From Desulfobacterales bacterium (GTDB lineage Bacteria > Desulfobacterota > Desulfobacteria > Desulfobacterales > JAAELO01), in contig JAAELO010000681.1 in NCBI GenBank assembly GCA_024226555.1, positions 1-63,796 on the forward strand: a stretch of 63,796 bases of DNA. Reading direction: 5' to 3'. A program made the position numbers and the translations under genes. Shown piece by piece: positions 1-63,796 of the stretch (its first letter is position 1; each line of letters starts with the position of its first letter). The notes under the pieces are model-generated. The model was not told the DNA's origin, made no database searches, and saw only the letters and a list, made by a program, of their open reading frames with translations.

Positions 1-395
1 ATTGGTATAGAAGGAATTGATATAATATTTGGAATGATTCCATGTTCAAAATCGATAAATGAAACAACTATGAGAATAGAAAAAAAACTGACATTAATAA
101 AGAAATCATATGTAATCCCAAATTTTTTATAAAGCAAAATAAAACTTATAGCCGACAACAACTCGATCAACGGATATTTTACAGAAATTTTATTATTACA
201 GAATCTGCATTTTCGGTTTAAAAATATAAAACTTATAACCGGAATGTTATCAAACCATTTTATTTTTCTATTGCATGATGTACATGAGGAACCAGGTCTT
301 ATTAAAGATTTTTTTAAAGGAATTCTATAAATACATACATTTAAAAAACTACCAATACATAAACCGTACATAATTAACTGAAATTCTATATACAT
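1..395 (-). CDS. gspO: Prepilin peptidase (GspO/PilD type), N-terminal part; runs off the left edge
   Basis: Inner-membrane aspartic peptidase that cleaves and N-methylates type IV prepilins and type II secretion pseudopilins. Translating the minus strand from the ATG at 393-395 gives an open frame to the window edge (131 codons). Near the start it has the family pattern YGLCIGSFLNVCIYRIP. Then comes the zinc-binding pair of CxxC motifs (CTSC about residue 37 and CRFC about 23 residues later, with NIPVISF between them). Hydrophobic segments follow, then FIDFEHGIIPN, which carries the first catalytic Asp. The second Asp (GxGD) would lie outside the window. An AAAGGTG ribosome-binding site at 401-407 sits 5-6 nt before the ATG and touches the edge of an intergenic repeat. 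It is the likely processing enzyme for the pseudopilins GspG-K at the other end of this window. The family is clear; gspO rather than pilD is a choice of name. Confidence 0.9.
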   Translation of the reverse strand, partial: MYIEFQLIMYGLCIGSFLNVCIYRIPLKKSLIRPGSSCTSCNRKIKWFDNIPVISFIFLNRKCRFCNNKISVKYPLIELLSAISFILLYKKFGITYDFFINVSFFSILIVVSFIDFEHGIIPNIISIPSIP

Positions 396-408
396 TTTAA
401 CACCTTTG

Positions 409-538
409 GGGAACCTCTAAAAATTAGAAATTTGATTGAAATACAAGGGTGAGAAATAAAAAACGAGTCGATTTTACAACAGTTTTTTATTTCGAACAAC
501 ACAGTAGTTCGGTCAAAGTGCTGTTTTTAGAGATTCCC
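409..538 (+). repeat. MITE-like palindromic element, short form (copy A)
   Basis: This is a 130-bp element beginning GGGAACCTCTAAAAATTAG and ending TTTTTAGAGATTCCC. The two ends are inverted repeats with one mismatch over 15 bases. The interior has a second imperfect dyad (ACAACAGTTTTTTATTTCGAA...). It lies between the divergent prepilin peptidase and lon genes. No open reading frame is present. It is nearly identical to copy K at 47022. Confidence 0.85.
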
Positions 539-642
539 TTTTTATTATTTTCACTAATATATTTCACACTAATTTTTTATGAGTTCTTTTATACCTTAAG
601 AAAGCTCTAATTCAAATATAATAAAAAAATTTAAAATGTATA

Positions 643-670
643 TTGTAAAAAGCAAAAGCTGTCTTATAAT
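643..670 (+). promoter_or_regulatory. Candidate sigma-70-type promoter for lon-tsaB
   Basis: TTGTAA at 643-648 and a perfect TATAAT at 665-670 are separated by 16 bp, about 60 bp before the lon start. In DNA this AT-rich such matches arise by chance, so this is a candidate only. No HrcA (CIRCE) element was seen. Confidence 0.4.
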
Positions 671-729
671 ATTATACTGCAATTTTAATTAAGTTTTTTT
701 TACAAGAATTTTAAAGGAATGATTAATAG

Positions 730-3129
730 ATGGCTGAAACAGATAAAGATGATCTGATAAGAATAATTGAAGAGAGTGACAATGAAGACATTGAAATTCC
801 AACAGTAATACCTTTAATGCCTGTAAGAGATGTGGTTATTTTTACAGACATGCTTCTGCCTCTTTTTATTGGAAGAGAAAAATCAGTTCATGCGGTTGAA
901 GAATCCTTTGAAAAAGACAAGTTCCTGTTCCTTGCAGCTCAAAAAGACTCAAACGTTGAAAATCCCGGTATTGACGACATATACAAAGTTGGAACGGTTG
1001 CAAGAATCTTACGAATGTTAAAACTGCCTGATGGTAGAATAAGAGCTCTTGTTCAAGGTGTTGCTAAGGCAAAAAATGTTGAATATGTTAGAAAAAGATC
1101 GTTCTTTAAAGTAAAAATTGAATTGGTTGATGAAGACCCTGAAACTGAAGTAGATCTTTCAATCGAAGCATTAATGCGTAATGTTAGGGAAAACTGTGAA
1201 AAAATTCTGTCTTTAAGAGGAGAGTTTTCAAGCGATATAAATTCTGTTCTTGAAAGTATCGAAACTCCTGGTAAATTAGCAGACCTTGTAGCTTCTAACT
1301 TAAAGCTTAAAGTTGAAGATGCTCAAAAAGTTATGGAACTAACCGATCAGATTGAACGCCTCAAAACTGTTAATGAATTTTTAACACGTGAAGTTGAGCT
1401 TTCTGCTATGCAGGCAAAAATTCAATCCGATGTTCGTGATGAAATTTCAAAAAGTCAGAGAGATTATTATCTACGTGAACAAGTTCGTGCAATTCATAAG
1501 GAACTTGGTGAGTTTGATGAAAAAACTCAGGAGATAGATGATTATAAAAAGAATATAAAAAAAGCAAAAATGCACGAGGAAGCCGAAATTGAAGCTTTCA
1601 AACAACTAAAAAGACTTGAGCAGATGCACCCCGACTCTTCTGAAGCATCCATTGTAAGAACATATCTTGACTGGATTGTTGAAATTCCATGGAGTAAATC
1701 AACAAAAGATCTTTTGGATATAAAACGTGCAAAAAAGAAACTCGATTCAGACCACTATGGATTAGAAGATGTTAAAGACCGCATTCTTGAATATCTAAGT
1801 GTGAGAAAATTAAATCCAGATACAAAAGGGTCAATCCTTTGTTTTGTTGGACCTCCTGGGGTTGGTAAAACTTCTTTAGGTCGTGCTATTGCAAAAGCTA
1901 TGGACAGGAAGTTTGTAAGAATTTCATTAGGTGGAATGCATGATGAAGCAGAAATAAGAGGCCATAGAAGAACATATATTGGAGCTTTACCTGGAAGAAT
2001 TATCCAGGGTTTAAAACAATGTGGTTCAAATAATCCTGTTTTTATGATGGATGAGATCGATAAAATTGGTTCAGATTACAGAGGTGATCCTTCTTCTGCT
2101 TTGCTTGAAGTTCTCGACCCTGAACAAAACGATACATTTAGTGATCACTACCTGAATTTACATTTTGACCTATCAAAGGTTATGTTTATTTTAACAGCAA
2201 ACCATACAGATACTATTCCTACAGCCCTTCTTGACAGAATGGAAATTATAAATATTTCTGGTTATACTATTGAAGAAAAAGCTATTATAGCAAAAAAATA
2301 CCTTATTCCAAGACAGGTTCAGGAAAATGGATTGAAGAAAAACAATCTAAAGCTAAACAAAGGTTCCTTAACTCAGGTTATTAATGAATATACTTCAGAA
2401 TCAGGTGTTAGAAATTTAGAAAGAACCATTGGTAAGGTATGTAGAAAAATTGCAAGAAAAATTGCTGAAGGCGATGATAAAGGCTATTCAATAGATAATA
2501 AGGAATTAGTCAAATATCTTGGTCCACCGATCTATATAAATGAGCTTGATCAGGAAAAGAGTCAGGTTGGCCTATCAACCGGACTTGCCTGGACTCAGGT
2601 TGGTGGTGAAGTTCTTTATGTTGAAGTTACTCTTCTTCCAGGTAAAGGCGAATTCATAGTAACAGGCCAAATTGGAGATGTAATGCAGGAATCTGCCAGA
2701 GCTGCCATAACTTACGCCAAGGCAAATCTTAATAAATTTGGTTTTGAAAGTAGTTTCCTTGATAGTCATGATATTCATATTCACGTTCCGGCAGGAGCAA
2801 TCCCAAAAGATGGGCCCTCAGCTGGTATAGCAATAGCTACATCTATTATTTCTGCAATAACAAAAGTACCTGTAAAAAGAACAGTTGCAATGACTGGTGA
2901 GATTACATTAAGAGGAAGAGTCCTGCCAATTGGAGGTTTGAAAGAAAAATCATTAGGTGCAATCAGATCAGGTATTAAAACGATAGTTATTCCTGAAAAA
3001 AATCTTAAAGACCTTTCTGATGTTCCTGACAATGTGAAGGAAAAAATAGATTTTATCATGGTCAAAGATACAATAGAGGTACTTGAAATTGCTCTTGGTA
3101 AAAAATTCATGAAAAAAATTAAGAGTTAG
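730..3129 (+). CDS. lon: ATP-dependent Lon protease
   Basis: Cytoplasmic AAA+ serine protease that degrades misfolded and regulatory proteins. The 799 residues match full-length bacterial LonA. The N-terminal substrate-binding LON domain starts at IPLMPVRDVVIF (about residue 27). A coiled-coil follows (about 200-300), then the AAA+ module with Walker A GPPGVGKT at 374-381 and Walker B MMDEID around 439-444. The C-terminal protease domain has catalytic Ser697 in KDGPSAG and Lys740 in LKEKSLGA, matching the Ser-Lys dyad of E. coli Lon. The start is set by the family's N-terminus and an AAAGGA upstream at a somewhat long spacing. tsaB starts one base after its stop, so the two are almost certainly co-transcribed. 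Confidence 0.98.
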   Translation: MAETDKDDLIRIIEESDNEDIEIPTVIPLMPVRDVVIFTDMLLPLFIGREKSVHAVEESFEKDKFLFLAAQKDSNVENPGIDDIYKVGTVARILRMLKLPDGRIRALVQGVAKAKNVEYVRKRSFFKVKIELVDEDPETEVDLSIEALMRNVRENCEKILSLRGEFSSDINSVLESIETPGKLADLVASNLKLKVEDAQKVMELTDQIERLKTVNEFLTREVELSAMQAKIQSDVRDEISKSQRDYYLREQVRAIHKELGEFDEKTQEIDDYKKNIKKAKMHEEAEIEAFKQLKRLEQMHPDSSEASIVRTYLDWIVEIPWSKSTKDLLDIKRAKKKLDSDHYGLEDVKDRILEYLSVRKLNPDTKGSILCFVGPPGVGKTSLGRAIAKAMDRKFVRISLGGMHDEAEIRGHRRTYIGALPGRIIQGLKQCGSNNPVFMMDEIDKIGSDYRGDPSSALLEVLDPEQNDTFSDHYLNLHFDLSKVMFILTANHTDTIPTALLDRMEIINISGYTIEEKAIIAKKYLIPRQVQENGLKKNNLKLNKGSLTQVINEYTSESGVRNLERTIGKVCRKIARKIAEGDDKGYSIDNKELVKYLGPPIYINELDQEKSQVGLSTGLAWTQVGGEVLYVEVTLLPGKGEFIVTGQIGDVMQESARAAITYAKANLNKFGFESSFLDSHDIHIHVPAGAIPKDGPSAGIAIATSIISAITKVPVKRTVAMTGEITLRGRVLPIGGLKEKSLGAIRSGIKTIVIPEKNLKDLSDVPDNVKEKIDFIMVKDTIEVLEIALGKKFMKKIKS

Positions 3130-3130
3130 T

Positions 3131-3811
3131 ATGTATATTCTTGCTGCAGATACATCAACTAACTGCTGCAGTGTAGCAGTTAGTTGTGATTATAAGGTTG
3201 TTTCTGAAACTATACTTGATGTAAAAAGCACTCATTCAAAACATCTCCTTACGTTAGTGAATCAAACACTTTCAAATGCTGATATTGAGCTCAATGATAT
3301 TGAATTATTTACAGTTGCAAGTGGTCCTGGGAGTTTTACTGGTCTAAGAATAAGCATGAGTGCTTTTAAAGGAATGGCTTTATCTCTGGATAAGCCACTT
3401 ATTACAATATCATCATTAGAAGTATTATCAGAACAAACAACTTTTCATACAGAATATCTTTGCCCTCTAATTGATGCCAGAAAAAATGAATTTTACTATT
3501 CACTTTATAAAAACAATAATGGAAAATCAGAAAAGTTAATTTCTGAAAATGTAGCTTCAATAGAAAATATTTTAAATTCGATAGATAAAAGCTGCACTTT
3601 TACTGGTAATGGTGTGAATTTTTGTAAAGATGAAATAAAAAGAACGAATAAATCTTTTCAGTTTACAAAATCGTATGATAGAAAAATCAGATCGTCAGTA
3701 TTAACAGAACTTGCTTATAAAAAATATATACAGAAAAATGACAATGAATTAGTTAAATCTACACCTTTATACATACGAAAATCTGATGCAGAATTAAACC
3801 TTTTCAAATAA
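3131..3811 (+). CDS. tsaB: tRNA threonylcarbamoyladenosine biosynthesis protein TsaB
   Basis: TsaB is the ASKHA-fold partner of TsaD and TsaE in forming t6A37 on tRNAs that read ANN codons. The 226-residue product is typical for the family. It begins ILAADTSTNCCSVAV, with the actin-like phosphate-1 motif, and has the TsaB signature ASGPGSFTGLRISMSAFKG about residues 64-82. It lacks the metal-binding histidines of TsaD, as expected for TsaB. The ATG lies one nucleotide after the lon stop codon, indicating translational coupling. About 300 bp of gene-free, very AT-rich sequence follows. Confidence 0.95.
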   Translation: MYILAADTSTNCCSVAVSCDYKVVSETILDVKSTHSKHLLTLVNQTLSNADIELNDIELFTVASGPGSFTGLRISMSAFKGMALSLDKPLITISSLEVLSEQTTFHTEYLCPLIDARKNEFYYSLYKNNNGKSEKLISENVASIENILNSIDKSCTFTGNGVNFCKDEIKRTNKSFQFTKSYDRKIRSSVLTELAYKKYIQKNDNELVKSTPLYIRKSDAELNLFK

Positions 3812-4111
3812 TTTATATACTAAATATTCATCCTAAAACAACCATTAGTACTAACTAAATTGATAGTTTATCATCTTAATTTTCAACTTCTATTATTTGT
3901 ATGTTTATTGCCATAAATACTATATTATGTTAATTATTTAGGATATTATTTTTGGATTAGATAACTCAAGTCGCAATAGTCTTTTATATAAATACTTTTT
4001 TAAAACAATATACAGAAAAACAAATTATGTGATGCACTTCATAGTAATTGATTGTTTACACGGTTATAAGAGATAGTAAGTTAAATTTATAAATCAAAAA
4101 CCGGAGGAAAA
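3812..4111. other. Intergenic region without recognised genes
   Basis: About 300 bp of AT-rich sequence between tsaB and the envelope cluster. I see no convincing terminator hairpin, RNA gene or ORF. It must hold the promoter of the downstream cluster, but no element stands out. Confidence 0.4.
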
Positions 4112-5587
4112 ATGACAAATCATATTAAACCGATAATATTAATCCCATTGTTAATATTTTTCCTTACTCAGGCTCTTTTTTCTCAGACAAGAGAAGAGTT
4201 TGAGCAATATCAGAAAGAGCAAATAGGGGATTTTAAAAAATATAAAGATGAAAGAGATGGAGACTTCATTAAGTTTCTTAAACATAACTGGAAAGAATAC
4301 GATGTTTTAGATGGTAAAAAAAGGGATAAAAAGCCTAAACCTGTTGTCATTCCAAAAGCTACGCCAAAAAAAGTTCCCAAAAATGTAATATCAAAAGCAA
4401 AAAAAATAAAAAAAGTTGTTGTTCCTAAATTTGTTCAGAAAAAACCTGTTATAAAGAAACCTCAAGTGAAGATTGAGCCTCAGAAAAAGCTGGATATTAT
4501 CAAAATGAGTTTTTACTCAACAGATTTTACAGTTTTTGTTGACCCCAAATATAAAATGTCTCCAATTTATACAATAAATAAGAAGGCAATTAGTGATTTT
4601 TGGGAAAAGATGAGTCATTCTGAGTATGAATCCTTTTTAAAGCAGGTATTAAGTTATAAAAAGCAATTGAAACTTAATGACTGGGGATATCATTACTTCC
4701 TCTTAAATATTGCCAAAAAAATTGTAAATCAGGATACATATGCGAAATTGTTTGTTTGGTTTATGTCCACAAAATCAGGATATGAAACCAGAGTTGGGTA
4801 TGATAAGGACAAAATATATTTTCTGCTTCCTTCAAAATCCAAACTTTACAGTATACCTTTTTTAACATTATCCGGTAAAAGATATTATGCTGTATCGTTT
4901 GATTCAAAACCTGATAAATTCCGATCAATCTATACTTACGCTGGAAAATATCCTAAATCAAACAAACAGATGGATTATACTCTATCAGATCTACCTGCAT
5001 TCAAAAAAAATCTTAGAAAAAAATATCTAAGATTCAAATATGATAGAAAAAATTACAATGTTAGTGCCTTATATAACAAAAACCTAGTGAAATATTTTGA
5101 ATATTACCCTCAAACAGATCTTAAAATATATTTTGAGGCTAAAGTACCTGCAGAAACAAGATACTCTCTTTTAAAAGAGTTTAAATCAATCTTAAAAAAT
5201 AAGAATGAAGTTGAAGCAGTTAGTATTTTACTTAGATTTGTTCAAAAAGCATTTCCATATAAAACTGACGATAAGCAGTTTGGACGTGAAAAATATCTTC
5301 TACCAGGAGAAATGTTATCTTATCAATTTTCAGACTGTGAGGATAGATCCATATTTTTCGCCTATCTTGTTAAAGAACTTGTAGGACTAAATGTAGTTGG
5401 CCTGTTTTATCCTGGTCATGTTGCGACAGCTGTTCAGTTTAATTCCAAGGTTCCAGGAGATTTTGTAAAAAGTAACAATAATAAATTTGTAGTATGTGAC
5501 CCAACTTATATTAATGCTGGTATAGGAATGGCTATGCCTCATTTTAAAAATAAGAAACCAAGTATTATTAAGATTGGTAAATATTAA
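4112..5587 (+). CDS. Secreted transglutaminase-like protein with MltC-like N-terminal segment
   Basis: Predicted periplasmic protein of 491 residues. A signal peptide (about 1-25, ending near LFSQ) is followed by a charged helical stretch ending at HNWKEYD (about 28-64). A Lys/Pro-rich linker (about 70-125) and a large uncharacterised middle region come next. The C-terminal domain carries a transglutaminase-type triad: Cys409 in FSDCEDRS, His436 in PGHVATAV and Asp463 in VCDPTY. Such domains act as proteases or crosslinkers; its substrate cannot be told from sequence. The helical segment resembles the N-terminus of the MltC-like protein encoded at 6714, which suggests a shared envelope location. 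It has a strong ribosome-binding site (CCGGAGG) and heads the cluster. Confidence 0.75.
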   Translation: MTNHIKPIILIPLLIFFLTQALFSQTREEFEQYQKEQIGDFKKYKDERDGDFIKFLKHNWKEYDVLDGKKRDKKPKPVVIPKATPKKVPKNVISKAKKIKKVVVPKFVQKKPVIKKPQVKIEPQKKLDIIKMSFYSTDFTVFVDPKYKMSPIYTINKKAISDFWEKMSHSEYESFLKQVLSYKKQLKLNDWGYHYFLLNIAKKIVNQDTYAKLFVWFMSTKSGYETRVGYDKDKIYFLLPSKSKLYSIPFLTLSGKRYYAVSFDSKPDKFRSIYTYAGKYPKSNKQMDYTLSDLPAFKKNLRKKYLRFKYDRKNYNVSALYNKNLVKYFEYYPQTDLKIYFEAKVPAETRYSLLKEFKSILKNKNEVEAVSILLRFVQKAFPYKTDDKQFGREKYLLPGEMLSYQFSDCEDRSIFFAYLVKELVGLNVVGLFYPGHVATAVQFNSKVPGDFVKSNNNKFVVCDPTYINAGIGMAMPHFKNKKPSIIKIGKY

Positions 5588-5638
5588 CAAAAAATTGTAA
5601 TATATTTATTTAGTAAAATTAAAAAGGAGAATTTCAAA

Positions 5639-6208
5639 ATGAAAAAATTATTACTTATTGCAACTGTATTGATGTTAAGCTCATTATTGTTAGTAGGTTG
5701 TGGAGATTCAAAACCAGAGTCAGATTTACCTGACTGGGTAGATAACCCTTCTCTTGAAGGCGGTATTTCGGCTTCTGGTTCAGCAAAAATTGGTGCAGCT
5801 GGAAGAAATTTTGCTAAAACTGAAGCTTCAGCCCAGGCACGAGATGAGATTGCCAGACAATTGGGTGTAAAAGTTAAAAATATGGTTAAGAACTTTGTTC
5901 AGGTTTCAGGTGTTGGTGATGATCAGGCAGTTGATAAAGCTACAAGCCAGGTTTCCAAGCAAGTAACTTCACAACTTCTTAATGGTTCAAAAATCACTAA
6001 AGTTTTTGTTGATAAAACAGCTAAGCCAAAGGAACTTTATGTTCTTGTAGTTCTTGATCCAGCTTCAATTGCTAATGCAAAAGCAGCTATGAAAGCAGCT
6101 GTTAAAACAAGTTTTAAAAATGACAGAGCTCTATGGCAACAATTTCAAGCAAAAAGAGCAGATCAGGATCTTGATAAAGAGATTGAAAAAGAATTCAAAA
6201 TGAAGTAA
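5639..6208 (+). CDS. LPP20-family lipoprotein
   Basis: Predicted lipoprotein of 189 residues with a signal peptide and lipobox LLVGC (Cys21). After the Cys it reads DLPDWVDNP, then a glycine/alanine region (ISASGSAKIG) and a helix rich in AKTEASAQARDEIARQLGVKVK. This is the typical layout of LPP20-type lipoproteins, which start with a PxWV motif and an A/R-rich helix. The C-terminus is a charged helix. Family members are outer-membrane-associated lipoproteins of poorly defined function. It is followed by a strong terminator at 6228-6265, so transcription may be attenuated before the next gene. A shorter paralogue lies directly downstream. Confidence 0.8.
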   Translation: MKKLLLIATVLMLSSLLLVGCGDSKPESDLPDWVDNPSLEGGISASGSAKIGAAGRNFAKTEASAQARDEIARQLGVKVKNMVKNFVQVSGVGDDQAVDKATSQVSKQVTSQLLNGSKITKVFVDKTAKPKELYVLVVLDPASIANAKAAMKAAVKTSFKNDRALWQQFQAKRADQDLDKEIEKEFKMK

Positions 6209-6227
6209 TAAAAATATAATGTTTTAA

Positions 6228-6265
6228 AGTCAGACAGCTTTAGAGCTGTCTGACTATTTTTTTTT
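6228..6265 (+). terminator. Rho-independent terminator after the LPP20-type gene
   Basis: Perfect 12-bp stem (6228-6239 with 6244-6255, AGTCAGACAGCT and its complement), a TTAG loop, and a run of nine T after one A. Confidence 0.93.
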
Positions 6266-6318
6266 CTAATGCCATTCAGCTTTATTTATAACAATTCTAT
6301 TACAATTGGAGTTTTAAA

Positions 6319-6717
6319 GTGAAAAATTTACTATTATTTTTTGTATTGTCGGTTTTTCTTCTATCTTCATGCACTTTATTAGGTGGTTTTAGTAATAGAA
6401 GGCCTGATTGGATATTAGACTCCTCCGTAAGTGGTAAAATATCGGCTGTTGGAAGCTCAATGCCACATATAAGAGGATTAGATGCTCAGAGAAAGCTTGC
6501 TCAAAGTAGAGCTATTGACAGCATAGCATCTCAACTTGGTGTTAAAGTTTCAAGCATACTACTTACTACACAAACAGGTAATTACAATTCTGCAAGCTCA
6601 AGTATGCACTCTGAAAGCAGGCAGGAAGTTACTGGCAATGTCGTAAAAGCAATTATTAAGGGAACATGGCAGGATCCTAAAACAAAAGAATTTTTTGTTT
6701 GGATGGTACAGGAATGA
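6319..6717 (+). CDS. Short LPP20-like lipoprotein
   Basis: A 132-residue lipoprotein with a lipobox LLSSC (Cys18). It then carries RRPDWILDSSVSGKISAVGSS and a DAQRKLAQSRAIDSIASQLGVKVSS helix, parallel to the DWV...GSAKIG...ARDEIARQLGVKVK order of its upstream neighbour. The two are therefore paralogues, this one lacking the long C-terminal helix. It starts with GTG at 6319, supported by GGAG at 6308-6311. Its TGA stop overlaps the ATG of the transglycosylase gene (ATGA), so translation is coupled. Confidence 0.75.
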   Translation: MKNLLLFFVLSVFLLSSCTLLGGFSNRRPDWILDSSVSGKISAVGSSMPHIRGLDAQRKLAQSRAIDSIASQLGVKVSSILLTTQTGNYNSASSSMHSESRQEVTGNVVKAIIKGTWQDPKTKEFFVWMVQE

Positions 6718-7913
6718 TTAAAATAAAACCATTATTTACTGTATTTATTTTAATTCTTCTAACGGTTACTGTTAATGCACAATCTTTTGAAGATTTCGTA
6801 AATGACCGTGATAAAGATAACCAAAGATTCAAATCAAGTTTCAACACCTACAAAACAACTATTGATAAAGAGTTTGATGAATATAAAAAAATAGTTAATG
6901 AAGAGTATAAAAAATATACAAAAAATCTTTCTAAACACTGGGGTAAACCAGTTCTAAGTTCACAAAAAATATGGGTTGAATACTCAAAAGACATGCGAAG
7001 TAGAAAGACTGTGGATTTTGGACGAGGTGTTATAAAAATAAGTGTTATAATTCCAGAAAATGACAGATATTATAATAAAAAAATAAATGATCTTCTTGCT
7101 GATCTTCTAACAGAAAATACAAAAACAGCATTCAAAAGAGATCCTATATCTCAAAATATTGAAAGAAGAATAAAAAAAAAACTTTCAAATGTAATAAGCT
7201 CAAATATAAAAAAAAATCCTATCGTAACAGATATTTTCTTTAAATCTCCCAAACCATCTAAAGCTAAAGTTAAAAGAAAAGTTAAAGAGATAAGAAAAAA
7301 AACTGTTGTTAAAAAACAACCCTCCAAAGTAAAAAACAGCGTAATTGTTAGCATCAAATTACGAATACCAAAAGCATTTAAAAAAAAAGCCAGGATCTAC
7401 GTTCCAACTGTAAAAAGACTATCAAAAAAATGGAGAGTTGACCCAGCCCTAATCATGGCAATAATCCAAACCGAAAGTGCTTTTAACCCAATGGCTAAAT
7501 CATATGTTCCTGCATATGGATTAATGCAAATTGTACCACGAAGTGCTGGCCTTGATACTTCAAAGGTATTATTTGGTAAAAGAAAATTACTATCCCCCTC
7601 TTTTCTATTCAATGGAACAAACAACATAAACGTTGGCTCATGCTATGTTAATATTCTTATGTATAGATACCTGAAGAAAATAAAAAATAAAAAAAACAGA
7701 TTACTTTGTGCTATTGCTTCATATAATACCGGAGCAGGAAATGTAGCGAGAGCATTTATTGGTCATACAAATATAAATCAGGCATCAAAAAAAATAAACA
7801 GAATGAATTCAAGACAGGTTTACAATAGATTGATTAATCATCTTACCCATCAAGAAGCAGTACACTATGTAAAAAATATTACAAAAAGAATGAATTACTA
7901 TAAAGGATTATAA
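6714..7913 (+). CDS. MltC-like membrane-bound lytic murein transglycosylase
   Basis: Cleaves peptidoglycan glycan strands. The start is placed at the ATG of an ATGA overlap with the previous gene; an in-frame ATG five codons earlier is possible but would put polar residues before the signal peptide (IKPLFTVFILILLTVTVNAQ). An MltC-type N-terminal domain follows (SKHWGKP...IWVEYSKD...RKTVDFGRGVIKISV), then a Lys-rich linker. The C-terminal SLT domain has catalytic Glu in IQTESAFNP (residue 254 from this start), YGLMQIVP and the later ASYNTGAGNVARAF. Unlike E. coli MltC there is no Cys lipobox, so it looks secreted or signal-anchored. The caspase-fold gene starts 3 bp after its stop. Confidence 0.9.
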   Translation: MIKIKPLFTVFILILLTVTVNAQSFEDFVNDRDKDNQRFKSSFNTYKTTIDKEFDEYKKIVNEEYKKYTKNLSKHWGKPVLSSQKIWVEYSKDMRSRKTVDFGRGVIKISVIIPENDRYYNKKINDLLADLLTENTKTAFKRDPISQNIERRIKKKLSNVISSNIKKNPIVTDIFFKSPKPSKAKVKRKVKEIRKKTVVKKQPSKVKNSVIVSIKLRIPKAFKKKARIYVPTVKRLSKKWRVDPALIMAIIQTESAFNPMAKSYVPAYGLMQIVPRSAGLDTSKVLFGKRKLLSPSFLFNGTNNINVGSCYVNILMYRYLKKIKNKKNRLLCAIASYNTGAGNVARAFIGHTNINQASKKINRMNSRQVYNRLINHLTHQEAVHYVKNITKRMNYYKGL

Positions 7914-7916
7914 CTT

Positions 7917-9197
7917 ATGTACAGATCATTCCTATTGGTATTTTTAATTGTTTTTTTAACAGGCAATACATTTGCTGCTAAAAAATTAGCTTTAATAATA
8001 GGTAATGGTGATTATAAAAAGTCTCCTCTTTCAAATCCTGTCAATGATGCAAATGATATGTCTAATGCTCTTCAAAAACTTAACTTTAAAGTCATCAAAA
8101 GAATTAATGCAGATAAGAAATCAATGAGAATAGCAATTCGTGAGTTTGGAGATGAGCTTTTAAAAACTCAATCAGTTGGACTTTTTTTCTATGCTGGCCA
8201 TGGAATTCAGGTAAACGGTCAAAATTATCTCGTACCCATAAATTCTGAAATTGAAAGAGAAGATGAGGTAGCTGATGAATGTCTAAAAGCGTCTTCAGTT
8301 CTAAGAAAAATGGAATCGGCAAAAAATAGTCTTAATATCATTATTTTAGATGCCTGTAGAGATAATCCTTTTAAAGGTAGTTTTAGATCTGGAAATAGAG
8401 GACTTGCCGAAATGCAGCCGCCAACCGGATCTATAATTGCCTATGCCACAGGTCCAGGATCTGTTGCAGCAGATGGAAATGGACGAAACGGACTATATAC
8501 TTCTAAACTTTTGAAACATATAAATACTCCAGGACTAACAATCGAGAGAATTTTCAAAAAAGTTAGGGTAGATGTTCTTAATGAATCAAAAAAGAAGCAG
8601 GTACCATGGGATCTTTCATCTTTAACAGGTGACTTTTATTTTCAAAAATCGAGAGCAATTAAAGTAGTAACACCTATCATACCAAAGGTAAAAAAACCTA
8701 AAATTGTCAAGCCTGAAATTGATAAACCAAAAGCAGTTGAATCTGTAATAATTAAAGGGTCTAAACCTGATTTTCTATTAACTGGCAGGATTGATAATTT
8801 CAAAAACAATGCTCTTTATTTAGAATTAAAATTAATTTCAACAGAAAGAATGAACAAAATTTGGGTTGGTCAAAGGAAGGTTAAAATAAAAAACAATAAA
8901 AAGAAAAGATTGAAATTTGTTATAAAGCAACTCTTAAAAGATGCTATAAATGAAGCTCTAATTTATCGAAATCAAAAGCGTTATAATAAACCACCTTTTA
9001 TATCTGTTGGTAAAATTAACAACAGATCAAACAAAAAAATAGATGGGGAAAAATTAAAAGAATTTTTAGAAGAGCAGTTGTCAAGTTCTGAAAGGGTAGC
9101 TAATTTTAAAAGTAAGTTTAATATTAGAAATCCTCAAATGCCAAATCCACCAAGAAGACCACCTCCACCAAGAAAAAGACCGTCAAGAAGAAATTAG
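7917..9197 (+). CDS. Secreted caspase-fold (C14 family) protein with LpoB-like C-terminal segments
   Basis: A 426-residue predicted periplasmic protein: signal peptide 1-20, then a metacaspase-type peptidase domain. It begins KKLALIIGNGDY and has catalytic His95 in FYAGHGIQ and Cys147 in LDACRDNPF, both intact. After a Pro/Lys linker it contains DFLLTGRIDNF...LYLELKLIST...KIWVGQRKVKI, which resembles the end of LpoB-type penicillin-binding-protein activators. Then comes PPFISVGKINNRSNKKIDGEKLKEFLEEQL, which resembles the beginning of that same family, so the order looks permuted. The tail is Pro/Arg-rich. The caspase call is firm; the LpoB similarity is by eye. The stop overlaps the convergent PilZ gene by 4 bp. 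The context is cell-wall remodelling. Confidence 0.85.
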   Translation: MYRSFLLVFLIVFLTGNTFAAKKLALIIGNGDYKKSPLSNPVNDANDMSNALQKLNFKVIKRINADKKSMRIAIREFGDELLKTQSVGLFFYAGHGIQVNGQNYLVPINSEIEREDEVADECLKASSVLRKMESAKNSLNIIILDACRDNPFKGSFRSGNRGLAEMQPPTGSIIAYATGPGSVAADGNGRNGLYTSKLLKHINTPGLTIERIFKKVRVDVLNESKKKQVPWDLSSLTGDFYFQKSRAIKVVTPIIPKVKKPKIVKPEIDKPKAVESVIIKGSKPDFLLTGRIDNFKNNALYLELKLISTERMNKIWVGQRKVKIKNNKKKRLKFVIKQLLKDAINEALIYRNQKRYNKPPFISVGKINNRSNKKIDGEKLKEFLEEQLSSSERVANFKSKFNIRNPQMPNPPRRPPPPRKRPSRRN

Positions 9198-9964
9198 TCT
9201 TTACTACTACTCATTCCACTGAATTTTCTTATTTCAAACATTTGAGCTTCGTGGATAAATCGACCTAGTTTTTCTTCATAAAGCTTTTTCATCCCAACAA
9301 ACATAATACCAGCAAACCCATACTCTTTTGTATGGTTTCCTTTAGTTCTCATTATTCTTATATTGGTAGAAATTGTAATTATTTCCTCTTTATCACCAGT
9401 ATTATCTTTTAAGACTAAACCAACTTTGGCAACTTCACCTGGTTCAATATCCATTAAAATATTTCTTTCTTTTTTTATCCTTTTAGGGATTAATATTCCT
9501 AATCCTGAGATAGAAACATTATAAATATTAAAATCTTTACCAGTAAAGAAGGATTCGCCATCGTAAATCATTTTTCCAAGAACTTCAAATTTTGGACTAG
9601 GGGGTAATCTATAGGCAGATCGTATATTTATCTCTACGGGTTCTTTTTCATATTGTAATTCAATAGCAGCTATTGCATTCTGGTTAGAAAGTTTATAGTC
9701 ACTTATAAATCTTAGTATTTTGCATTGATAACCAACCCTGAACTTAACAGCTAATTCCTTTTGAACAAGTGTTGTTATATGCATCTGTTGAAACTCAGTA
9801 CTAGGTAGTATTTTTGGCGTTGATTGGGCTATTATTAATGATTTATTCGTAGAATTTGTTTCTAATATTATTGATGATCGAGTCATAGGAACTTCAAAAT
9901 CAAGATTAAAAACAATCTCAACACCTACTCCAGACTTGAAATAATTTTCATTTTCATCAATCAT
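9194..9964 (-). CDS. PilZ-domain (c-di-GMP-binding) protein
   Basis: Cytoplasmic 256-residue protein. The N-terminal half resembles the YcgR-type accessory beta-barrel (about 10-110). The C-terminal PilZ domain has the c-di-GMP-binding signatures RSAYR (Arg115-Arg119, RxxxR) and NVSISG (149-154, N/DxSxxG), followed by YGFAGIMFVG near the end. YcgR-like proteins bind c-di-GMP and slow or redirect flagellar motors, or control exopolysaccharide. The window also encodes a diguanylate cyclase (19051) and CheX, so a motility role is plausible. It is a single gene on the minus strand, with no gene just upstream. Confidence 0.88.
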   Translation of the reverse strand: MIDENENYFKSGVGVEIVFNLDFEVPMTRSSIILETNSTNKSLIIAQSTPKILPSTEFQQMHITTLVQKELAVKFRVGYQCKILRFISDYKLSNQNAIAAIELQYEKEPVEINIRSAYRLPPSPKFEVLGKMIYDGESFFTGKDFNIYNVSISGLGILIPKRIKKERNILMDIEPGEVAKVGLVLKDNTGDKEEIITISTNIRIMRTKGNHTKEYGFAGIMFVGMKKLYEEKLGRFIHEAQMFEIRKFSGMSSSKD

Positions 9965-10111
9965 GTTTTTCCTTAAGGACAGCTCTTTGATTTATGATTA
10001 TTTTAACATATATTTCTGATTTTAAAAGGTCAAAACTTATTTTTATAATAATTAAAAATAGTAAATAAGGAAGGTTGTATTAATTCTTTTTTATAACTTG
10101 TTTATATTACA

Positions 10112-10156
10112 ATAAATAAAAACACGAAATAGTAACTACTTCGTGTTTTTATTTAT
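10112..10156 (-). terminator. Rho-independent terminator of the HU gene
   Basis: AAAAACACGAA pairs with TTCGTGTTTTT around a loop containing AGTAACTAC. Read on the minus strand it follows the HU stop codon and ends in a T-rich tract. It may also work for the other strand. Confidence 0.85.
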
Positions 10157-10166
10157 TTTCAATCTC

Positions 10167-10436
10167 TTAGTTTATAGCTTCTTTTAATGCTTTTCCAGGT
10201 ACAAACTTTGGTACATTTCTCGCAGCAATCTGAATCTCTTTTCCAGTTTGAGGATTTCTTCCTTTTCTGGCTTCTCTTGCTACAGATTTAAAAGTTCCAA
10301 AACCTACAAGTGTAACAGAATCGCTATCTACAAGAGCTTGTTTAATTGTTTCAAAAACACAATCAACAGCTTTTTGAGCATCTTTTTTTGTCCCTAATAC
10401 CTCAGAAACACTATTTATTAAATCACCTTTATTCAT
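10167..10436 (-). CDS. hup: HU-family DNA-binding protein
   Basis: A small histone-like protein (89 residues) that bends and compacts DNA. It starts MNKGDLINSVSE and contains the HU core VGFGTFKSVAREARKGRNPQTGKEIQIAA, followed by VPKFVPGKALKEAIN. This is full length, with the conserved DNA-arm Arg and Pro residues (GRNPQTG). A GGGGAG ribosome-binding site lies just before the ATG. It is a single gene with its own terminator and a long (569 bp) upstream gap that presumably holds its promoter. HU versus IHF cannot be decided strictly from length, but the arm motif favours HU. Confidence 0.95.
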   Translation of the reverse strand: MNKGDLINSVSEVLGTKKDAQKAVDCVFETIKQALVDSDSVTLVGFGTFKSVAREARKGRNPQTGKEIQIAARNVPKFVPGKALKEAIN

Positions 10437-11005
10437 TTTTTCTCCCCTTGATAGTTAATAATTTATATCGTTTTTAAAAATTGTAATTTTTAGGAATGCC
10501 CCGATGACTTTGAAAATCAAAATCTTAAAAAGAAAATACGTTCTTGTTGCCTTAGTGTCAAGGAATAAATATTATAAGATCCAAAATAAACAGAGTTTAC
10601 AGGTGTTTGACGATTTCAATTAATTTTATTTTGTAAAGAAAAATGTAACAATTCAAACTATTTAATAAACTAAAAACGTCTTAAACACTTATATTCACAT
10701 ACTCTTATCATTTAAAAAAAATATTTTTTTAAGTTATAACACATTCTCAATTTAAGTAATTTCTATTTTTTTTTACAAATAAATTATCATATGTTACTTA
10801 TTGCTATCTATCAAAGTTTTATGTCTATCATAATTTATTTATATAAAAATAAATTGTTATTAATTTCTGAATAATGGAAGCTTCAAATAATTTGTAATTT
10901 AAATGAATTATATTAAGGAAGTTGTCTATTAATTTTATATCTTTTATTCAGATATTAAGGTAATCTGTTAAAACAAATGTTTTAATAATTAAGGAACAAT
11001 AATTA
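10437..11005. other. Long divergent intergenic region between HU and cheX
   Basis: About 570 bp, extremely AT-rich, between divergently transcribed HU and CheX genes. I see no ORF, repeat-family copy or strong hairpin. It should contain both promoters. Confidence 0.4.
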
Positions 11006-11467
11006 ATGAAAGTTGAACTGATTAATCCTTTTATAGTAGCAACTCTTAGTGTTCTTGAAACATCTTCCAGCATAACAACTAATCCATTAGATCCTTATGT
11101 AAAAAAAGATGATGTTGCTTTAGGTTGTGTTACAGGCTTAATCAATTTAAATGGTGAATATACTGCAACAGTTGCTATTACTTTTACTGATTCATGTATT
11201 CTTAAAATTGTTTCAAACATGTTTGGTGAAGAGATCACAAAAGTAGACGAGGATATTTTTGATGCAGTAGGTGAGCTCTCTAATATGATAGCAGGACAGG
11301 TTTCTTTAACAATTACCGAATTTGGAGAATCTTTAAAAGCAACTTTTGATAAAGTTCTTTCTGATAACAATCACAAGATTGAGCATATCGTTCAAAAACC
11401 TGTATTAGCAGTCCCTTTTAGTACAGAATCCGGAGAATTTACTATAGAAGTAAGTTTTAAAGAGTAA
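11006..11467 (+). CDS. cheX: CheX-type chemotaxis phosphatase
   Basis: CheX dephosphorylates CheY-P to reset chemotactic signalling. The 153-residue protein begins LINPFIVATLSVLETSSSI, typical of CheX (N-terminal helix NPFI). The catalytic helix has DAVGELSNMIAG, giving the ExxN pair at Glu90 and Asn93, and ends with VPFSTESGEFTIEVSF. No chemotaxis histidine kinase or CheY is in the window, but four receptors are. It may be a single-gene transcript, since mqnA begins 101 bp later with its own candidate promoter. Confidence 0.88.
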   Translation: MKVELINPFIVATLSVLETSSSITTNPLDPYVKKDDVALGCVTGLINLNGEYTATVAITFTDSCILKIVSNMFGEEITKVDEDIFDAVGELSNMIAGQVSLTITEFGESLKATFDKVLSDNNHKIEHIVQKPVLAVPFSTESGEFTIEVSFKE

Positions 11468-11503
11468 AAATCCTTTTCTTTTCACCAATAAATTATTAAT
11501 TGC

Positions 11504-11531
11504 TTGAACTGTAGCAAATAGTATGTAAAAT
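11504..11531 (+). promoter_or_regulatory. Candidate promoter for mqnA
   Basis: TTGAAC (11504-11509) and TAAAAT (11526-11531) with a 16-bp spacer, about 38 bp before the mqnA start. Weak evidence in AT-rich DNA. Confidence 0.35.
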
Positions 11532-11568
11532 ACAAACCAAATTTTAACTTTGTATTTTAGGTTTTTTA

Positions 11569-12402
11569 ATGGTTCAAAATCAGATATCAGCTCGTCTTGG
11601 TAAAATAAATTATACGAATGTAGAACCTATATATTATGGTTTTTCAAATGGAATAAACACACCGGAACTAGATTTAATTGATCAACCACCAACTATTCTG
11701 AACAAAATGATGAAAGAGAATGGTCTGGATATAGGACCTGTTTCTTCCTTTGCTTACGCTTTGAATCATAATGACTGGTATATTATTCCCGGATTTTCTG
11801 TTTCATGCTTCAATGATGTAATGAGTGTTTTATTAGCAAGCAATTACAAAATTAAGGATCTAAATAACAAAAATGTAGCTTTTTCAAATGAATCTGCAAG
11901 CTCTGTAAATTTATGTAAACTGTTATTTCTAAATTATAATGTTGATCCTTTAATTACTACTACAAAGGTTGAATCCTCAAAAAGCCTTTCCTCAAAATAT
12001 GATGCGGCATTAGTCATAGGTGATAGCGCTTTAAATGGAAACTGGAATAAATATAAATACATTTATGATCTGGGTGAACTCTGGTGTAAAAAAAGAAAAG
12101 TTCCTTTTACTTTTGCCCTTTGGGTTGTCAGAAAAGAATTTGCTATTAATAATAAAAAAGTTGTTCAAAACGTTATATCAAAATTAAACAGCTCTAAACA
12201 AATTGGATTAAAAAATCTTAGAACAATTGCAGATTTCGCTTCAGAGAAACTTGCAATTGATAAAAAGATAACTTTAAATTATTTCAATAAACTTAATTTT
12301 GATCTCGGTATTGAACAACAATCCGGTTTGCAAATGTTTTATGATGAACTTTTTCATAATAACCTTATACCTGAAAAAGTAACATTAAACTTTTTTGAAT
12401 GA
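11569..12402 (+). CDS. mqnA: Chorismate dehydratase MqnA (futalosine menaquinone pathway)
   Basis: Converts chorismate to 3-enolpyruvyl-benzoate, the first step of the futalosine route to menaquinone. The 277 residues match the family. It starts with RLGKINYTNVEPIYYGF, then DIGPVSSFAYALN (about 66-78) and SVSCFNDVMSVLL. It has a second lobe with DAALVIGDSAL and the signature DLGELWCKKRKVPFTFALWVVR. It has a periplasmic-binding-protein-like fold but no signal peptide. The last 18 bp overlap the convergent phaC gene. The other mqn genes are not in the window. It implies respiration with menaquinone made independently of the classical Men pathway. Confidence 0.92.
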   Translation: MVQNQISARLGKINYTNVEPIYYGFSNGINTPELDLIDQPPTILNKMMKENGLDIGPVSSFAYALNHNDWYIIPGFSVSCFNDVMSVLLASNYKIKDLNNKNVAFSNESASSVNLCKLLFLNYNVDPLITTTKVESSKSLSSKYDAALVIGDSALNGNWNKYKYIYDLGELWCKKRKVPFTFALWVVRKEFAINNKKVVQNVISKLNSSKQIGLKNLRTIADFASEKLAIDKKITLNYFNKLNFDLGIEQQSGLQMFYDELFHNNLIPEKVTLNFFE

Positions 12403-13473
12403 ATCTCTTTCACTTAACCACTCAGTAATTTTTGGTACAAAAACATTTTGATACTTAGAACTTACATATATACCAATATGACCTGTATTTAAACATACGT
12501 TTTCAACGTCACTACTTCCAACTTCTTCAATCAATTTATCACATGCCTCTGGCGGAACAAGATGATCATTTTTTCCATAAAAGTTTAAAACGGGTATATT
12601 AATTTTTTTTAAATCTACCCTCCTGTCACCAACTATCAACTGATTTTTTATTAATAGATTTTTTTGATAAAGATCCTTAATAAACTGTCTGAAAGTTTCT
12701 CCTGGAACATCAGGACTGTCGAATATCCATTTTTCCATTCTAACAAAATTTTCAATAAAAGGCTTATTGTCAATATTTCTGGCAAACCCTTTATACTTAT
12801 CAAGCATCAGTCTGGCAGGATTTAAAAGAAGGAATCCAAAATTCATAAGATCTCCAGGTATATTGCCATAATCATCAACCATACTATCAACATTTAAATC
12901 CTTCATCCAAACATGAAGAAGACCTTGTTTAGTATCAAAGTTTGTAGGTGTCACAGTTGTAATAAGATTTTTTATTTTATCTGTAAAAAGAGAAGCATAT
13001 ATAGCACTAAATGTCCCCCCCATACATATTCCCATTAAATTGATTTTTTGAACATTTTCTCTAACCCTTATGAAATCAACTATATTATCCATATAACCAC
13101 AAACATGATCTTCGATTGTAAGGTATTTATCTTTCATAGAGGGATAGCCCCAATCTATCATATATAACTCCACACCCTTTTCGAGAAAATTCTTAACAAT
13201 GCTTCTTTTTGGCTGTAAATCCAGCATTGTTTCTCTGTTGATCAAGGCATAAGTCACTAACAATGGAACGTTAACTTTTTTCTTTATCCCTTCAGGAACC
13301 TTATAATGCTTTAACTTTACTCGGTCTTCTGTATAAATTACTTCATAAGGAGTTTCACTAATCTTAGTATTTAATGGCTGATCTATCAGATCTTTCACTT
13401 TGTTAGTAATATTAAGAGAATTTTTAAAATAATTTGTAAAACCTTTTAATGTTTCATCCATTGACATATTCAT
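12385..13473 (-). CDS. phaC: Class III poly(3-hydroxyalkanoate) synthase subunit PhaC
   Basis: Polymerises (R)-3-hydroxyacyl-CoA into storage granules. The 362-residue alpha/beta hydrolase has the PHA-synthase lipase-box variant GICMGG with nucleophile Cys150, Asp303 in YGKNDHLVPP and His332 in NTGHIGIYVSSK, completing the triad. The short length (about 360) and the adjacent phaE identify it as class III rather than class I. It follows phaE by 15 bp on the same strand. An AAAGGTG ribosome-binding site precedes the ATG. Its 3-prime end overlaps mqnA by 18 bp, so the two genes are tightly convergent. Confidence 0.95.
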   Translation of the reverse strand: MNMSMDETLKGFTNYFKNSLNITNKVKDLIDQPLNTKISETPYEVIYTEDRVKLKHYKVPEGIKKKVNVPLLVTYALINRETMLDLQPKRSIVKNFLEKGVELYMIDWGYPSMKDKYLTIEDHVCGYMDNIVDFIRVRENVQKINLMGICMGGTFSAIYASLFTDKIKNLITTVTPTNFDTKQGLLHVWMKDLNVDSMVDDYGNIPGDLMNFGFLLLNPARLMLDKYKGFARNIDNKPFIENFVRMEKWIFDSPDVPGETFRQFIKDLYQKNLLIKNQLIVGDRRVDLKKINIPVLNFYGKNDHLVPPEACDKLIEEVGSSDVENVCLNTGHIGIYVSSKYQNVFVPKITEWLSERDSFKKV

Positions 13474-13488
13474 AAATATTCACCTTTT

Positions 13489-14292
13489 TTATTTGTTTTT
13501 TTCAAGGGAATTGATTCTCTTTTTCAAATTGTAGATCTCTTTGTATAGTTCATCCATATCCTTATTAACCGGGACTCCAAAAACCTTAAGAACATCTTGA
13601 ACAATATCATTTCTTGCTGTTCTAAATTCACTTAAAGATTCTACAGTCTTTGAGAATACTTTATTATATTTTTCAGAATGGAATAGATTCATATAGTTTT
13701 TTTCAAGCAATGTAAGCCATTTTTCATAGATTCTATCATCTTCCAGAGTAAAGCCTGCTGAAAATTCTGCGTTATCTTTTAAAAATTCAAGGGTTTGCTC
13801 TATTGGAATATAAAGCATATAAATGAATTCATATACTGAAGTTTGGAATATCAGATACTTATCAAGTGTTTGATTAATTTTTTCCTGGTAAGCGCGACTT
13901 AAACCGATCTGAGGTAATGAAAAAACCTTACTGATTTCGTTTTCATATAAATTTTTTACAAAAGAAAGAACAGCATCTAATTTTCCACTATCATGACTTT
14001 CGAACGTTTCATTTATATTATCATTTAGTATAGAGAAGTTTTTATTCAAATTATCATACGAGGATGTTAGAATTTCTGAAAATATATCAGAAAAATCATC
14101 AATATTTTTTTCATTATCTTTCTCAACAAAAGCTTTCCAGGATTTTATTGATTCTTTCATTGTATTATTAATTTGTTCGTTGATTTTACTCTGGTCATCA
14201 GAATTGTAACTACTAATAAAATTTTGGAATGAATTAAAAAATTCTTTATTATTACTGTCAAACCAATTATTAAAATTCGCCTTATCTCCCAT
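13489..14292 (-). CDS. phaE: Class III PHA synthase subunit PhaE
   Basis: Non-catalytic partner needed for PhaC activity. It has 267 residues from the ATG at 14290-14292, chosen over a TTG 18 nt upstream because GGAG lies 8 nt before the ATG. It is almost entirely helical and rich in N/K/E, with the typical PhaE ending: an aromatic/hydrophobic central region (YEFIYMLYIPIEQTLEF) and a C-terminal heptad coiled coil (MDELYKEIYNLKKRINSLEKNK). PhaE proteins are poorly conserved, so the call leans on the neighbouring phaC and this C-terminal heptad. A repeat-family copy lies 78 bp upstream. Confidence 0.85.
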   Translation of the reverse strand: MGDKANFNNWFDSNNKEFFNSFQNFISSYNSDDQSKINEQINNTMKESIKSWKAFVEKDNEKNIDDFSDIFSEILTSSYDNLNKNFSILNDNINETFESHDSGKLDAVLSFVKNLYENEISKVFSLPQIGLSRAYQEKINQTLDKYLIFQTSVYEFIYMLYIPIEQTLEFLKDNAEFSAGFTLEDDRIYEKWLTLLEKNYMNLFHSEKYNKVFSKTVESLSEFRTARNDIVQDVLKVFGVPVNKDMDELYKEIYNLKKRINSLEKNK

Positions 14293-14310
14293 ATCAGATC
14301 TCCAATACAA

Positions 14311-14873
14311 AATGTTTAAGAGTTGAACAAAAGAACTTGAATCTAAATGATTTTTGATTTGTAATTATAGGGAATCTTTAATAACCGCCTATACAACAAA
14401 AGGCTTTAGTTTTGTTTATTTTAATCGAACTACTTTGTTATTACGAAAATAAAACTATTGTAATCATCTCGCTATATTTTCTAATGCAGAGATTTTATAA
14501 AACTAAAGCTTTTATAAACGCTGTATTTCAATCAAAATTCTAATTATTAGAGGTTCCCCATAGTGGGGCGCGACATTAATACGCAAACTATCATATTGTG
14601 TTTGTTTGTCCATAGGGAAAACTACTATTTTACATGAGATGATCATATCATTTTTTTTTAAATAATTTATACTTATGAGACAATTACATTACAGATAAAA
14701 CATTTTTTTATTAAGCACTCAATTTGATTTAGGATAAATGAATTGTTGTTTTAGGTTTTATAAATAAGGTTCTGTATTAATTGAATTCAACTTTTAATAA
14801 AATTTCAAAAATTTCTTTTATAAAAAAAGTGAAATATTTAAGACTCTATAGAATTTTCTATTATTTAGGATTT
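14311..14873. other. Intergenic region with one repeat copy
   Basis: 563 bp between phaE and the FliL-like lipoprotein gene, both on the minus strand. It contains repeat copy B (14370-14558). The element end joins flanking sequence to form a small CCCCA-TAG-TGGGG hairpin at 14556-14568. The rest (14569-14873) shows no gene. Confidence 0.4.
14370..14558 (-). repeat. MITE-like palindromic element, long form (copy B)
   Basis: A 189-bp copy. Ends are GGGAATCTTTAATAACCG and CTAATTATTAGAGGTTCCC. Read on the minus strand it contains the long-form insert CGTTTATAAAAGCTTTAG...AAAATCTCTGCAT that short copies lack. Both flanks show ATA next to the element, a possible short target duplication. Confidence 0.85.
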
Positions 14874-15719
14874 TTATTCAACTTCAACTTCAACTTCATC
14901 ATCAAACCCCATAAAATCATTTACACCATCTTTTGATGAGGCGACAACAATCCTATCGATTTCAAGGGTTTTTAGTTTGTTGTTAAGATAATGATTTAAT
15001 ATTTTTTTAAGTTGTTTGTTCATTTTTCTACTTTTAGCGAATGTCTTTACTTCTTTAAAGGTCAAAGAACTTAGGTACATTATAACGGCATCTCTTACCC
15101 TAGGATGAAGTTCATAGAAAACATGAACAAACTCCTTTTTTGTAGATGATATAATATAATCTATATCATCTACATCTTCAAAACATAGTTTGTAGTGTAA
15201 ACATAAAAATCGTTCTTTTCCCCTTATTCTATCTTTATATAAATTCACAGCAATAGGTTTAAGATCAATCAAAATGTCTTTACTATCTATAGCTTCTTTT
15301 GTAACTGGATCAACCAACCTTTTCCATTCATATTTCTTGTTTTTTGATAGAAATTTCATCTTTTTCAAAGAAACAGAATCAAAAGTATAAACAACGGGTT
15401 TATTCACTTTCCAGCCAAGATCTTTTTCAATTGTTTTCGTTACAAACTCAATATCCAATTTAAATTCTTTTTCCCGAAGGTTCCATTTTCCTCTAATATC
15501 ACCCTTATTCATTATAAGTTCTGATTCTTCTTCAGTAATTACAACTTGTGTTTCAAATGTTCCATCTATATTTAATGTCATTGTTTTAACAATATTTGGA
15601 GATTTTACTTCCCAGATACCTGCTATTTGTTCTTTATTTTTCTCTGTTTCACTTTTACATGAATAGAATGAACTCATACAAAAAATCATTATGAAGGCAA
15701 GATAGATATTTTTTTTCAT
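14874..15719 (-). CDS. Lipoprotein with a C-terminal FliL-like domain
   Basis: A 281-residue lipoprotein with lipobox FYSC (Cys21). Residues about 30-130 form a lipocalin-like beta-rich region (GIWEVKSP..., DIRGKWNLREKEF). From about 155 the sequence parallels FliL: LKPIAVNLYKD...RFLCLHYKLCFED, then ELHPRVRDAVIMYLSSLTFKEVKTF and LKKILNHYLNNKLKTLEIDRIVVAS. FliL is normally an inner-membrane stator-associated flagellar protein with one N-terminal helix; here the helix is replaced by a lipid anchor and an extra domain. The FliL similarity is by eye but spans the whole domain. No flagellar genes are adjacent. The C-terminus is acidic (EVEVEVE). Confidence 0.7.
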   Translation of the reverse strand: MKKNIYLAFIMIFCMSSFYSCKSETEKNKEQIAGIWEVKSPNIVKTMTLNIDGTFETQVVITEEESELIMNKGDIRGKWNLREKEFKLDIEFVTKTIEKDLGWKVNKPVVYTFDSVSLKKMKFLSKNKKYEWKRLVDPVTKEAIDSKDILIDLKPIAVNLYKDRIRGKERFLCLHYKLCFEDVDDIDYIISSTKKEFVHVFYELHPRVRDAVIMYLSSLTFKEVKTFAKSRKMNKQLKKILNHYLNNKLKTLEIDRIVVASSKDGVNDFMGFDDEVEVEVE

Positions 15720-15810
15720 TTTTATACCTGTATTAAGTGATTAAAATAGAATGTTATTTCAAGATACACTTTTAAGATGGTATGAACAATTGAAAATTTA
15801 GAGGTGAAAC

Positions 15811-15846
15811 AAAAAAAGGTAATTGTTTTAACAATTACCTTTTTTT
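15811..15846 (-). terminator. Terminator of the HesB-like selenoprotein gene
   Basis: Perfect palindrome AAAAAAGGTAATTGTT-TT-AACAATTACCTTTTTT, 21 bp beyond the stop codon of the minus-strand HesB-like gene. The T-run on both strands suggests it could work bidirectionally. Confidence 0.9.
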
Positions 15847-15866
15847 AAAAACGAAATGATTTAGAT

Positions 15867-16178
15867 CTAACTACAGGATCCTGATGAACAGCTACCACCA
15901 CAACCTGGTCCTAAATCGATATTAGAATCAATTTTAAAACCTGTTTGCATAAAATCAACTTTGATTGGTTTTGCTTGCTCAAGAAATTCTTTATCAACAA
16001 CATACTCAAAATTGTCTACTGTGAAAACTTCATCTGTGTCTTTTGACTCATCCAGAGCCATTGCAAGGGAAGGACCAGCTCATCCGCCACTATTCAGGAA
16101 AATTCGAACAGGCATTACCTGCTTATCTTTAAAATATTCAGCAATTTGTTTTGATGCTGCTTCGGTAACTTCTACCAT
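15867..16178 (-). CDS. HesB/IscA-like protein, probable selenoprotein (in-frame UGA at codon 33)
   Basis: Reading the minus strand from ATG 16176-16178 (preceded by a strong GGAGGAG) gives MVEVTEAASKQIAEYF, then MPVRIFLNSGG, TGA (16080-16082), AGPSLAMALDESKD, and on to a Cys-rich end GPGCGGSCSSGSC before TAA. The total is 103 codons with the TGA as codon 33. In the HesB/IscA family this GG-x-AGPS position carries the first cluster-binding Cys, and a HesB-like selenoprotein family with Sec exactly here is known from deltaproteobacteria and marine metagenomes. Everything else is intact: start, frame, codon use and terminator. Sec insertion is therefore much more likely than decay. A weak hairpin can form about 9-32 nt after the UGA. 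Confidence 0.88.
16080..16082 (-). other. Recoded UGA (selenocysteine) codon
   Basis: TGA codon 33 of the HesB-like gene, in the context SGG-UGA-AGPS. A bacterial SECIS should lie directly downstream. UCC/GGA and CC/GG pairs can close a UUGCAAU loop there, but the stem is weak and not proof. Confidence 0.8.
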
Positions 16179-16520
16179 AAAAACTCCTCCAAAATTATAT
16201 TATTTCTGTAATGCTTTTTTTTTATTTCTTTACATTATAGTTATCGAAACATCAAAATAAGCACAATTTCAACTTAATTATATCATTACTTCACATAAAT
16301 TTAAACACTTGTATATAGTTTGTCAATTCTGATAGGAATATTTATTTATAAAAATAATGTGTAAGAGATTCTTTAATAAAATTGAATGTAATTTATAAAT
16401 TTGACTTGAAACTAATCATCTGCTAATTGTCACGCAATTTATTAAATGAATTAATTTATATTTTATTTTCAAATATAAACATTGTTTGTATTAACTCAAA
16501 ACCAAATAAGGATATAAAAA
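16179..16520. other. Divergent intergenic region, no gene seen
   Basis: 342 bp of AT-rich DNA between the divergent HesB-like and ndk genes. Both promoters should be here. No repeat-family copy or stable hairpin was seen. Confidence 0.4.
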
Positions 16521-16937
16521 ATGGAAAGAACTCTATCTCTAATAAAACCAGATGGTGTAGAAAAAGGCCTTATAGGCGAAGTTATAAAAAGATTTGAGAA
16601 ATCAAATCTTAAAATAGTTGCTATGAAAAAACTACACCTTACTCAAACTGAAGCTGAAGGTTTTTATGCAGTTCACAAAGAACGTCCTTTTTTTGGAAGC
16701 CTTGTTGAATTTATGACATCAGGACCTATAGTTGCTTTGGTTTTAGAAGGTGATAATGCAATAAAAAGAAACAGAGACATAATGGGTGCTACAAATAAGG
16801 ACGAAGCTGAAGAAGGAACAATCCGTAAAGATTTTGCAACAAATATAGAAAAAAATGTCGTCCACGGGAGCGATGCCCCTGAAACTGCGGTAACTGAAAT
16901 TTGCTATTTCTTTAATAGTTTTGAAATAGCTTGCTAA
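16521..16937 (+). CDS. ndk: Nucleoside diphosphate kinase
   Basis: Transfers the gamma-phosphate from ATP to nucleoside diphosphates through a phosphohistidine. The 138 residues match the bacterial tetrameric type. It has [20 protein letters not shown] at the start, [16 protein letters not shown], and the active site [12 protein letters not shown] with catalytic His115. It is a single gene followed by a short G/C-rich hairpin shared with the convergent lepA. An AAGGAT ribosome-binding site precedes the ATG. Confidence 0.98.
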
Positions 16938-16949
16938 TATTTCAAAAAA

Positions 16950-16971
16950 ATGGCGGGGTTAAACCCGCCAT
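16950..16971. terminator. Hairpin between convergent ndk and lepA
   Basis: TGGCGGG and CCCGCCA form a G/C-rich stem in AT-rich surroundings. On the minus strand it is followed by a T-run (terminating lepA). On the plus strand there is no long T-run, so ndk termination there is less certain. Confidence 0.85.
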
Positions 16972-17002
16972 AGATAATTAATTATTACATATTATTAATA
17001 TT

Positions 17003-18796
17003 TTATTCTTCAGATTTTAAAACTGCTAAAAACGCAGATTGCGGTATTTCAACCTGACCAACCATTTTCATCCTCTTCTTTCCTTTTTTCTGCTTTTCCA
17101 GAAGTTTTCTTTTTCTTGAAATATCACCACCGTAGCATTTTGCAGTAACATCTTTTCTAAAAGCCGTGACAGTTTCCCTTGATATGATTTTAGCCCCTAT
17201 CGCACCCTGAATTGCAATTTTAAACATCTGTCTTGGAATCTCTTCTCTTAATTTTTTACAAGCAACTCTTGCATGGGAAACGGCTCTGTCCTTGTGTACT
17301 AAGTGCGCTAACGCATCAACCTTTTCTCCATTTATCAGAAAATCGAGTTTTGATATTATTGTTTCTCTATTGTCAATGAGCTCATAATCAAATGAACCAT
17401 ATCCCTGAGTTATACTTTTAAGTTTATCATAAAAATCATATATAACTTCAGCTAACGGAATTTCAAATATCATTTCAAGGCGTTCATTTGTGAGATACTG
17501 ATAATTCTTGCTGATACCTCTTCTATCCAAACATAGCTTCATTACAGCTCCCATATATCTATCAGGAACAATTATAGCTGCTTTGATAAATGGTTCTTTA
17601 ACATATTCAATATTTGCAGGATCTGGATAAATTGCAGGATTATCAATAATTTGAAGTTCACCATCTGTTGTTTTAACTTCATATTGGACAGATGGAGCGG
17701 TTAAAATAAGTGACATTCCATATTCTCTTTCAAGTCTTTCCTGGACAACTTCAAGGTGTAGAAGTCCTAAAAATCCACATCTAAATCCAAAACCCAAAGC
17801 TGCTGATGAATCCTTTTCGTATATTAAAGATGCATCATTTAGTTTTAATTTTTCCAGAGCAACTGTTAGTTCTTCATACTCATCAGATGCAACAGGATAA
17901 AGTGATGAAAAAACAACAGGGTTTGGATCTTTAAAACCATCCATCGATTGTTCACATGGGTTTTTAACAGTGGTTACTGTATCACCACATTTAGTATCAC
18001 TAACAGTTTTTATCCCTGCTATTATATATCCAACCTGTCCTGCTTTTAACTCTTTCTGAGGAATTCTCTTTATTTGGAATAATCCAACCTCTTCAACCTT
18101 ATATTCAGCATTATTTGAAGTGAATTTTATTTTATCACCTGCCTTAATTGTTCCATCAAAAACTCTTAAGTGAACGACAGTTCCTCTATATGGATCATAG
18201 TGTGAATCAAAAATTAAAGATCTAAGAGGTTTTTCAGCATCTCCCTCAGGGGGTTTCATTAAATTGACAGCACCTTCAAGAACATCAACAATACCAATTC
18301 CATTTTTAGCAGATGTTAGTATTACATCATCAGAGTCCAACCCAAGGTCCTCTTCAATCTGATTTTTCACCCAGTCAATTTCAGCAGATGGTAAATCTAT
18401 TTTATTTATAACAGGTATAATTTCAAGATCATGCTCAAGAGCAAGGTACATATTTGCAAGAGTTTGTGCCTCAACTCCCTGACTTGCATCAATTATTAAA
18501 AATGCTCCTTCACATGAAGCAAGTGCTCTTGAAACTTCATATGTAAAATCGACATGTCCAGGAGTATCTATCAGGTTTAAAAAATATTTCTTTCCATCTT
18601 TTGCTTTATAAGGAAGGCACACAGTCTGACTTTTTATGGTTATACCACGCTCTCTTTCAATATCCATTGAATCCAATAGCTGATCTTGAAAATCTCTGTC
18701 TGAGATTATTCCACTTTCCTGAATTAACCGGTCTGAAAGAGTCGATTTCCCATGGTCTATATGCGCTATGATACTAAAATTTCTTATTTTATCCAT
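17003..18796 (-). CDS. lepA: Elongation factor 4 (LepA)
   Basis: Ribosome-associated GTPase that back-translocates or helps assemble ribosomes under stress. The 597 residues match LepA exactly. G1 is AHIDHGKST (11-19), G2 ERERGITI, G3 DTPGHVDF, G4 NKIDLPS. The LepA-specific C-terminal domain is present ([19 protein letters not shown]...[46 protein letters not shown]). It is a single gene, transcribed convergently with ndk and divergently from the GGDEF gene. Confidence 0.98.
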
Positions 18797-19050
18797 TAAA
18801 TTTTTTAAACCTGCTCTTTTTTAAATTAATCTTCATATTATAAAAAATTGACTTGCCATATATTATAAAATAACAATGTAAGGTATTTTTTTATTGTAAA
18901 AGGTTAAAATTACTATTACATTTATTTAATAAGTTATGTAATTACTTATTATTTAAAATTATTAAACATTCCTTTTTATCAATTGGAATTTTTCATGTCA
19001 ACCGATTACGGGTAAAACAATAATTTTGTAACTATCTGGAAATTTTTTAA

Positions 19051-19968
19051 ATGGAAACCCACGTTTTAATAGTCGATGATGATACAGCAATAAGAGAATC
19101 AATTCAGGAATATCTCAGTATAGCCAATTTTAATGCAAACTCAGTTGCAAGCGCTGAAGATGCAATAGACTATCTTGAGAAAAATCAAGTTGATATAGTT
19201 ATCACAGATATTCTAATGACAGGAATGGATGGATTTGAATTAACCGATCTGATAAAGAAAAAATATGATTCTGAAGTTATTGTTATTACAGGATATAGCG
19301 CTGAATATTCCTATGAAGAGGCCATAAGCAAAGGTGCTAGTGATTTTATTTTCAAACCTGTTAGATTCGAGGAATTAAATCTAAGGATAAAAAGAGTTTT
19401 AAGGGAAAGAAATCTATCTAAAGATAGAATAGAAATGCTTGAAAAGCTGAAAAAACTCGCGATTACTGATGGTTTAACAAAACTATACAACTCCAGACAT
19501 TTTTATATTCAACTTGACCTTGAGATAGAACGTTTAAAAAGATATAATCACCCACTCTCAATGCTCCTGTTAGATATTGATAATTTTAAGGATTACAATG
19601 ATAAGTATGGTCATATTGATGGGGATAAAGTTCTTTTAATTATTGGAAAAATAATTCACGCTTGTCTTAGATCTATGGACTCAGGATATAGATATGGTGG
19701 TGAAGAATTCACAATTTTACTACCTGAAACCAACTGTGAGAAAGCTATTAAGGTAGCTAACAGAATAAAACAAATATTAGCAAAAGAAGATTTTATTGCT
19801 TCAAATGGGGATGTTAATAAAATAACAATGAGTACAGGTGTTGCAGAATATTATCCAAATGAAGATCTGAGAGAATTTATTAAAAGAGCCGATAAAGCTA
19901 TGTATAAATCTAAAGATGATGGAAAAGATACTATTACAAGCTTAGCACATGAGAATGTTTCTAAATGA
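19051..19968 (+). CDS. Response regulator with GGDEF (diguanylate cyclase) output
   Basis: A 305-residue two-domain protein. The N-terminal receiver domain has the acidic pair DDD at 9-11, phospho-acceptor Asp53 in ITDILMTGMDGFEL, and Lys in FKPVRFEEL (about 102). The C-terminal GGDEF domain (about 135-300) has the active-site motif GGEEF at 216-220 and an intact inhibitory I-site RSMD at 207-210, five residues before it. It should make c-di-GMP when phosphorylated and be product-inhibited. The partner histidine kinase is not in the window. Its TGA overlaps the ATG of the DUF2156 gene, so the two are coupled. The PilZ protein at 9194 is a possible reader of the signal. Confidence 0.93.
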   Translation: METHVLIVDDDTAIRESIQEYLSIANFNANSVASAEDAIDYLEKNQVDIVITDILMTGMDGFELTDLIKKKYDSEVIVITGYSAEYSYEEAISKGASDFIFKPVRFEELNLRIKRVLRERNLSKDRIEMLEKLKKLAITDGLTKLYNSRHFYIQLDLEIERLKRYNHPLSMLLLDIDNFKDYNDKYGHIDGDKVLLIIGKIIHACLRSMDSGYRYGGEEFTILLPETNCEKAIKVANRIKQILAKEDFIASNGDVNKITMSTGVAEYYPNEDLREFIKRADKAMYKSKDDGKDTITSLAHENVSK

Positions 19969-20873
19969 CATTTAGTTCTCTTTTACCAGAAAATTTTCAA
20001 GCTTTGAAAAAATATTTTGTATTTCAAAACTCTGATCTTTGTGTATATTCTTTACCTTCATTAATCGTATGGAATAACCACATTTCAAACCCTAATTTTC
20101 TCGAAAAGAATGATCATCTATTTATTTCAAATGTTTTCCGCAATGATCCTGAAAAATCACATCTGATTTTTCCTTTATCTCTTAAAAATGAAGATTTAGA
20201 CCCTCATTATTTATATGAAAGCGCAAAAGAACTTGGTTTTAATTCTTACTGGTTTATTCCCGAATATTATATTGAAAGTAATCAGAAAAAATTATCTGAA
20301 TATTTTATTATAAAAGAACAGCCTGAATATAATGATTACATTTACAAATCAGAAAATCTTGTTCTTTTATCAGGTAAAAAGCTTTCAAAAAAAAGAAACT
20401 TAATTAATCAGTTTAATTCAAATTATTTAGATCAAAATAAAGTTATAGTTGAGCCTATTGATAAAAATAATTTCAAAGATTGTCTTCAGTTTCTTAACAA
20501 GTGGTTTGATGAAAAGGATTTTGATAAGAACGATGATGATTTTAAAACTGAGAAATTAGCAGCTGAATTAGCTCTCACAAATTATGATAAACTTGAATTT
20601 GATACTTTAATAGTAAAAATTGATGATATAATTGAAGGATACTCTATGGGTACAAGGCTTAATAATAACATGTGGGTTCTTCATTTTGAGAAGGCAAATT
20701 CAAATATCAAAGGTTTGTATCAATTTCTTGATAGAGAAACAGCTAAAAAGATTTATAATGAATACGAACACATCAATAAAGAGAGTGACATGGGAGTTCC
20801 AGGTATTGCACATTCAAAAAACTCTTACTATCCATTTAAAAGAGGCAAATCCTATAAGCTTTCTTTAAAGTAA
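19965..20873 (+). CDS. DUF2156 (phosphatidylglycerol lysyltransferase-like C-terminal domain) protein
   Basis: A 302-residue soluble protein with the double-GNAT DUF2156 layout. It has [11 protein letters not shown] early, then [29 protein letters not shown] about residues 120-150, and [20 protein letters not shown]. It ends with LHFEKAN...[15 protein letters not shown] and [22 protein letters not shown]. Related domains sit in MprF and move aminoacyl groups onto lipids, but stand-alone DUF2156 proteins have no settled function. Start-stop overlap with the diguanylate cyclase gene suggests a shared role or control. It converges on and overlaps the chemoreceptor gene by 9 bp. Confidence 0.8.
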
Positions 20874-22439
20874 CATCTTTCGTTTCTTCAATTTAAACCT
20901 TGATAAGACCTTACGAACCTGTGAAGCCTGTGATGATAATTCTTCCGCTGCTGATGAAGCTTCTTCTGCATATGCATTATTCTGCTTTGTATCTTTATCA
21001 ATTAACCTTAAGCTTGTATTTACCTGTGAAATACTGTTTGATTGATCCTTACTAACCGTTGCTATTTCTCTTACAAGTTCCGTAACTTTATTAACACTTT
21101 CATTTATTTCAATTAGGCTTTTTGAGGTATTTTCTGCAATTACACTTCCACGTTGAATTTTTTTTACAGATTTTTCAATAAGTTCTTCAGAGTTTTTAGC
21201 AGCCTTTGTTGTTCTATATGCTAAATTCCTAACTTCTTGTGCAACAACTGCAAAACCCTTACCATGTTTACCAGCTCTTGCAGCTTCAACAGCAGCATTA
21301 AGTGCAAGTAAATTTGTTTGAAAAGCGATATCATCAATTGCTTTAATAATTTTTGAAATTTCTCTACTGGATTTTGAAATATCCTCCATGGCAAAAACCA
21401 TTTCACCCATACGATCAACTCCTCTTGTTGAAGCATCACTTGCTCCAGTTGCTATCTCATGGGCCTTTGCAGCATTGTCTGCGCTGATAGCTGTTTTAGA
21501 GTCAATTTCTGCAACGGTTGTAACAATCTGGTCAGTAGATGCGGCTTGTCTTTGAACACTCATAGAAAGAGATCTGCTTGATTCGGATACCAAATTTGAT
21601 CCACTATCCACTTGCTGTGCAGTATTTAAAATATCAGCAACAATAGTATTTAAACTATCAATCATTGTCTGGAGTGCAATACCAAAAAGATCCATTTCTG
21701 AATGTATTGAAATATCCTGATCGAGATCACCTTCAGCTATTCTAGTCGCTGCTTTTGCTTTCTTCTGAAGTTCATAAACCACAACATTTAGTGCTGAACT
21801 GACTAACCCTATTTCATCAGATGATTCACTTAACTGATCTGAAAGATCCCCTTTTTTTAAATTTGCAGCAAAATCTGTTATTTTCCTGATAGGAAGTATT
21901 ATATATAATCTAAGTGTAAGTAAAATCCCAATAACAAGCACAACGTTAACTGCCATGCTTACCATACTTATACTTATTATAGATTTTCTTAATTGTTCAA
22001 ACAATATATCCTTGGAAACATATACAATAACTTTCCCCAAAATATTGTTTTCATATTCAATCTGTTTTGTACTCTTAAAAAAATCGCCTTTAATATCTTT
22101 GTTATAGTTAATAACTTTCCAATCCTTATTCCTTACCTTCCCACTTACAATTTTACTGTTTAAATTATCTTTAATAATAATTCCGTAAATTTCCTTGCTT
22201 TTCATTTCTGACATCAATGTTTTATCTATTTGAACATCATTGATATTCCAAAGTGGGTTTACAAGATTATTTGAAAGTCTATCAACGACTTTGATAGAAA
22301 AGTGAGTAAGATTTTTAGTGATTTCAATCTTTTTCTGGATATATTGCTGAACACCAAATAAGGAGATAACTACAGAAATAACACAAACAAGTATTAAACT
22401 CATCTTTGTCTGTATACTGTTTTTCCAGAAATATTGCAT
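20865..22439 (-). CDS. Methyl-accepting chemotaxis protein
   Basis: A 524-residue chemoreceptor: TM1 about 13-33, a periplasmic domain of about 120 residues (34-152), TM2 154-178, HAMP about 179-232, and a signalling domain with the conserved tip [38 protein letters not shown]. The size and sequence ([12 protein letters not shown]...GKVIVYVSK) of the sensor part suggest a small Cache/PAS-like domain, not the long helical sensor of the three receptors at 34.7-42.1 kb, so it belongs to a different receptor group. It lacks an obvious C-terminal CheR-tether pentapeptide. A repeat copy lies about 130 bp upstream. Confidence 0.93.
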
Positions 22440-22881
22440 AAATTAATTCTTTTATTTAATTTAATGTTTGAAAACTATATTATAATTGGCAAGATAGATG
22501 TTTTTAAGGTTTTATAATTATACGAAAAATTAATTTTAGTGTCAATTTATAAACATTTTTCATAGTATTAATTAGGGGAATCTTTAAAAACTGCCTTTTG
22601 ATTGAACGACTTAAGTTGTTCAAAAATACTGATCAACATAATTTTTAGAAAAAAATCTTTTATTTGTGACTAATTTCATTAGAAAATTGAATTTCTAAAA
22701 TATACTATGATATGAATTAAAGAAAACCGTCTAATCAATGCCTTTTGTCTGAACTACAGTGATATTATTAAAAAATGTTGTATGTTTATAAAATAAAAAA
22801 CTTTAATAATCTGTATTTCAATCAAAATTCTAATATTAGAGGTTCTCTTAACATTATTAATTATAAATTCAGGAATACTAA
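22440..22881. other. Divergent intergenic region holding repeat copy C
   Basis: 442 bp between the chemoreceptor and the giant membrane-protein operon. Repeat copy C occupies 22576-22847. The remainder is AT-rich without other recognisable features. Confidence 0.4.
22576..22847 (-). repeat. MITE-like palindromic element, largest and most diverged copy (copy C)
   Basis: 272 bp with ends GGGAATCTTTAAAAACTGCC and TTTCAATCAAAATTCTAATATTAGAGGTTCTC. Internal family landmarks are present (TTGATTGAACGACTTAAG, ACTACAGTGATATTATT, GTTTATAAAATAAAAAACTTTAATAATCTGTATTTC), but the middle carries about 50 extra bases. It may be an older copy or one that received another insertion. Confidence 0.65.
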
Positions 22882-25800
22882 ATGGATTCTGATAAACTGA
22901 TCTTATACTCAAAATTAAAAATTTATGTTAAAAATTTTAAGGATCAAAAATTAATAGATGAATCTGAATATAATTCAATCTACAATACTTTAGACAAGCT
23001 ATGTTTTGATCTTTTTAATGAAAACGATATTGAATCTTTTGAAAATCTCTTAAACATTTTTAAAAAGATTGCCCCTGAAAAGGAGCTTAATCTATTTAAC
23101 AATTTTCTAAAAGCTGAAAAATTACGAAAAATTAATGAAAGAAGATATTCTTCTATTCAAAAAAAATCTTATTTTGATCCAACAGATATTTTTGACGATA
23201 TTGACCCTTTCTCTTTATCTTTATATGATTGGGATAAAACTTATAAATCATTTAGAAAACTTATAGAAACCTTAAAGTCTGAAATCTCTTTTGAATCAGC
23301 TATTAAAGAATGTAAAATATTTTTTGATACGGGTGGGGTTTTATCAATTCCTTCTGACTTCCCATATCCTACAGATAATTTAATTAAAAATCTTCTTAAA
23401 AAGAGTATAATATCAAAAGACCTGATTAACCCACTATCGTCAGACACAAATCTCATTACAAGAGAGTTATCAAAATCAAAAAAAGAGATCAGTCACAAAT
23501 TAAATAATGATTTTATTACGATTGAAGATTTTAACATTTTTGGAGATATATCCAAAAATTTCATTCATGATATCTGTTTCTCAGGCAATTCAAACTCATT
23601 TAGCAAATATATAATATCATGGAATGGACCAGGAAAAGCTCAGATCCTCTCAGACTGGTGGGAGATGGGTGATAAGAACAGTCAAATAAGTGAATTAATA
23701 ATGGCTTTCTCGGATATAAACCCAGCTCTTGAAACAGGTAAATGGCATGCATGGGTAAGAGAAAAAACTATTCATAATAATCAGGGTTTAAACAGATTTA
23801 AAGATCTTATTCATGAACATAAAGAGCTGTATGAATTATCATTAATACTTAGTTTTGGGGATATTATTCCTAATATTAATATTTGGGAAACCGTACTAAA
23901 CAATACAAAATTAAGTTTTCAGAATGATATAGAACTTTTAAAAACAGAAACAATTTCAAAACAACCTCCTCCTATTCCTATGAAAACAGCACCTCCACCT
24001 ATACCTAAAAAGAATCAGGTAGATAATATCTATGAAGATGTGCATGAGGCAATATCATCCACATTAGATTTCGAAGTAAGTGAAGATATTGTTATACCCA
24101 GGAAAATCGAAACTAAAGAAGATAAATTTGTTGAACAGGAAAGCTCCTGGAATCTCTATTTAAAACCCTTTTTAAATGAGAACTGGTTAGGATTAATTGG
24201 TGCATCTTCACTAATGGTTGCATGGTTATTCCTCTCGATTTGGCTTTGGGACAGGGGACCGTTTTACAGATTAATTGCCGGTGCCATTCCTATGATTATG
24301 ACAACACTTGGTTTAGGCTGGATAAGTAGTTTCTTTTATAAACTAAGAGATGATGGTTCATCTTCAAAAGCTGCTGTTTTGTTTAGTTGCCTGAGTTTAT
24401 TATCTGTTCCATTTAATATATTAATAAGTCTTTCAATGCTAAAAACAGAAAGTTTTGGTATTGGATTCTCATTAATAGGAGTTTATTTTTTTTCAATAAT
24501 TTTACTATCAAGATGGATAGGACTTACATTAGGCTTTAACCCTTCAACACACCTTCTTTTATTAAACTCACTTTTAGTGATTCCAATAGGTATAAAAACA
24601 TATATATCAAATAGCCTGTTTATTGAACCATCAATGTTCGCAGGTTTCTTTTTTTCCTGTCACATCGTTTATAAAAACAGAAAAAATATTAATTTTTCTT
24701 TTAAATCCTTATATCTACTATTTGGTGGAAATTATTTTCTATCTATAAGTATTTTATTCCTGTATTTCAGGGTATTACCTGACCAAGGTTCTATAGCACT
24801 ACTAATTCAACTATCAGCCCTTACATTTCTGACTTTAAGCAAAGATAAAGAAACAACTTTTATTATTACAGCTTGTTGCCTTTCAATTCTAAGTTTATTT
24901 TTTGGGTTTAATACACAACTATTTGCAATATGTTTTATTTTAGGAACCTCATTTTGGATATTTTTACAAAAAAAATTATCAGTAAAATGGGGAGTTGAAA
25001 TTGTTTCAATCTTTCTGATATTAATTCCTGGGGTAATCATATATAGTTATTTCAAACATAACATACCATTTTTATTAAACTACTCACCGCTATTGTTTAT
25101 TTTATCAATATTTATGGTGTTCATTTATGAAGAGAAGTTTGTTAATCAGGAATCAAAGATTCTTTCTTATATACTTCCACTAATACTTTTATCAAATGTT
25201 CTTCTAATAAATATTAATAATGGTTTCATATTTACTACCATTTCTATTTTAATTTATGGTTTCTATTGTTTCAAAAGGTATACACGGTGGTACAGAAGGA
25301 ATTTATGGTTCTTAAACACTTTCCTTGTGGTCTACGTTCCAACCATTTCACTATTATATTATTATAAAGGCTTAACAGGTAATATTAGTTTTTCTATATT
25401 GCCTGCAACTATTCTTACTTTTATTTTTTGCTGCCTTTCTAAAAAGACTGATAATACTTTTACTAAACGATATGATACTTCTATCCTGTGGATTTTTTCC
25501 GGCATAAACTCATTTTTAATAATACTATATTTCTTTAATTTTACATTTGAACCTGATCTAACCATATTATGCTGTTTATTATTTACAATAATCAGCCTGT
25601 TTTTTTCAGCACATCGATCTGGTTCCGTAATTCCTGTATACCTTTTATTCGGATTAACAGGGCTCTCAGCTACCATCATAAAATCATACCTTGGTATTGA
25701 AACCAAGTCCGGACTGGGTATGGCTTTTGGTTCACTTTTAATGTTAATCGCATCCGGTTATTTTAAAAACAAAAGTTTCTCTAAAAAAGAGATACAAGAT

Positions 25801-27276
25801 CTGTTTTTCAACTTTGAATTCCCTTTAAAAGTAGAAAAATACTTCACATCTTCAATGAAAGTCATTGCTGTTATCTTAATTTTCGGTTCTATGCTAAAAG
25901 CTTTTTACAACTTTAAGCCTGTTTTTGTTAATGGAGAGTTTTCGATAGATGGGATTAAAATTTTAATAGTTCTAATGTTAAATATTGGAATTTCGGGATT
26001 TATAATAGAGAAATATAAAATAAAATTTACAGGAGTTATTCTTCTTTTTCCCTTAATTGCATCTCTCATAAGCATTTTATCAGTTATTCCTGATTTTGCT
26101 CTTCCACATATGATTGTTATTACCCTACTTCTTTTTGGACAATTTACAGGAATTATAAAGAATAAACTTTCAGAATCAATATTTCATCCATTTAGATTGT
26201 TCGAAATCTTACTTTATGTATTAAGTGTTCCCTTTACTTTTTCCGGATATTATTTTCTTTTTATAATCGATGCATCTTTAATATATTTCATAACTTATTC
26301 TCTTCTTGTTATATCGTTTACACATTTCAGTATATTCAAATATCAAAGGAAAATAATATCACATATCAATATTTTACATATTCTTACCATGTGGTATATG
26401 ACCCTTCTACTTCTTAAACTTGAAAAAGCTCAAATATTGCATATAGTCTCAAATTTCAACCCTGATCCATTCACAAATATCAATGTAATCGTTAATACCT
26501 TTATGTTTCTTGCAGGACCATTTGTTTTTGTTCTTCCTGTATATTTTATGGAAAAATCAAGCCACATTACGTTATCTGATTATTCAAATTCAGCTCATTT
26601 CTGGTTTAAATTATTGGCTTTATTATATGTTCCAACTATGGGTTTTACTTTTTTTACTCAAATTGATTACCCTTATATTTATTTTATAATTGGGGTTGTT
26701 TTAGTCTACGCAGGAAGCAGAAAGCATGATCTTTTCTTTACTGAATTTTTTAAAGGGCTCGCCTGCTCTTTTTGTACTGTTAAAATAATGAATTTCAATC
26801 CTTTAATTGGAATATTTTCAGGTCTTACGCTTTACACTATTATTAATTCTCTTCTTTATTATACTACTCAAAAATCTATAAGAGTTTTATCAATAAAAAA
26901 ACCTTTTAACTATGGAATAAGAAACGCATGGATAGTCCATATATTCATATTGGTTTTTCTTATGACACATATTTCAACATTCATCTTGGATTATAATTTA
27001 TTTATCCCAAACTATCTTCTTTATCTTCTAATTCCCTGGTTTATCTTCTTAAAAGTTAAATTAAAATATGAATACCTTGCATATGCCGGAATTGGTCTTT
27101 TTGCATATGCAAATATTTTTTCTGCCCTTTACTTTAAAAACCGTTTCTTAGCAATAGACCTTAATACAATTCATCTTCTAAGCACGACTTTAGTTCTATC
27201 TATATTATGCTATTATGCCTTAATTTTGATTTTTAAAGGTCCTGCTAATAATTTTATGAGCAAAAGATCTTTATAA
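22882..27276 (+). CDS. Giant polytopic membrane protein with a cytoplasmic N-terminal domain
   Basis: A 1464-residue protein I cannot assign to a characterised family. Residues 1 to about 420 are soluble, charged and helical, ending in a proline-rich linker (KQPPPIPMKTAPPPIPKK about 360-380). From about 422 (LKPFLNENWLGLIGASSLMVAWLF) to the end it is a near-continuous series of hydrophobic helices, roughly 30 by eye, with short loops. The design recalls DUF2339/DUF2157-type multi-helix membrane proteins, which also place a soluble stretch before ENWL-like entry helices, but similarity is only general. The next gene (813 residues, also multi-helix) begins 11 bp later and a B12 radical SAM gene follows, forming one operon. 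No catalytic motif was seen. Confidence 0.75.
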   Translation: MDSDKLILYSKLKIYVKNFKDQKLIDESEYNSIYNTLDKLCFDLFNENDIESFENLLNIFKKIAPEKELNLFNNFLKAEKLRKINERRYSSIQKKSYFDPTDIFDDIDPFSLSLYDWDKTYKSFRKLIETLKSEISFESAIKECKIFFDTGGVLSIPSDFPYPTDNLIKNLLKKSIISKDLINPLSSDTNLITRELSKSKKEISHKLNNDFITIEDFNIFGDISKNFIHDICFSGNSNSFSKYIISWNGPGKAQILSDWWEMGDKNSQISELIMAFSDINPALETGKWHAWVREKTIHNNQGLNRFKDLIHEHKELYELSLILSFGDIIPNINIWETVLNNTKLSFQNDIELLKTETISKQPPPIPMKTAPPPIPKKNQVDNIYEDVHEAISSTLDFEVSEDIVIPRKIETKEDKFVEQESSWNLYLKPFLNENWLGLIGASSLMVAWLFLSIWLWDRGPFYRLIAGAIPMIMTTLGLGWISSFFYKLRDDGSSSKAAVLFSCLSLLSVPFNILISLSMLKTESFGIGFSLIGVYFFSIILLSRWIGLTLGFNPSTHLLLLNSLLVIPIGIKTYISNSLFIEPSMFAGFFFSCHIVYKNRKNINFSFKSLYLLFGGNYFLSISILFLYFRVLPDQGSIALLIQLSALTFLTLSKDKETTFIITACCLSILSLFFGFNTQLFAICFILGTSFWIFLQKKLSVKWGVEIVSIFLILIPGVIIYSYFKHNIPFLLNYSPLLFILSIFMVFIYEEKFVNQESKILSYILPLILLSNVLLININNGFIFTTISILIYGFYCFKRYTRWYRRNLWFLNTFLVVYVPTISLLYYYKGLTGNISFSILPATILTFIFCCLSKKTDNTFTKRYDTSILWIFSGINSFLIILYFFNFTFEPDLTILCCLLFTIISLFFSAHRSGSVIPVYLLFGLTGLSATIIKSYLGIETKSGLGMAFGSLLMLIASGYFKNKSFSKKEIQDLFFNFEFPLKVEKYFTSSMKVIAVILIFGSMLKAFYNFKPVFVNGEFSIDGIKILIVLMLNIGISGFIIEKYKIKFTGVILLFPLIASLISILSVIPDFALPHMIVITLLLFGQFTGIIKNKLSESIFHPFRLFEILLYVLSVPFTFSGYYFLFIIDASLIYFITYSLLVISFTHFSIFKYQRKIISHINILHILTMWYMTLLLLKLEKAQILHIVSNFNPDPFTNINVIVNTFMFLAGPFVFVLPVYFMEKSSHITLSDYSNSAHFWFKLLALLYVPTMGFTFFTQIDYPYIYFIIGVVLVYAGSRKHDLFFTEFFKGLACSFCTVKIMNFNPLIGIFSGLTLYTIINSLLYYTTQKSIRVLSIKKPFNYGIRNAWIVHIFILVFLMTHISTFILDYNLFIPNYLLYLLIPWFIFLKVKLKYEYLAYAGIGLFAYANIFSALYFKNRFLAIDLNTIHLLSTTLVLSILCYYALILIFKGPANNFMSKRSL

Positions 27277-27287
27277 AGGATACTTAA

Positions 27288-29729
27288 ATGAAACAACTCA
27301 TTTTAAAAATAGAACAAACATCAGTATTTTTATCAATTGTAACTATCACAATTTTAAGTTTTAACTTTATAACTTTTAATCAGGTTGATGAAAGATTTGA
27401 ATTTGGTTTTTTGATAAACTCAATTCTATTATTATTTATCACTGTTTATTTAAGATTTTTTGTAAAAAATATCATAACTCTTCACAAAGTTTTGTATAGA
27501 ATTTCAATCGTTCTTCTAATTTGGTCCACAGGTTTATTTTTCTTTCCATATATGGAAAATATTCTTTATCTGATTATTATTCCAGGACTATATTTCTTTT
27601 TCAGAGTTGAATACAAAAAAGGGAACGCTGAATATGAAGATATTATTGCAGCAGGAATATCTCTTGTTTTCGCTGTATTAATATATATTCAGCATCAACC
27701 ATTAAAAATATTTTTCTATCAGAAATCTTTTATCTGGGTTAGCTATCTTGAAAAAGCTCATTTATTAATTATTCTTGGTCCCTGTTTAATGAGGCTTCAT
27801 AAACAAACCAAATGGAGAGGACTTCCAATATTTGGGACCACTCTTTTTATAATAGGCGTTTTCTTTACTTCTGTTCTGTATTTGGAACAATACTTCCCAT
27901 ATAACTTTGGAAGTTATATTGTCATAGCTCACTTGATGTTATTTATTCTATTAACTGATAATGTTTTATCTAAAAAGCTATTTAACCTGATTGATCTAAC
28001 TGATGATTCAGAGCTTTTAAGATATAAAACAACTATCTATATATTAATAAATATTTTTCTTCATTTGAATATTGTTTTCAACTATTACATGTATTTAAAT
28101 TCAACACTAAATATCTATACAGCTTTTACAGCATCTGTATTATGCCTTACAGGTCTTTTATATTATAGAAGAGAAAAATCGGTTGAATTTCTAATTATTG
28201 AACTTGCTATAATATCTTTTCCTGTAAATTTTTATCTAACTCATAGATCTCACTCTCTTTACCTTTTTTTCCCTTTATGCATAACTCTTTTAATTTATAC
28301 AGTTATCAGGTTTAAAAGATTCTATAAATTTAACCACATCTCCTTAATAATTGTCTTTTCTGCTTATTTTGGAGCTCTTTTCCATTACAATTTTCTATCA
28401 CCCCTTGGTTTAGCTGGAATCATGTTTCCATTTATATGTTTGTTTTTAATCCCTGATAAACCCCTTCTTGTTCCTCAAAAACATAAATGGTTAATCTGGC
28501 CAATTTTAACAGGAATATCAGTAGTTTGCCTTACAAGAGTTTCCTATCAATCAATTACAATTTGGGCTTTAGCATGTATTACTCCATTACCCTTATTCTT
28601 TATACTTATTAATTCAGAACCTTTTAATAAAATAATAACAAGCAGGAGATGGTCTTCAATAAATACAATCTCCGACCAGTCAGAGAAAATTTTGTTTAAT
28701 CTATCAATATTCTCAATTAGTCTTTGTTTAATTTCATTTACCTTATTAAATCAGCTATATGTCCACAGTTGGATTGTTCTAATTCAGGCTCTTATAGTTA
28801 TTATTGCTGCTATTTCTATTAATCTTTACTTCTCAATCAAAAAAATCAGTATAAAATATGCTATATTCGCTGAATCCTATATTTGGCTTGGACTTTTGTT
28901 ATTGAGATGGAAACTGGATGTTTTAGATCATCTAAATTTCGGTTCTCCTTTTGATGGATATGCTATTATTCTTGCTGCAGGTATTGTTGCAGGTATAAGA
29001 GAGGTTTTACGTGATAAAAACCCATCATTTTCAAAATATTTTGAGAAAACAACGGTAATTTATGGACTGATTGGTTGGGTATATCTGATGTCACTTCAAT
29101 TTTTCTTTCCTGTTCAGGGTATGAACTACCATGAAGAAGCAGCATCTTTGTTATTGGCAGTACTCAGCTTTAGATTGGCAAAAACTGTTAATAAAAATAA
29201 TCTGATATATGGTTTTATCTTTGGAAATATTGCAATAGTTATGCTTTTTATAAATCAGAACATAGTAAATCCTCTTTTCTATGTCCTTCCTGTTGTAATG
29301 AGCGGCCTTATTCTTGTTCAGATTTTTAAAGATAAACTTACAGAAATTCAAGTTAAAAATACAAGACTTACTCTTTCTCTAATAATGTTTGGTTGTGTTG
29401 CTTTCTACAATGTTAATGATTTTGATCAATCCATTTTATATCCTTTAATTGCAGCTATTTTATCAGCTCTTGGAGTAGTTTTTGGAATAAGTTTAAGAGT
29501 TAGAATATATCTTTATCTGGGAACCGTTTTTTTCTTTGTAAATACTATAGGAGTGATAGCCCATGTTATTATTAAGCAACCTCCTGAAAACACTACTCTG
29601 TTTATTGGAATAATTTTTCTTGTTACTGGCCTAACTTTCATAATAAGTTTTCTTGTGTTTCAGATGAAAAGAGAGGAAATTTTAAACAGATATCAAAATA
29701 TTAAGGAAACTCTACAGGCCTGGGAGTAG
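27288..29729 (+). CDS. Large polytopic membrane protein, partner of the preceding gene
   Basis: An 813-residue protein made almost entirely of hydrophobic helices (about two dozen by eye). It has short charged loops (YKKGNAEYEDI, DLTDDSELLRYKTT, LRDKNPSFSKYFEKT) and a charged cytoplasmic tail (MKREEILNRYQNIKETLQAWE). The helix density and lack of conserved polar motifs resemble the membrane half of the upstream 1464-residue protein. The two may be diverged relatives that act together. No known transporter or glycosyltransferase signature was recognised. It starts 11 bp after the previous stop and ends 15 bp before the radical SAM gene. Confidence 0.7.
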   Translation: MKQLILKIEQTSVFLSIVTITILSFNFITFNQVDERFEFGFLINSILLLFITVYLRFFVKNIITLHKVLYRISIVLLIWSTGLFFFPYMENILYLIIIPGLYFFFRVEYKKGNAEYEDIIAAGISLVFAVLIYIQHQPLKIFFYQKSFIWVSYLEKAHLLIILGPCLMRLHKQTKWRGLPIFGTTLFIIGVFFTSVLYLEQYFPYNFGSYIVIAHLMLFILLTDNVLSKKLFNLIDLTDDSELLRYKTTIYILINIFLHLNIVFNYYMYLNSTLNIYTAFTASVLCLTGLLYYRREKSVEFLIIELAIISFPVNFYLTHRSHSLYLFFPLCITLLIYTVIRFKRFYKFNHISLIIVFSAYFGALFHYNFLSPLGLAGIMFPFICLFLIPDKPLLVPQKHKWLIWPILTGISVVCLTRVSYQSITIWALACITPLPLFFILINSEPFNKIITSRRWSSINTISDQSEKILFNLSIFSISLCLISFTLLNQLYVHSWIVLIQALIVIIAAISINLYFSIKKISIKYAIFAESYIWLGLLLLRWKLDVLDHLNFGSPFDGYAIILAAGIVAGIREVLRDKNPSFSKYFEKTTVIYGLIGWVYLMSLQFFFPVQGMNYHEEAASLLLAVLSFRLAKTVNKNNLIYGFIFGNIAIVMLFINQNIVNPLFYVLPVVMSGLILVQIFKDKLTEIQVKNTRLTLSLIMFGCVAFYNVNDFDQSILYPLIAAILSALGVVFGISLRVRIYLYLGTVFFFVNTIGVIAHVIIKQPPENTTLFIGIIFLVTGLTFIISFLVFQMKREEILNRYQNIKETLQAWE

Positions 29730-29744
29730 TTTTAAATATATCAG

Positions 29745-31310
29745 ATGAAAATTTTATTAATACAACCACCTGTAAGGGATTTTTATTTTACTAAAAAAAG
29801 ATCAATTCCTTATGGTTTATTAACTATTGCTCAGGCTCTTAAAGATGCATCTATCAATGTTTCTCTTTTAGATTGTCTTGCAACTAAGAAATCAAAAGAT
29901 ATACCCTGGCCAAATGATTTTTCTTATCTTAAACCATTCTACGGTACTAAAGACACAACACCTTTTTCACTTTTTAGCACATATACCCACTACGGTTACA
30001 GCTACCAGCATATTAGGGAGCTTATAAAAAGATCAGGAGCTGATGTTTTTGGTATTTCCTCACTTTTTACTGCTTACGCAAATGAAGCAATTGAAATAAC
30101 AAAAATTATAAAAGATATTAATAAAGATCATATAACTATTGTTGGAGGCCATCACCCCACAACTCTACCAGATGAAGTTCTTTCGGAAAAAAGTGTAGAT
30201 TTTATCATCAGGGGTGAAGGTGAAGAATCATTTGTGAACCTTGCCTGTAGTCTAAAAGAGAAGAAAGATTTTAAAAATATTTCCGGATTAGGATATAAGA
30301 TAAATAAAAAGTTATTTATCAATGACAAAACCGAGATTAAAAACCCTGAACATTTCAAACATCCGGATCTTTCTTTATTAAATCACAAATTCTACAGTAG
30401 GTATAAAAAAGGTAGTGCCGTTATTGTCAGCAGTCGGGGTTGCCCAATGAACTGTACTTATTGTTGTGTTACATCACAATATTCTTCTTATAGAAGAAGA
30501 CCTGTAAAATCAGTTATTGATGAGATCAAAGCTGCTGTAATTAATTATAATGTTAGATTTATTGATTTTGAAGATGAAAACCTCACTCTGGAAAAGAACT
30601 GGTTTAAAGAACTATTATCCGAACTTAAGGAAAATTTTTCTTCTTTTGATATTGAATACAGAGCCATGAATGGACTTTATCCACCAACTCTGAGTGCTGA
30701 TATATTATCAGATATGAAAAACACAGGTTTCAAAGTTTTGAATCTATCACTAGGAACAACCTCAAAAACTCAATTAAAAATTTTTGGCAGACCAGATGTT
30801 ACAGAATCTATAAATTCTGTTATTTCAAGGGCAAATGAGCACAATCTCTCTGTGGTTTCTTATATAATTACAGGTGCTCCTTCTCAAGATTCATATGAAA
30901 CATTAGATGATATAATTTTTTTATCTTATCTAAAAACTGTTCTTGGTGTGTCAGTCTACTATCCCGCACCTGGAAGCAAATTGTATAAAGACTTAAAAGC
31001 TGAAAACAGATTACCAATAAGCTTTGATCTTTACAGATCATCATCAATTCCATTAGGTTCGGATCTTAAGCGACAAGAAACGGTTACAGTTATGAGAATA
31101 GGTCGAATAGTCAACTATTTAAAATCACAGAAAATTGCGGGAATTAATTTTCAAAATTCTGATTCAAAGGAAAGTGCAATTATTAGAGATTTTTTTAGAG
31201 ATAGTAAAATAAGAGGTATCGATTCAAATGGCGAAATATTTTTTCACAAAACTTCGAGCTCTTTATGTGAATACTTTATTAATAATTTTGATTTATCAAA
31301 ATTGAGTTAA
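29745..31310 (+). CDS. Cobalamin-binding-domain radical SAM enzyme
   Basis: A 521-residue enzyme. The N-terminal Rossmann-like B12-binding domain begins MKILLIQPPVRDF, has YGLLTIAQALKDA, and includes the family hallmark IVGGHHPTTLPDEVL and IRGEGEESF (about 132-162). The radical SAM core has RGCPMNCTYCC with the 4Fe-4S ligands Cys233, Cys237 and Cys240. Later motifs include DFEDENLTLEKNW and SYIITGAPSQDSYETL. Members act as methylases or other radical transformers on many substrates; nothing here fixes the substrate. It is the last gene of the operon with two giant membrane proteins. A corrinoid adenosyltransferase gene is at 43.5 kb. Confidence 0.9.
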   Translation: MKILLIQPPVRDFYFTKKRSIPYGLLTIAQALKDASINVSLLDCLATKKSKDIPWPNDFSYLKPFYGTKDTTPFSLFSTYTHYGYSYQHIRELIKRSGADVFGISSLFTAYANEAIEITKIIKDINKDHITIVGGHHPTTLPDEVLSEKSVDFIIRGEGEESFVNLACSLKEKKDFKNISGLGYKINKKLFINDKTEIKNPEHFKHPDLSLLNHKFYSRYKKGSAVIVSSRGCPMNCTYCCVTSQYSSYRRRPVKSVIDEIKAAVINYNVRFIDFEDENLTLEKNWFKELLSELKENFSSFDIEYRAMNGLYPPTLSADILSDMKNTGFKVLNLSLGTTSKTQLKIFGRPDVTESINSVISRANEHNLSVVSYIITGAPSQDSYETLDDIIFLSYLKTVLGVSVYYPAPGSKLYKDLKAENRLPISFDLYRSSSIPLGSDLKRQETVTVMRIGRIVNYLKSQKIAGINFQNSDSKESAIIRDFFRDSKIRGIDSNGEIFFHKTSSSLCEYFINNFDLSKLS

Positions 31311-31322
31311 AACTTCAGATTC

Positions 31323-32111
31323 CTATATATTTTCTTTTCTTATCCTGTAAATTATTAAAACAATTCCAATTATCATAACAGGGATACTAAGTAACTGTCC
31401 TGTATTAAATACTAAAATTGAATCATAACTTTCCTGTTTCATCTTTAGAAATTCCAGTACAAATCTCCCTGAAAATATCATCAATAAAAGCAGACCTGTT
31501 AAAATCCCTTCTTTTTTTCTAAATTCAGTTTTCTTATATATAATCCCTATTATTATAAAAATAATAAAATATAATAGCGATTCATAAAGCTGTGATGGAT
31601 GTCTTGGGAAGTCATCAATTCTTTTAAATACGATGGACCATGGGTATTCTGAACGAAGTCCAACAATTTCAGAATTAAAAAAATTCCCTAACCTTATTAA
31701 AATACCACCAAAAGCAACTGGAATTGTTAAATTATCTGTTATCCATAAAAAAGAGTAATCATCTCTTCGTCTTTTAAAAATATATATACCAATAACTATT
31801 CCAATTCCTCCTCCATGACTTGCCAGACCTCCTTCCCATATTCTTAAAATAGATAGAGGGTCTTTCAAAGTGTATAAAGGTTCATAGAATATACAATGAG
31901 CTAACCGTGCTCCAATAATGGTTCCAAAAACAATGTATATGAAAAGATTCTCTAAATCTTTAATATTCTTCTTCTCTTTAACAAAAACATCACGCATGAA
32001 ATACAAACCAAATATAAAAACAATAGCAAAAAATATACCGTACCATCTGATTGATAGCCAGTGGAAATCTATTATAACAGGATCAATATTCCATTCTAAA
32101 AAATTATTCAT
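31323..32111 (-). CDS. lgt: Prolipoprotein diacylglyceryl transferase
   Basis: Transfers diacylglycerol from phosphatidylglycerol to the lipobox Cys of prolipoproteins in the inner membrane. The 262 residues are typical, with seven predicted membrane helices. It has SIRWYGIFFAIVF near the start, GGLASHGGGIGI (about 90-101), the Lgt signature RLGNFFNSEIVG (about 139-150) and HPSQLYESL. It would serve the lipoproteins encoded in this window (5639, 6319, 14874). Its ATG overlaps the stop of the upstream secreted-protein gene (ATGA), so the two are translated together. Confidence 0.96.
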   Translation of the reverse strand: MNNFLEWNIDPVIIDFHWLSIRWYGIFFAIVFIFGLYFMRDVFVKEKKNIKDLENLFIYIVFGTIIGARLAHCIFYEPLYTLKDPLSILRIWEGGLASHGGGIGIVIGIYIFKRRRDDYSFLWITDNLTIPVAFGGILIRLGNFFNSEIVGLRSEYPWSIVFKRIDDFPRHPSQLYESLLYFIIFIIIGIIYKKTEFRKKEGILTGLLLLMIFSGRFVLEFLKMKQESYDSILVFNTGQLLSIPVMIIGIVLIIYRIRKENI

Positions 32112-32833
32112 TTAAGATGCTTTCTTGTTTTTTTAAAACCAACGTTTAGTGAGGCTCCATAAATTCTAAATTTAGAAACATTTGGAGGCCCTTCATATCC
32201 TCTCATCTCTTTTTCAACCACAACAACAATTCTATTTTCAACAGGTGATTTAATATAACCGTTAACTCCAAGATTATAAACTAATGGAAATCCAACATCC
32301 TCTTCTTTAATAAATCCAACTCTTTTTTTTCCATTAATCTCAGATTTTATTATCACACTATATACTGTTTTTGTTCTGAATTTTTCTTTAGTAATTTTAA
32401 CTTTCTTTAAAAAAGCTGTAAATACATCTTTTCCTGTATTTAAAGGAAATTTTTCTATCCTCATTTTCCTTATATTAATACCATATTTTTTTATTCTGTA
32501 TTTAAATATATCAGTATTTTTTTTTAATAGTGTTAAATAAGAATTCACTATACCACAATCATTGTGATCGAAACCTTCTTTATATATAACTTTGTCATTA
32601 ATTAGATTAACTATGTTAAATTCCCACAAATAACAACCTATTGCTTCATCTGCAGGTATTTTTAAATATGCAAAATGACTTTTATTCGAAAATCCAACTG
32701 GGTAGAAAAGATCTTTTAATTCTCCTTTTGGTTTTTCATATTGAATCACATTTTCTAATTTGTTTAGTGAATCCCCTGAAATAGGTTGATAGCTTATAGA
32801 TATAACAATCATGAAAAACAGTAAAAGTCTCAT
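32108..32833 (-). CDS. Predicted secreted protein of unknown function
   Basis: A 241-residue protein with a signal peptide (RLLLFFMIVISISYQPISGDS), then a beta-rich mature domain. It has notable stretches SHFAYLKIPADEAIGCYLWEFNIVN, GFDHNDCGIVNSY (two Cys, possibly a disulfide) and RIVVVVEKEMRGYEGPPNVSKFRIYGASL near the end. I do not recognise a named family. It lies upstream of lgt with a 4-bp start-stop overlap. The long divergent gap upstream (to 32988) should contain its promoter. Confidence 0.7.
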   Translation of the reverse strand: MRLLLFFMIVISISYQPISGDSLNKLENVIQYEKPKGELKDLFYPVGFSNKSHFAYLKIPADEAIGCYLWEFNIVNLINDKVIYKEGFDHNDCGIVNSYLTLLKKNTDIFKYRIKKYGINIRKMRIEKFPLNTGKDVFTAFLKKVKITKEKFRTKTVYSVIIKSEINGKKRVGFIKEEDVGFPLVYNLGVNGYIKSPVENRIVVVVEKEMRGYEGPPNVSKFRIYGASLNVGFKKTRKHLK

Positions 32834-32987
32834 TAAACCACCAATTATTCATACATATATAATTATGATTTCAAATTTTATCATTAAAATAAGCAAAAAA
32901 AGTTGACTATATAGTATCACTATAGCATCTTTGAATAAATATATTTTTTTGATCATTACTCTTCCAAAAACATAGGAGAAAAGAATT

Positions 32988-33566
32988 GTGATAAAAAAAA
33001 TGATATTTGGAAATAGTATAGAAAGGATGCCTGACTTTGCCTATAAAGTTATGTCTTTCTTTTTTCGTATACGAGAAAGATATGGATCACCTTCAAAAAA
33101 ACTTCTGAACTTCAATATAGAAAAAGGTAAAGCTGTTGTCGATTATGGTTGCGGGCCTGGACTTTACATTAAAAAAGCTTCTGAATTAGCTGGAAAAGAT
33201 GGTATTTTATACGCCGTTGACATACATGAGCTCGCCATCAATGATATAAAAAAACGTATAAAAAAAGAAAAGATTGATAATGTTATACCGATACTTGCAA
33301 AAGGTCATAGTGTTACAATAGAAACAGGAAGTATAGATATAATTTATGCACTTGATATGTTTCACATGATAAAAAACACCGACTCATTTTTAAAAGAATT
33401 GAACAGAATTCTTAAAACAAGTGGTTTACTTTATCTTGAAGATGGCCATCAAAAAAGAGAAAAAGCCCGTATGAAAGTTAATCAATCCGGTTTTTTTAAA
33501 ATTGATAATGAAGATAAAAACTTTTTAAAATGTTCTCCATTAAATAATAAAAAGAAGGTCCCATGA
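32988..33566 (+). CDS. Class I SAM-dependent methyltransferase
   Basis: A 192-residue cytoplasmic methyltransferase. Motif I is VVDYGCGPGLYIKKA (about 46-60), the acidic loop is YAVDIHELAIND, motif post-II is IDIIYALDMFHMI, and motif III is LKTSGLLYLEDG. The GTG start at 32988 is supported by AGGAG at 32974-32978. It resembles small Methyltransf_11 proteins; the substrate is unknown. Its stop overlaps the ATG of the next gene (ATGA). The next gene is an integral membrane methyltransferase-type protein, so the pair may modify the same small molecule or lipid. Confidence 0.85.
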   Translation: MIKKMIFGNSIERMPDFAYKVMSFFFRIRERYGSPSKKLLNFNIEKGKAVVDYGCGPGLYIKKASELAGKDGILYAVDIHELAINDIKKRIKKEKIDNVIPILAKGHSVTIETGSIDIIYALDMFHMIKNTDSFLKELNRILKTSGLLYLEDGHQKREKARMKVNQSGFFKIDNEDKNFLKCSPLNNKKKVP

Positions 33567-34123
33567 AGTTATTTATAATAACAATTTATAGTGTATTTAT
33601 TCTTATTTTTTCTCTAAATGCGAATAAAAACAGATCAAAAATAAAAGATAGTTTTGGTATACCACCAATAAAAAAACCTATTTTCATATTTGCAAAAGTG
33701 TGTATGTGTTTATGCTGGTTTTTCCCTCTAATATACATATTTAATGATTTTTCTATTATCGATATGGGAATAATTGTTAAATATATGTCTCTTTCAATTA
33801 TATCATTTGGTATTTTCATGTTCTTCTTATCATCATTAAATTTAGGTAAAGATGCTCTTAAATTTGGACTACCCAAAGATAATGAAAAAACCGAACTGAA
33901 AACCAGGGGAATTTACAGATTTAGCAGAAACCCTATGTATTTGGGTTTTTTTCTGATTATTATAGGATCAATTGTGTTTACATTCCATCCACTTAATATC
34001 TTCTTTGGATCAGTTGCTGTAATTGTTCATCATATAATAGTTTTAAAAGAGGAACAGTTCCTTGAAGAAAGATTTAAAAAGGATTGGATTCAATATAAAA
34101 GAGAAGTTAGAAGATATATTTAA
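33563..34123 (+). CDS. Isoprenylcysteine carboxyl methyltransferase-like membrane protein
   Basis: A 186-residue protein with about four or five membrane helices. The C-terminal signature is RGIYRFSRNPMYLGFFLIIIG (about 113-133), followed by HHIIVLKEEQFLEERF...WIQYKREVRRYI. This is the SAM-binding ending shared by ICMT, phospholipid methyltransferase (PEMT) and NnrU-like families. Bacterial members methylate diverse lipids or thiols, and the substrate here is not evident. It is translationally coupled to the upstream soluble methyltransferase. Its TAA stop lies within the apparent target duplication (TTTAA) of repeat copy D, so the element inserted directly after the coding region without damaging it. 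Confidence 0.8.
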   Translation: MKLFIITIYSVFILIFSLNANKNRSKIKDSFGIPPIKKPIFIFAKVCMCLCWFFPLIYIFNDFSIIDMGIIVKYMSLSIISFGIFMFFLSSLNLGKDALKFGLPKDNEKTELKTRGIYRFSRNPMYLGFFLIIIGSIVFTFHPLNIFFGSVAVIVHHIIVLKEEQFLEERFKKDWIQYKREVRRYI

Positions 34124-34124
34124 T

Positions 34125-34251
34125 GGAACCTCTAATAATTAGAATTTTTGATGAAATACAAGGCATGATCAAAAATAATGAGCTGATTTTATGACATTTT
34201 TTTTTGGTAATAACGAAGTATTTCGCAAAAAGAACAGTTATTAGAGATCCC
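34125..34251 (+). repeat. MITE-like palindromic element, short form (copy D)
   Basis: 127 bp with ends GGAACCTCTAATAATTAG and CAGTTATTAGAGATCCC. TTTAA occurs directly at both sides (34119-34123 and 34252-34256), consistent with a target duplication that includes the stop codon of the upstream gene. The interior includes ATACAAGGCATGATCAAAAA and TGAGCTGATTTTATGAC. Confidence 0.85.
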
Positions 34252-34285
34252 TTTAATTCACTATTCATGAAGGAGTTATTTATAA

Positions 34286-34564
34286 ATGGCAGATATTGCA
34301 AAAGTTCACGTTGTTGTTAGTGGTAAGGTCCAAGGTGTAGCTTACAGGCACCATACAAAAACCACAGCACTATCAAATTCAATTTCAGGATGGGTTAAGA
34401 ATAACCAGGATAAAACAGTTGAAGCTGTTTTTGAGGGCGAAGTAGAGAACGTCCGTGAAATGATTAACTGGTGTTGGGAAGGCTCTCCTTCATCAGCGGT
34501 TGATGGTGTAAAAGTAGAAAACATAGAATCTGAACAAAGTTTTGATTCTTTTGAAATAAAATAA
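34286..34564 (+). CDS. acyP: Acylphosphatase
   Basis: Hydrolyses acyl phosphates. The 92 residues match the family: SGKVQGVAYR carries catalytic Arg21, and SGWVKNNQDKTVEAVFEG carries catalytic Asn39. The end VENIESEQSFDSFEIK fits the acylphosphatase fold. A GAAGGAG ribosome-binding site precedes the ATG, and a strong terminator follows 4 bp after the stop, so it is a single-gene unit whose upstream region is repeat copy D. Confidence 0.95.
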   Translation: MADIAKVHVVVSGKVQGVAYRHHTKTTALSNSISGWVKNNQDKTVEAVFEGEVENVREMINWCWEGSPSSAVDGVKVENIESEQSFDSFEIK

Positions 34565-34567
34565 AGA

Positions 34568-34600
34568 AAGCAGTTGCAACAGATACAACTGCTTTTTTTT
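34568..34600 (+). terminator. Rho-independent terminator of acyP
   Basis: AAGCAGTTG pairs with CAACTGCTT around a 9-nt loop, followed by eight T. Confidence 0.93.
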
Positions 34601-34608
34601 ACTATTAT

Positions 34609-34730
34609 GAACCTCTAATAAAAGCCTTTGACTAAACTATTTTTTTTTATATAGAAACAAGAAACCGAATAATACAATTCTTTTTATCTGAACCTTGTTT
34701 TTTAATAAAATTCTAATTATTAGAAGTTAT
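34609..34730 (-). repeat. Degenerate repeat-family copy (copy E)
   Basis: Begins GAACCTCTAATAAAAGCC and ends AAATTCTAATTATTAGAAGTT. The middle is diverged (ACTAAACTATTTTTTTTTATATAGAAACAAGAAACCG). It lies directly downstream of the minus-strand receptor stop codon at 34736. Confidence 0.65.
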
Positions 34731-34735
34731 ATTAA

Positions 34736-36718
34736 TTAAATTTTAAACATATTTATTTGACCTTTCAGTTTATCAAAAAGTTGGTGCAACTCTTCAACAC
34801 TGTTATTCACATTATTACTATGTCCTGAAATTCCCTCAACAGAATCATCAACACTTTTTAAATCACTACTAATTGTTTCAGCGACTACTGAACTCTCATT
34901 CATACTATCGCTTATTTCTGATATTCCTAGTGAGGCCTGTGAAACATTGCTCGCTATTTCAGCTGTTGTTGCAGATTGCTCCTCAACCGCTGATGCAATT
35001 CCTGCAACAATATCATTTACATCATTTATTGTTCCGGTAATATTTGTAATACCTGTAACAGTTTCTCCAGTACTACTTTGAATATCATATATCTGTGTTT
35101 GAATCTGAAGTGTTGCATCAGCAGTTTGTTTTGCAAGTTCCTTAATTTCATTTGCTACCACAGCAAAACCTTTTCCAGCTTCACCAGCTCGTGCTGCCTC
35201 AATTGTGGCATTTAAAGCAAGTAAATTTGTTTGCTCTGAAATTTCAGAGATAACTTCAGTTACTTTTCCTATTTCATTGGCAGCACTACCTAATTCTGAA
35301 ACTTTTTCTGATGCTTTATTTGCTTGTGCAACTGCATTTCCTGAAATCCCCCTTGCTCTTTCAGAATTTCCAGCAATCTCATTAATTGTGGAAGTCATCT
35401 GCTCAGATGCCGTTGCCACGGCATTTACATTTGCTGCTGCTTCATTCATAGTTCTTGATACTGAGTTAATATTATCACTCATTTTTTCAGATGACAAAGC
35501 AACATGATTTGTGTTTGAGGCAACAAGATCAGTTTCTTTTAAGAGATTAGTTGAAAGATTATTTAGATTATTGGATGATTCCTGTAACGATGTAGCACCA
35601 AAGGTAATTTGTTTCATCAATGACTGAATCTTTTCAATAAAAACATTAAAATGTGTCGATATTAGACCAAGTTCATCACTGCTGTTAATATTCAATCTTT
35701 TAGTTAAATCGCCTTCACCTTCAGCAAGGTCACTTACCATTTTTTGCATTACCAATAGTGGTTTACTTATAGATCTTAATATTAAAAAACCACCTGCAAG
35801 TAATGCAATTATTGCTATAGCTAATATCGCAAGATTAGAACCTACCGTTTTTGCTTTAGATGATTCCCTTTCATTAGATACAACTTTACTGATTTTATTT
35901 ACTTTTCTAATGTTTTGAGCACGAATTGTTTCAAGATTTGCTTCTATAACCCTGTTTTCTTTCCAAACATCAAAAATTTCGTCTAAAAGTTTGAATGATT
36001 TTTTAAATATTGATTCAAACTGCCTTGGAAAATTTCTATACTCTTTATCATTCAAAGAATCTGCGACAGATATAAAATTCCTTATATCTATTTTATATTT
36101 CTCTTTGATAGTCTTCAATTTACTTAAGAATGCTTTTTCATTATTATCGAACATTAAGTCTCTTGATACTATCAAATCAAGTTCAAACATCTTTGATGCA
36201 GCAATCTTGTTAGAAACAGCTACTGTATTATAACCAGGATTAACTTCGCCAGCTTCAATAAATGCCATTGCAATAGTTTCTTCAAGTTTTGTACTAAGAT
36301 TTTTGGATGTTTTTGTTAGCTTGTTATATAGTTTTAATCTTTCATTCATTAAACCAAGGCATTTTTCATTATTTTTAAAATTATTATTGAAATAATTTTC
36401 ATAACTGATAATCTGCTTTTTTAGTACTATAAAGCTTTCCTGCAAATCACCTTTTTCATCAATTAATTCATTAAGCATTTTTTTATTTTCATTAATGCTT
36501 TTTAATACTGAGTCTGCTTTGGATGTGACCATATTTTGATTGTAATCTTTTTCTTTAATAATAGTTTCTTTAAAGCCATTACTAAAATTACTAACTTTAA
36601 GATCCAAATCATAGTAGTTGAATGTTTTATTATTTAATACGCTGCCTAAAACTGTTGAAAGGATATATAAAACAAGTGAAGTCACAATTAAAACTGTTAT
36701 TTTTACTGTTATTTTCAT
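34736..36718 (-). CDS. Methyl-accepting chemotaxis protein with long helical periplasmic domain (paralogue 1)
   Basis: A 660-residue receptor. TM1 is about 7-25. The periplasmic domain of about 260 residues is all-helical (no Cache-type beta motifs), with the landmark [23 protein letters not shown] and [15 protein letters not shown]. It resembles helical bimodular (HBM-type) sensors. TM2 is about 295-315, then HAMP with two methylation-helix arms, and the tip [45 protein letters not shown]. It is very similar in length and signalling sequence to the receptors at 37831 and 40138, so the three arose by duplication. A periplasmic Cache protein gene lies just upstream (36898). It ends INMFKI with no CheR-tether motif. 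Confidence 0.95.
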
Positions 36719-36743
36719 GGAATATTCCTCTTAAAACAATTCT

Positions 36744-36870
36744 GGGAATCTCTAATAATTGGGAATTTGAATGAAATACAAGGGTGATAAAAAAACAACG
36801 TGCCGATTTTATAACAGTTTTTTTTTGAGCAACGCTGTAGTTCGATCAAAAAACAGTTATTAGAGATTCC
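36744..36870 (+). repeat. MITE-like palindromic element, short form (copy F)
   Basis: 127 bp between the receptor and Cache genes. Ends are GGGAATCTCTAATAATTGGG and CAGTTATTAGAGATTCC. ATTC occurs near both edges (offset one base on the left), a possible target duplication. Confidence 0.85.
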
Positions 36871-36897
36871 ATTCACACAGATTTATAAAGGGAACCT

Positions 36898-37404
36898 TTA
36901 ATTCAACAACTTATTTAGTTCATTTACAGATTTAGTATCATTATAAATACCCGCACCAATCTGATAATTTGTTCCTTTAACTTTCATTAGAATACTTATT
37001 TTTCTTGATGGCTTTTTCTCACCTGGTTTTGGCCACCAATACTCTGTCCAACCACCATTTTTCTTTTTTGAGGAGTTACACATCTGAACAAAAAACAGAT
37101 TTCCTTTAATATCTTTTAATCCAATAAGTTTTTTTCCAACAAGTTGTGGTTTAATAGGGTGCCCCATTATTTCACCATTTGAACAGCTAAAAACAAATAT
37201 ATATGAATCTTTAAATACCCATCTCCCATTTTTCTTATTAAATTCTTTCAAACCGTTTTTTTTATTTTTTTGGAGAAATTTAGCAGCTTGCTTCACTTTT
37301 TTAATTACATCTTTAGCAGTCGCTTTTTCTGCAGAATAAGATGTTGAAACAAATGTAAATATAGATAGTAATAAAATTATTGAAATAACTAAGTAGTTCC
37401 TCAA
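36898..37404 (-). CDS. Stand-alone periplasmic Cache-domain protein (paralogue 1)
   Basis: A 168-residue protein with a signal peptide ending near SYSAEKA and a single-Cache type 2 domain. It opens with TAKDVIKKVKQAAKFLQK, has GRWVFKDSYIFVFSCSNGEIMGHPIKPQLVGK (about 63-94), then GWTEYWWPKPGEKKPSRKISILMKV and ends YQIGAGIYND. There is no transmembrane helix after the domain and no signalling domain, so it is a free periplasmic (or secreted) ligand-binding protein. It lies between two chemoreceptor genes. The close paralogue at 42229 sits just upstream of the third receptor. A role as detachable ligand binder for the neighbouring receptors is inference. Confidence 0.85.
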   Translation of the reverse strand: MRNYLVISIILLLSIFTFVSTSYSAEKATAKDVIKKVKQAAKFLQKNKKNGLKEFNKKNGRWVFKDSYIFVFSCSNGEIMGHPIKPQLVGKKLIGLKDIKGNLFFVQMCNSSKKKNGGWTEYWWPKPGEKKPSRKISILMKVKGTNYQIGAGIYNDTKSVNELNKLLN

Positions 37405-37830
37405 TTTTGCCCCCTTTTAAGCCATTTACTTAATAATTAGGAAAATAAAAATTATATACGCAACCTTATCCAACTGAGCGCTCGATCGTTTTTATTGAGC
37501 GCAAAATATAAAATACATTATAATTATAATTTTATTTATGAATCCATTAATATATATTACAGTTTTTTCGTCAATGTTTTTTTAAAAACTGTGTTACTTT
37601 TTACTAATTGTATTTCATTAATTTGGGGATTGAAAATATTTTGATGATTATTAAATGGATCGGTAGGCATTGCTATATCACCATTATAAGTAATATAACT
37701 ATAGGGAGACACTAATAATTAGAATTATGATTGAAATTCAGGTTATAAAAGCTCTTATTTTATAAGTATTACAACAGTTTTTTTCGTAATAACGAAGTAG
37801 TTCAGTTAAAATGCGGTTATTAGAGATTTC
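37405..37830. other. Gap between Cache and receptor genes with repeat copy G
   Basis: 426 bp. Holds a GAGCGCTC palindrome and a second GAGCGC at about 37476-37501, possible operator-like sequence near the Cache gene promoter, and repeat copy G at 37704-37831. Confidence 0.4.
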
Positions 37831-37831
37831 C
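37704..37831 (+). repeat. MITE-like palindromic element, short form (copy G)
   Basis: 128 bp, ends GGGAGACACTAATAATTAG and CGGTTATTAGAGATTTCC, flanked by TATA on both sides. Its last base (C, 37831) provides the G of the TAG stop codon of the minus-strand receptor, and the preceding TA lies in the flanking duplication. Confidence 0.85.
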
Positions 37832-39813
37832 TATATTTTAAAGACATTCAATTGCTCTTTTAATTTCTCAGATAATTTTTGAAGTTCTTCAACACTATTA
37901 TTAACTTCATTGCTATCTGTAGATATCCCATCAACAGATGTATCAATATTTTTTAGATCACCTGTAATAGCTTCAGCTGCAACCGAGCTCTCACTCATAC
38001 TATCGTTAATTTCAGATATTCCTAATGATGCCTGTGATACATTACTTGCAATTTCTCCTGTGGTTGCTGATTGTTCTTCTACGGCAGTTGCAATACCAGC
38101 TACAATATCATTTACTTCATTGATTGTTTTTGTAATTTCAGTAATACCTTTAACAGTATCACCTGTTGAACTTTGAATACCAGATATCTGTGTTTGAATT
38201 TGAAGTGTTGCTTCTGCTGTTTGTTTTGCAAGTTCTTTAATTTCATTAGCTACTACAGCAAAGCCTTTTCCAGCTTCTCCTGCCCTTGCTGCTTCAATTG
38301 TTGCATTTAAAGCAAGTAAATTTGTCTGTTCAGATATTTCTGAAATTACTTCAGTAACCTTGCCTATTTCATTGGCGGCATCACCTAATTCTGAAACTTT
38401 ATCTGAAGCATCATTAGCTTGTTTTACAGCATTTCCCGATATACCTCTTGCTCTTTCAGAGTTTTCAGCTATCTCATTAATTGTTGCGGTCATCTCCTCC
38501 GATGCAGCTGCAACAGCATTAACATTTGCTGCGGCTTCCTCCATAGTTGTTGAAACTGAATTTATATTCAGACTCATTTTTTCTGAAGATGATGCTACAT
38601 GATTTGTATTTGACGCAACCTCACCAGTTTCTTTAAGCAAATTATTTGACAAATTATTTAAAATACCTGACGAATCCTGAAGAGTTGTAGCTCCTGTATC
38701 AATTTGTCTTATTAATATCTGAATTTTTTCAATGAATACATTAAAATGAGATGCTATAATACCCAACTCATCTTTACTCTTTATATTTAATCTTTTAGTT
38801 AGATCACCATCACCTTCAGCAAGATCGCTTACCATTCCCAGCATACTCGATAGAGGGTTACTAATAGACCTTAAAATTATAAATCCTCCCACTAATAATG
38901 AAACTATAGCTATTACTAAAATTGCAACATTTGAGCTAATCGTCTTAATTTTAGAAGATTCTCTTAAACTTGAAACATGGATGCTTATCTCATTAACTTT
39001 TTTTATGTTATTAGCCCTTATCAATTCAAGACTTTGTTCGTAAGCTCTATTTAATTTCCAAACTTTATAAATCTGATCGACCAATGAAAACGATTTATCA
39101 AAAGTTTTAATATACTGTTTAGGATAAGGTGCATATTCTTTATCATTTAGAGAATCAACAATAGATTGAAAATTCCTAATATCTATTTTTGATTTTGCTT
39201 TAATTTTTTTTATTTTATTTTGAAATGATGTTTCATTGTGTTCAACCATAAGATCTCTTGTTACAATAAGATCAAGTTCAAACATTTTGGTACCAATAAT
39301 CTTGTTTGATACTGCAATTGTATTATAAGCAGGATTTACCTGTCCTGAATCTATAAAAGCCATAGCTATTGCTTCTTCAAGTTTTCCTGAAAGTTTTGCT
39401 GATGTTTTGGTTAAGCTTTTAAAAAGTTTTTGTCTTTCTTTTTTAAGAACTATAAATTTTTCGTTATTTGTATATATATTTTTAAAATCATTCTCATATC
39501 TTATTAGCTGTTTTTTGAGTTGTATAAATTTCTCACTATGAGAATCATTTTCTTCTATTAAAAGACCTAATGCTTTCTTATTTTTACCTATATTTTTTAA
39601 GACTTCCTGAGCATCTGTTCTTGAAAGAGAATTATCATACTCTTTTTCAAGAACTATAGTTTGCATAAAATCATTAATAAAACTACTTACATGTAAGTCC
39701 AGATCATAGTAACTATAAGTCCTGCTATTAAATATACCACCTATTATAGAGGAGAGAACATAGAGTGCTAAAGATGTAATAATTAAAATAGTGATTTTTA
39801 ATGTTATTTTCAT
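37831..39813 (-). CDS. Methyl-accepting chemotaxis protein with long helical periplasmic domain (paralogue 2)
   Basis: Start set at the ATG giving [22 protein letters not shown], which aligns with the first residues of paralogue 1 and makes the two equal at 660 residues; the frame is open for 15 further codons upstream, but these lack counterparts. The layout is the same: TM1, a helical periplasmic domain with [23 protein letters not shown] and [19 protein letters not shown]2, HAMP, and a signalling tip identical in core to paralogue 1 ([38 protein letters not shown]). It ends LNVFKI. A GGGG-rich sequence lies 7 nt before the ATG. The stop codon is formed at the junction with repeat copy G. 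Confidence 0.94.
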
Positions 39814-40097
39814 ATTTATACCCCATAATTCGAATGTAATAATACAATAAACAAGCAATAAGCTATTCAGATATTATAGGTTTAAATACCTTAATTCTGA
39901 TTTTTAGATCTTGCTTCATTTTTTATTGATATGAACTGTTGATATGTATGTCATTCAAAGTATTAGATATATTATATAAAACCACTTAAATTCCGTCAAC
40001 TTTTTTATTTTATAAGTTGTAATGATATTAATATATAACCGAAATTCCAAATATCGTAGAAAATCGCTTTTTATTGCTTCTTACAATTTTAGTTTTT

Positions 40098-40137
40098 AAT
40101 ACTGATTATAAAGCTAAAAGTCTTTATAATCAGTATT
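40098..40137 (-). terminator. Perfect 16-bp hairpin directly after a receptor stop codon
   Basis: AATACTGATTATAAAG (40098-40113) is the exact complement of 40122-40137, with an 8-nt loop. It abuts the stop codon at 40138. There is no clear T-run on the minus strand, so it may end transcripts inefficiently or protect 3-prime ends. Confidence 0.6.
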
Positions 40138-42120
40138 CTATTTATCAGAAGTTCCCATTAGTGATTTAAGTTGATCTTTTAATTTATCAGAAAGTTCATT
40201 AACTTTTGCCACACTGTTTTTAACATCAACACTGTTTCTTGAAACTCCTGAAAAAGAGGTGTCAGCTTTCTTAATATCTTCAGTCAAAATGTTCGCTGCT
40301 TCAGAACTTACAATTAAGTTTTCATTAATTTCTGATATACCGGATGTCGCATTTGAAATGTTGTTTGCTATCTCACTTGAAGTTGTAGACTGTTCCTTTA
40401 CAGCAGAAGCGATTCCCTCAACAATTTCATTTACGTCATTTATAGTTTTTGTTATCTGAGTAATCTCATTTACCGTTTCCTGTGTTGCTCCCTGAATACC
40501 TGCAATTTGTTTTTTAATCTGTAGAGTAGCATCAGCAGTTTGTTTTGCAAGAACCTTAATTTCATTGGCCACTACAGCAAAGCCTCTTCCTGCATCACCA
40601 GCACGTGCAGCTTCGATGGTTGCATTTAAAGCAAGTAAATTAGTTTGTTCTGATATTTCAGATATAACTTCTGTTACTTTACCAATTTCATTAGCGGCTT
40701 CGCCTAAGTTTGATACCTTATCAGAAGCTGTATCAGCTTGTTTAACTGCTGTGGAGGATATATTTAGAGCTTTGTCAGAATTATCTGAAATTTCAACAAT
40801 TGTTGATATCATCTGCTCAGAAGCAACAGCAACTGTATTTAAACTCATTTCCGCTTCACTAACAGTTGAAGATATTGATTTAAATTTCTCACTTATTTGT
40901 TCAGTTGAGGATGAAACATTGCTTGTGTTATTAACTGCTTCATCTGTATTTTCGATATATTGCATTGATCTGTTATTAAGATCTACAGAATCTTCCTGAA
41001 GAGCTGATGCTGTTTCTGTGATCTCATCTATTTTAGAATGTATCTTATCAAGATAATTATTGAATTGACCTGTTATCACACTAAATTCATCATGTCCCTT
41101 AATTTCAATACGCTTGCTTAAATCATCGCTATTATCTAAATCTTTAACTATTTCAAGTATTGACGATGCAGGTTTTTTTATGGATAAAATTATCCATGTT
41201 CCAAATGTTAATAAAGATATGATTAAGATACTTAGTATTCCGATGTAAATTGCAATATTTTTAACTTCTGTATTTGTAATATTCTCAACTCTTTTTTGAT
41301 TAATCTCAACATTACCAATACTTTTTCCTAATTCATAAAGAGTTGTCTGAATAGATTTTTTAGACTTGTAATTTTTGTACATCTCTTCAATTATCTGTAT
41401 TGAGCCATCTATTGAAGTTTGGGCATAGTTCGCATAGTTTGAAAATGTACCATCACTCAAAGATTTTGTAACAATAGCTAAATTCCTGATCTCTTTTTTA
41501 ATTTTATTTTTGATAAGCCCTATTTTATTATTAAATATATTCTCATTTTCATTTAGTAACAGATCTCTTGATAAAATAAGATCGATCTCAAGCATATATG
41601 ATTTTATTATTTCGTTTGATATTGCAATGCTACTATATGCAGAATTAACTTCTTTTGTATTTATATATGCTTTTGCTCTGTTTTTATCCAGTTTTGTTGA
41701 TATTATATCAACCTGTATTTTAAAATCTTTTAGATTTAGTAAACTTCTTTTTTTAAGGTCTTTAAAAGCTTCGTTCAATTTAAACAGATCTATAAAATTC
41801 TTTTCATAAACAGATATATTACTCCTTAATTTTAAATATTTATCTTTATTATCACTATTTTTTTCGACGTATTTATCCAACAGATCTTTATTAGTTTTTA
41901 TATTAGCCAGTACGTTATTGGCTCTATCATTCTTTAATGTTAAAACAAATTCTTTCTCTTCAATAATTGTTTCAAGAAAAAAATTATTAAACTCTTTCAA
42001 ATCATTAAAATTATTATTATCAACTGTTTTATTAACAGAAAAACTTCCAGTTACAAATGAAGCTATACAAAAAACGATTGATATAAAAACTAAAATTGCA
42101 GTTTTTACTGTAATATTCAT
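40138..42120 (-). CDS. Methyl-accepting chemotaxis protein with long helical periplasmic domain (paralogue 3)
   Basis: Also 660 residues. TM1 is about 7-27. The helical periplasmic domain is more diverged than in paralogues 1 and 2 but keeps the same landmarks ([40 protein letters not shown]). TM2 is about 290-312, then HAMP and a standard signalling tip ([45 protein letters not shown]). The C-terminus KSLMGTSDK differs from the FKI ending of the others. It lies next to the second Cache gene (42229). Higher divergence in the sensor than in the signalling domain fits adaptation to a different ligand or partner. Confidence 0.94.
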
Positions 42121-42149
42121 TTAAATTTTCCCTACTTTCAGAACGATAA

Positions 42150-42175
42150 GGAAACTCTAATTATTAGAGATTTCC
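42150..42175. repeat. Minimal 26-bp element: two repeat-family ends joined with no interior
   Basis: GGAAACTCTAATTATTAGAGATTTCC is almost only the two terminal inverted repeats of the family placed back to back. It is flanked on both sides by GATAA (42145-42149 and 42176-42180), an apparent target duplication. Confidence 0.75.
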
Positions 42176-42181
42176 GATAAA

Positions 42182-42213
42182 AAAAAGGAGTAAAAATAAA
42201 TTTTCACTCCTTC
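42182..42213 (-). terminator. Terminator of the Cache gene at 42229
   Basis: AAGGAGT and ACTCCTT form the stem with an AT-rich centre. On the minus strand it is followed by a run of T into the minimal element. Confidence 0.8.
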
Positions 42214-42228
42214 TCTTTAAATATTTTA

Positions 42229-42732
42229 TTACTTAAGCATTTTATTTAAGGAAGCAACAGATTTTGTATCGTTATAAATACCTGCACCTACCTGAAAACG
42301 AGTTCCTTTTACAGGTACCAATAAGCTTAATTTTCTTGAAGGTTTTTTCTCTCCTGGCTTAGGCCACCAGTATTCTGTCCACCCACCCTTACTTTTTTTA
42401 GCTGCATTACACATTTGAACAAAAAACAAATTACCTTTGATATCCTTTAAACCCATAAGACTCTTTCCTATAAGCTGAGGTTTGATAGGATGTGCTTGTA
42501 TTTGACCTTTAGAACAATCATAAATAAATATATATGAATCCTTGAAAACCCATTTACCTTTTTTCTTATTAAAAGCTTTAAGACCTTTTTCACCATTTTT
42601 TTTGAGATATTTCTGAGCTTGTTTAACATACTTGATTACATCTTTTGCTGTTGCACTTGCAGCAAATGAACTACTTGTAAAACATACAGATAGTAAAAAT
42701 ATAGTTAAAACTAAATATAATATCTTCTTCAT
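42229..42732 (-). CDS. Stand-alone periplasmic Cache-domain protein (paralogue 2)
   Basis: A 167-residue protein with a signal peptide ending near SFAAS and a single-Cache type 2 domain closely matching the protein at 36898. It has TAKDVIKYVKQAQKYLKK, GKWVFKDSYIFIYDCSKGQIQAHPIKPQLIGK, FFVQMCNAAKKSKGGWTEYWWPKPGEKKPSRK and FQVGAGIYND. The differences (CSNGEIMGH versus CSKGQIQAH in the ligand-side strand) could shift ligand preference. It has its own terminator. Gene order Cache-MCP-MCP-Cache-MCP on one strand suggests a duplicated Cache-receptor unit. Confidence 0.85.
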   Translation of the reverse strand: MKKILYLVLTIFLLSVCFTSSSFAASATAKDVIKYVKQAQKYLKKNGEKGLKAFNKKKGKWVFKDSYIFIYDCSKGQIQAHPIKPQLIGKSLMGLKDIKGNLFFVQMCNAAKKSKGGWTEYWWPKPGEKKPSRKLSLLVPVKGTRFQVGAGIYNDTKSVASLNKMLK

Positions 42733-42808
42733 AACTTAACCCCCTTTTATTATTGTTTAAAACTCTTCTAAAATGGTTAAAGCATATATTGAAAATTATT
42801 AAATAAAT

Positions 42809-43036
42809 TTATGATTTTTTAGAGGTCTGTCCTAACTTTTTATTTTTTATAGAAATAAGGGCATATGCTGCATAAGCGCATATAATCGTGCTTATTGGAG
42901 AAAATGAGCATATTGAGTAAAAATTTAATATGTTTTCTTTATTTCCGGTTTTAAATGGTAATAATGTTAGGATGGCAATAACTATAAGAAATGCAGCTAA
43001 TACATTAATAACATTAGCATTTTTACTATTATCCAA
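42809..43036 (-). CDS. Small membrane protein, two predicted helices
   Basis: A 75-residue protein starting with TTG at 43034-43036, supported by GGGAG 8 nt upstream. Two hydrophobic stretches (VINVLAAFLIVIAILTLLPF and PISTIICAYAAYALISI) are joined by a short loop with one Cys, and the tail is Lys-rich. I do not recognise it. The position between the receptor cluster and cobO gives no clear hint. It could be a chance ORF, but start signal and composition favour a real gene. Confidence 0.5.
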   Translation of the reverse strand: MDNSKNANVINVLAAFLIVIAILTLLPFKTGNKENILNFYSICSFSPISTIICAYAAYALISIKNKKLGQTSKKS

Positions 43037-43137
43037 AACAAATCTCCCTGAATTCTCTGAGTTTATAAATTTACATGTTAATTGTGAAAAGAATTGGAGT
43101 CAATAAAAACATATATCTAATCAGATAATAACTTTTA

Positions 43138-43487
43138 GGGAATCTCCAATATTCGCCTATAAAATAAAAGCTTTAGCTTTGATTGTTTTAATCGAACTAC
43201 TTCGTTATTTCAAAAAAAGATCTGTAAACTTTATAATGGGAATCTCTAATAACTGATCTTTTTGCAAAACACAGCGTTATAACAAAAATAAAACTGTAGT
43301 AAAATCAACCCGTTGTTTTTTGATATGCCTTGTTTTTTATCAAAAATTCTAATTATTAGAGATTCCCTAAAATAAAACGTTTTATAAACGAATCATCTCT
43401 TTATTTTTTTCACACAGAGATTTTAGAAAACTAAAGCTATTTATAAACGTTGAATTTCAATCAAAATACTAATTATTATAGGTTCCC
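43138..43487 (-). repeat. MITE-like palindromic element, long form, interrupted by another copy (copy I)
   Basis: Outer element with ends GGGAATCTCCAATATTCG and CTAATTATTATAGGTTCCC, flanked by TTTA on both sides (43134-43137 and 43488-43491). Removing the 130-bp inner copy J leaves about 220 bp, the same length and internal order as long copy M at 53142. Confidence 0.85.
43238..43367 (-). repeat. MITE-like element inserted inside another copy (copy J)
   Basis: Complete 130-bp short form (GGGAATCTCTAATAACTG ... CTAATTATTAGAGATTCCC) within copy I. TAAT lies on the left and TAAA on the right, a 3-of-4 match for a target duplication. Confidence 0.88.
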
Positions 43488-43492
43488 TTTAA

Positions 43493-44011
43493 TTATCTCT
43501 CAAAACCATCTCTTGCGAGAACACCTTTTGAGTAGTAATGTTTAATTTCTTTCATTTCAGTAACCAGGTCGGCTATTTCTATTAACTCTGAAGGAGCGTA
43601 TCTGCCCGTTGCTATAATTTCTGTTATTTTAGGTTTGTTATTAATAATTGAAAGAACCTCTTCCTGTTTTAATAACCCAAACCAAATAGCAACATTAATC
43701 TCATCTAATACAATCAGATCATATTTTGCAGAATTAATTTTTTCTTTTGATTTTAATAATCCTTTATAAGCTAAATCAATATGTTTCTCAGTTACATCAT
43801 CTTTAGTGATGCATTCAATATCTCCATATTGTTCTATCTCAACCAAATTATCTCTTTTAAGCGAATCTACTTCTCCATACTTAATACCTTTCATAAATTG
43901 TCCAATATAACATTTCTTTCCATGCCCCAGTGCACGTACAACAGCACCGATAGCAGCTGTTGTTTTGCCTTTACCATTACCGGTGTATACTTGCACAAAT
44001 CCGTAAGTCAT
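43493..44011 (-). CDS. cobO: ATP:corrinoid adenosyltransferase (CobA/CobO/BtuR type)
   Basis: Adds the adenosyl group to cob(I)alamin or its precursors. It has 172 residues from the ATG at 44009-44011 (a TTG three codons earlier is the alternative). The P-loop TGNGKGKTTAAIGAVVRALGHG is about 10-31, CYIGQFMKG follows, and YDLIVLDEINVA and EIIATGRYAPSELIEIADLVTEM are typical of the CobA family. The usual ARKGIEF-like end reads ARDGFER. No clear ribosome-binding site was seen, so it is probably translated by coupling to the small upstream gene that ends 12 bp before. It would supply the B12 used by the radical SAM protein at 29.7 kb and other enzymes. Confidence 0.92.
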   Translation of the reverse strand: MTYGFVQVYTGNGKGKTTAAIGAVVRALGHGKKCYIGQFMKGIKYGEVDSLKRDNLVEIEQYGDIECITKDDVTEKHIDLAYKGLLKSKEKINSAKYDLIVLDEINVAIWFGLLKQEEVLSIINNKPKITEIIATGRYAPSELIEIADLVTEMKEIKHYYSKGVLARDGFER

Positions 44012-44023
44012 AATTTTCAAAAT

Positions 44024-44257
44024 TTAAGGTTTTAGATCAGCTATCATTTCAAGGGCTTTATCACCCTCATTTGGAAATATATTATCAGGTACAACTGAAA
44101 ATTTGGAGAACTCAGCAACCATATAAATTGCACACGCAAAGTTACAACTATTGCAGTATTTTTGTTTATATGATGTTAGCAATTTTTTTTGTAATCCGTG
44201 TGGATTATCTGTTATAAATTTACACTTATGAATAATACTACATAAAGTACTTTCCAT
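44024..44257 (-). CDS. Small cysteine-rich protein upstream of cobO
   Basis: A 77-residue soluble protein from the ATG at 44255-44257, chosen because GGAG lies 8 nt upstream; an open extension to 44338 lacks a good start signal. Conserved-looking pattern: CSIIHKC near the N-terminus, then KYCNSCNFACAIYMVAEF and a C-terminal VPDNIFPNEGDKALEMI. The arrangement (two early Cys, then C-x2-C-x3-C, then VP..L/F.PN) matches small uncharacterised proteins common in deltaproteobacteria, which may bind an Fe-S cluster or zinc. Its stop lies just before cobO on the same strand. Confidence 0.65.
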   Translation of the reverse strand: MESTLCSIIHKCKFITDNPHGLQKKLLTSYKQKYCNSCNFACAIYMVAEFSKFSVVPDNIFPNEGDKALEMIADLKP

Positions 44258-44416
44258 GTTTAGCACTCCAGATTTTGGTAGGAAAAAAAGATTAAAAATA
44301 TGTAAATAATATATTATTTTATTGTAATTTTCAAGCATTACTATCTATAACAATACTATATAATTAAATTTAACGTGTAACAGAGATTTATTTAAATTGT
44401 TTTAAGGCTTTACGGT

Positions 44417-44659
44417 ATGATTAAGGATTATATTCTAAAAGATATAGTAAAACATAGCGCCCGATGTGAAATAACCACTGATATGATTTCAAAATCTGAT
44501 GCTATACACTTTGATGAATATACAAGAATAGATCTCTGGCTCAATGAAGAGATAAAAAATATACCTGAAGATGAGAGACACTCAATAGTTAAAGATCAGG
44601 TATTTAAAAAACCATCATTAAACTATGGAATATATAAAATCAGAAGAACATGTTGTTAA
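44417..44659 (+). CDS. Small protein of unknown function
   Basis: An 80-residue charged protein with no signal peptide or membrane helix. Features: HSARCEITTDMISKSDAIHFDEYTRIDLWLNEEIKNIPEDERHSIVKDQ, then KKPSLNYGIYKIRRTCC, ending in two cysteines. I do not recognise a family. The ribosome-binding site is weak (AAGG 10 nt upstream). It precedes the alanine racemase-type gene by about 107 bp on the same strand. Composition is like neighbouring genes, so it is probably real. Confidence 0.5.
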   Translation: MIKDYILKDIVKHSARCEITTDMISKSDAIHFDEYTRIDLWLNEEIKNIPEDERHSIVKDQVFKKPSLNYGIYKIRRTCC

Positions 44660-44765
44660 TTATATATTCCATAAACCTGAATTATCTTGATTAAATTCCT
44701 CCGGAAACATATCTAAAAATTGTAATTAATGTATTTTTTATGAAATATTTTTAAACGAGGAGAAT

Positions 44766-45953
44766 ATGATGGGTCCTGTTAGAGAAATCCCTCTTAAAAT
44801 CTTTGGAAATAAGCCTGTTATTAGAATTCGAGATATAAACTCTGTTGTAAATAACTACAAAATCTTCAAAGATAAAGCTAAAAAAACAAATTCAACATGT
44901 GCTGCCGTTTTAAAAGGTGATGTACATGGTCTGATCATGAAAGATGTTGCACCACTACTTTATAAAGAAGGGGCAAGGGATTTTTTCATAGAGGAACTAT
45001 TTGAAGGAATTGAACTACGTAATATCCTTCCTTACAAAGACGTATCTATATACGCACTTGGTGGCCTCCTTAGAGGTGAAGAAGACTATTTTTTTGATAA
45101 TGATATCACCCCCTGTGTTAATAGTATCGACCAGTTGATAAGATGGAATACTTATTGTTCAATCAACAACAAAAGAGATGTATTAATACACCTTGATTCA
45201 CATATGAATAGATTGGGACTTTTAGATGACTCTGTAAACTATCTTTCAGAAAATTTTGAATCCCTGACTTCAAATCTCAATGTGGTTGCTTATTTAAGCC
45301 ATTTCTTTGATATAAAAGGAGATGATCATTCCAATTGCAATATGCAACTTAATATCCTGAAAAAATACCTGAAAATATTACCTGTGAGAAAAGTTTCCAT
45401 GGCATGCACAGATAGCGTTATCCTTCTCGATAATAGTTCTGTAAATTTCGATATTGTTCGAATTGGAATTGGAATAACAGGAGGTGCCCCGTCAAAAAAC
45501 AAACCTGTATCAAAAAATGCTAAGCATACAATGGAGATTTATGCTCGTTACTCACAAATTAAGACAGTAAAAAAAGGGGATACAATTGGATATGGCGGGG
45601 CATATACAACTTTGAAGGATACAAAAATCGCTCTCGTTCATATTGGTTATAAAGATGGATATATGCGAGTATTAAGTGGTCTGGATGAAAAGTATGGTGC
45701 TTATATGAACATAGCAGGTTATAGAGCAGATGTTATTGGTAAAATTTCTCTTGGAGCTACAGTTATTGACGTTACAGATATACCAAGTGAAGTTCTCAAT
45801 GATAACTTTTATGCTGAAGTAGTTGGACCTAATGTTGATATCAAAGATCTTGCAGATATAGTTGGTTGCTATGAAATATTAGTATCTCTTGGCAGACCAA
45901 ATAAGAAATTTAAAGATTTTACAATGGACGAGTTTAAGGAACTATCTTATTGA
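44766..45953 (+). CDS. alr: Alanine racemase-family PLP enzyme
   Basis: Interconverts L- and D-alanine for peptidoglycan. The 395 residues have the PLP lysine Lys50 in AAVLKGDVHGL (usual AVVKANAYGHG), IHLDSHMNRLGLL (143-153), VRIGIGITGG, and the second catalytic base Tyr276 in GDTIGYGGAYTT. The motif IGYKDGYMRVLSG replaces the usual VGYADGYPR. The PLP-lysine neighbourhood is therefore diverged from housekeeping Alr, so another amino-acid specificity is possible. Two ATGs lie in tandem; the first follows GAGGAG at good spacing. Confidence 0.85.
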   Translation: MMGPVREIPLKIFGNKPVIRIRDINSVVNNYKIFKDKAKKTNSTCAAVLKGDVHGLIMKDVAPLLYKEGARDFFIEELFEGIELRNILPYKDVSIYALGGLLRGEEDYFFDNDITPCVNSIDQLIRWNTYCSINNKRDVLIHLDSHMNRLGLLDDSVNYLSENFESLTSNLNVVAYLSHFFDIKGDDHSNCNMQLNILKKYLKILPVRKVSMACTDSVILLDNSSVNFDIVRIGIGITGGAPSKNKPVSKNAKHTMEIYARYSQIKTVKKGDTIGYGGAYTTLKDTKIALVHIGYKDGYMRVLSGLDEKYGAYMNIAGYRADVIGKISLGATVIDVTDIPSEVLNDNFYAEVVGPNVDIKDLADIVGCYEILVSLGRPNKKFKDFTMDEFKELSY

Positions 45954-46165
45954 GTCCTCTATTCAAATCTTAACTGTCAAATAAACACATTTTTAATATA
46001 GATTTATAGACTGGTCGTCATTCCTGAATGCTATAGAAAACTTGCTTTTTTGAAACGTATCAGTAATCCATGTTTTACAGCAAAGAATTGTAGGTCAACC
46101 TTAAGGATCGAAAGCTGACTACAACTATATCCATTAAAAGCACTGTTTAAGTTATTTCAAAGTAA

Positions 46166-46960
46166 CTAATTTATAATAAATTGGAAAAGATCTTTATCTG
46201 CTAAAAGTCTTGGTTCAATATTTTTAATGCTTGTAAAGATTTTTTCTATCCTTCCCGGATATTCCTTTTGCCAATCACTCAGCATCGATTTAATCTTTTT
46301 CCTTTCAGTATTCTCACGTGCCCCACAAAAATCACCAGAAATTACAGGGAATTTACTTATTTCAGAATACTTAATTATTTCATGTTCTCTAATTTGGGAA
46401 AGTGGTCTTATTGTCGTATTTTTGCCATTATCTGAAAAAAGCACAGGTGGAATTGCTTTTAACTTAGATCCATAAAACATATTTAAAAAAAGGGTTTCAA
46501 CAACATCATCCATATGATGCCCCAAAGCTATCTTATTAAAACCATTTTCTTCTGCAAAATTATATATAGCACCCCTTCTTAAACGTGCACATAAACTGCA
46601 TACTTTTTTTTCATTATCAATCTTATTTTTAATCGTTCCAAAAATATCCTGACTGACAATATTGTATTTATATTTTTTTTCAGACAGATATTCTTCAATT
46701 GATTCTATCGGAAAACCAGGCATTTGATGATCTATATGAACCACACCAATTTCAAATTTCTCCTTTGCCTGCTTATTGTAAGCATCTAAAAGATCTAGTA
46801 ATGTAAATGAATCTTTTCCACCTGAAAAGCAAACAAGCACTTTATCACCAGCATTTATCATATTAAATTCCCTAACTGAAAGGGATAGTTTGTATACCAA
46901 ATGTTTCTGTTTTTTTATCTTTTGACTTTTTTTATTTATATCATTCATTTCCATACTCAT
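46166..46960 (-). CDS. ttcA: tRNA 2-thiocytidine(32) synthetase TtcA
   Basis: PP-loop ATPase that thiolates C32 of tRNAs using an Fe-S cluster. The 264 residues have the PP-loop FSGGKDSF (45-52) and cluster-binding CSLCARLRRGAIYNFA with its CxxC. The TtcA motif GHHMDDVVETLFLNMFYGSKLKAIPP follows, and a third Cys in SGDFCGARENTERKKIK. The spacing fits TtcA rather than TilS. It is a single gene; repeat copy K lies in the divergent gap to the GNAT gene. Confidence 0.94.
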   Translation of the reverse strand: MSMEMNDINKKSQKIKKQKHLVYKLSLSVREFNMINAGDKVLVCFSGGKDSFTLLDLLDAYNKQAKEKFEIGVVHIDHQMPGFPIESIEEYLSEKKYKYNIVSQDIFGTIKNKIDNEKKVCSLCARLRRGAIYNFAEENGFNKIALGHHMDDVVETLFLNMFYGSKLKAIPPVLFSDNGKNTTIRPLSQIREHEIIKYSEISKFPVISGDFCGARENTERKKIKSMLSDWQKEYPGRIEKIFTSIKNIEPRLLADKDLFQFIIN

Positions 46961-47021
46961 TCTTTAAAATCTGGACAATTTTCTATTTTGTATATATTTT
47001 TATACATGATAATACAATAAA

Positions 47022-47151
47022 GGGAACCTCTAAAAATTAGAAATTTTATTGAAATACAAGGATGAGAAATAAATAACGAGGCGATTTTACAACAGTTTTT
47101 TATTTCGAATAACACAGTATTTCGGTCAAAGAGCATTTTTTAGAGGTTCCC
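47022..47151 (+). repeat. MITE-like palindromic element, short form (copy K)
   Basis: 130 bp with ends GGGAACCTCTAAAAATTAG and TTTTTAGAGGTTCCC, flanked exactly by TAAA on both sides (47018-47021 and 47152-47155). The right TAAA runs into AAAGGATC, the ribosome-binding site of the GNAT gene, so the insertion occurred next to that site and left it intact. Confidence 0.92.
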
Positions 47152-47163
47152 TAAAGGATCAAA

Positions 47164-47661
47164 ATGAAAGATCTAAATCTCAGAATAGCCAGAGAATCTG
47201 ATCATAATGAAATAATAGCATCAATAAAGAGTTGGTGGGGAGGTAGGGATCTAACATATATGGTTCCACGCCTTTTCCTGACTCATTTTTCCAATACATC
47301 TTTTGTTATTGAAGATGGAAATAAGTTGATAGCCTTTCTAATTGGATTTTTCTCTCAAAATCACAATGATACAGGATATATACATTTTGCAGGTGTTCAT
47401 TATGAATATAGAGGTAAAGGAATTGGTAAATCCCTTTATAAAAAATTCTATGAAACATGCATAAAGAAAAATCGTTCAAAGATAAGATCCTGCACTTCAC
47501 CAATAAATAAGGATTCTATTGAATTTCATAAAAATATCGGGTTTGAAATAGTTAAAGGAGATTCGCAAATAGACGGAATTCAAGTTTTTCTTGATTATAA
47601 CAGAGAAAATGATCCCAAAGTTCTTTTCCAAAAATTCATAACCACAGAGAATTTAATATGA
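47164..47661 (+). CDS. GNAT-family N-acetyltransferase
   Basis: A 165-residue acetyltransferase. It starts LRIARESDHNEIIASI, carries the acetyl-CoA-binding motif A YIHFAGVHYEYRGKGIGKSLYKKF (about 77-100, Q/RxxGxG/A form RGKGIG), and ends with motif B INKDSIEFHKNIGFEI. The substrate cannot be told. The ATG follows AAAGGATC next to repeat copy K. Its TGA overlaps the ATG of the phosphoesterase gene (ATGA), so the two are coupled. Confidence 0.9.
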   Translation: MKDLNLRIARESDHNEIIASIKSWWGGRDLTYMVPRLFLTHFSNTSFVIEDGNKLIAFLIGFFSQNHNDTGYIHFAGVHYEYRGKGIGKSLYKKFYETCIKKNRSKIRSCTSPINKDSIEFHKNIGFEIVKGDSQIDGIQVFLDYNRENDPKVLFQKFITTENLI

Positions 47662-48410
47662 GAATTGGTATTATATCTGACATCCACGCAAATTTAATTG
47701 CACTTGAAGATGTATTAAATGACCTTGATGCACTTAAAGTTGATAAAATTTTGTGCCTTGGTGATATAACAACCTTAGGCCCTTCTCCTGTTGAAACGAT
47801 TGAACTTCTTATGGAAAGAGAAATAGACTGTGTTCTGGGTAATCATGATGAATTTATGATCAATCCTGCTAAAATTAAGGAATACACAAGTGCTCGTCCT
47901 ATAATAAATGCAGTTGATTGGGCCAGAAATAAATTATCAAAGCACCATTTGGGTTTTATCTCAGATTGCAAACCAACAATTGATGTTCTACTACCATCCC
48001 ATGTCATAACACTGTGCCATGGTTCACCAAAGAACCATATGCATAATATACTACATACAACCTCTTCAGGCAGGCTTGATAAAATGCTTTTTGGTTGTAA
48101 ATCAGATGTGATAATAGCAGGACATACTCACATTCAAATGTTAAGACAGTACAACGGAAGATATATAGTAAATCCCGGAAGTGTAGGCCTTCCATTTAAA
48201 AAATTTACAGATAATGCCCCACCTGAGATTATGATTAAGGCAGAATTTGCAATAATTGAAAATTATGGAAAGAAAATCAGTTTCACTTTATGTCACACTC
48301 TTTTAGATAGTGAAAAACTACATAAAGCAGCAGCGGTTTCAGGTAATCCCTTTTGTAAGAATCTGATAGACCACTACACAACAAAAAAACACTATTATAC
48401 AGGAATCTGA
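47658..48410 (+). CDS. YfcE-like metallophosphoesterase
   Basis: A 250-residue calcineurin-like phosphoesterase. All metal-binding motifs are present: SDIHAN (7-12), LGDITTLGPSP, LGNHDEF and AGHTHIQML (about 154-162), with NPGSVGLPF following as in YfcE-type proteins. It probably hydrolyses phosphodiesters; the natural substrate is unknown. It is coupled to the GNAT gene. The stop codon is next to TTTTTTAGAGG, which looks like a repeat-family end, and the convergent barrel-protein gene ends 16 bp later. Confidence 0.92.
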   Translation: MRIGIISDIHANLIALEDVLNDLDALKVDKILCLGDITTLGPSPVETIELLMEREIDCVLGNHDEFMINPAKIKEYTSARPIINAVDWARNKLSKHHLGFISDCKPTIDVLLPSHVITLCHGSPKNHMHNILHTTSSGRLDKMLFGCKSDVIIAGHTHIQMLRQYNGRYIVNPGSVGLPFKKFTDNAPPEIMIKAEFAIIENYGKKISFTLCHTLLDSEKLHKAAAVSGNPFCKNLIDHYTTKKHYYTGI

Positions 48411-48425
48411 TTTTTTAGAGGATCT

Positions 48426-49529
48426 CTAGAATTTAATAACTATGACCAGCGCAATTTCTCTTCTATGGGATTCTTTTGAATCCTCTTTTATATTAAATCC
48501 TTCACCATATCTGATTATAACCGGTAAACCACCAAGTGATCTTATCCCATAGTAGAAACCAATTCCTGCGCTACTAATCGTTTGTCTTCTGTCAACTCCA
48601 TCAAGATATTGTAAATCAACCATTTCAAATCTGGCAATATCTGCAAATAACAACAACTTCCGATCGCTCTCAAAATGATATTCATGCATATAATTTAAAG
48701 ATATAACTTCCTTTACTCTATATTCATTTCTATAAAAACCACCCACATAAAAATCACTTGCAAGGCCACCAGTTCCAAATCCATTTAAAAGATCAAGATT
48801 ATATCCTTTTCCACCCGAAAAAATAAATTCACCGGTATTATTTTCTGAATATTCAACTGGTATTTTTCTTTTAAATCTAAATCTGTTGTACTTTTTCTTA
48901 TTTGTTATATCCTGATCCAGACTCCAGTTACTTAAATTATCTCTTTCACCATGAATATATTCAAACTCAAAAATACCTTCGTCAAATATAAATCCACTAT
49001 TTTTATTTAAATAAATCTTATGGATGATTGATCTGTAATCAGGTGGCAATATAAAACCATCTCCTGTATCTTCACCATCATCAAAATATGCTTTTTTGTA
49101 TTTAAATTGATAACCAATCGTCCAATCACTTATCCTTAAATCAGTAAAAACGAATAGACTTGCACTATCACCTTTATATGTCTCATCCTTATACCTATCA
49201 CCATTAACATATAAATCTGCTCCATGACTTTCAGCCAAAAGAGTACCATTCACTCCATAACCAACATGAAGCGTTTCATTCAATTTGTGATCCATTTTTG
49301 CAGTGAGACTTACTGTTTTCAGATTTACAGACAACTCATCTTCATCATAATAACTCTTGTGATCCCAGAAAAAAAGCGGAGTCATTACACCTTCATGGGT
49401 ATCTATAGGTTGAAGAGCTCCGATAATGAAGGTATCTGTGGAATCTTTTGAGTAGACATCTTCAGCAAAACAGGTGTTAAATACACTTAAATAGAAACAT
49501 AAAATAATAGTCAAAACTCTGTAAATCAT
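48426..49529 (-). CDS. Outer-membrane beta-barrel protein
   Basis: A 367-residue protein with a signal peptide (VLTIILCFYLSVFNTCFAED). The mature part has repeated alternating amphipathic strands with aromatic girdles (GYNLDLLNGFGTGG, NEYRVKEVISLNYMHEY, KLLLFADIARFEMVDL, IALVIVIKF). It ends in a strand with a C-terminal Phe, the BamA-recognition signature for barrels. A late stretch (GIRSLGGLPVIIRYGEGFN) resembles the surface-antigen part of Omp85-type barrels, but no POTRA domains are present. It probably has 12-16 strands; the function is unknown. Confidence 0.75.
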   Translation of the reverse strand: MIYRVLTIILCFYLSVFNTCFAEDVYSKDSTDTFIIGALQPIDTHEGVMTPLFFWDHKSYYDEDELSVNLKTVSLTAKMDHKLNETLHVGYGVNGTLLAESHGADLYVNGDRYKDETYKGDSASLFVFTDLRISDWTIGYQFKYKKAYFDDGEDTGDGFILPPDYRSIIHKIYLNKNSGFIFDEGIFEFEYIHGERDNLSNWSLDQDITNKKKYNRFRFKRKIPVEYSENNTGEFIFSGGKGYNLDLLNGFGTGGLASDFYVGGFYRNEYRVKEVISLNYMHEYHFESDRKLLLFADIARFEMVDLQYLDGVDRRQTISSAGIGFYYGIRSLGGLPVIIRYGEGFNIKEDSKESHRREIALVIVIKF

Positions 49530-49682
49530 TCTATAACCCTTCTAATTTTAGCTCTTTTCTATCTATATTTTTAGATATTCAAATCAATTCATTGTGACAG
49601 ATTTAACATATTTCATTTTTTTTACATTTCTTATACAAAACCCAGGGGTTTTTATTACAATTTTTTGAACTGTCGCCTGTTT

Positions 49683-50153
49683 CTACTCCATCCTTTTGGC
49701 ATATAATAAGCCTGAAAAAAGTATCAGAATATTTGTACAATAGATAATTACAAGAGATTGTTTTAAAAATGGATATGCATAAAGAAGCTCATCCAAAAGC
49801 ATGAAATGTAAAAAAAACACCACTATTTGAAGCACGCACATTATCTTACAAACAAAAACACCAGTTTTCTTCATTCGCAAGTAACTCAAAGAAACATAAA
49901 AAGGCAATCCCCATACAACAACTATTGTAAAAAATGCCAATAAAGTTCTTAAATAATAATTAGTGGGTAAATTACCCATAATAGTACTTAAAATTTCTGA
50001 ATATAAACTCTGAATCAATGGATTATTCCACTTAACATAAAGATATGAAAGCCCAATACAAGGTAATACAAAATAGCCAATCAACGTAATAATCGATATG
50101 ATTGTGATAATCAAAGGTCGATCCGGTTTCTTCACTGATCTTGCTTTATCCAT
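49683..50153 (-). CDS. Small polytopic membrane protein
   Basis: A 156-residue protein with about four hydrophobic helices (IITIISIITLIGYFVLPCIGLSYLY, LLAFFTIVVVWGLPFYVSL, GVFVCKIMCVLQIVVFFLHFMLL, QSLVIIYCTNILILFSGLLYA) and a short positively charged N-terminus. I do not recognise the family. It is a single gene between the barrel protein and the tRNA cluster on the opposite side of a 466-bp gap. Confidence 0.6.
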   Translation of the reverse strand: MDKARSVKKPDRPLIITIISIITLIGYFVLPCIGLSYLYVKWNNPLIQSLYSEILSTIMGNLPTNYYLRTLLAFFTIVVVWGLPFYVSLSYLRMKKTGVFVCKIMCVLQIVVFFLHFMLLDELLYAYPFLKQSLVIIYCTNILILFSGLLYAKRME

Positions 50154-50619
50154 ATTATTATTTCCTTTAATGAGTTTAATATTTTTTATTTTAAAAAATA
50201 CCTATTGGCAATATTTTATTATTCAATTAGCCCAAAAATATAATTTATGAACTAAACTCCAACGTCAAACAAAAGAAACAAAACCTCCTGCCGGAAGCTA
50301 AATTTTTGAAAAGTTTAACAAACAGATTGTGAATGAAATTAAAAAAAAGGTTTTGTAGGGGTCTTTACCTGATAATCTTATTAATCATCCACATAAAATT
50401 ATTGATAAAACATTCGCAGGGGTGTGTTAACCTTTCAACGCACCTTGTTACCAAATGTAAGCACACCACCCAACAAGGTGATTTTTATAGTGATTTCAAA
50501 TGTTTTTTAGCTCCATACAACAAAAAATAAAAAACCTTTAAAAAAAGGGATAAAAAATTTATATTTTGTATTGACATAATATCCATTAAAGGATAGTTAT
50601 TGCTTCGTTAAAAGAATGA
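50154..50619. other. Gap upstream of the tRNA cluster with several inverted repeats; possible structured RNA
   Basis: CACCTTGTT (50441-50449) pairs perfectly with 50472-50480, while GGTGTG (50421-50426) pairs with CACACC (50462-50467). The order is interlaced, as in a pseudoknot or two alternative folds. Further upstream CAAAACCT (50279-50286) pairs with AGGTTTTG (50348-50355). The region is locally richer in G and C than the surrounding gaps. No good ORF. It does not resemble tmRNA, RNase P RNA or SRP RNA as far as I can see. Confidence 0.4.
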
Positions 50620-50694
<75 letters not shown>

Positions 50695-50705
50695 ATTTTA
50701 ATTTA

Positions 50706-50780
50706 GGCGGCTTGGCCAAGTGGTAAGGCGACGGCCTGCAAAGCCGTTATTCTCCAGTTCAAATCTGGAAGCCGCCTCCA
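50706..50780 (+). tRNA. tRNA-Cys (anticodon GCA)
   Basis: GGCGGCT acceptor pairs with AGCCGCC before TCCA. The anticodon arm ACGGC-CTGCAAA-GCCGT carries GCA, and the T arm is CCAG-TTCAAAT-CTGG. 75 nt including CCA. Confidence 0.97.
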
Positions 50781-50795
50781 AAACATAATATATGA

Positions 50796-50870
<75 letters not shown>

Positions 50871-50880
50871 ATTTAATTTA

Positions 50881-50955
50881 GGCGGCTTGGCCAAGTGGTA
50901 AGGCGACGGCCTGCAAAGCCGTTATTCTCCAGTTCAAATCTGGAAGCCGCCTCCA
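50881..50955 (+). tRNA. tRNA-Cys (anticodon GCA), second copy
   Basis: Same sequence as the copy at 50706, with encoded CCA. Last gene of the Gly-Cys-Gly-Cys cluster. No clear terminator hairpin was seen after it. Confidence 0.97.
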
Positions 50956-51090
50956 ATTAAATCATAAAATCCTTATTTAAAAACCAAAATTACGATAAAT
51001 TATCCTTCAATTTTTTGCCAAAATTTCATTTTTTTAGTATTATTATATAATATATTCATTCCAATAACTTCTTAATAAGAAACAGGACCT

Positions 51091-51567
51091 ATGAAATATT
51101 ATTGTTTTCACAAAACTAAAATTGGAAAATTGTTAATTGCAGGAGAGGATAATTTACTAACAAATATTTTCTTTGATGCTAAATCAGGGCTTAAAAGACT
51201 TGGGGAAGAGTACACAGAAGATGAGTCAAAATGTCTAAATGTTACAACACAATTGGACCTTTATTTTGAAGGTAAACTAAGAAATTTTCAGATTAAATTA
51301 GATCCTGTGGGCACTGAATTTCAGATTAAAGCCTGGAAAATTCTCCTAAACATACCTTTTGGAAAAACAATATCCTATAAAAACCAGGCATATCTTCTTA
51401 AAAACCCTAAAGCAACCAGAGCTATTGGAGGTGCAAATGGCAAAAACCCAATACCCATTATTATTCCTTGCCACAGAGTTATTAGCAGCGATGGTAAGCT
51501 TGGTGGTTATGGTGGTGGAAAAAGTATAAAAAAAAAGCTGCTTAAATTAGAAGGATATAAAATTTAA
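51091..51567 (+). CDS. ogt: Methylated-DNA--protein-cysteine methyltransferase
   Basis: Suicide repair protein removing alkyl groups from O6 of guanine. The 158 residues have TEFQIKAWKILLNIPFGKTISYKNQA (helix-turn-helix region, about 75-100), RAIGGANGKNPIPIIIPCHRVI with acceptor Cys127, and GGYGGGKSIKKKLLKLEG. It lacks an Ada-type N-terminal domain. It is convergent with the acyltransferase gene, with only 6 bp between stops. Confidence 0.96.
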   Translation: MKYYCFHKTKIGKLLIAGEDNLLTNIFFDAKSGLKRLGEEYTEDESKCLNVTTQLDLYFEGKLRNFQIKLDPVGTEFQIKAWKILLNIPFGKTISYKNQAYLLKNPKATRAIGGANGKNPIPIIIPCHRVISSDGKLGGYGGGKSIKKKLLKLEGYKI

Positions 51568-51573
51568 CGTTTT

Positions 51574-52143
51574 CTATCTATAAATATAAGGTTTGTAGAA
51601 ATCCTTAATAATATTCATATCTTTATCTATATCATTCGTGGGTTTCAATAACTTCCCGAAACCAAGAGTTTTTCTTTTATGATCAAGATACATTAGAAGA
51701 ATCGGCACATTCGCTTCAACAGCAATATTGTAAAAACCTGTTTTCCATCTTGAAACTTCACTCCGTGTTCCTTCTGGCGCTATTGCCAATACTAAATGAT
51801 CTCTTTTTTCAAACTCATTTGCTATTTGCTTTACAGTTCCATTTTTTTTATTACGATATGTTGGGATACCCCCGAGATAACGCACTAATATTCCGAGTGG
51901 GAAGAAAAAAAGTGAGGATTTTGCCATCCAGAAGGCATTCAAACCTAACGCAATCTTAGTAGCAATTGTATATAAAGCATCCCAGTTAGATAAATGTGGT
52001 GCAAATATTATTATTACTTTTTTTGTATTGGGAAAATCACCGTCAACTTTCCAACCCAATAGTGACAGTGTAGATCTTCCAAAAAATCTTGAGATAATAT
52101 TTCCGGTTTTAGGCACATTTGGACCGAGTTGAGTTAAAATCAT
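51574..52143 (-). CDS. PlsC-like lysophospholipid acyltransferase family protein
   Basis: A 189-residue acyltransferase with the HX4D active site HLSNWD (His50, Asp55), acceptor loop GGIPTYRNKKNGTVKQIANEF and the APEGTRSEVSRWKTGFYNIAVEANVPILLMYLDHKRKTLG motif. The short length and sequence are closer to the LPLAT group that acylates various glycerolipids than to housekeeping PlsC (about 240 residues). Its translation start region contains AGAGG about 10 nt before the ATG, supplied by the repeat end at 52151-52183. It is the last gene of a minus-strand run rlmD-dus-this gene. Confidence 0.88.
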   Translation of the reverse strand: MILTQLGPNVPKTGNIISRFFGRSTLSLLGWKVDGDFPNTKKVIIIFAPHLSNWDALYTIATKIALGLNAFWMAKSSLFFFPLGILVRYLGGIPTYRNKKNGTVKQIANEFEKRDHLVLAIAPEGTRSEVSRWKTGFYNIAVEANVPILLMYLDHKRKTLGFGKLLKPTNDIDKDMNIIKDFYKPYIYR

Positions 52144-52150
52144 ATTAAGT

Positions 52151-52183
52151 GAACCTCTAATAATTAGGATTTTCTATTGAAAT
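52151..52183 (+). repeat. Solo repeat-family end, overlapping the 3-prime end of dus
   Basis: GAACCTCTAATAATTAGGATTTTCTATTGAAAT matches the left 33 bases of the family, with no matching right end. The dus stop codon and its last codons (FNRKS) lie inside it, so the element fragment now ends the gene. Confidence 0.75.
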
Positions 52184-53141
52184 CTTTTGTTTTTTTTGGT
52201 TTCCATGCGGGATTGCTATCAAAAAACTCTTCAATAACAACATTATAAGTTTTCTCTGTTCTTGTTTTTTGAATTTTCTTTAAAATTTTTTTTCCATTTG
52301 GGAAAGACTGTGTAAGAAAAAACCAAACTCCTTTCATCCTGTCCAGATAGTGAGCTGGGCCACTCATCCCATTCCTGTACGTATTTGCAAGATCATCATG
52401 GAACATTTTAATAACTGAAAGGGTATTTTTATGTTTTATATTTTTTATTTCAGCTGGTAAAAAAGGATTACACATTACGCCTCTTCCTATCATCCAGCTT
52501 GATATATTTGTAAATTTACAATTGAGATCATCGAAGATTTCTTTATTATAAATATCTCCATTATATACAATTTTTTTATTAAACTTCCTGTGGGCTTCAT
52601 CAAAGATATCAATATTTACAGATCCATCATAATTTTGATCGCCTGTCCTTGGGTGTATAATGATCTCACTTAATGGTAATTTGTTTAATACAGGAATTAA
52701 ATCAAATATTTCATTATGGTTATAATAACCAGTCCTTATTTTTACAGATAATTTCTGATCTATTTTTGATAATATTTTATCGAGTAATTTTTCTAACGAG
52801 TAAGAGTCAGATAATAGAGCTGATCCCTTATTTTTTGTCACTACATTTTTGTGGGGACAACCAAGATTAAGGTTTAATTCATCATAACCAAGGTTACCAA
52901 TATATTTTGCAAGGTGTATAAAATCATCGTGATTATTAGATAAAATCTGGGGGACAATCTTCATTGATGAGTTATTTTCAGGAAGGATATCTTTGATCCT
53001 TGCCTTGTTAATCTTATGCTCCCCCATTGTTGTTATAAATGGAGTTACAGCAAGATCAATTCCTTCAAAATGCTTTGAATAAACTGATCTGTATATATAA
53101 TCTGTAAATCCTTTTAATGGAGCGAGATATAACTCAATCAT
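52164..53141 (-). CDS. dus: tRNA-dihydrouridine synthase
   Basis: Flavoenzyme reducing uridines in tRNA. The 325 residues start IELYLAPLKGFTDYIYR (FMN-binding entry), followed by NLNLGCPHKNV with catalytic Cys95, then VKIRTGYYN, IHPRTGDQNYDG, VYNGDI and MIGRGVMCNPFL (phosphate-binding site). It has the usual Dus order, but the C-terminal part is short. Both ends are touched by repeats: the ATG lies in the duplicated ATGA next to copy M, with AGAGG of the element end at optimal spacing (7 nt), and the stop is inside the solo end at 52151-52183. Confidence 0.92.
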   Translation of the reverse strand: MIELYLAPLKGFTDYIYRSVYSKHFEGIDLAVTPFITTMGEHKINKARIKDILPENNSSMKIVPQILSNNHDDFIHLAKYIGNLGYDELNLNLGCPHKNVVTKNKGSALLSDSYSLEKLLDKILSKIDQKLSVKIRTGYYNHNEIFDLIPVLNKLPLSEIIIHPRTGDQNYDGSVNIDIFDEAHRKFNKKIVYNGDIYNKEIFDDLNCKFTNISSWMIGRGVMCNPFLPAEIKNIKHKNTLSVIKMFHDDLANTYRNGMSGPAHYLDRMKGVWFFLTQSFPNGKKILKKIQKTRTEKTYNVVIEEFFDSNPAWKPKKTKDFNRKS

Positions 53142-53361
53142 TGGGAAACCTCTAATAATTGTATTTTGATTGAATACAACGTTTATAAAAGCTTTAAGTT
53201 TTATAAAATCTCTGCATAAAAAAAAATAACGAGCCGATTCGTTTTTAAAAAAGATTTAATTTTATAAACATACTACAGTTTTTTTTTGAATAATTCTGTT
53301 GTTTTGCTTTTTTAAAAAGAACTTAAGTAGTTCGATCAAAGGGCTGTTATTAGTGATTCCC
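53142..53361 (+). repeat. MITE-like palindromic element, long form, filling the rlmD-dus junction (copy M)
   Basis: 220 bp with ends GGGAAACCTCTAATAATTG and GCTGTTATTAGTGATTCCC, including the long-form interior CGTTTATAAAAGCTTTAAG and AACGAGCCGATTCG. Flanked by TCAT on both sides (53138-53141 and 53362-53365), i.e. ATGA on the coding strand: start of dus on one side, stop of rlmD on the other. Confidence 0.92.
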
Positions 53362-54753
53362 TCATCTCTTTTTTCTAAGCTTTGCAACAACTTCAATATG
53401 GTAAGTATGAGGAAACATATCAACAGGCTGCATTTCAATTACATCATAATCATCCTTCATGAGATCAATGTCCCTTGCAAGTGTGGATGGGTTGCAAGAT
53501 ACATACACAATCTTTTCAGGAGCCATCTTTAAAACCTGCTTAACAACATTTTTATGCATACCTACTCTTGGAGGGTCAATTATCATTACATCAGGTTTTG
53601 ATTCCATGGAAGGTAGAACATCTTTAATATCACCTAATATAAATTTACAGTTATCAACACCATTTTTCTCACAGTTCTTTCCGGCATCTTTTACTGCACT
53701 TTCTATAATCTCTATACCCAAAACCTCTTTGGCAGATGCAGATAACCAGATAGGGATGGTTCCTGTTCCACTATAAAGATCAAGAACAACTTCATTACCG
53801 GTTAATTCGGCATAATCTTCAACACATTTATAAAGGAGTTCAGCTCCTTTTGTATTAGTTTGAAAAAATGAGTTCGCTGATACTTCAAATTCATAGTTAC
53901 CAAGTTTATCTTTTATAAATGAATCCCCATAAAGGATTTCTTCAGATTCACCAATTGAGACACCAGCTTTTCTTGCCGTTATATTATTAATTACAGATGA
54001 GATATTAGGAAATTTTTCTACAAGAATATCTGTAAGGGGTTTTAAAACTTCAGGTTTGTTCTCTTTTGTAATAATATTCACCATCCACTTATCATAGGCT
54101 GCTGAATATCTTAACATTAAAAAACGCCAAAAACCTTCATGACTCTTTAAACCATAAGCAGGAACACCAGAATCTATAATATACTGACGAACTGTTTCTA
54201 ATATTTCATTTCCATCTTCAGGTTGAATATAGCATTTTTTTATATCTAAAACTTTGCTAAATGTACCGGGAACATGAAGTCCTATTCCAAATCCTTTTTT
54301 AATACCTTCCTGTCCTAATTCCTCAGGCATTAACCATCTCTCATCAGAACATGAAAACTCCATTTTATTTCTATAATTATAGATCTGTCCTGTGCTTATT
54401 GTTGGATGCACTTTTACATCTTTAACTTTCCCGATGTGTTCAGTAGTATCTTTTACCTGTTTGGTCTTATAATCAAGCTGCTTTTCATAATCCAGAAACT
54501 GCCATTTGCAGCCACCACAATAACCACTATAACTACAAGGCGCGTTTTTTCTATATTCAGATGGTTTTATTATTTCAAGAACTCTTGCTTCTGCAAATTG
54601 CTTTTTTTTCTTTGTAATTAAAACTTTAACAACATCACCAGGAATTGATTTATCTACAAAAACTGCCAGATCATTTATTTTGGTAAATCCCTTACCACCA
54701 AAAGCTACGTCTGTAATTTCAACTTCAAATGCCTTGCCTCTTTTTACACTCAT
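53362..54753 (-). CDS. rlmD: 23S rRNA (uracil-C5)-methyltransferase, RlmD/RumA type
   Basis: It has 463 residues from the ATG at 54751-54753, chosen because GGGA lies 8 nt upstream and the product then starts at the TRAM domain (MSVKRGKAFEVEITDVAFGGKGF). An open extension of 14 codons lacks family support. The 4Fe-4S motif CSYSGYCGGCKWQ follows TRAM, as in RumA. The SAM-binding domain has LDLYSGTGTIPIWLS, DPPRVGMHKNVVKQ and the catalytic VSCNPSTLARDIDLM. It is the first gene of a minus-strand run with dus and the acyltransferase. The TGA stop lies in the target duplication of copy M. Confidence 0.93.
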   Translation of the reverse strand: MSVKRGKAFEVEITDVAFGGKGFTKINDLAVFVDKSIPGDVVKVLITKKKKQFAEARVLEIIKPSEYRKNAPCSYSGYCGGCKWQFLDYEKQLDYKTKQVKDTTEHIGKVKDVKVHPTISTGQIYNYRNKMEFSCSDERWLMPEELGQEGIKKGFGIGLHVPGTFSKVLDIKKCYIQPEDGNEILETVRQYIIDSGVPAYGLKSHEGFWRFLMLRYSAAYDKWMVNIITKENKPEVLKPLTDILVEKFPNISSVINNITARKAGVSIGESEEILYGDSFIKDKLGNYEFEVSANSFFQTNTKGAELLYKCVEDYAELTGNEVVLDLYSGTGTIPIWLSASAKEVLGIEIIESAVKDAGKNCEKNGVDNCKFILGDIKDVLPSMESKPDVMIIDPPRVGMHKNVVKQVLKMAPEKIVYVSCNPSTLARDIDLMKDDYDVIEMQPVDMFPHTYHIEVVAKLRKKR

Positions 54754-54935
54754 TTCAAAATTCCCAAATTTAAATCTATTATATATTATAAACAACCTTT
54801 TAATATATGCTTAAACCTATTAGAAAATCAAGTTGATATCGAAACAAAATTCATATAGTGTTGTTTGTTCATATTCAATAATTTAGAAATATTGAATCTA
54901 AAGTATAAATAATAATAATAGTTTTAGGTTATATA

Positions 54936-55199
54936 ATGAAAAAATTTGAAGATTTATTTATTGAGTTAAAAGAGAAAGTAATCAATAAGGATGCAAATTC
55001 AGGAACCGTCAAAGCCATAGAAAATGGTAAACATTCTATTGGAAAAAAAATAATAGAAGAAGCCGGTGAGGTATGGATGGCAGCGAGATATGAAGGTAGA
55101 GAAAAAACCGCTGAAGAGATTTCACAACTTCTATACCATATTCAGGTTATGATGATAGCTTGTGACCTTGAACTTGAAGATGTTTATAAATATCTATAG
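54936..55199 (+). CDS. hisE: Phosphoribosyl-ATP pyrophosphatase
   Basis: Second step of histidine synthesis. The 87-residue all-alpha protein has [52 protein letters not shown], including the conserved KxxEEAxE metal site (about residues 38-46) and ExxxLLYH. It is a stand-alone HisE without fused HisI. Its TAG stop lies at the start of a remnant of a repeat right end (TAGTTCGATCAAA, 55197-55228). hisG follows 54 bp later, so the two are probably co-transcribed and lead into the gsp genes. Confidence 0.93.
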
Positions 55200-55228
55200 T
55201 TCGATCAAAAGGAAATTATAAGTTTCCC
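55197..55228 (+). repeat. Remnant of a repeat-family right end
   Basis: TAGTTCGATCAAAAGG...TTATAAGTTTCCC resembles the last part of full copies (GTAGTTCGATCAAAGGGCTGTTATTAGTGATTCCC). No left end. It begins at the hisE stop codon. Confidence 0.5.
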
Positions 55229-55253
55229 TATTAATTTAAGATGAAAGAGAAAA

Positions 55254-56105
55254 ATGATGCTTAAAATTGCTGTTCCAAATAAAGGAACATTATCTGAAGA
55301 GTCTGTTAAATTAGCGATTGAAGCTGGTTATAACTGTAAAAGGTACAGCCGGGAGTTAGTTGTTAGTGATCCGGTAAATAATATTGAATTCTTTTTTTTA
55401 AGACCACGTGATATAGCCGTATATGTTAGTAAAGGTATATTGGATCTTGGAATAACCGGGAGAGATCTCGCCCTTGACAGTTTAACCGAAACAAATGAGA
55501 TTTTACCCCTTGGATTTGGTCATTCTTCATTCAAATATGCAGTTCCTAATGAAAGCAAATTGTCCTATGATAATTTAAATGAAATTAAAATTGCAACCTC
55601 ATATCCAAACTTAGTTGCTTTGGATCTTAAGAAAAGAGATTTGAAAGCAGAAATTATAAAGCTTGATGGTGCAATAGAGATTTCAATACACCTTGGAGTT
55701 GCTGATGCAATTGCTGATGTTGTCCAAACAGGAAGAACCTTAATAGAAGCAGGTTTAAAAACAATTGGTGATTCTATTTTAAACTCTGAAGCTGTTCTTA
55801 TTTCACGAAACAGCAAAATTATTGGTAATACGATTGCAAATAATTTCATTGAAAGGTTAAAAGGAATTATTGTTGCAAGAGAGTATAATATGATAGAATA
55901 TGATGTACATGATGATTCACTGAAAAAAGCTATTGATATTACACCGGGAATTGAAGCTCCTACTGTAGCTCCACTTAGTAAAGAAAAATGGTTTGCAGTG
56001 AAAGCCATGGCAAAAAAGAAAAACGTAAACAAAATACTGGATGATTTAACTAATATCGGAGCAAAAGGTATTATTGTTACAGACATTAGAACCTGTAGAA
56101 TGTAA
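55254..56105 (+). CDS. hisG: ATP phosphoribosyltransferase, long form
   Basis: Committing step of histidine synthesis. The 283 residues have LKIAVPNKGTLSEESVKL at the start, the catalytic part with DIAVYVSKGILDLGITGRDLA and DAIADVVQTGRTLIEAGL (the PRPP-binding signature), and a C-terminal regulatory domain (about 205-283, TPGIEAPTVAPLSKEKWFAVKAMAKKKN...GAKGIIVTDIRTCRM). The presence of this domain means it is feedback-inhibited by histidine and needs no HisZ. The stop is only 9 bp before gspG, so histidine and secretion genes share a transcript. Two ATGs are in tandem; the second is as likely as the first. Confidence 0.95.
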   Translation: MMLKIAVPNKGTLSEESVKLAIEAGYNCKRYSRELVVSDPVNNIEFFFLRPRDIAVYVSKGILDLGITGRDLALDSLTETNEILPLGFGHSSFKYAVPNESKLSYDNLNEIKIATSYPNLVALDLKKRDLKAEIIKLDGAIEISIHLGVADAIADVVQTGRTLIEAGLKTIGDSILNSEAVLISRNSKIIGNTIANNFIERLKGIIVAREYNMIEYDVHDDSLKKAIDITPGIEAPTVAPLSKEKWFAVKAMAKKKNVNKILDDLTNIGAKGIIVTDIRTCRM

Positions 56106-56114
56106 AGGTAAAAA

Positions 56115-56573
56115 ATGAAAAGATCAAATATCAGGAAATTATTAAAAAGTAATAAAGGTTTTTCAATAATTGAGCTTATGGTTGTTGTCGTAATAATTGG
56201 TATTTTAGCAACAACAATATTGCCTAAAATTATTGGTAAGTCTGATGAAGCAAGAGTTGCAAAAGTAAAAGCAGATATAAAATCACTTGAAACTGCCCTT
56301 GATATGTATAAACTTGATAATGGAATGTACCCGGATACAGAGCAGGGTTTAAATGCCCTTGTACAACTGCCTGAAACAGGAGTTTTACCTAAGAAGTGGA
56401 ATAAAAGCGGATATCTTACAAAGCCCGTTATACCAAATGACGCCTGGGATAATAAATATATTTATATTTCACCTGGTACTAAAGGTGATTATGATCTGAT
56501 GTCTTATGGAGCAGATAAAATGCAGGGTGGAGAAGATTTCAATAAAGATATTACCAACTGGGATGTTGAGTGA
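56115..56573 (+). CDS. gspG: Type II secretion major pseudopilin GspG
   Basis: Major subunit of the periplasmic pseudopilus. It has 152 residues with a prepilin leader cleaved at NKG/FSIIELMVVVVIIGILATTILP (Glu5 of the mature protein present). It then has KADIKSLETALDMYKLDNGMYPDTEQGLNALVQLP and the calcium-loop ending DAWDNKYIYISPG...YDLMSYGADKMQGGE, all typical of GspG. It is the first gsp gene of the operon, 9 bp after hisG. Confidence 0.97.
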   Translation: MKRSNIRKLLKSNKGFSIIELMVVVVIIGILATTILPKIIGKSDEARVAKVKADIKSLETALDMYKLDNGMYPDTEQGLNALVQLPETGVLPKKWNKSGYLTKPVIPNDAWDNKYIYISPGTKGDYDLMSYGADKMQGGEDFNKDITNWDVE

Positions 56574-57037
56574 TGATAAAAGAGTTAAAATCTGAAAAAG
56601 GTTTTTCTCTGTTTGAAATTATAGTTGTGATACTTCTTATTAGTATCATGTTTGTGTTTGTGACCCCTGGTTTCCAAAAATATATTGAAGAAAGTGATCT
56701 TTCAGGAATATCAAAAAAGATAGCAAATACTGTAAAGGATCTAAAATATAATTCTCTAAGATATCAAAAAACATATTATCTAAATTATGAAACCGATAAA
56801 CAAACACTTTGGACCTCATATGAAGGTATCAGCATATCTGATGAAAATGTTGCAAAAAAAAATGGTTTTGCTATAGATGATACAATTTCATTAGAATTTA
56901 TCACTGAAACAAAATTGAAAAGTGTTGGCTTTTATCCGGGTGGGTACTCTGATATAGCCACAATCAAAATATCTGATGGTAGCCAGCAAATTTCAATATT
57001 AATTAAACCTCTAATTCTTTCACCTGAAATCAAATAA
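56573..57037 (+). CDS. gspH: Type II secretion minor pseudopilin GspH
   Basis: A 154-residue prepilin-like protein with the leader cleaved at EKG/FSLFEIIVVILLISIMFVFVTPGF. The start is set at the ATG overlapping the gspG stop (TGATG); a GTG one codon earlier is possible. The beta-rich C-terminal part has YYLNYETDKQTLWTSYEG and SIEIST-like strands (KSVGFYPGGYSDIATIKISD), as in GspH. It lies in the expected gspG-H-I-J-K order. Confidence 0.88.
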   Translation: MIKELKSEKGFSLFEIIVVILLISIMFVFVTPGFQKYIEESDLSGISKKIANTVKDLKYNSLRYQKTYYLNYETDKQTLWTSYEGISISDENVAKKNGFAIDDTISLEFITETKLKSVGFYPGGYSDIATIKISDGSQQISILIKPLILSPEIK

Positions 57038-57039
57038 TT

Positions 57040-57390
57040 ATGAAAAATGAAGGTTTCACATTAATAGAAATTTTGATTGCTCTTTCAATAGCAGCAATTA
57101 CTATAACAACCTTATATAAATTACACATTCAAAACATCTCAACAACTTCATCCCAGTTATTTTATACAATAGCTCCTTTACTTGCACAGGAAAAAATTTC
57201 TGAAATTAAAGATGAAAATATTAAAGATATAAAGGGTGCTTTTGATGAAGAGTTTTCTGATTATAAATTCAACATCAAAACTGAGAAGATACTCACTGAA
57301 AATTTTAATAAGCTAAAAACAGATGTTACCATAACCAATTATTCCAATTCCTATACATTAAGAAAGTATATTTTTATTGAAGCCAAATAG
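57040..57390 (+). CDS. gspI: Type II secretion minor pseudopilin GspI
   Basis: A 116-residue short prepilin: leader MKNEG/FTLIEILIALSIAAITITTLYKL, then a small domain with LLAQEKISEIKDENIKDIKGAFDEEFSDYKFNIKT, matching GspI (the A-E-x-K-like ExxxE helix). It starts two bases after gspH ends and overlaps gspJ by 14 bp. Confidence 0.88.
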   Translation: MKNEGFTLIEILIALSIAAITITTLYKLHIQNISTTSSQLFYTIAPLLAQEKISEIKDENIKDIKGAFDEEFSDYKFNIKTEKILTENFNKLKTDVTITNYSNSYTLRKYIFIEAK

Positions 57391-58063
57391 TTTAAATAGC
57401 AAGGGTTTTACTTTGATTGAACTGGTTGTTGCAGTGGCCATATTTGGCCTTGTAATAACCATAGTATATTCATCTTTTAATACTATAATTCAAGGATCTG
57501 AAACTATAAAAGTCAGGTCATCTTGCACTGAAAGTGCAAAGCATGCTTTAATGATAATTGAAAATGATTTTAACTCGCTTTTTGTCTCAGTTGAGCCGGA
57601 ATATTCAAAACCAGACCTAAGAGATTCTAAAGACCCTTTCAGGTTTATCTGTGAAAAATATTTCGTTGATGGTAAAGAGTTTTCTAAATTAAGATTTACC
57701 ACATTTAACCATATATCTTTAAATAGCCTTAAAACCAAATCATTATCTTACGTACAATATTATGTTGTTAATGACCCTGAAAATGGCTTAATATTAAAAA
57801 GAAGTGACAGCCTGAATTTTAGCGATGAAGACTTTACAGAAGATTTGAAAGCACCCTCCTTATGTGAAGGAATAGATTCATTTAAACTCACTCTTTTAGA
57901 TAAAGATAATAATGAAGTAAATGTATGGAACTCTGAGGATTCTTCTCATTACTATTCAACACCCCAGTATATAAAAATAAATATTGCTCTTAAATGTAAA
58001 GATACTATACAAAACTTAAGAACGGGCTTTGCTATTAACCATTACAGAGAGCCTCTAAACTAA
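57377..58063 (+). CDS. gspJ: Type II secretion minor pseudopilin GspJ
   Basis: A 228-residue prepilin with leader NSLNSKG/FTLIELVVAVAIFGLVITIVYSSF. TTG is the only start that keeps the leader in frame; it lies inside the end of gspI. The mature part has ESAKHALMIIENDFNSL and a large beta domain ending INIALKCKDTIQNLRTGFAINHYREP, typical of GspJ. The stop overlaps the gspK start (TAATG). Confidence 0.88.
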   Translation: MKPNSLNSKGFTLIELVVAVAIFGLVITIVYSSFNTIIQGSETIKVRSSCTESAKHALMIIENDFNSLFVSVEPEYSKPDLRDSKDPFRFICEKYFVDGKEFSKLRFTTFNHISLNSLKTKSLSYVQYYVVNDPENGLILKRSDSLNFSDEDFTEDLKAPSLCEGIDSFKLTLLDKDNNEVNVWNSEDSSHYYSTPQYIKINIALKCKDTIQNLRTGFAINHYREPLN

Positions 58064-59199
58064 TGCATTATAAAGATGATAAAGGTATTGCTCTTGTAAT
58101 TGTTTTAACAATTGTAATGCTTTTAACCATAACAGTTTTTGCAATAAACAGCAGGGTTCGAAAATCCCTTCATTTTTCCATGGCATCAAAAAACAGAATA
58201 ACAATGCAACAGATGGCAAAATCCGGTATTAACCTGGGCATTGAAGTAATACTGAAAGATGCTAAAGATTCTACTCCTGAATCTGTAGATTCAATACATG
58301 AAGACTGGGCTAAAGAAGACGTTTTAAGTCTCTATGCCAAAGAGCTTGTTTTTGAAAGAGGAGAAATTAAAATAACCATCACAGATGAGATGGGTAAAAT
58401 TAAAGTTAATTCATTAATCAAAGAGTTTCCAGGGGGTACAGTTGACGAGGATCAAAAAAAAATCTGGGAAAATATCTTTGATTTTTCAATATCTGCTGAT
58501 AAATCTGAAGATTTGAGTAGTGCTGACAGCATTATTAGTTGCCTTATAGACTGGCTCGATCAAAATGATTTGAATAGATCAAGTGGTGCTGAATCTGATT
58601 ATTATGAGTCTCTAACACCACCATATAAAGCAGTTAATGGTCCATTTAAAACAATTGAAGAGTTAAACCTTGTTAAAGGCATGAATGAGAATATTCTTAA
58701 TATTGGAAGCCTTGTAGACTCTTTAACCGGGCAGGAACAAGAAGAAGATAAGAAGGAAAATGAATCTTCATACGATATATCTGACTATATTTCAATCGCC
58801 GGAAACATTGAAAATGAATCTAAAAAGTTAAGTTTTTCAGGTAAAATAAACATAAACACTGCCGAGTTGCCTGTTGTTGTCGCTCTTTTACCAAAAGAAA
58901 ACAGTAAAGTTGATCGCTACTATTATGCAAAATCTATTATTGACTTTAGAGATGAAGTTGATGAAACAGGTGCACAAAAAAACAGTTTGAACGGAACCTG
59001 GTATCTTAATTGCCCTGGATGTTTCGGAAGCGGTATAGAAAAAAGTAATATTGTAACCACTGTCAGCAATATATTCAAAATTGAATCAAAAGCGATTATT
59101 GATGAGTCAGAACTTAAGATCTCAGCAATTGTTGAAAGATATTTAAATGAAACAGACGGCAAATGGTATTGTAAAGTTTTAAACTTTCAAACTTTTTGA
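58063..59199 (+). CDS. gspK: Type II secretion minor pseudopilin GspK
   Basis: Tip pseudopilin of 378 residues, the largest of the set as expected. Leader DDKG/IALVIVLTIVMLLTITVFAINSR lacks Glu5, a GspK hallmark. Then comes ITMQQMAKSGINLGIEVIL, a GspK core with DWAKEDVLSLYAKELVFERGEIKITITDEMGKIKVNSL, two helix-hairpin-like parts (DWLDQNDLNRSSGAESDYY...PFKTIEELNLVKGM, and GKININTAELPVVVALLP) and a C-terminal domain with one CPGC pair. Repeat copy O separates it from gspL. Confidence 0.93.
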   Translation: MHYKDDKGIALVIVLTIVMLLTITVFAINSRVRKSLHFSMASKNRITMQQMAKSGINLGIEVILKDAKDSTPESVDSIHEDWAKEDVLSLYAKELVFERGEIKITITDEMGKIKVNSLIKEFPGGTVDEDQKKIWENIFDFSISADKSEDLSSADSIISCLIDWLDQNDLNRSSGAESDYYESLTPPYKAVNGPFKTIEELNLVKGMNENILNIGSLVDSLTGQEQEEDKKENESSYDISDYISIAGNIENESKKLSFSGKININTAELPVVVALLPKENSKVDRYYYAKSIIDFRDEVDETGAQKNSLNGTWYLNCPGCFGSGIEKSNIVTTVSNIFKIESKAIIDESELKISAIVERYLNETDGKWYCKVLNFQTF

Positions 59200-59219
59200 T
59201 TATTTTTCTGATTAATTCA

Positions 59220-59381
59220 AGGGAATCTAAAACTATAAATTTGATTGAAATACATCGTTTATAAAAGCTTTCAGTTTTATAAAATCTCTGGATGAGAAAT
59301 AAATTACGAGCTGATTTTACAACATTTTTTTATTTCGAAAGACACAGTAGTTCGGTTAAAGGGCAGTTATTCGAGATTCCC
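59220..59381 (+). repeat. MITE-like palindromic element inside the gsp operon (copy O)
   Basis: 162 bp between gspK and gspL: GGGAATCTAAAACTATAAATTTG ... GGGCAGTTATTCGAGATTCCC, with the long-form interior CGTTTATAAAAGCTTTCAG. TTCA occurs at both edges (59216-59219 and 59382-59385), consistent with a target duplication. Confidence 0.85.
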
Positions 59382-59474
59382 TTCAGTACATCAGCTTCTT
59401 GATGTTACACTATCTATTGTAGTATTATGAAAAATTACTTTTAATTATTCAAAAAGATTGATATCTGGTTACAA

Positions 59475-60857
59475 ATGAAAAAATTTGCAGGAATTGAAAT
59501 AAATGATGATTCATTATCAGCTATGATTCTGTCCCAGGGTACAAATGTGGAGAAACATGAACACATAAAGTTCTCTGATTTAAAATCAGATCCTGATGAT
59601 CATTTGAAAGAAGCTTTAGAGCAAATATCCGAATATATAACACCAGATTGTTACGTATCAGTTTCTATTTCACCTAAAAATTTCTACATAAGAAATATTA
59701 AAGTTCCATTTGATAATAAAGAAAAAATAAATAAAATTATATCATACGAGCTTGACCCCCATCTTCCCTCTGATATTGATCAGATTGAAACTGATTTCAA
59801 ACTTATCAATGAAAATACAATAATATCTGTATCCTGTGATAATAGCAGGCTAAATAAATACTTTGAAATACTAAACAATTTTAATATTCAACCAGATGTA
59901 TTGACAGTATCAGGACTCCCATGGGCTGAGTTTTATAGCAAAAAGTTTGATACAAAAGAGAATATATTAATTTATGTAAATTATGGAGATGTAACTCTTT
60001 TCTTCTTTGGAGAAAATGGAGTCTCTTTTATAAAAAATATATATGGATCATTAAATAATGAAAATATATCTTCAAAAATTGTTCTCGAAATAAAGCTTTC
60101 AATTCAATCATATTTCGAATCTACAGGTCTTGAATTTGATATTAAAAACGTAATGGTCACCGGTTATGGTTCAGACGATTATGATTTTAACTCAATTTTT
60201 AGAGATACTTTCAATGTTGATATTCAAAAAAAAGAACTTCACAAATTATTAGATTTATCTGAATTTACAGATAGTATTTATACTTTAGCTCTTTATGAAA
60301 AGGAAAAGGTACAGATAAACCTTTGTGAAAGTAAAAACAAATTCATCAGGTTTTATGAAGAAAATATGCAATCTATTATAAAATCAGGCATTATTCTTGG
60401 TTTTTTACTTATAATGATTCTTATTAATTCATTTTCTTACATCAATGACCTTAACAAACGAGCGGATAATTATGATCTTAAAATGAAACAAATCTTTCAA
60501 AGAAGTTTTCCAAAAGTTAAAAGGATAATAGATCCACTCATGCAAATGAGATCAAAAGTAAAGGAACTTCAAAAGAAAAACCCTGTTGCAAGCTCTGATA
60601 TTGGAAAACTGGATATTCTTAATGAGGTTAGTAAAGCTATTCCTGAATCCTTAAATGTAGATCTTAACAGATTAAATATAAGCGCTAACAATCTTTCAAT
60701 ATCCGGACAAACAGATACTTTTATTTCTGTTGAATCTCTAAAAAAGAAACTTGAGAACATTCCCTTTTTTGAATCTGTTACAATGAGTTCGCCCTCAAAA
60801 AGCAGAGTTGGTAACAAAATTAATTTTAGATTAACAATTAAAATAAAAAAGGATTAA
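59475..60857 (+). CDS. gspL: Type II secretion protein GspL
   Basis: A 460-residue inner-membrane platform protein. The cytoplasmic actin-like part (1-290) has FAGIEINDDSLSAMIL at the start, VPFDNKEKINKIISYELDPHLP and LIYVNYGDVTLFFFGENG. One TM helix is about 298-320 (IIKSGIILGFLLIMILINSF). A periplasmic ferredoxin-like domain follows (SDIGKLDILNEVSKAIPESLNVDLNRLNISANNLSISGQTDTFISVESLKKKLENIPFF), shared with PilN-type proteins. It would couple GspE to GspM. It is followed by gspM after 5 bp. Confidence 0.9.
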   Translation: MKKFAGIEINDDSLSAMILSQGTNVEKHEHIKFSDLKSDPDDHLKEALEQISEYITPDCYVSVSISPKNFYIRNIKVPFDNKEKINKIISYELDPHLPSDIDQIETDFKLINENTIISVSCDNSRLNKYFEILNNFNIQPDVLTVSGLPWAEFYSKKFDTKENILIYVNYGDVTLFFFGENGVSFIKNIYGSLNNENISSKIVLEIKLSIQSYFESTGLEFDIKNVMVTGYGSDDYDFNSIFRDTFNVDIQKKELHKLLDLSEFTDSIYTLALYEKEKVQINLCESKNKFIRFYEENMQSIIKSGIILGFLLIMILINSFSYINDLNKRADNYDLKMKQIFQRSFPKVKRIIDPLMQMRSKVKELQKKNPVASSDIGKLDILNEVSKAIPESLNVDLNRLNISANNLSISGQTDTFISVESLKKKLENIPFFESVTMSSPSKSRVGNKINFRLTIKIKKD

Positions 60858-60862
60858 TTCAG

Positions 60863-61378
60863 TTGTTTGAATTAAATGAAAGAAATAAAAGGGCTTTAAT
60901 AATTTTAGTATCTTTTCTTGTTCCTTTTATAATTATTTATTTTATATATTTGCCCTATGTAGAGAATAAAGTGATTTTAAATAAAAAAATAAGAACTAAG
61001 AAAAAACATTTTGAAGAGATGTTATCTCTTGAGAAACAGTTCAAACGTTATAAAAAAAGTTCTAAAACAAAACAAATATCTAAGAACATAGATTTCTCTC
61101 TCTACACCTTTTTGTACAATTTATCTGGGAAATCAGGTATTAAAGAAAATATAAGTTATATTAAACCTTCTAATTTCGTTGATAAAGAAAGGGGTGTAAA
61201 AGGAACTCTGGTTGAAATTGAATTTAAAAAAGTTTCCATGAATCTTTTTACAAATCTTCTGTATGAAATTGAAAATTCAGGTAAAGGCCTTTTTATAAAA
61301 AAAATGTCAATTATTAAATCCGGTTCAAAAAGTGGAAATATAAATATCATTATGCATGTGGAATCAATAGATGTTTAA
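60863..61378 (+). CDS. gspM: Type II secretion protein GspM
   Basis: A 171-residue protein with one N-terminal TM helix (RALIILVSFLVPFIIIYFIYLPYV) and a coiled, Lys-rich neck. A small periplasmic ferredoxin-like domain follows (IDFSLYTFLYNLSGKSGIKENISYIKPS...GTLVEIEFKKVSMNLFTNLLYEIENSGKGLFIKKM), matching GspM/PilO-type layout. It starts with TTG, with AAGGA about 10 nt upstream. Its end overlaps gspN by 8 bp. Confidence 0.85.
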   Translation: MFELNERNKRALIILVSFLVPFIIIYFIYLPYVENKVILNKKIRTKKKHFEEMLSLEKQFKRYKKSSKTKQISKNIDFSLYTFLYNLSGKSGIKENISYIKPSNFVDKERGVKGTLVEIEFKKVSMNLFTNLLYEIENSGKGLFIKKMSIIKSGSKSGNINIIMHVESIDV

Positions 61379-62213
61379 TTTAAAAAACATTAAAAAAAGT
61401 TATATCATAAATGCCGGGTTTTTCATTTTTATAACTATTGTTTTTATATATGCCCTTTTTCCTTCAGAATCAGTTAAAAGATATACTGAAATAAAAATTA
61501 ACCAAAATGAAAATATCGATGTTAAAATTGGATCGGCAGCCCCTTTGTTACCACCTGGCATCTCTTACAGAGATGTCTGTATCAGCTACCAGGGGAAAAA
61601 AATTGAATGTATATCCAAATTAAAGGTTTACCCTTCTTATGTTTCTCTGTTTTCAGGTTTTAATATTTGTGGAGATATTCTAAACGGTAATTTTGATGCA
61701 GATATTAAAGACAATGGCAAATCAGTTTATGCAGAATTAGATAGTATTAAATTAGAAAAATTTAATTTTAAATTGATTCCTAATATTCCAAACGATCTTA
61801 AAATTTCCGGTATACTTAAATCTATAATAAGTATAGACATGGAAAATGGTTCTCAAAAGAGTAACATAGAATCACAAGTTGAAAATTTGCACATAAATCT
61901 TAATAAATTTCCTCTCAAAAATATTAGTTTTAAAGATATTAAATTATCGCTTTCAATAAATAAAAAAAATATGAATATTAAAAATCTTACCTTTTCAGGA
62001 CCAGATATTAATGGAACAATTAAAGGATCTATTATAGTTAATTCAAATCCATATCTTAGCAGGCTCAACCTAACGTTTAATATAGAACCAACAATTAGCT
62101 TTATTAAGAAAACCCAAAGCAAAATCCCTTTAAAATCTTTTCTGGGTAATAAAAAATCGATCTCAATTGTATTAAAAGGAACTCCTTCTAAACCTCAGTG
62201 GGGGTTTAAATAA
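61371..62213 (+). CDS. gspN: Type II secretion protein GspN
   Basis: A 280-residue protein with an N-terminal TM helix and a beta-rich periplasmic part (LLPPGISYRDVCISYQGKKIECISKLKVYPSYVSLFSG, then AsmA-like repeats LDLKISGILKS-type and NGTIKGSIIVNSNPYLSRLNLTFNIEP). This is the long GspN form found in deltaproteobacterial systems. GspN is not essential in many systems. It lies between gspM and gspC, with 3 bp before gspC. Confidence 0.85.
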   Translation: MFNLKNIKKSYIINAGFFIFITIVFIYALFPSESVKRYTEIKINQNENIDVKIGSAAPLLPPGISYRDVCISYQGKKIECISKLKVYPSYVSLFSGFNICGDILNGNFDADIKDNGKSVYAELDSIKLEKFNFKLIPNIPNDLKISGILKSIISIDMENGSQKSNIESQVENLHINLNKFPLKNISFKDIKLSLSINKKNMNIKNLTFSGPDINGTIKGSIIVNSNPYLSRLNLTFNIEPTISFIKKTQSKIPLKSFLGNKKSISIVLKGTPSKPQWGFK

Positions 62214-62216
62214 TCA

Positions 62217-63080
62217 ATGATTTCAAAACTATTTACATACTGTAATCTTTTTATGATCTCCGTTATATCCTATCAGGGAGTTAATTATGTATATGGAGAT
62301 TTTGAAACCGAGGTTGCACTTCTTGAAGTAGAAAACAGCAAAGAAAACTTTAACAAAAAGTCGAAAAAAATAAAAAAATCAAGAAAAACCTTACAGAAAT
62401 CTGAATATAGTTCGATTAGTAATAGGAACCTGTTTAATATTGCAGTAAAATCTGAGGTTGAGGATGAAAATTATGATCTTAGTAATATTAAAAAATCCCA
62501 GAGGAGCCTTAAGCTATGGGGAACGATAACAGGACTTGGTGATCGTAATATTGCAATAATTGAAGATTCTACAAACAAAAAACAGGATCTTTACAGAATT
62601 GATGATGTGATAAACGGTGCAAAAATAACACGGATAGTTAGAAATAAAGTTGTATTAAATATAAATGGAATTGAAGAGATTCTTGAAGTGAGTGATCAGG
62701 TAGAACCAACTTATTCGAGAAATGTATCTTCAAAACCTAAAAGAAAAGTTAAAAAAAGTGTAATTAATGTAAAAAGGTCTTTAGTTGAAAATGCTTTTGA
62801 AAATCTTAATAAACTATCAAAAGAAATAAAGGTCAGGCCTTATTATAAGAATGGAGAACCCCAGGGAATAAGAATTAGAAGAATAGCAAGGCTTTCATTC
62901 TTTAGAAAGATTGGTTTAAGGTCAGGTGATGTACTAAAATCTGTTCAGGGAGTTCAAATAAAATCTATTAGAGATGCAATGAATATTCAAAACTCTCTGA
63001 GAGGTGCTGGTACAGTAAATGTTGAAATAGAAAGAATGGGTATGCCCCTTAATATTGAATATAAAATAGATAATAAATAA
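62217..63080 (+). CDS. gspC: Type II secretion protein GspC (HR and PDZ domains)
   Basis: A 287-residue protein: short N-terminal TM region, Lys-rich linker, homology region from SISNRNLFNIAV (about 62) through KLWGTITGLGDRNIAIIEDSTNKKQDLYRIDDVINGAKITRI, and a C-terminal PDZ domain (about 205-285, GIRIRRIARLSFFRKIGLRSGDVLKSVQGVQIKSIRDAMNIQNSL). GspC links the inner-membrane platform to the GspD secretin. Its position after gspN rather than at the operon start is unusual compared with gammaproteobacteria. Confidence 0.92.
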   Translation: MISKLFTYCNLFMISVISYQGVNYVYGDFETEVALLEVENSKENFNKKSKKIKKSRKTLQKSEYSSISNRNLFNIAVKSEVEDENYDLSNIKKSQRSLKLWGTITGLGDRNIAIIEDSTNKKQDLYRIDDVINGAKITRIVRNKVVLNINGIEEILEVSDQVEPTYSRNVSSKPKRKVKKSVINVKRSLVENAFENLNKLSKEIKVRPYYKNGEPQGIRIRRIARLSFFRKIGLRSGDVLKSVQGVQIKSIRDAMNIQNSLRGAGTVNVEIERMGMPLNIEYKIDNK

Positions 63081-63084
63081 TTAA

Positions 63085-63185
63085 GGAAACCTCTAATAAA
63101 TAGAATTTTGATTGAAATTTTATAAAGCAAAACAGTTTTTTTGAATTAACGCTGTATTTCAATCAAAAGAGATTTATTTGAGATT
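63085..63185 (+). repeat. MITE-like element, degenerate, between gspC and gspD (copy P)
   Basis: About 101 bp: GGAAACCTCTAATAAATAG ... CTGTATTTCAATCAAAAGAGATTTATTTGAGATT. ATTAA lies at both edges (63080-63084 and 63186-63190), an apparent target duplication despite the decayed right end. Confidence 0.75.
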
Positions 63186-63222
63186 ATTAAGATTAAACAG
63201 GATTTTGGAAAATAAAAATACA

Positions 63223-63796
63223 ATGATAAAAAAAATAACCTTAATATTATTTGTAACACTTCTCTGCTTCGCATATAGTTCTAACTCCTTTGCACAGAGT
63301 AAGAAGAGATATTCTGTAAAACGTGGACAGAAGTATGTACGCCTTGATTTTAATGATGTTGATATTAAGGTTTTCATTAAGTTTATAAGTGAATTAACAG
63401 GTAAAAACTTTATAATAGATAAAAAAGTTAATGCAAAAGTAACAATTATTTCACCAGAAAAAGTTACTCTCAGGGAAGCTTACAAGGTATTCGAATCAGT
63501 CCTTGAAGTCCATGGATATGCAACTGTACCTTCAGGAAAACTTATAAAAATAGTACCAGCGCAAACCGCCAGATCAAAAAGTATCCAGACTGGAATTGAC
63601 AATAAACTAAACACAGTTGGTGATAGAATAGTCTCCCAGGTGATAAAGTTAAAATATGCTAATCCAAATGATATTAAACGCCTTTTCATTCCATTTATAT
63701 CCAGAAACAGTGTTTTAATGGCTTATAAGCCTACCAATACAATCATAATAACTGATGTTGCATCCAATATAAAACGGCTATTAAAAATTATCGGTG
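63223..63796 (+). CDS. gspD: Type II secretion secretin GspD, N-terminal part; runs off the right edge
   Basis: The ATG at 63223 opens a frame to the window end (191 codons). A signal peptide (KKITLILFVTLLCFAYSSNSFAQ) is followed by the N0 domain: YVRLDFNDVDIKVFIKFISELTGKNFIIDKKVNAKVTIISPEKVTLREAYKVFESVLEVHGYATVPSGKLIKIVPA. The first N1-type repeat then begins (RIVSQVIKLKYANPNDIKRLFIPFISRNSVLMAYKPTNTIIITDVASNIKRLLKII). This is the standard secretin order. GspE and GspF would be expected further downstream. Confidence 0.95.
   Translation, partial: MIKKITLILFVTLLCFAYSSNSFAQSKKRYSVKRGQKYVRLDFNDVDIKVFIKFISELTGKNFIIDKKVNAKVTIISPEKVTLREAYKVFESVLEVHGYATVPSGKLIKIVPAQTARSKSIQTGIDNKLNTVGDRIVSQVIKLKYANPNDIKRLFIPFISRNSVLMAYKPTNTIIITDVASNIKRLLKIIG

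Follow-up and report, generated by a model that had tools for sequence, protein, structure and literature searches.

A MITE-like element at an rlmD-dus junction: probable insertion in an ATGA overlap and a candidate ribosome-binding site at the element end

The rlmD-dus junction

The window analyzed here is a stretch of 63,796 nucleotides that forms one whole contig (C680) of a 7.69-Mb Desulfobacterales genome in 904 contigs (29.7% G+C). On its minus strand, a gene of the 23S rRNA uracil-1939 C5-methyltransferase family (rlmD, 53362..54753, 463 aa from the ATG at 54753) is followed by a gene of the tRNA-dihydrouridine synthase family (dus, 52164..53141, 325 aa, PF01207). The RlmD assignment was made using TIGR00479, which scored 370.2 bits against a cut-off of 183.55. 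Read on the minus strand, rlmD ends with ..AAG AGA TGA (TGA stop at 53362-53364) and dus opens with ATG ATT (start codon at 53139-53141). Between the two genes lies copy M (53143..53361, plus-strand orientation), a member of a MITE-like repeat family with a length of 219 bp and 25% G+C, which has stops in all six frames and a length well below that of a transposase gene. Its left terminal repeat, GGGAAACCTCTAATAA (53143..53158, plus strand), carries one extra A relative to the family sequence GGGAACCTCTAATAA, and its right terminal repeat is TTATTAGTGATTCCC (53347..53361, plus strand).

Copy M is flanked by two copies of ATGA on the minus strand (TCAT on the plus strand). The right copy (53362..53365) directly adjoins the element end (CCC followed by TCAT) and contains the rlmD stop. 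The left copy (53138..53141) contains the dus start and is parted from the GGG of the element by an extra T at 53142 (plus strand), the left junction reading TCAT, then T, then GGGAAACC. An earlier note on this DNA had located these two copies, with the stop and the start inside them, and was correct to the base, without mention of the extra T. It had also described AGAGG seven bases before the dus ATG, and this was confirmed (53149..53153, minus strand, CCTCT on the plus strand), the Shine-Dalgarno-like motif lying 7 nt before the start codon. Upstream of this ATG, no stop interrupts the dus frame for 38 codons into copy M, yet ATG, GTG and TTG are absent there, and the first usual start is therefore the ATG of the TCAT copy. 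Among 114 codirectional entries in a first sample (in which matches on both strands were counted twice), copy M lay closest to its two neighbors when both distances were added up.

Scanning of the window with Rfam at gathering thresholds identified four consecutive tRNA genes on the plus strand (50620-50952) and nothing else. A promoter within copy M was considered and rejected (shuffled sequences gave 1.4 promoter-like matches and M two weak ones, each on the plus strand), no terminator was found in the element, and its fold z-score was -1.01.

A repeat family with 4-bp target duplications

At least 44 BLAST matches to copy M were obtained from its own genome, with the best 40 of 1158 first-look candidates being scored. 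A profile built from the copies located 360 separate places in 1.76 Mb, or roughly 200 per Mb, a density that is possibly high given that most contigs in this sample were picked for good matches to M. The terminal inverted repeats, GGGAACCTCTAATAA and TTATTAGAGATTCCC, were both recovered within the allowed errors in 241 of the 249 full-model copies, and 217 of these 241 fell into the length bins from 120 to 199 bp. In 120 of the 241 copies with both terminal repeats, the two flanks shared exactly 4 bp, compared with 6.3% of shuffled flank pairs, and in three they matched over 5 bp. The commonest duplications (TTAA, TATA, TAAA, ATAA, TTAT and TTTA) accounted for 85 of the 120. In the remaining 121 copies the flanks were not identical, and allowing one extra left base brought 11 of them into agreement; given that the same was true of 2.3% of shuffled pairs, most but not all of these 11 cases should be real.

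Two insertions had uninterrupted counterparts in the same genome, and removing one 4-bp copy yielded a gapless junction in each of three alignments. The first (C821:117932-118061, TAGA) is an insertion inside a sibling element and was aligned to two siblings, and the second (C352:8748-8876, ATTA) lies in a stretch that recurs without the insert some 0.4 kb away at 78% identity. These three uninterrupted pairs were picked among 454 listed rows, mostly nested or neighboring copies. The family inserts precisely, duplicating 4 bp of target, and is MITE-like in being short and without a transposase gene, in its terminal inverted repeats and fixed-length target duplication, and in its many dispersed copies.

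Across 194 genomes of the order, the family was found in one, the source genome itself (up to four best candidates per genome were scored). An autonomous parent was sought among 13 repeat pairs spaced 0.5-3.5 kb apart with equal 4-bp flanks; ten ORFs from eight of these pairs resembled ordinary genes, and no transposase was recognized among them by eye. Transposase searches of the genome located PF01609 at six places, PF13546 at one and PF13701 at two, together six distinct places, and PF13751 gave no match. None of these nine loci (six distinct places), several of which are on short contigs with ends possibly missing, had family repeats on both sides, and one of them (L419) had a single terminal-repeat match with two mismatches. 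Across the four Pfam families searched, transposase genes are few (six distinct places) compared with the hundreds of non-autonomous copies in the part of the genome that was read.

History of the insertion

Removal of copy M, the extra T and one TCAT leaves the minus-strand sequence ..AAGAG ATGA TTGAG.., in which rlmD and dus overlap by 4 bases. RlmD proteins of other genomes aligned as far as residue 459-463 of 463 in all 52 high-scoring rows, and their stops fell 0-6 residues past the aligned part in the 29 loci that were read. For Dus, 26 alignments among the 27 good rows began at residue 2-4, and a contig end truncated the other one. Because the homologues align to the native ends, both gene ends look native, and neither rlmD nor dus appears to have been cut or extended. 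With a native rlmD end and a native dus start, removing M together with one TCAT would rebuild an ATGA overlap, although the ancestral overlap itself is something that we infer. Overlaps of 4 bases are found in 33 of the 782 codirectional gene pairs in this genome.

In the history that we propose, a non-autonomous, MITE-like element would have entered this overlap through a 4-bp staggered cut made by a transposase acting in trans. Repair would then have duplicated ATGA, so that rlmD kept its TGA stop in one copy and dus its ATG in the other. Given that overlap and duplication would both be 4 bp in length, a single register would leave both genes whole. Such an insertion, with a 4-bp duplication that kept both genes intact, is the best reading of the junction and is, judging from the sequence, very probable. 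It is the history that the earlier note had put forward, and the family duplications, the two precise insertions and the native gene ends uphold it; the element does not fit it to the last base, since the extra base at the left end of M is a departure from the exact 4-bp register and counts against it. An alternative 5-bp reading (TCATT/TCATC, with one base changed) leads to the identical ancestral junction.

The left end, being out of exact register and having a terminal repeat with an extra A, would also suit an element that entered a short rlmD-dus spacer other than an ATGA overlap, with small later changes at the left end producing the present TCAT. We consider this highly improbable, since the right copy abuts the element exactly and contains the native stop, and since fewer events are needed to explain four matching bases plus an extra one, or five with a single change.

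To look for an empty site, Dus and RlmD were searched in 58 genomes of the order (57 in addition to its own). Around 29 Dus loci of other genomes, the nearest 1.5 kb held no rlmD gene, and inspection by eye revealed no genome among the 57 others with both genes close together. A further scan covered a genome contig collection, in which the closest Dus relatives (the best 80 of 566 loci) were mostly labelled Desulfobacterales or Desulfobacteraceae, with identities of at most 48%, from which we take the present genome to be a remote member of the order; the flanks of these best 80 loci (up to 5 kb, less at contig ends) contained no rlmD. The rlmD-dus pairing may be lineage-specific, given that the genes were not neighbors in any relative examined.

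The same result bears on a different origin of the junction, in which one family copy already lay at the rlmD stop, another lay just ahead of dus, and the two genes were brought together when these copies recombined; copy M would then be chimeric and the TCAT match a product of chance. Genes that are not neighbors in any relative examined (the 57 other genomes and the 80 loci) would be expected under such an event, the 121 of 241 copies without an exact duplication are compatible with it, and element ends recur both close to stops (24 within 1 nt) and close to starts (eight within 6 nt). The TGA stop and the ATG start also have two letters in common, so the ATGA match is partly forced once the gene ends abut the element and is less informative than a match of four free bases. 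Against recombination, the duplication length of the family fits at this junction with one extra base only, and by our rough estimate the coincidence of gene ends and outer letters would be at least ten times less likely than one insertion. We therefore regard a recombinational origin as improbable and retain the insertion into an ATGA overlap.

How often such an insertion should occur was estimated from the target preference of the family. ATGA is a below-average target, with a weight of 0.31 of the mean window, and 52 of 241,068 permissible windows lie in ATGA overlaps, which gives 0.02-0.05 copies expected among the 241 and, by rough scaling, approximately 0.1-0.3 genome-wide. Because the expected number is so low, the single case is a mild coincidence, without any sign of targeting, and no target preference for overlaps was seen in the sample.

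Seven distinct places in the sample sequence, copy M included, have an upstream stop (at most 11 nt away) and a downstream start (at most 5 nt away) both near element ends. At C214:29120-29312, the flanks TTAA and TTGA match at three of four positions, and closing the site would rebuild TAATG or TGATG, a 1-base overlap. Two further places (C821:21503 and C851:3160) resemble this case, with flanks lacking an exact match, and another (C821:127840) probably consists of two consecutive copies. Within this small set of junction insertions, the rlmD-dus case is the clearest, without being unique in kind.

Element ends were also found at gene stops more generally. In total, 24 ends lay within 1 nt of a stop (nine at -1, nine at 0 and six at +1) vs 7.5 expected, an excess beyond target preference in the sample contigs (e.g., C198:99671 and C456:5278). 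At -1, the stop would take in the first base of the element, with TA lying outside and G inside, and this was seen in one instance, C851:3160. Additionally, the stops of twelve called ORFs lie 12 nt within an element (e.g., C398:49365 and C89:11201); the consensus terminal repeat there, GGG AAY CTC TAA, seems to supply these ORFs with a new C-terminus.

A putative ribosome-binding site at the element end

On the dus strand, the left terminal repeat of copy M reads TTATTAGAGGTTTCCCA and places AGAGG 7 nt ahead of the ATG. With about 220 nt now separating the rlmD stop from the dus start, AGAGG probably serves as the ribosome-binding site of dus, as the earlier note had suggested. Inspection of the rlmD end ahead of ATGA by eye revealed no core motif. 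Core motifs (GGAG, GAGG, AGGA, AAGG) were present at -18 to -5 in 55% of 1297 genes of this genome and at -40 to -29 in 7%, and GAGG is common at the spacing found before dus. On the strength of this difference, a GAGG so placed is an ordinary ribosome site in this genome.

Across the family, 245 termini face a start, 106 of them with GG and 139 without, the starts in the sample, like its gene ends, having been called by a simple caller (for starts, coding score plus start codon) and not taken from annotation. At 0-6 bp from the start, seven GG termini were counted vs one non-GG terminus (p = 0.023), at 7-14 bp three vs two, and at 9-30 bp nine vs 24 (9/33). The GG contrast between 0-6 bp and 9-30 bp, which was chosen after seeing the data, gave p = 0.003, or p = 0.007 when M was excluded. 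When ATGs within 6 bp of the end were considered, a coding frame was opened in 4 of 17 cases at GAGG ends vs 1 of 18 at GAGA ends in the sample (p = 0.18), in 7 of 66 vs 1 of 44 outside the sample (p = 0.14), and in 11 of 83 vs 2 of 62 when pooled (p = 0.042). The outside set, which is incomplete, consisted of 60 loci (30 for each type of end), 20 further regions and 60 places chosen for a near ATG (34 GAGG, 26 GAGA).

These counts have to be weighed against the possibility that AGAGG is merely terminal-repeat sequence and that dus is translated by another route, which would be compatible with the same insertion history. ATGs within 10 bp were similarly frequent genome-wide at the two types of end (100 matches for GAGG, 106 for GAGA), and those opening a coding frame at the 30 loci each did not differ (3 of 37 vs 2 of 31). 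Folding also counts against a ribosome site, since AGAGG is predicted to be mostly paired: 77-91% in folds of seven lengths before dus, with a pairing value of 0.83 that lies above approximately 89% of 120 control genes. However, the coding starts nearest the element favor the GG end. Another insertion (C847:29161, duplication ATGA) is instructive, in that a native AAGGA now lies ahead of an orphan ATGA, and a 264-aa frame starts at the other ATGA copy, behind the AGAGG of the element and not behind the native AAGGA. We consider translation of dus by another route to be somewhat unlikely. The earlier note's claim of a ribosome-binding site for dus is thus supported by the GG-end bias near starts and weakened by the predicted pairing; that AGAGG would drive dus translation is plausible, with moderate family-level support. 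That the motif replaced a lost coupling, as the note also held, is conjectural.

Two observations were made alongside. From the orphan ATGA behind the native AAGGA at C847:29161-29297, an open frame runs into the element for 50 codons or more. At L358 (C330:9628-9647), an element end with AGAGG lies 5 nt ahead of the ATG of another Dus-family gene in this genome (match at C330:9678-10394).

A hairpin that restores coupling, in which a terminal-repeat stem would hide AGAGG until a ribosome at the rlmD stop opened it, was also considered. The stem was predicted with very short flanks only (best arm-arm probability of 1.0 at 5 nt, 0.32 at 20 nt, and 0 at 60 and 90 nt), and blocking the 5' arm left AGAGG still paired in the fold prediction. 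The idea was rejected because the stem needs very short flanks and because blocking the arm fails to free AGAGG.

The rlmD-dus insertion alone is one event of an ordinary kind. A broader reading, which we offer tentatively as a possibility, is that this MITE family carries a portable ribosome-binding site at one terminus. Its target duplication would rebuild stop and start codons at operon junctions while AGAGG took over initiation, allowing near-costless entry into coupled gene pairs and converting coupled to independent translation at a dozen genes or more. If so, a mobile element can enter the tightest operon junction with neither gene broken, because the duplication length equals the overlap length, and the family would illustrate how coupled translation can become independent through an element. 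Its roughly 200 places per Mb of sequence read would also make it a natural insertion series in which to measure what coupling, and ribosome sites carried by elements, are worth.

A literature search, in which most subscription journals lay outside the coverage, showed among the papers listed no MITE that entered a start-stop overlap or supplied a ribosome site; this is not a claim of absence. Insertion sequences of the IS5, IS701 and IS1380 kinds generate 4-bp AT-rich target duplications. The M family resembles them in its 4-bp duplication with T and A at the duplication ends, and differs in that none of the six transposase places in this genome is flanked on both sides by M-family repeats.

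A closer comparison is MITEAba12 of Acinetobacter, which is reported (PMC6382973) to have 9-bp target duplications in 40% of 90 copies, terminal repeats of 16 bp, 22 copies in one named genome and ISAba12 as the proposed parent insertion sequence. Both families are short and AT-rich, lack known coding sequence and have imperfect terminal repeats (approximately 15 bp here, 16 bp there), and in both the duplications are found in only part of the copies (120 of 241 here). In contrast to MITEAba12 as portrayed there, the M family duplicates 4 bp instead of 9 bp, occupies hundreds of places in 1.76 Mb, has an AGAGG-bearing terminus that tends to adjoin starts, and had no parent insertion sequence among the transposase places examined.

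For termination-reinitiation at ATGA or TGATG overlaps, reinitiation is expected to fall with stop-start distance, as reported in PMC6728339. The reconstructed rlmD-dus junction would be an overlap of the kind described there, and it differs from such overlaps in now being split by about 220 bp.
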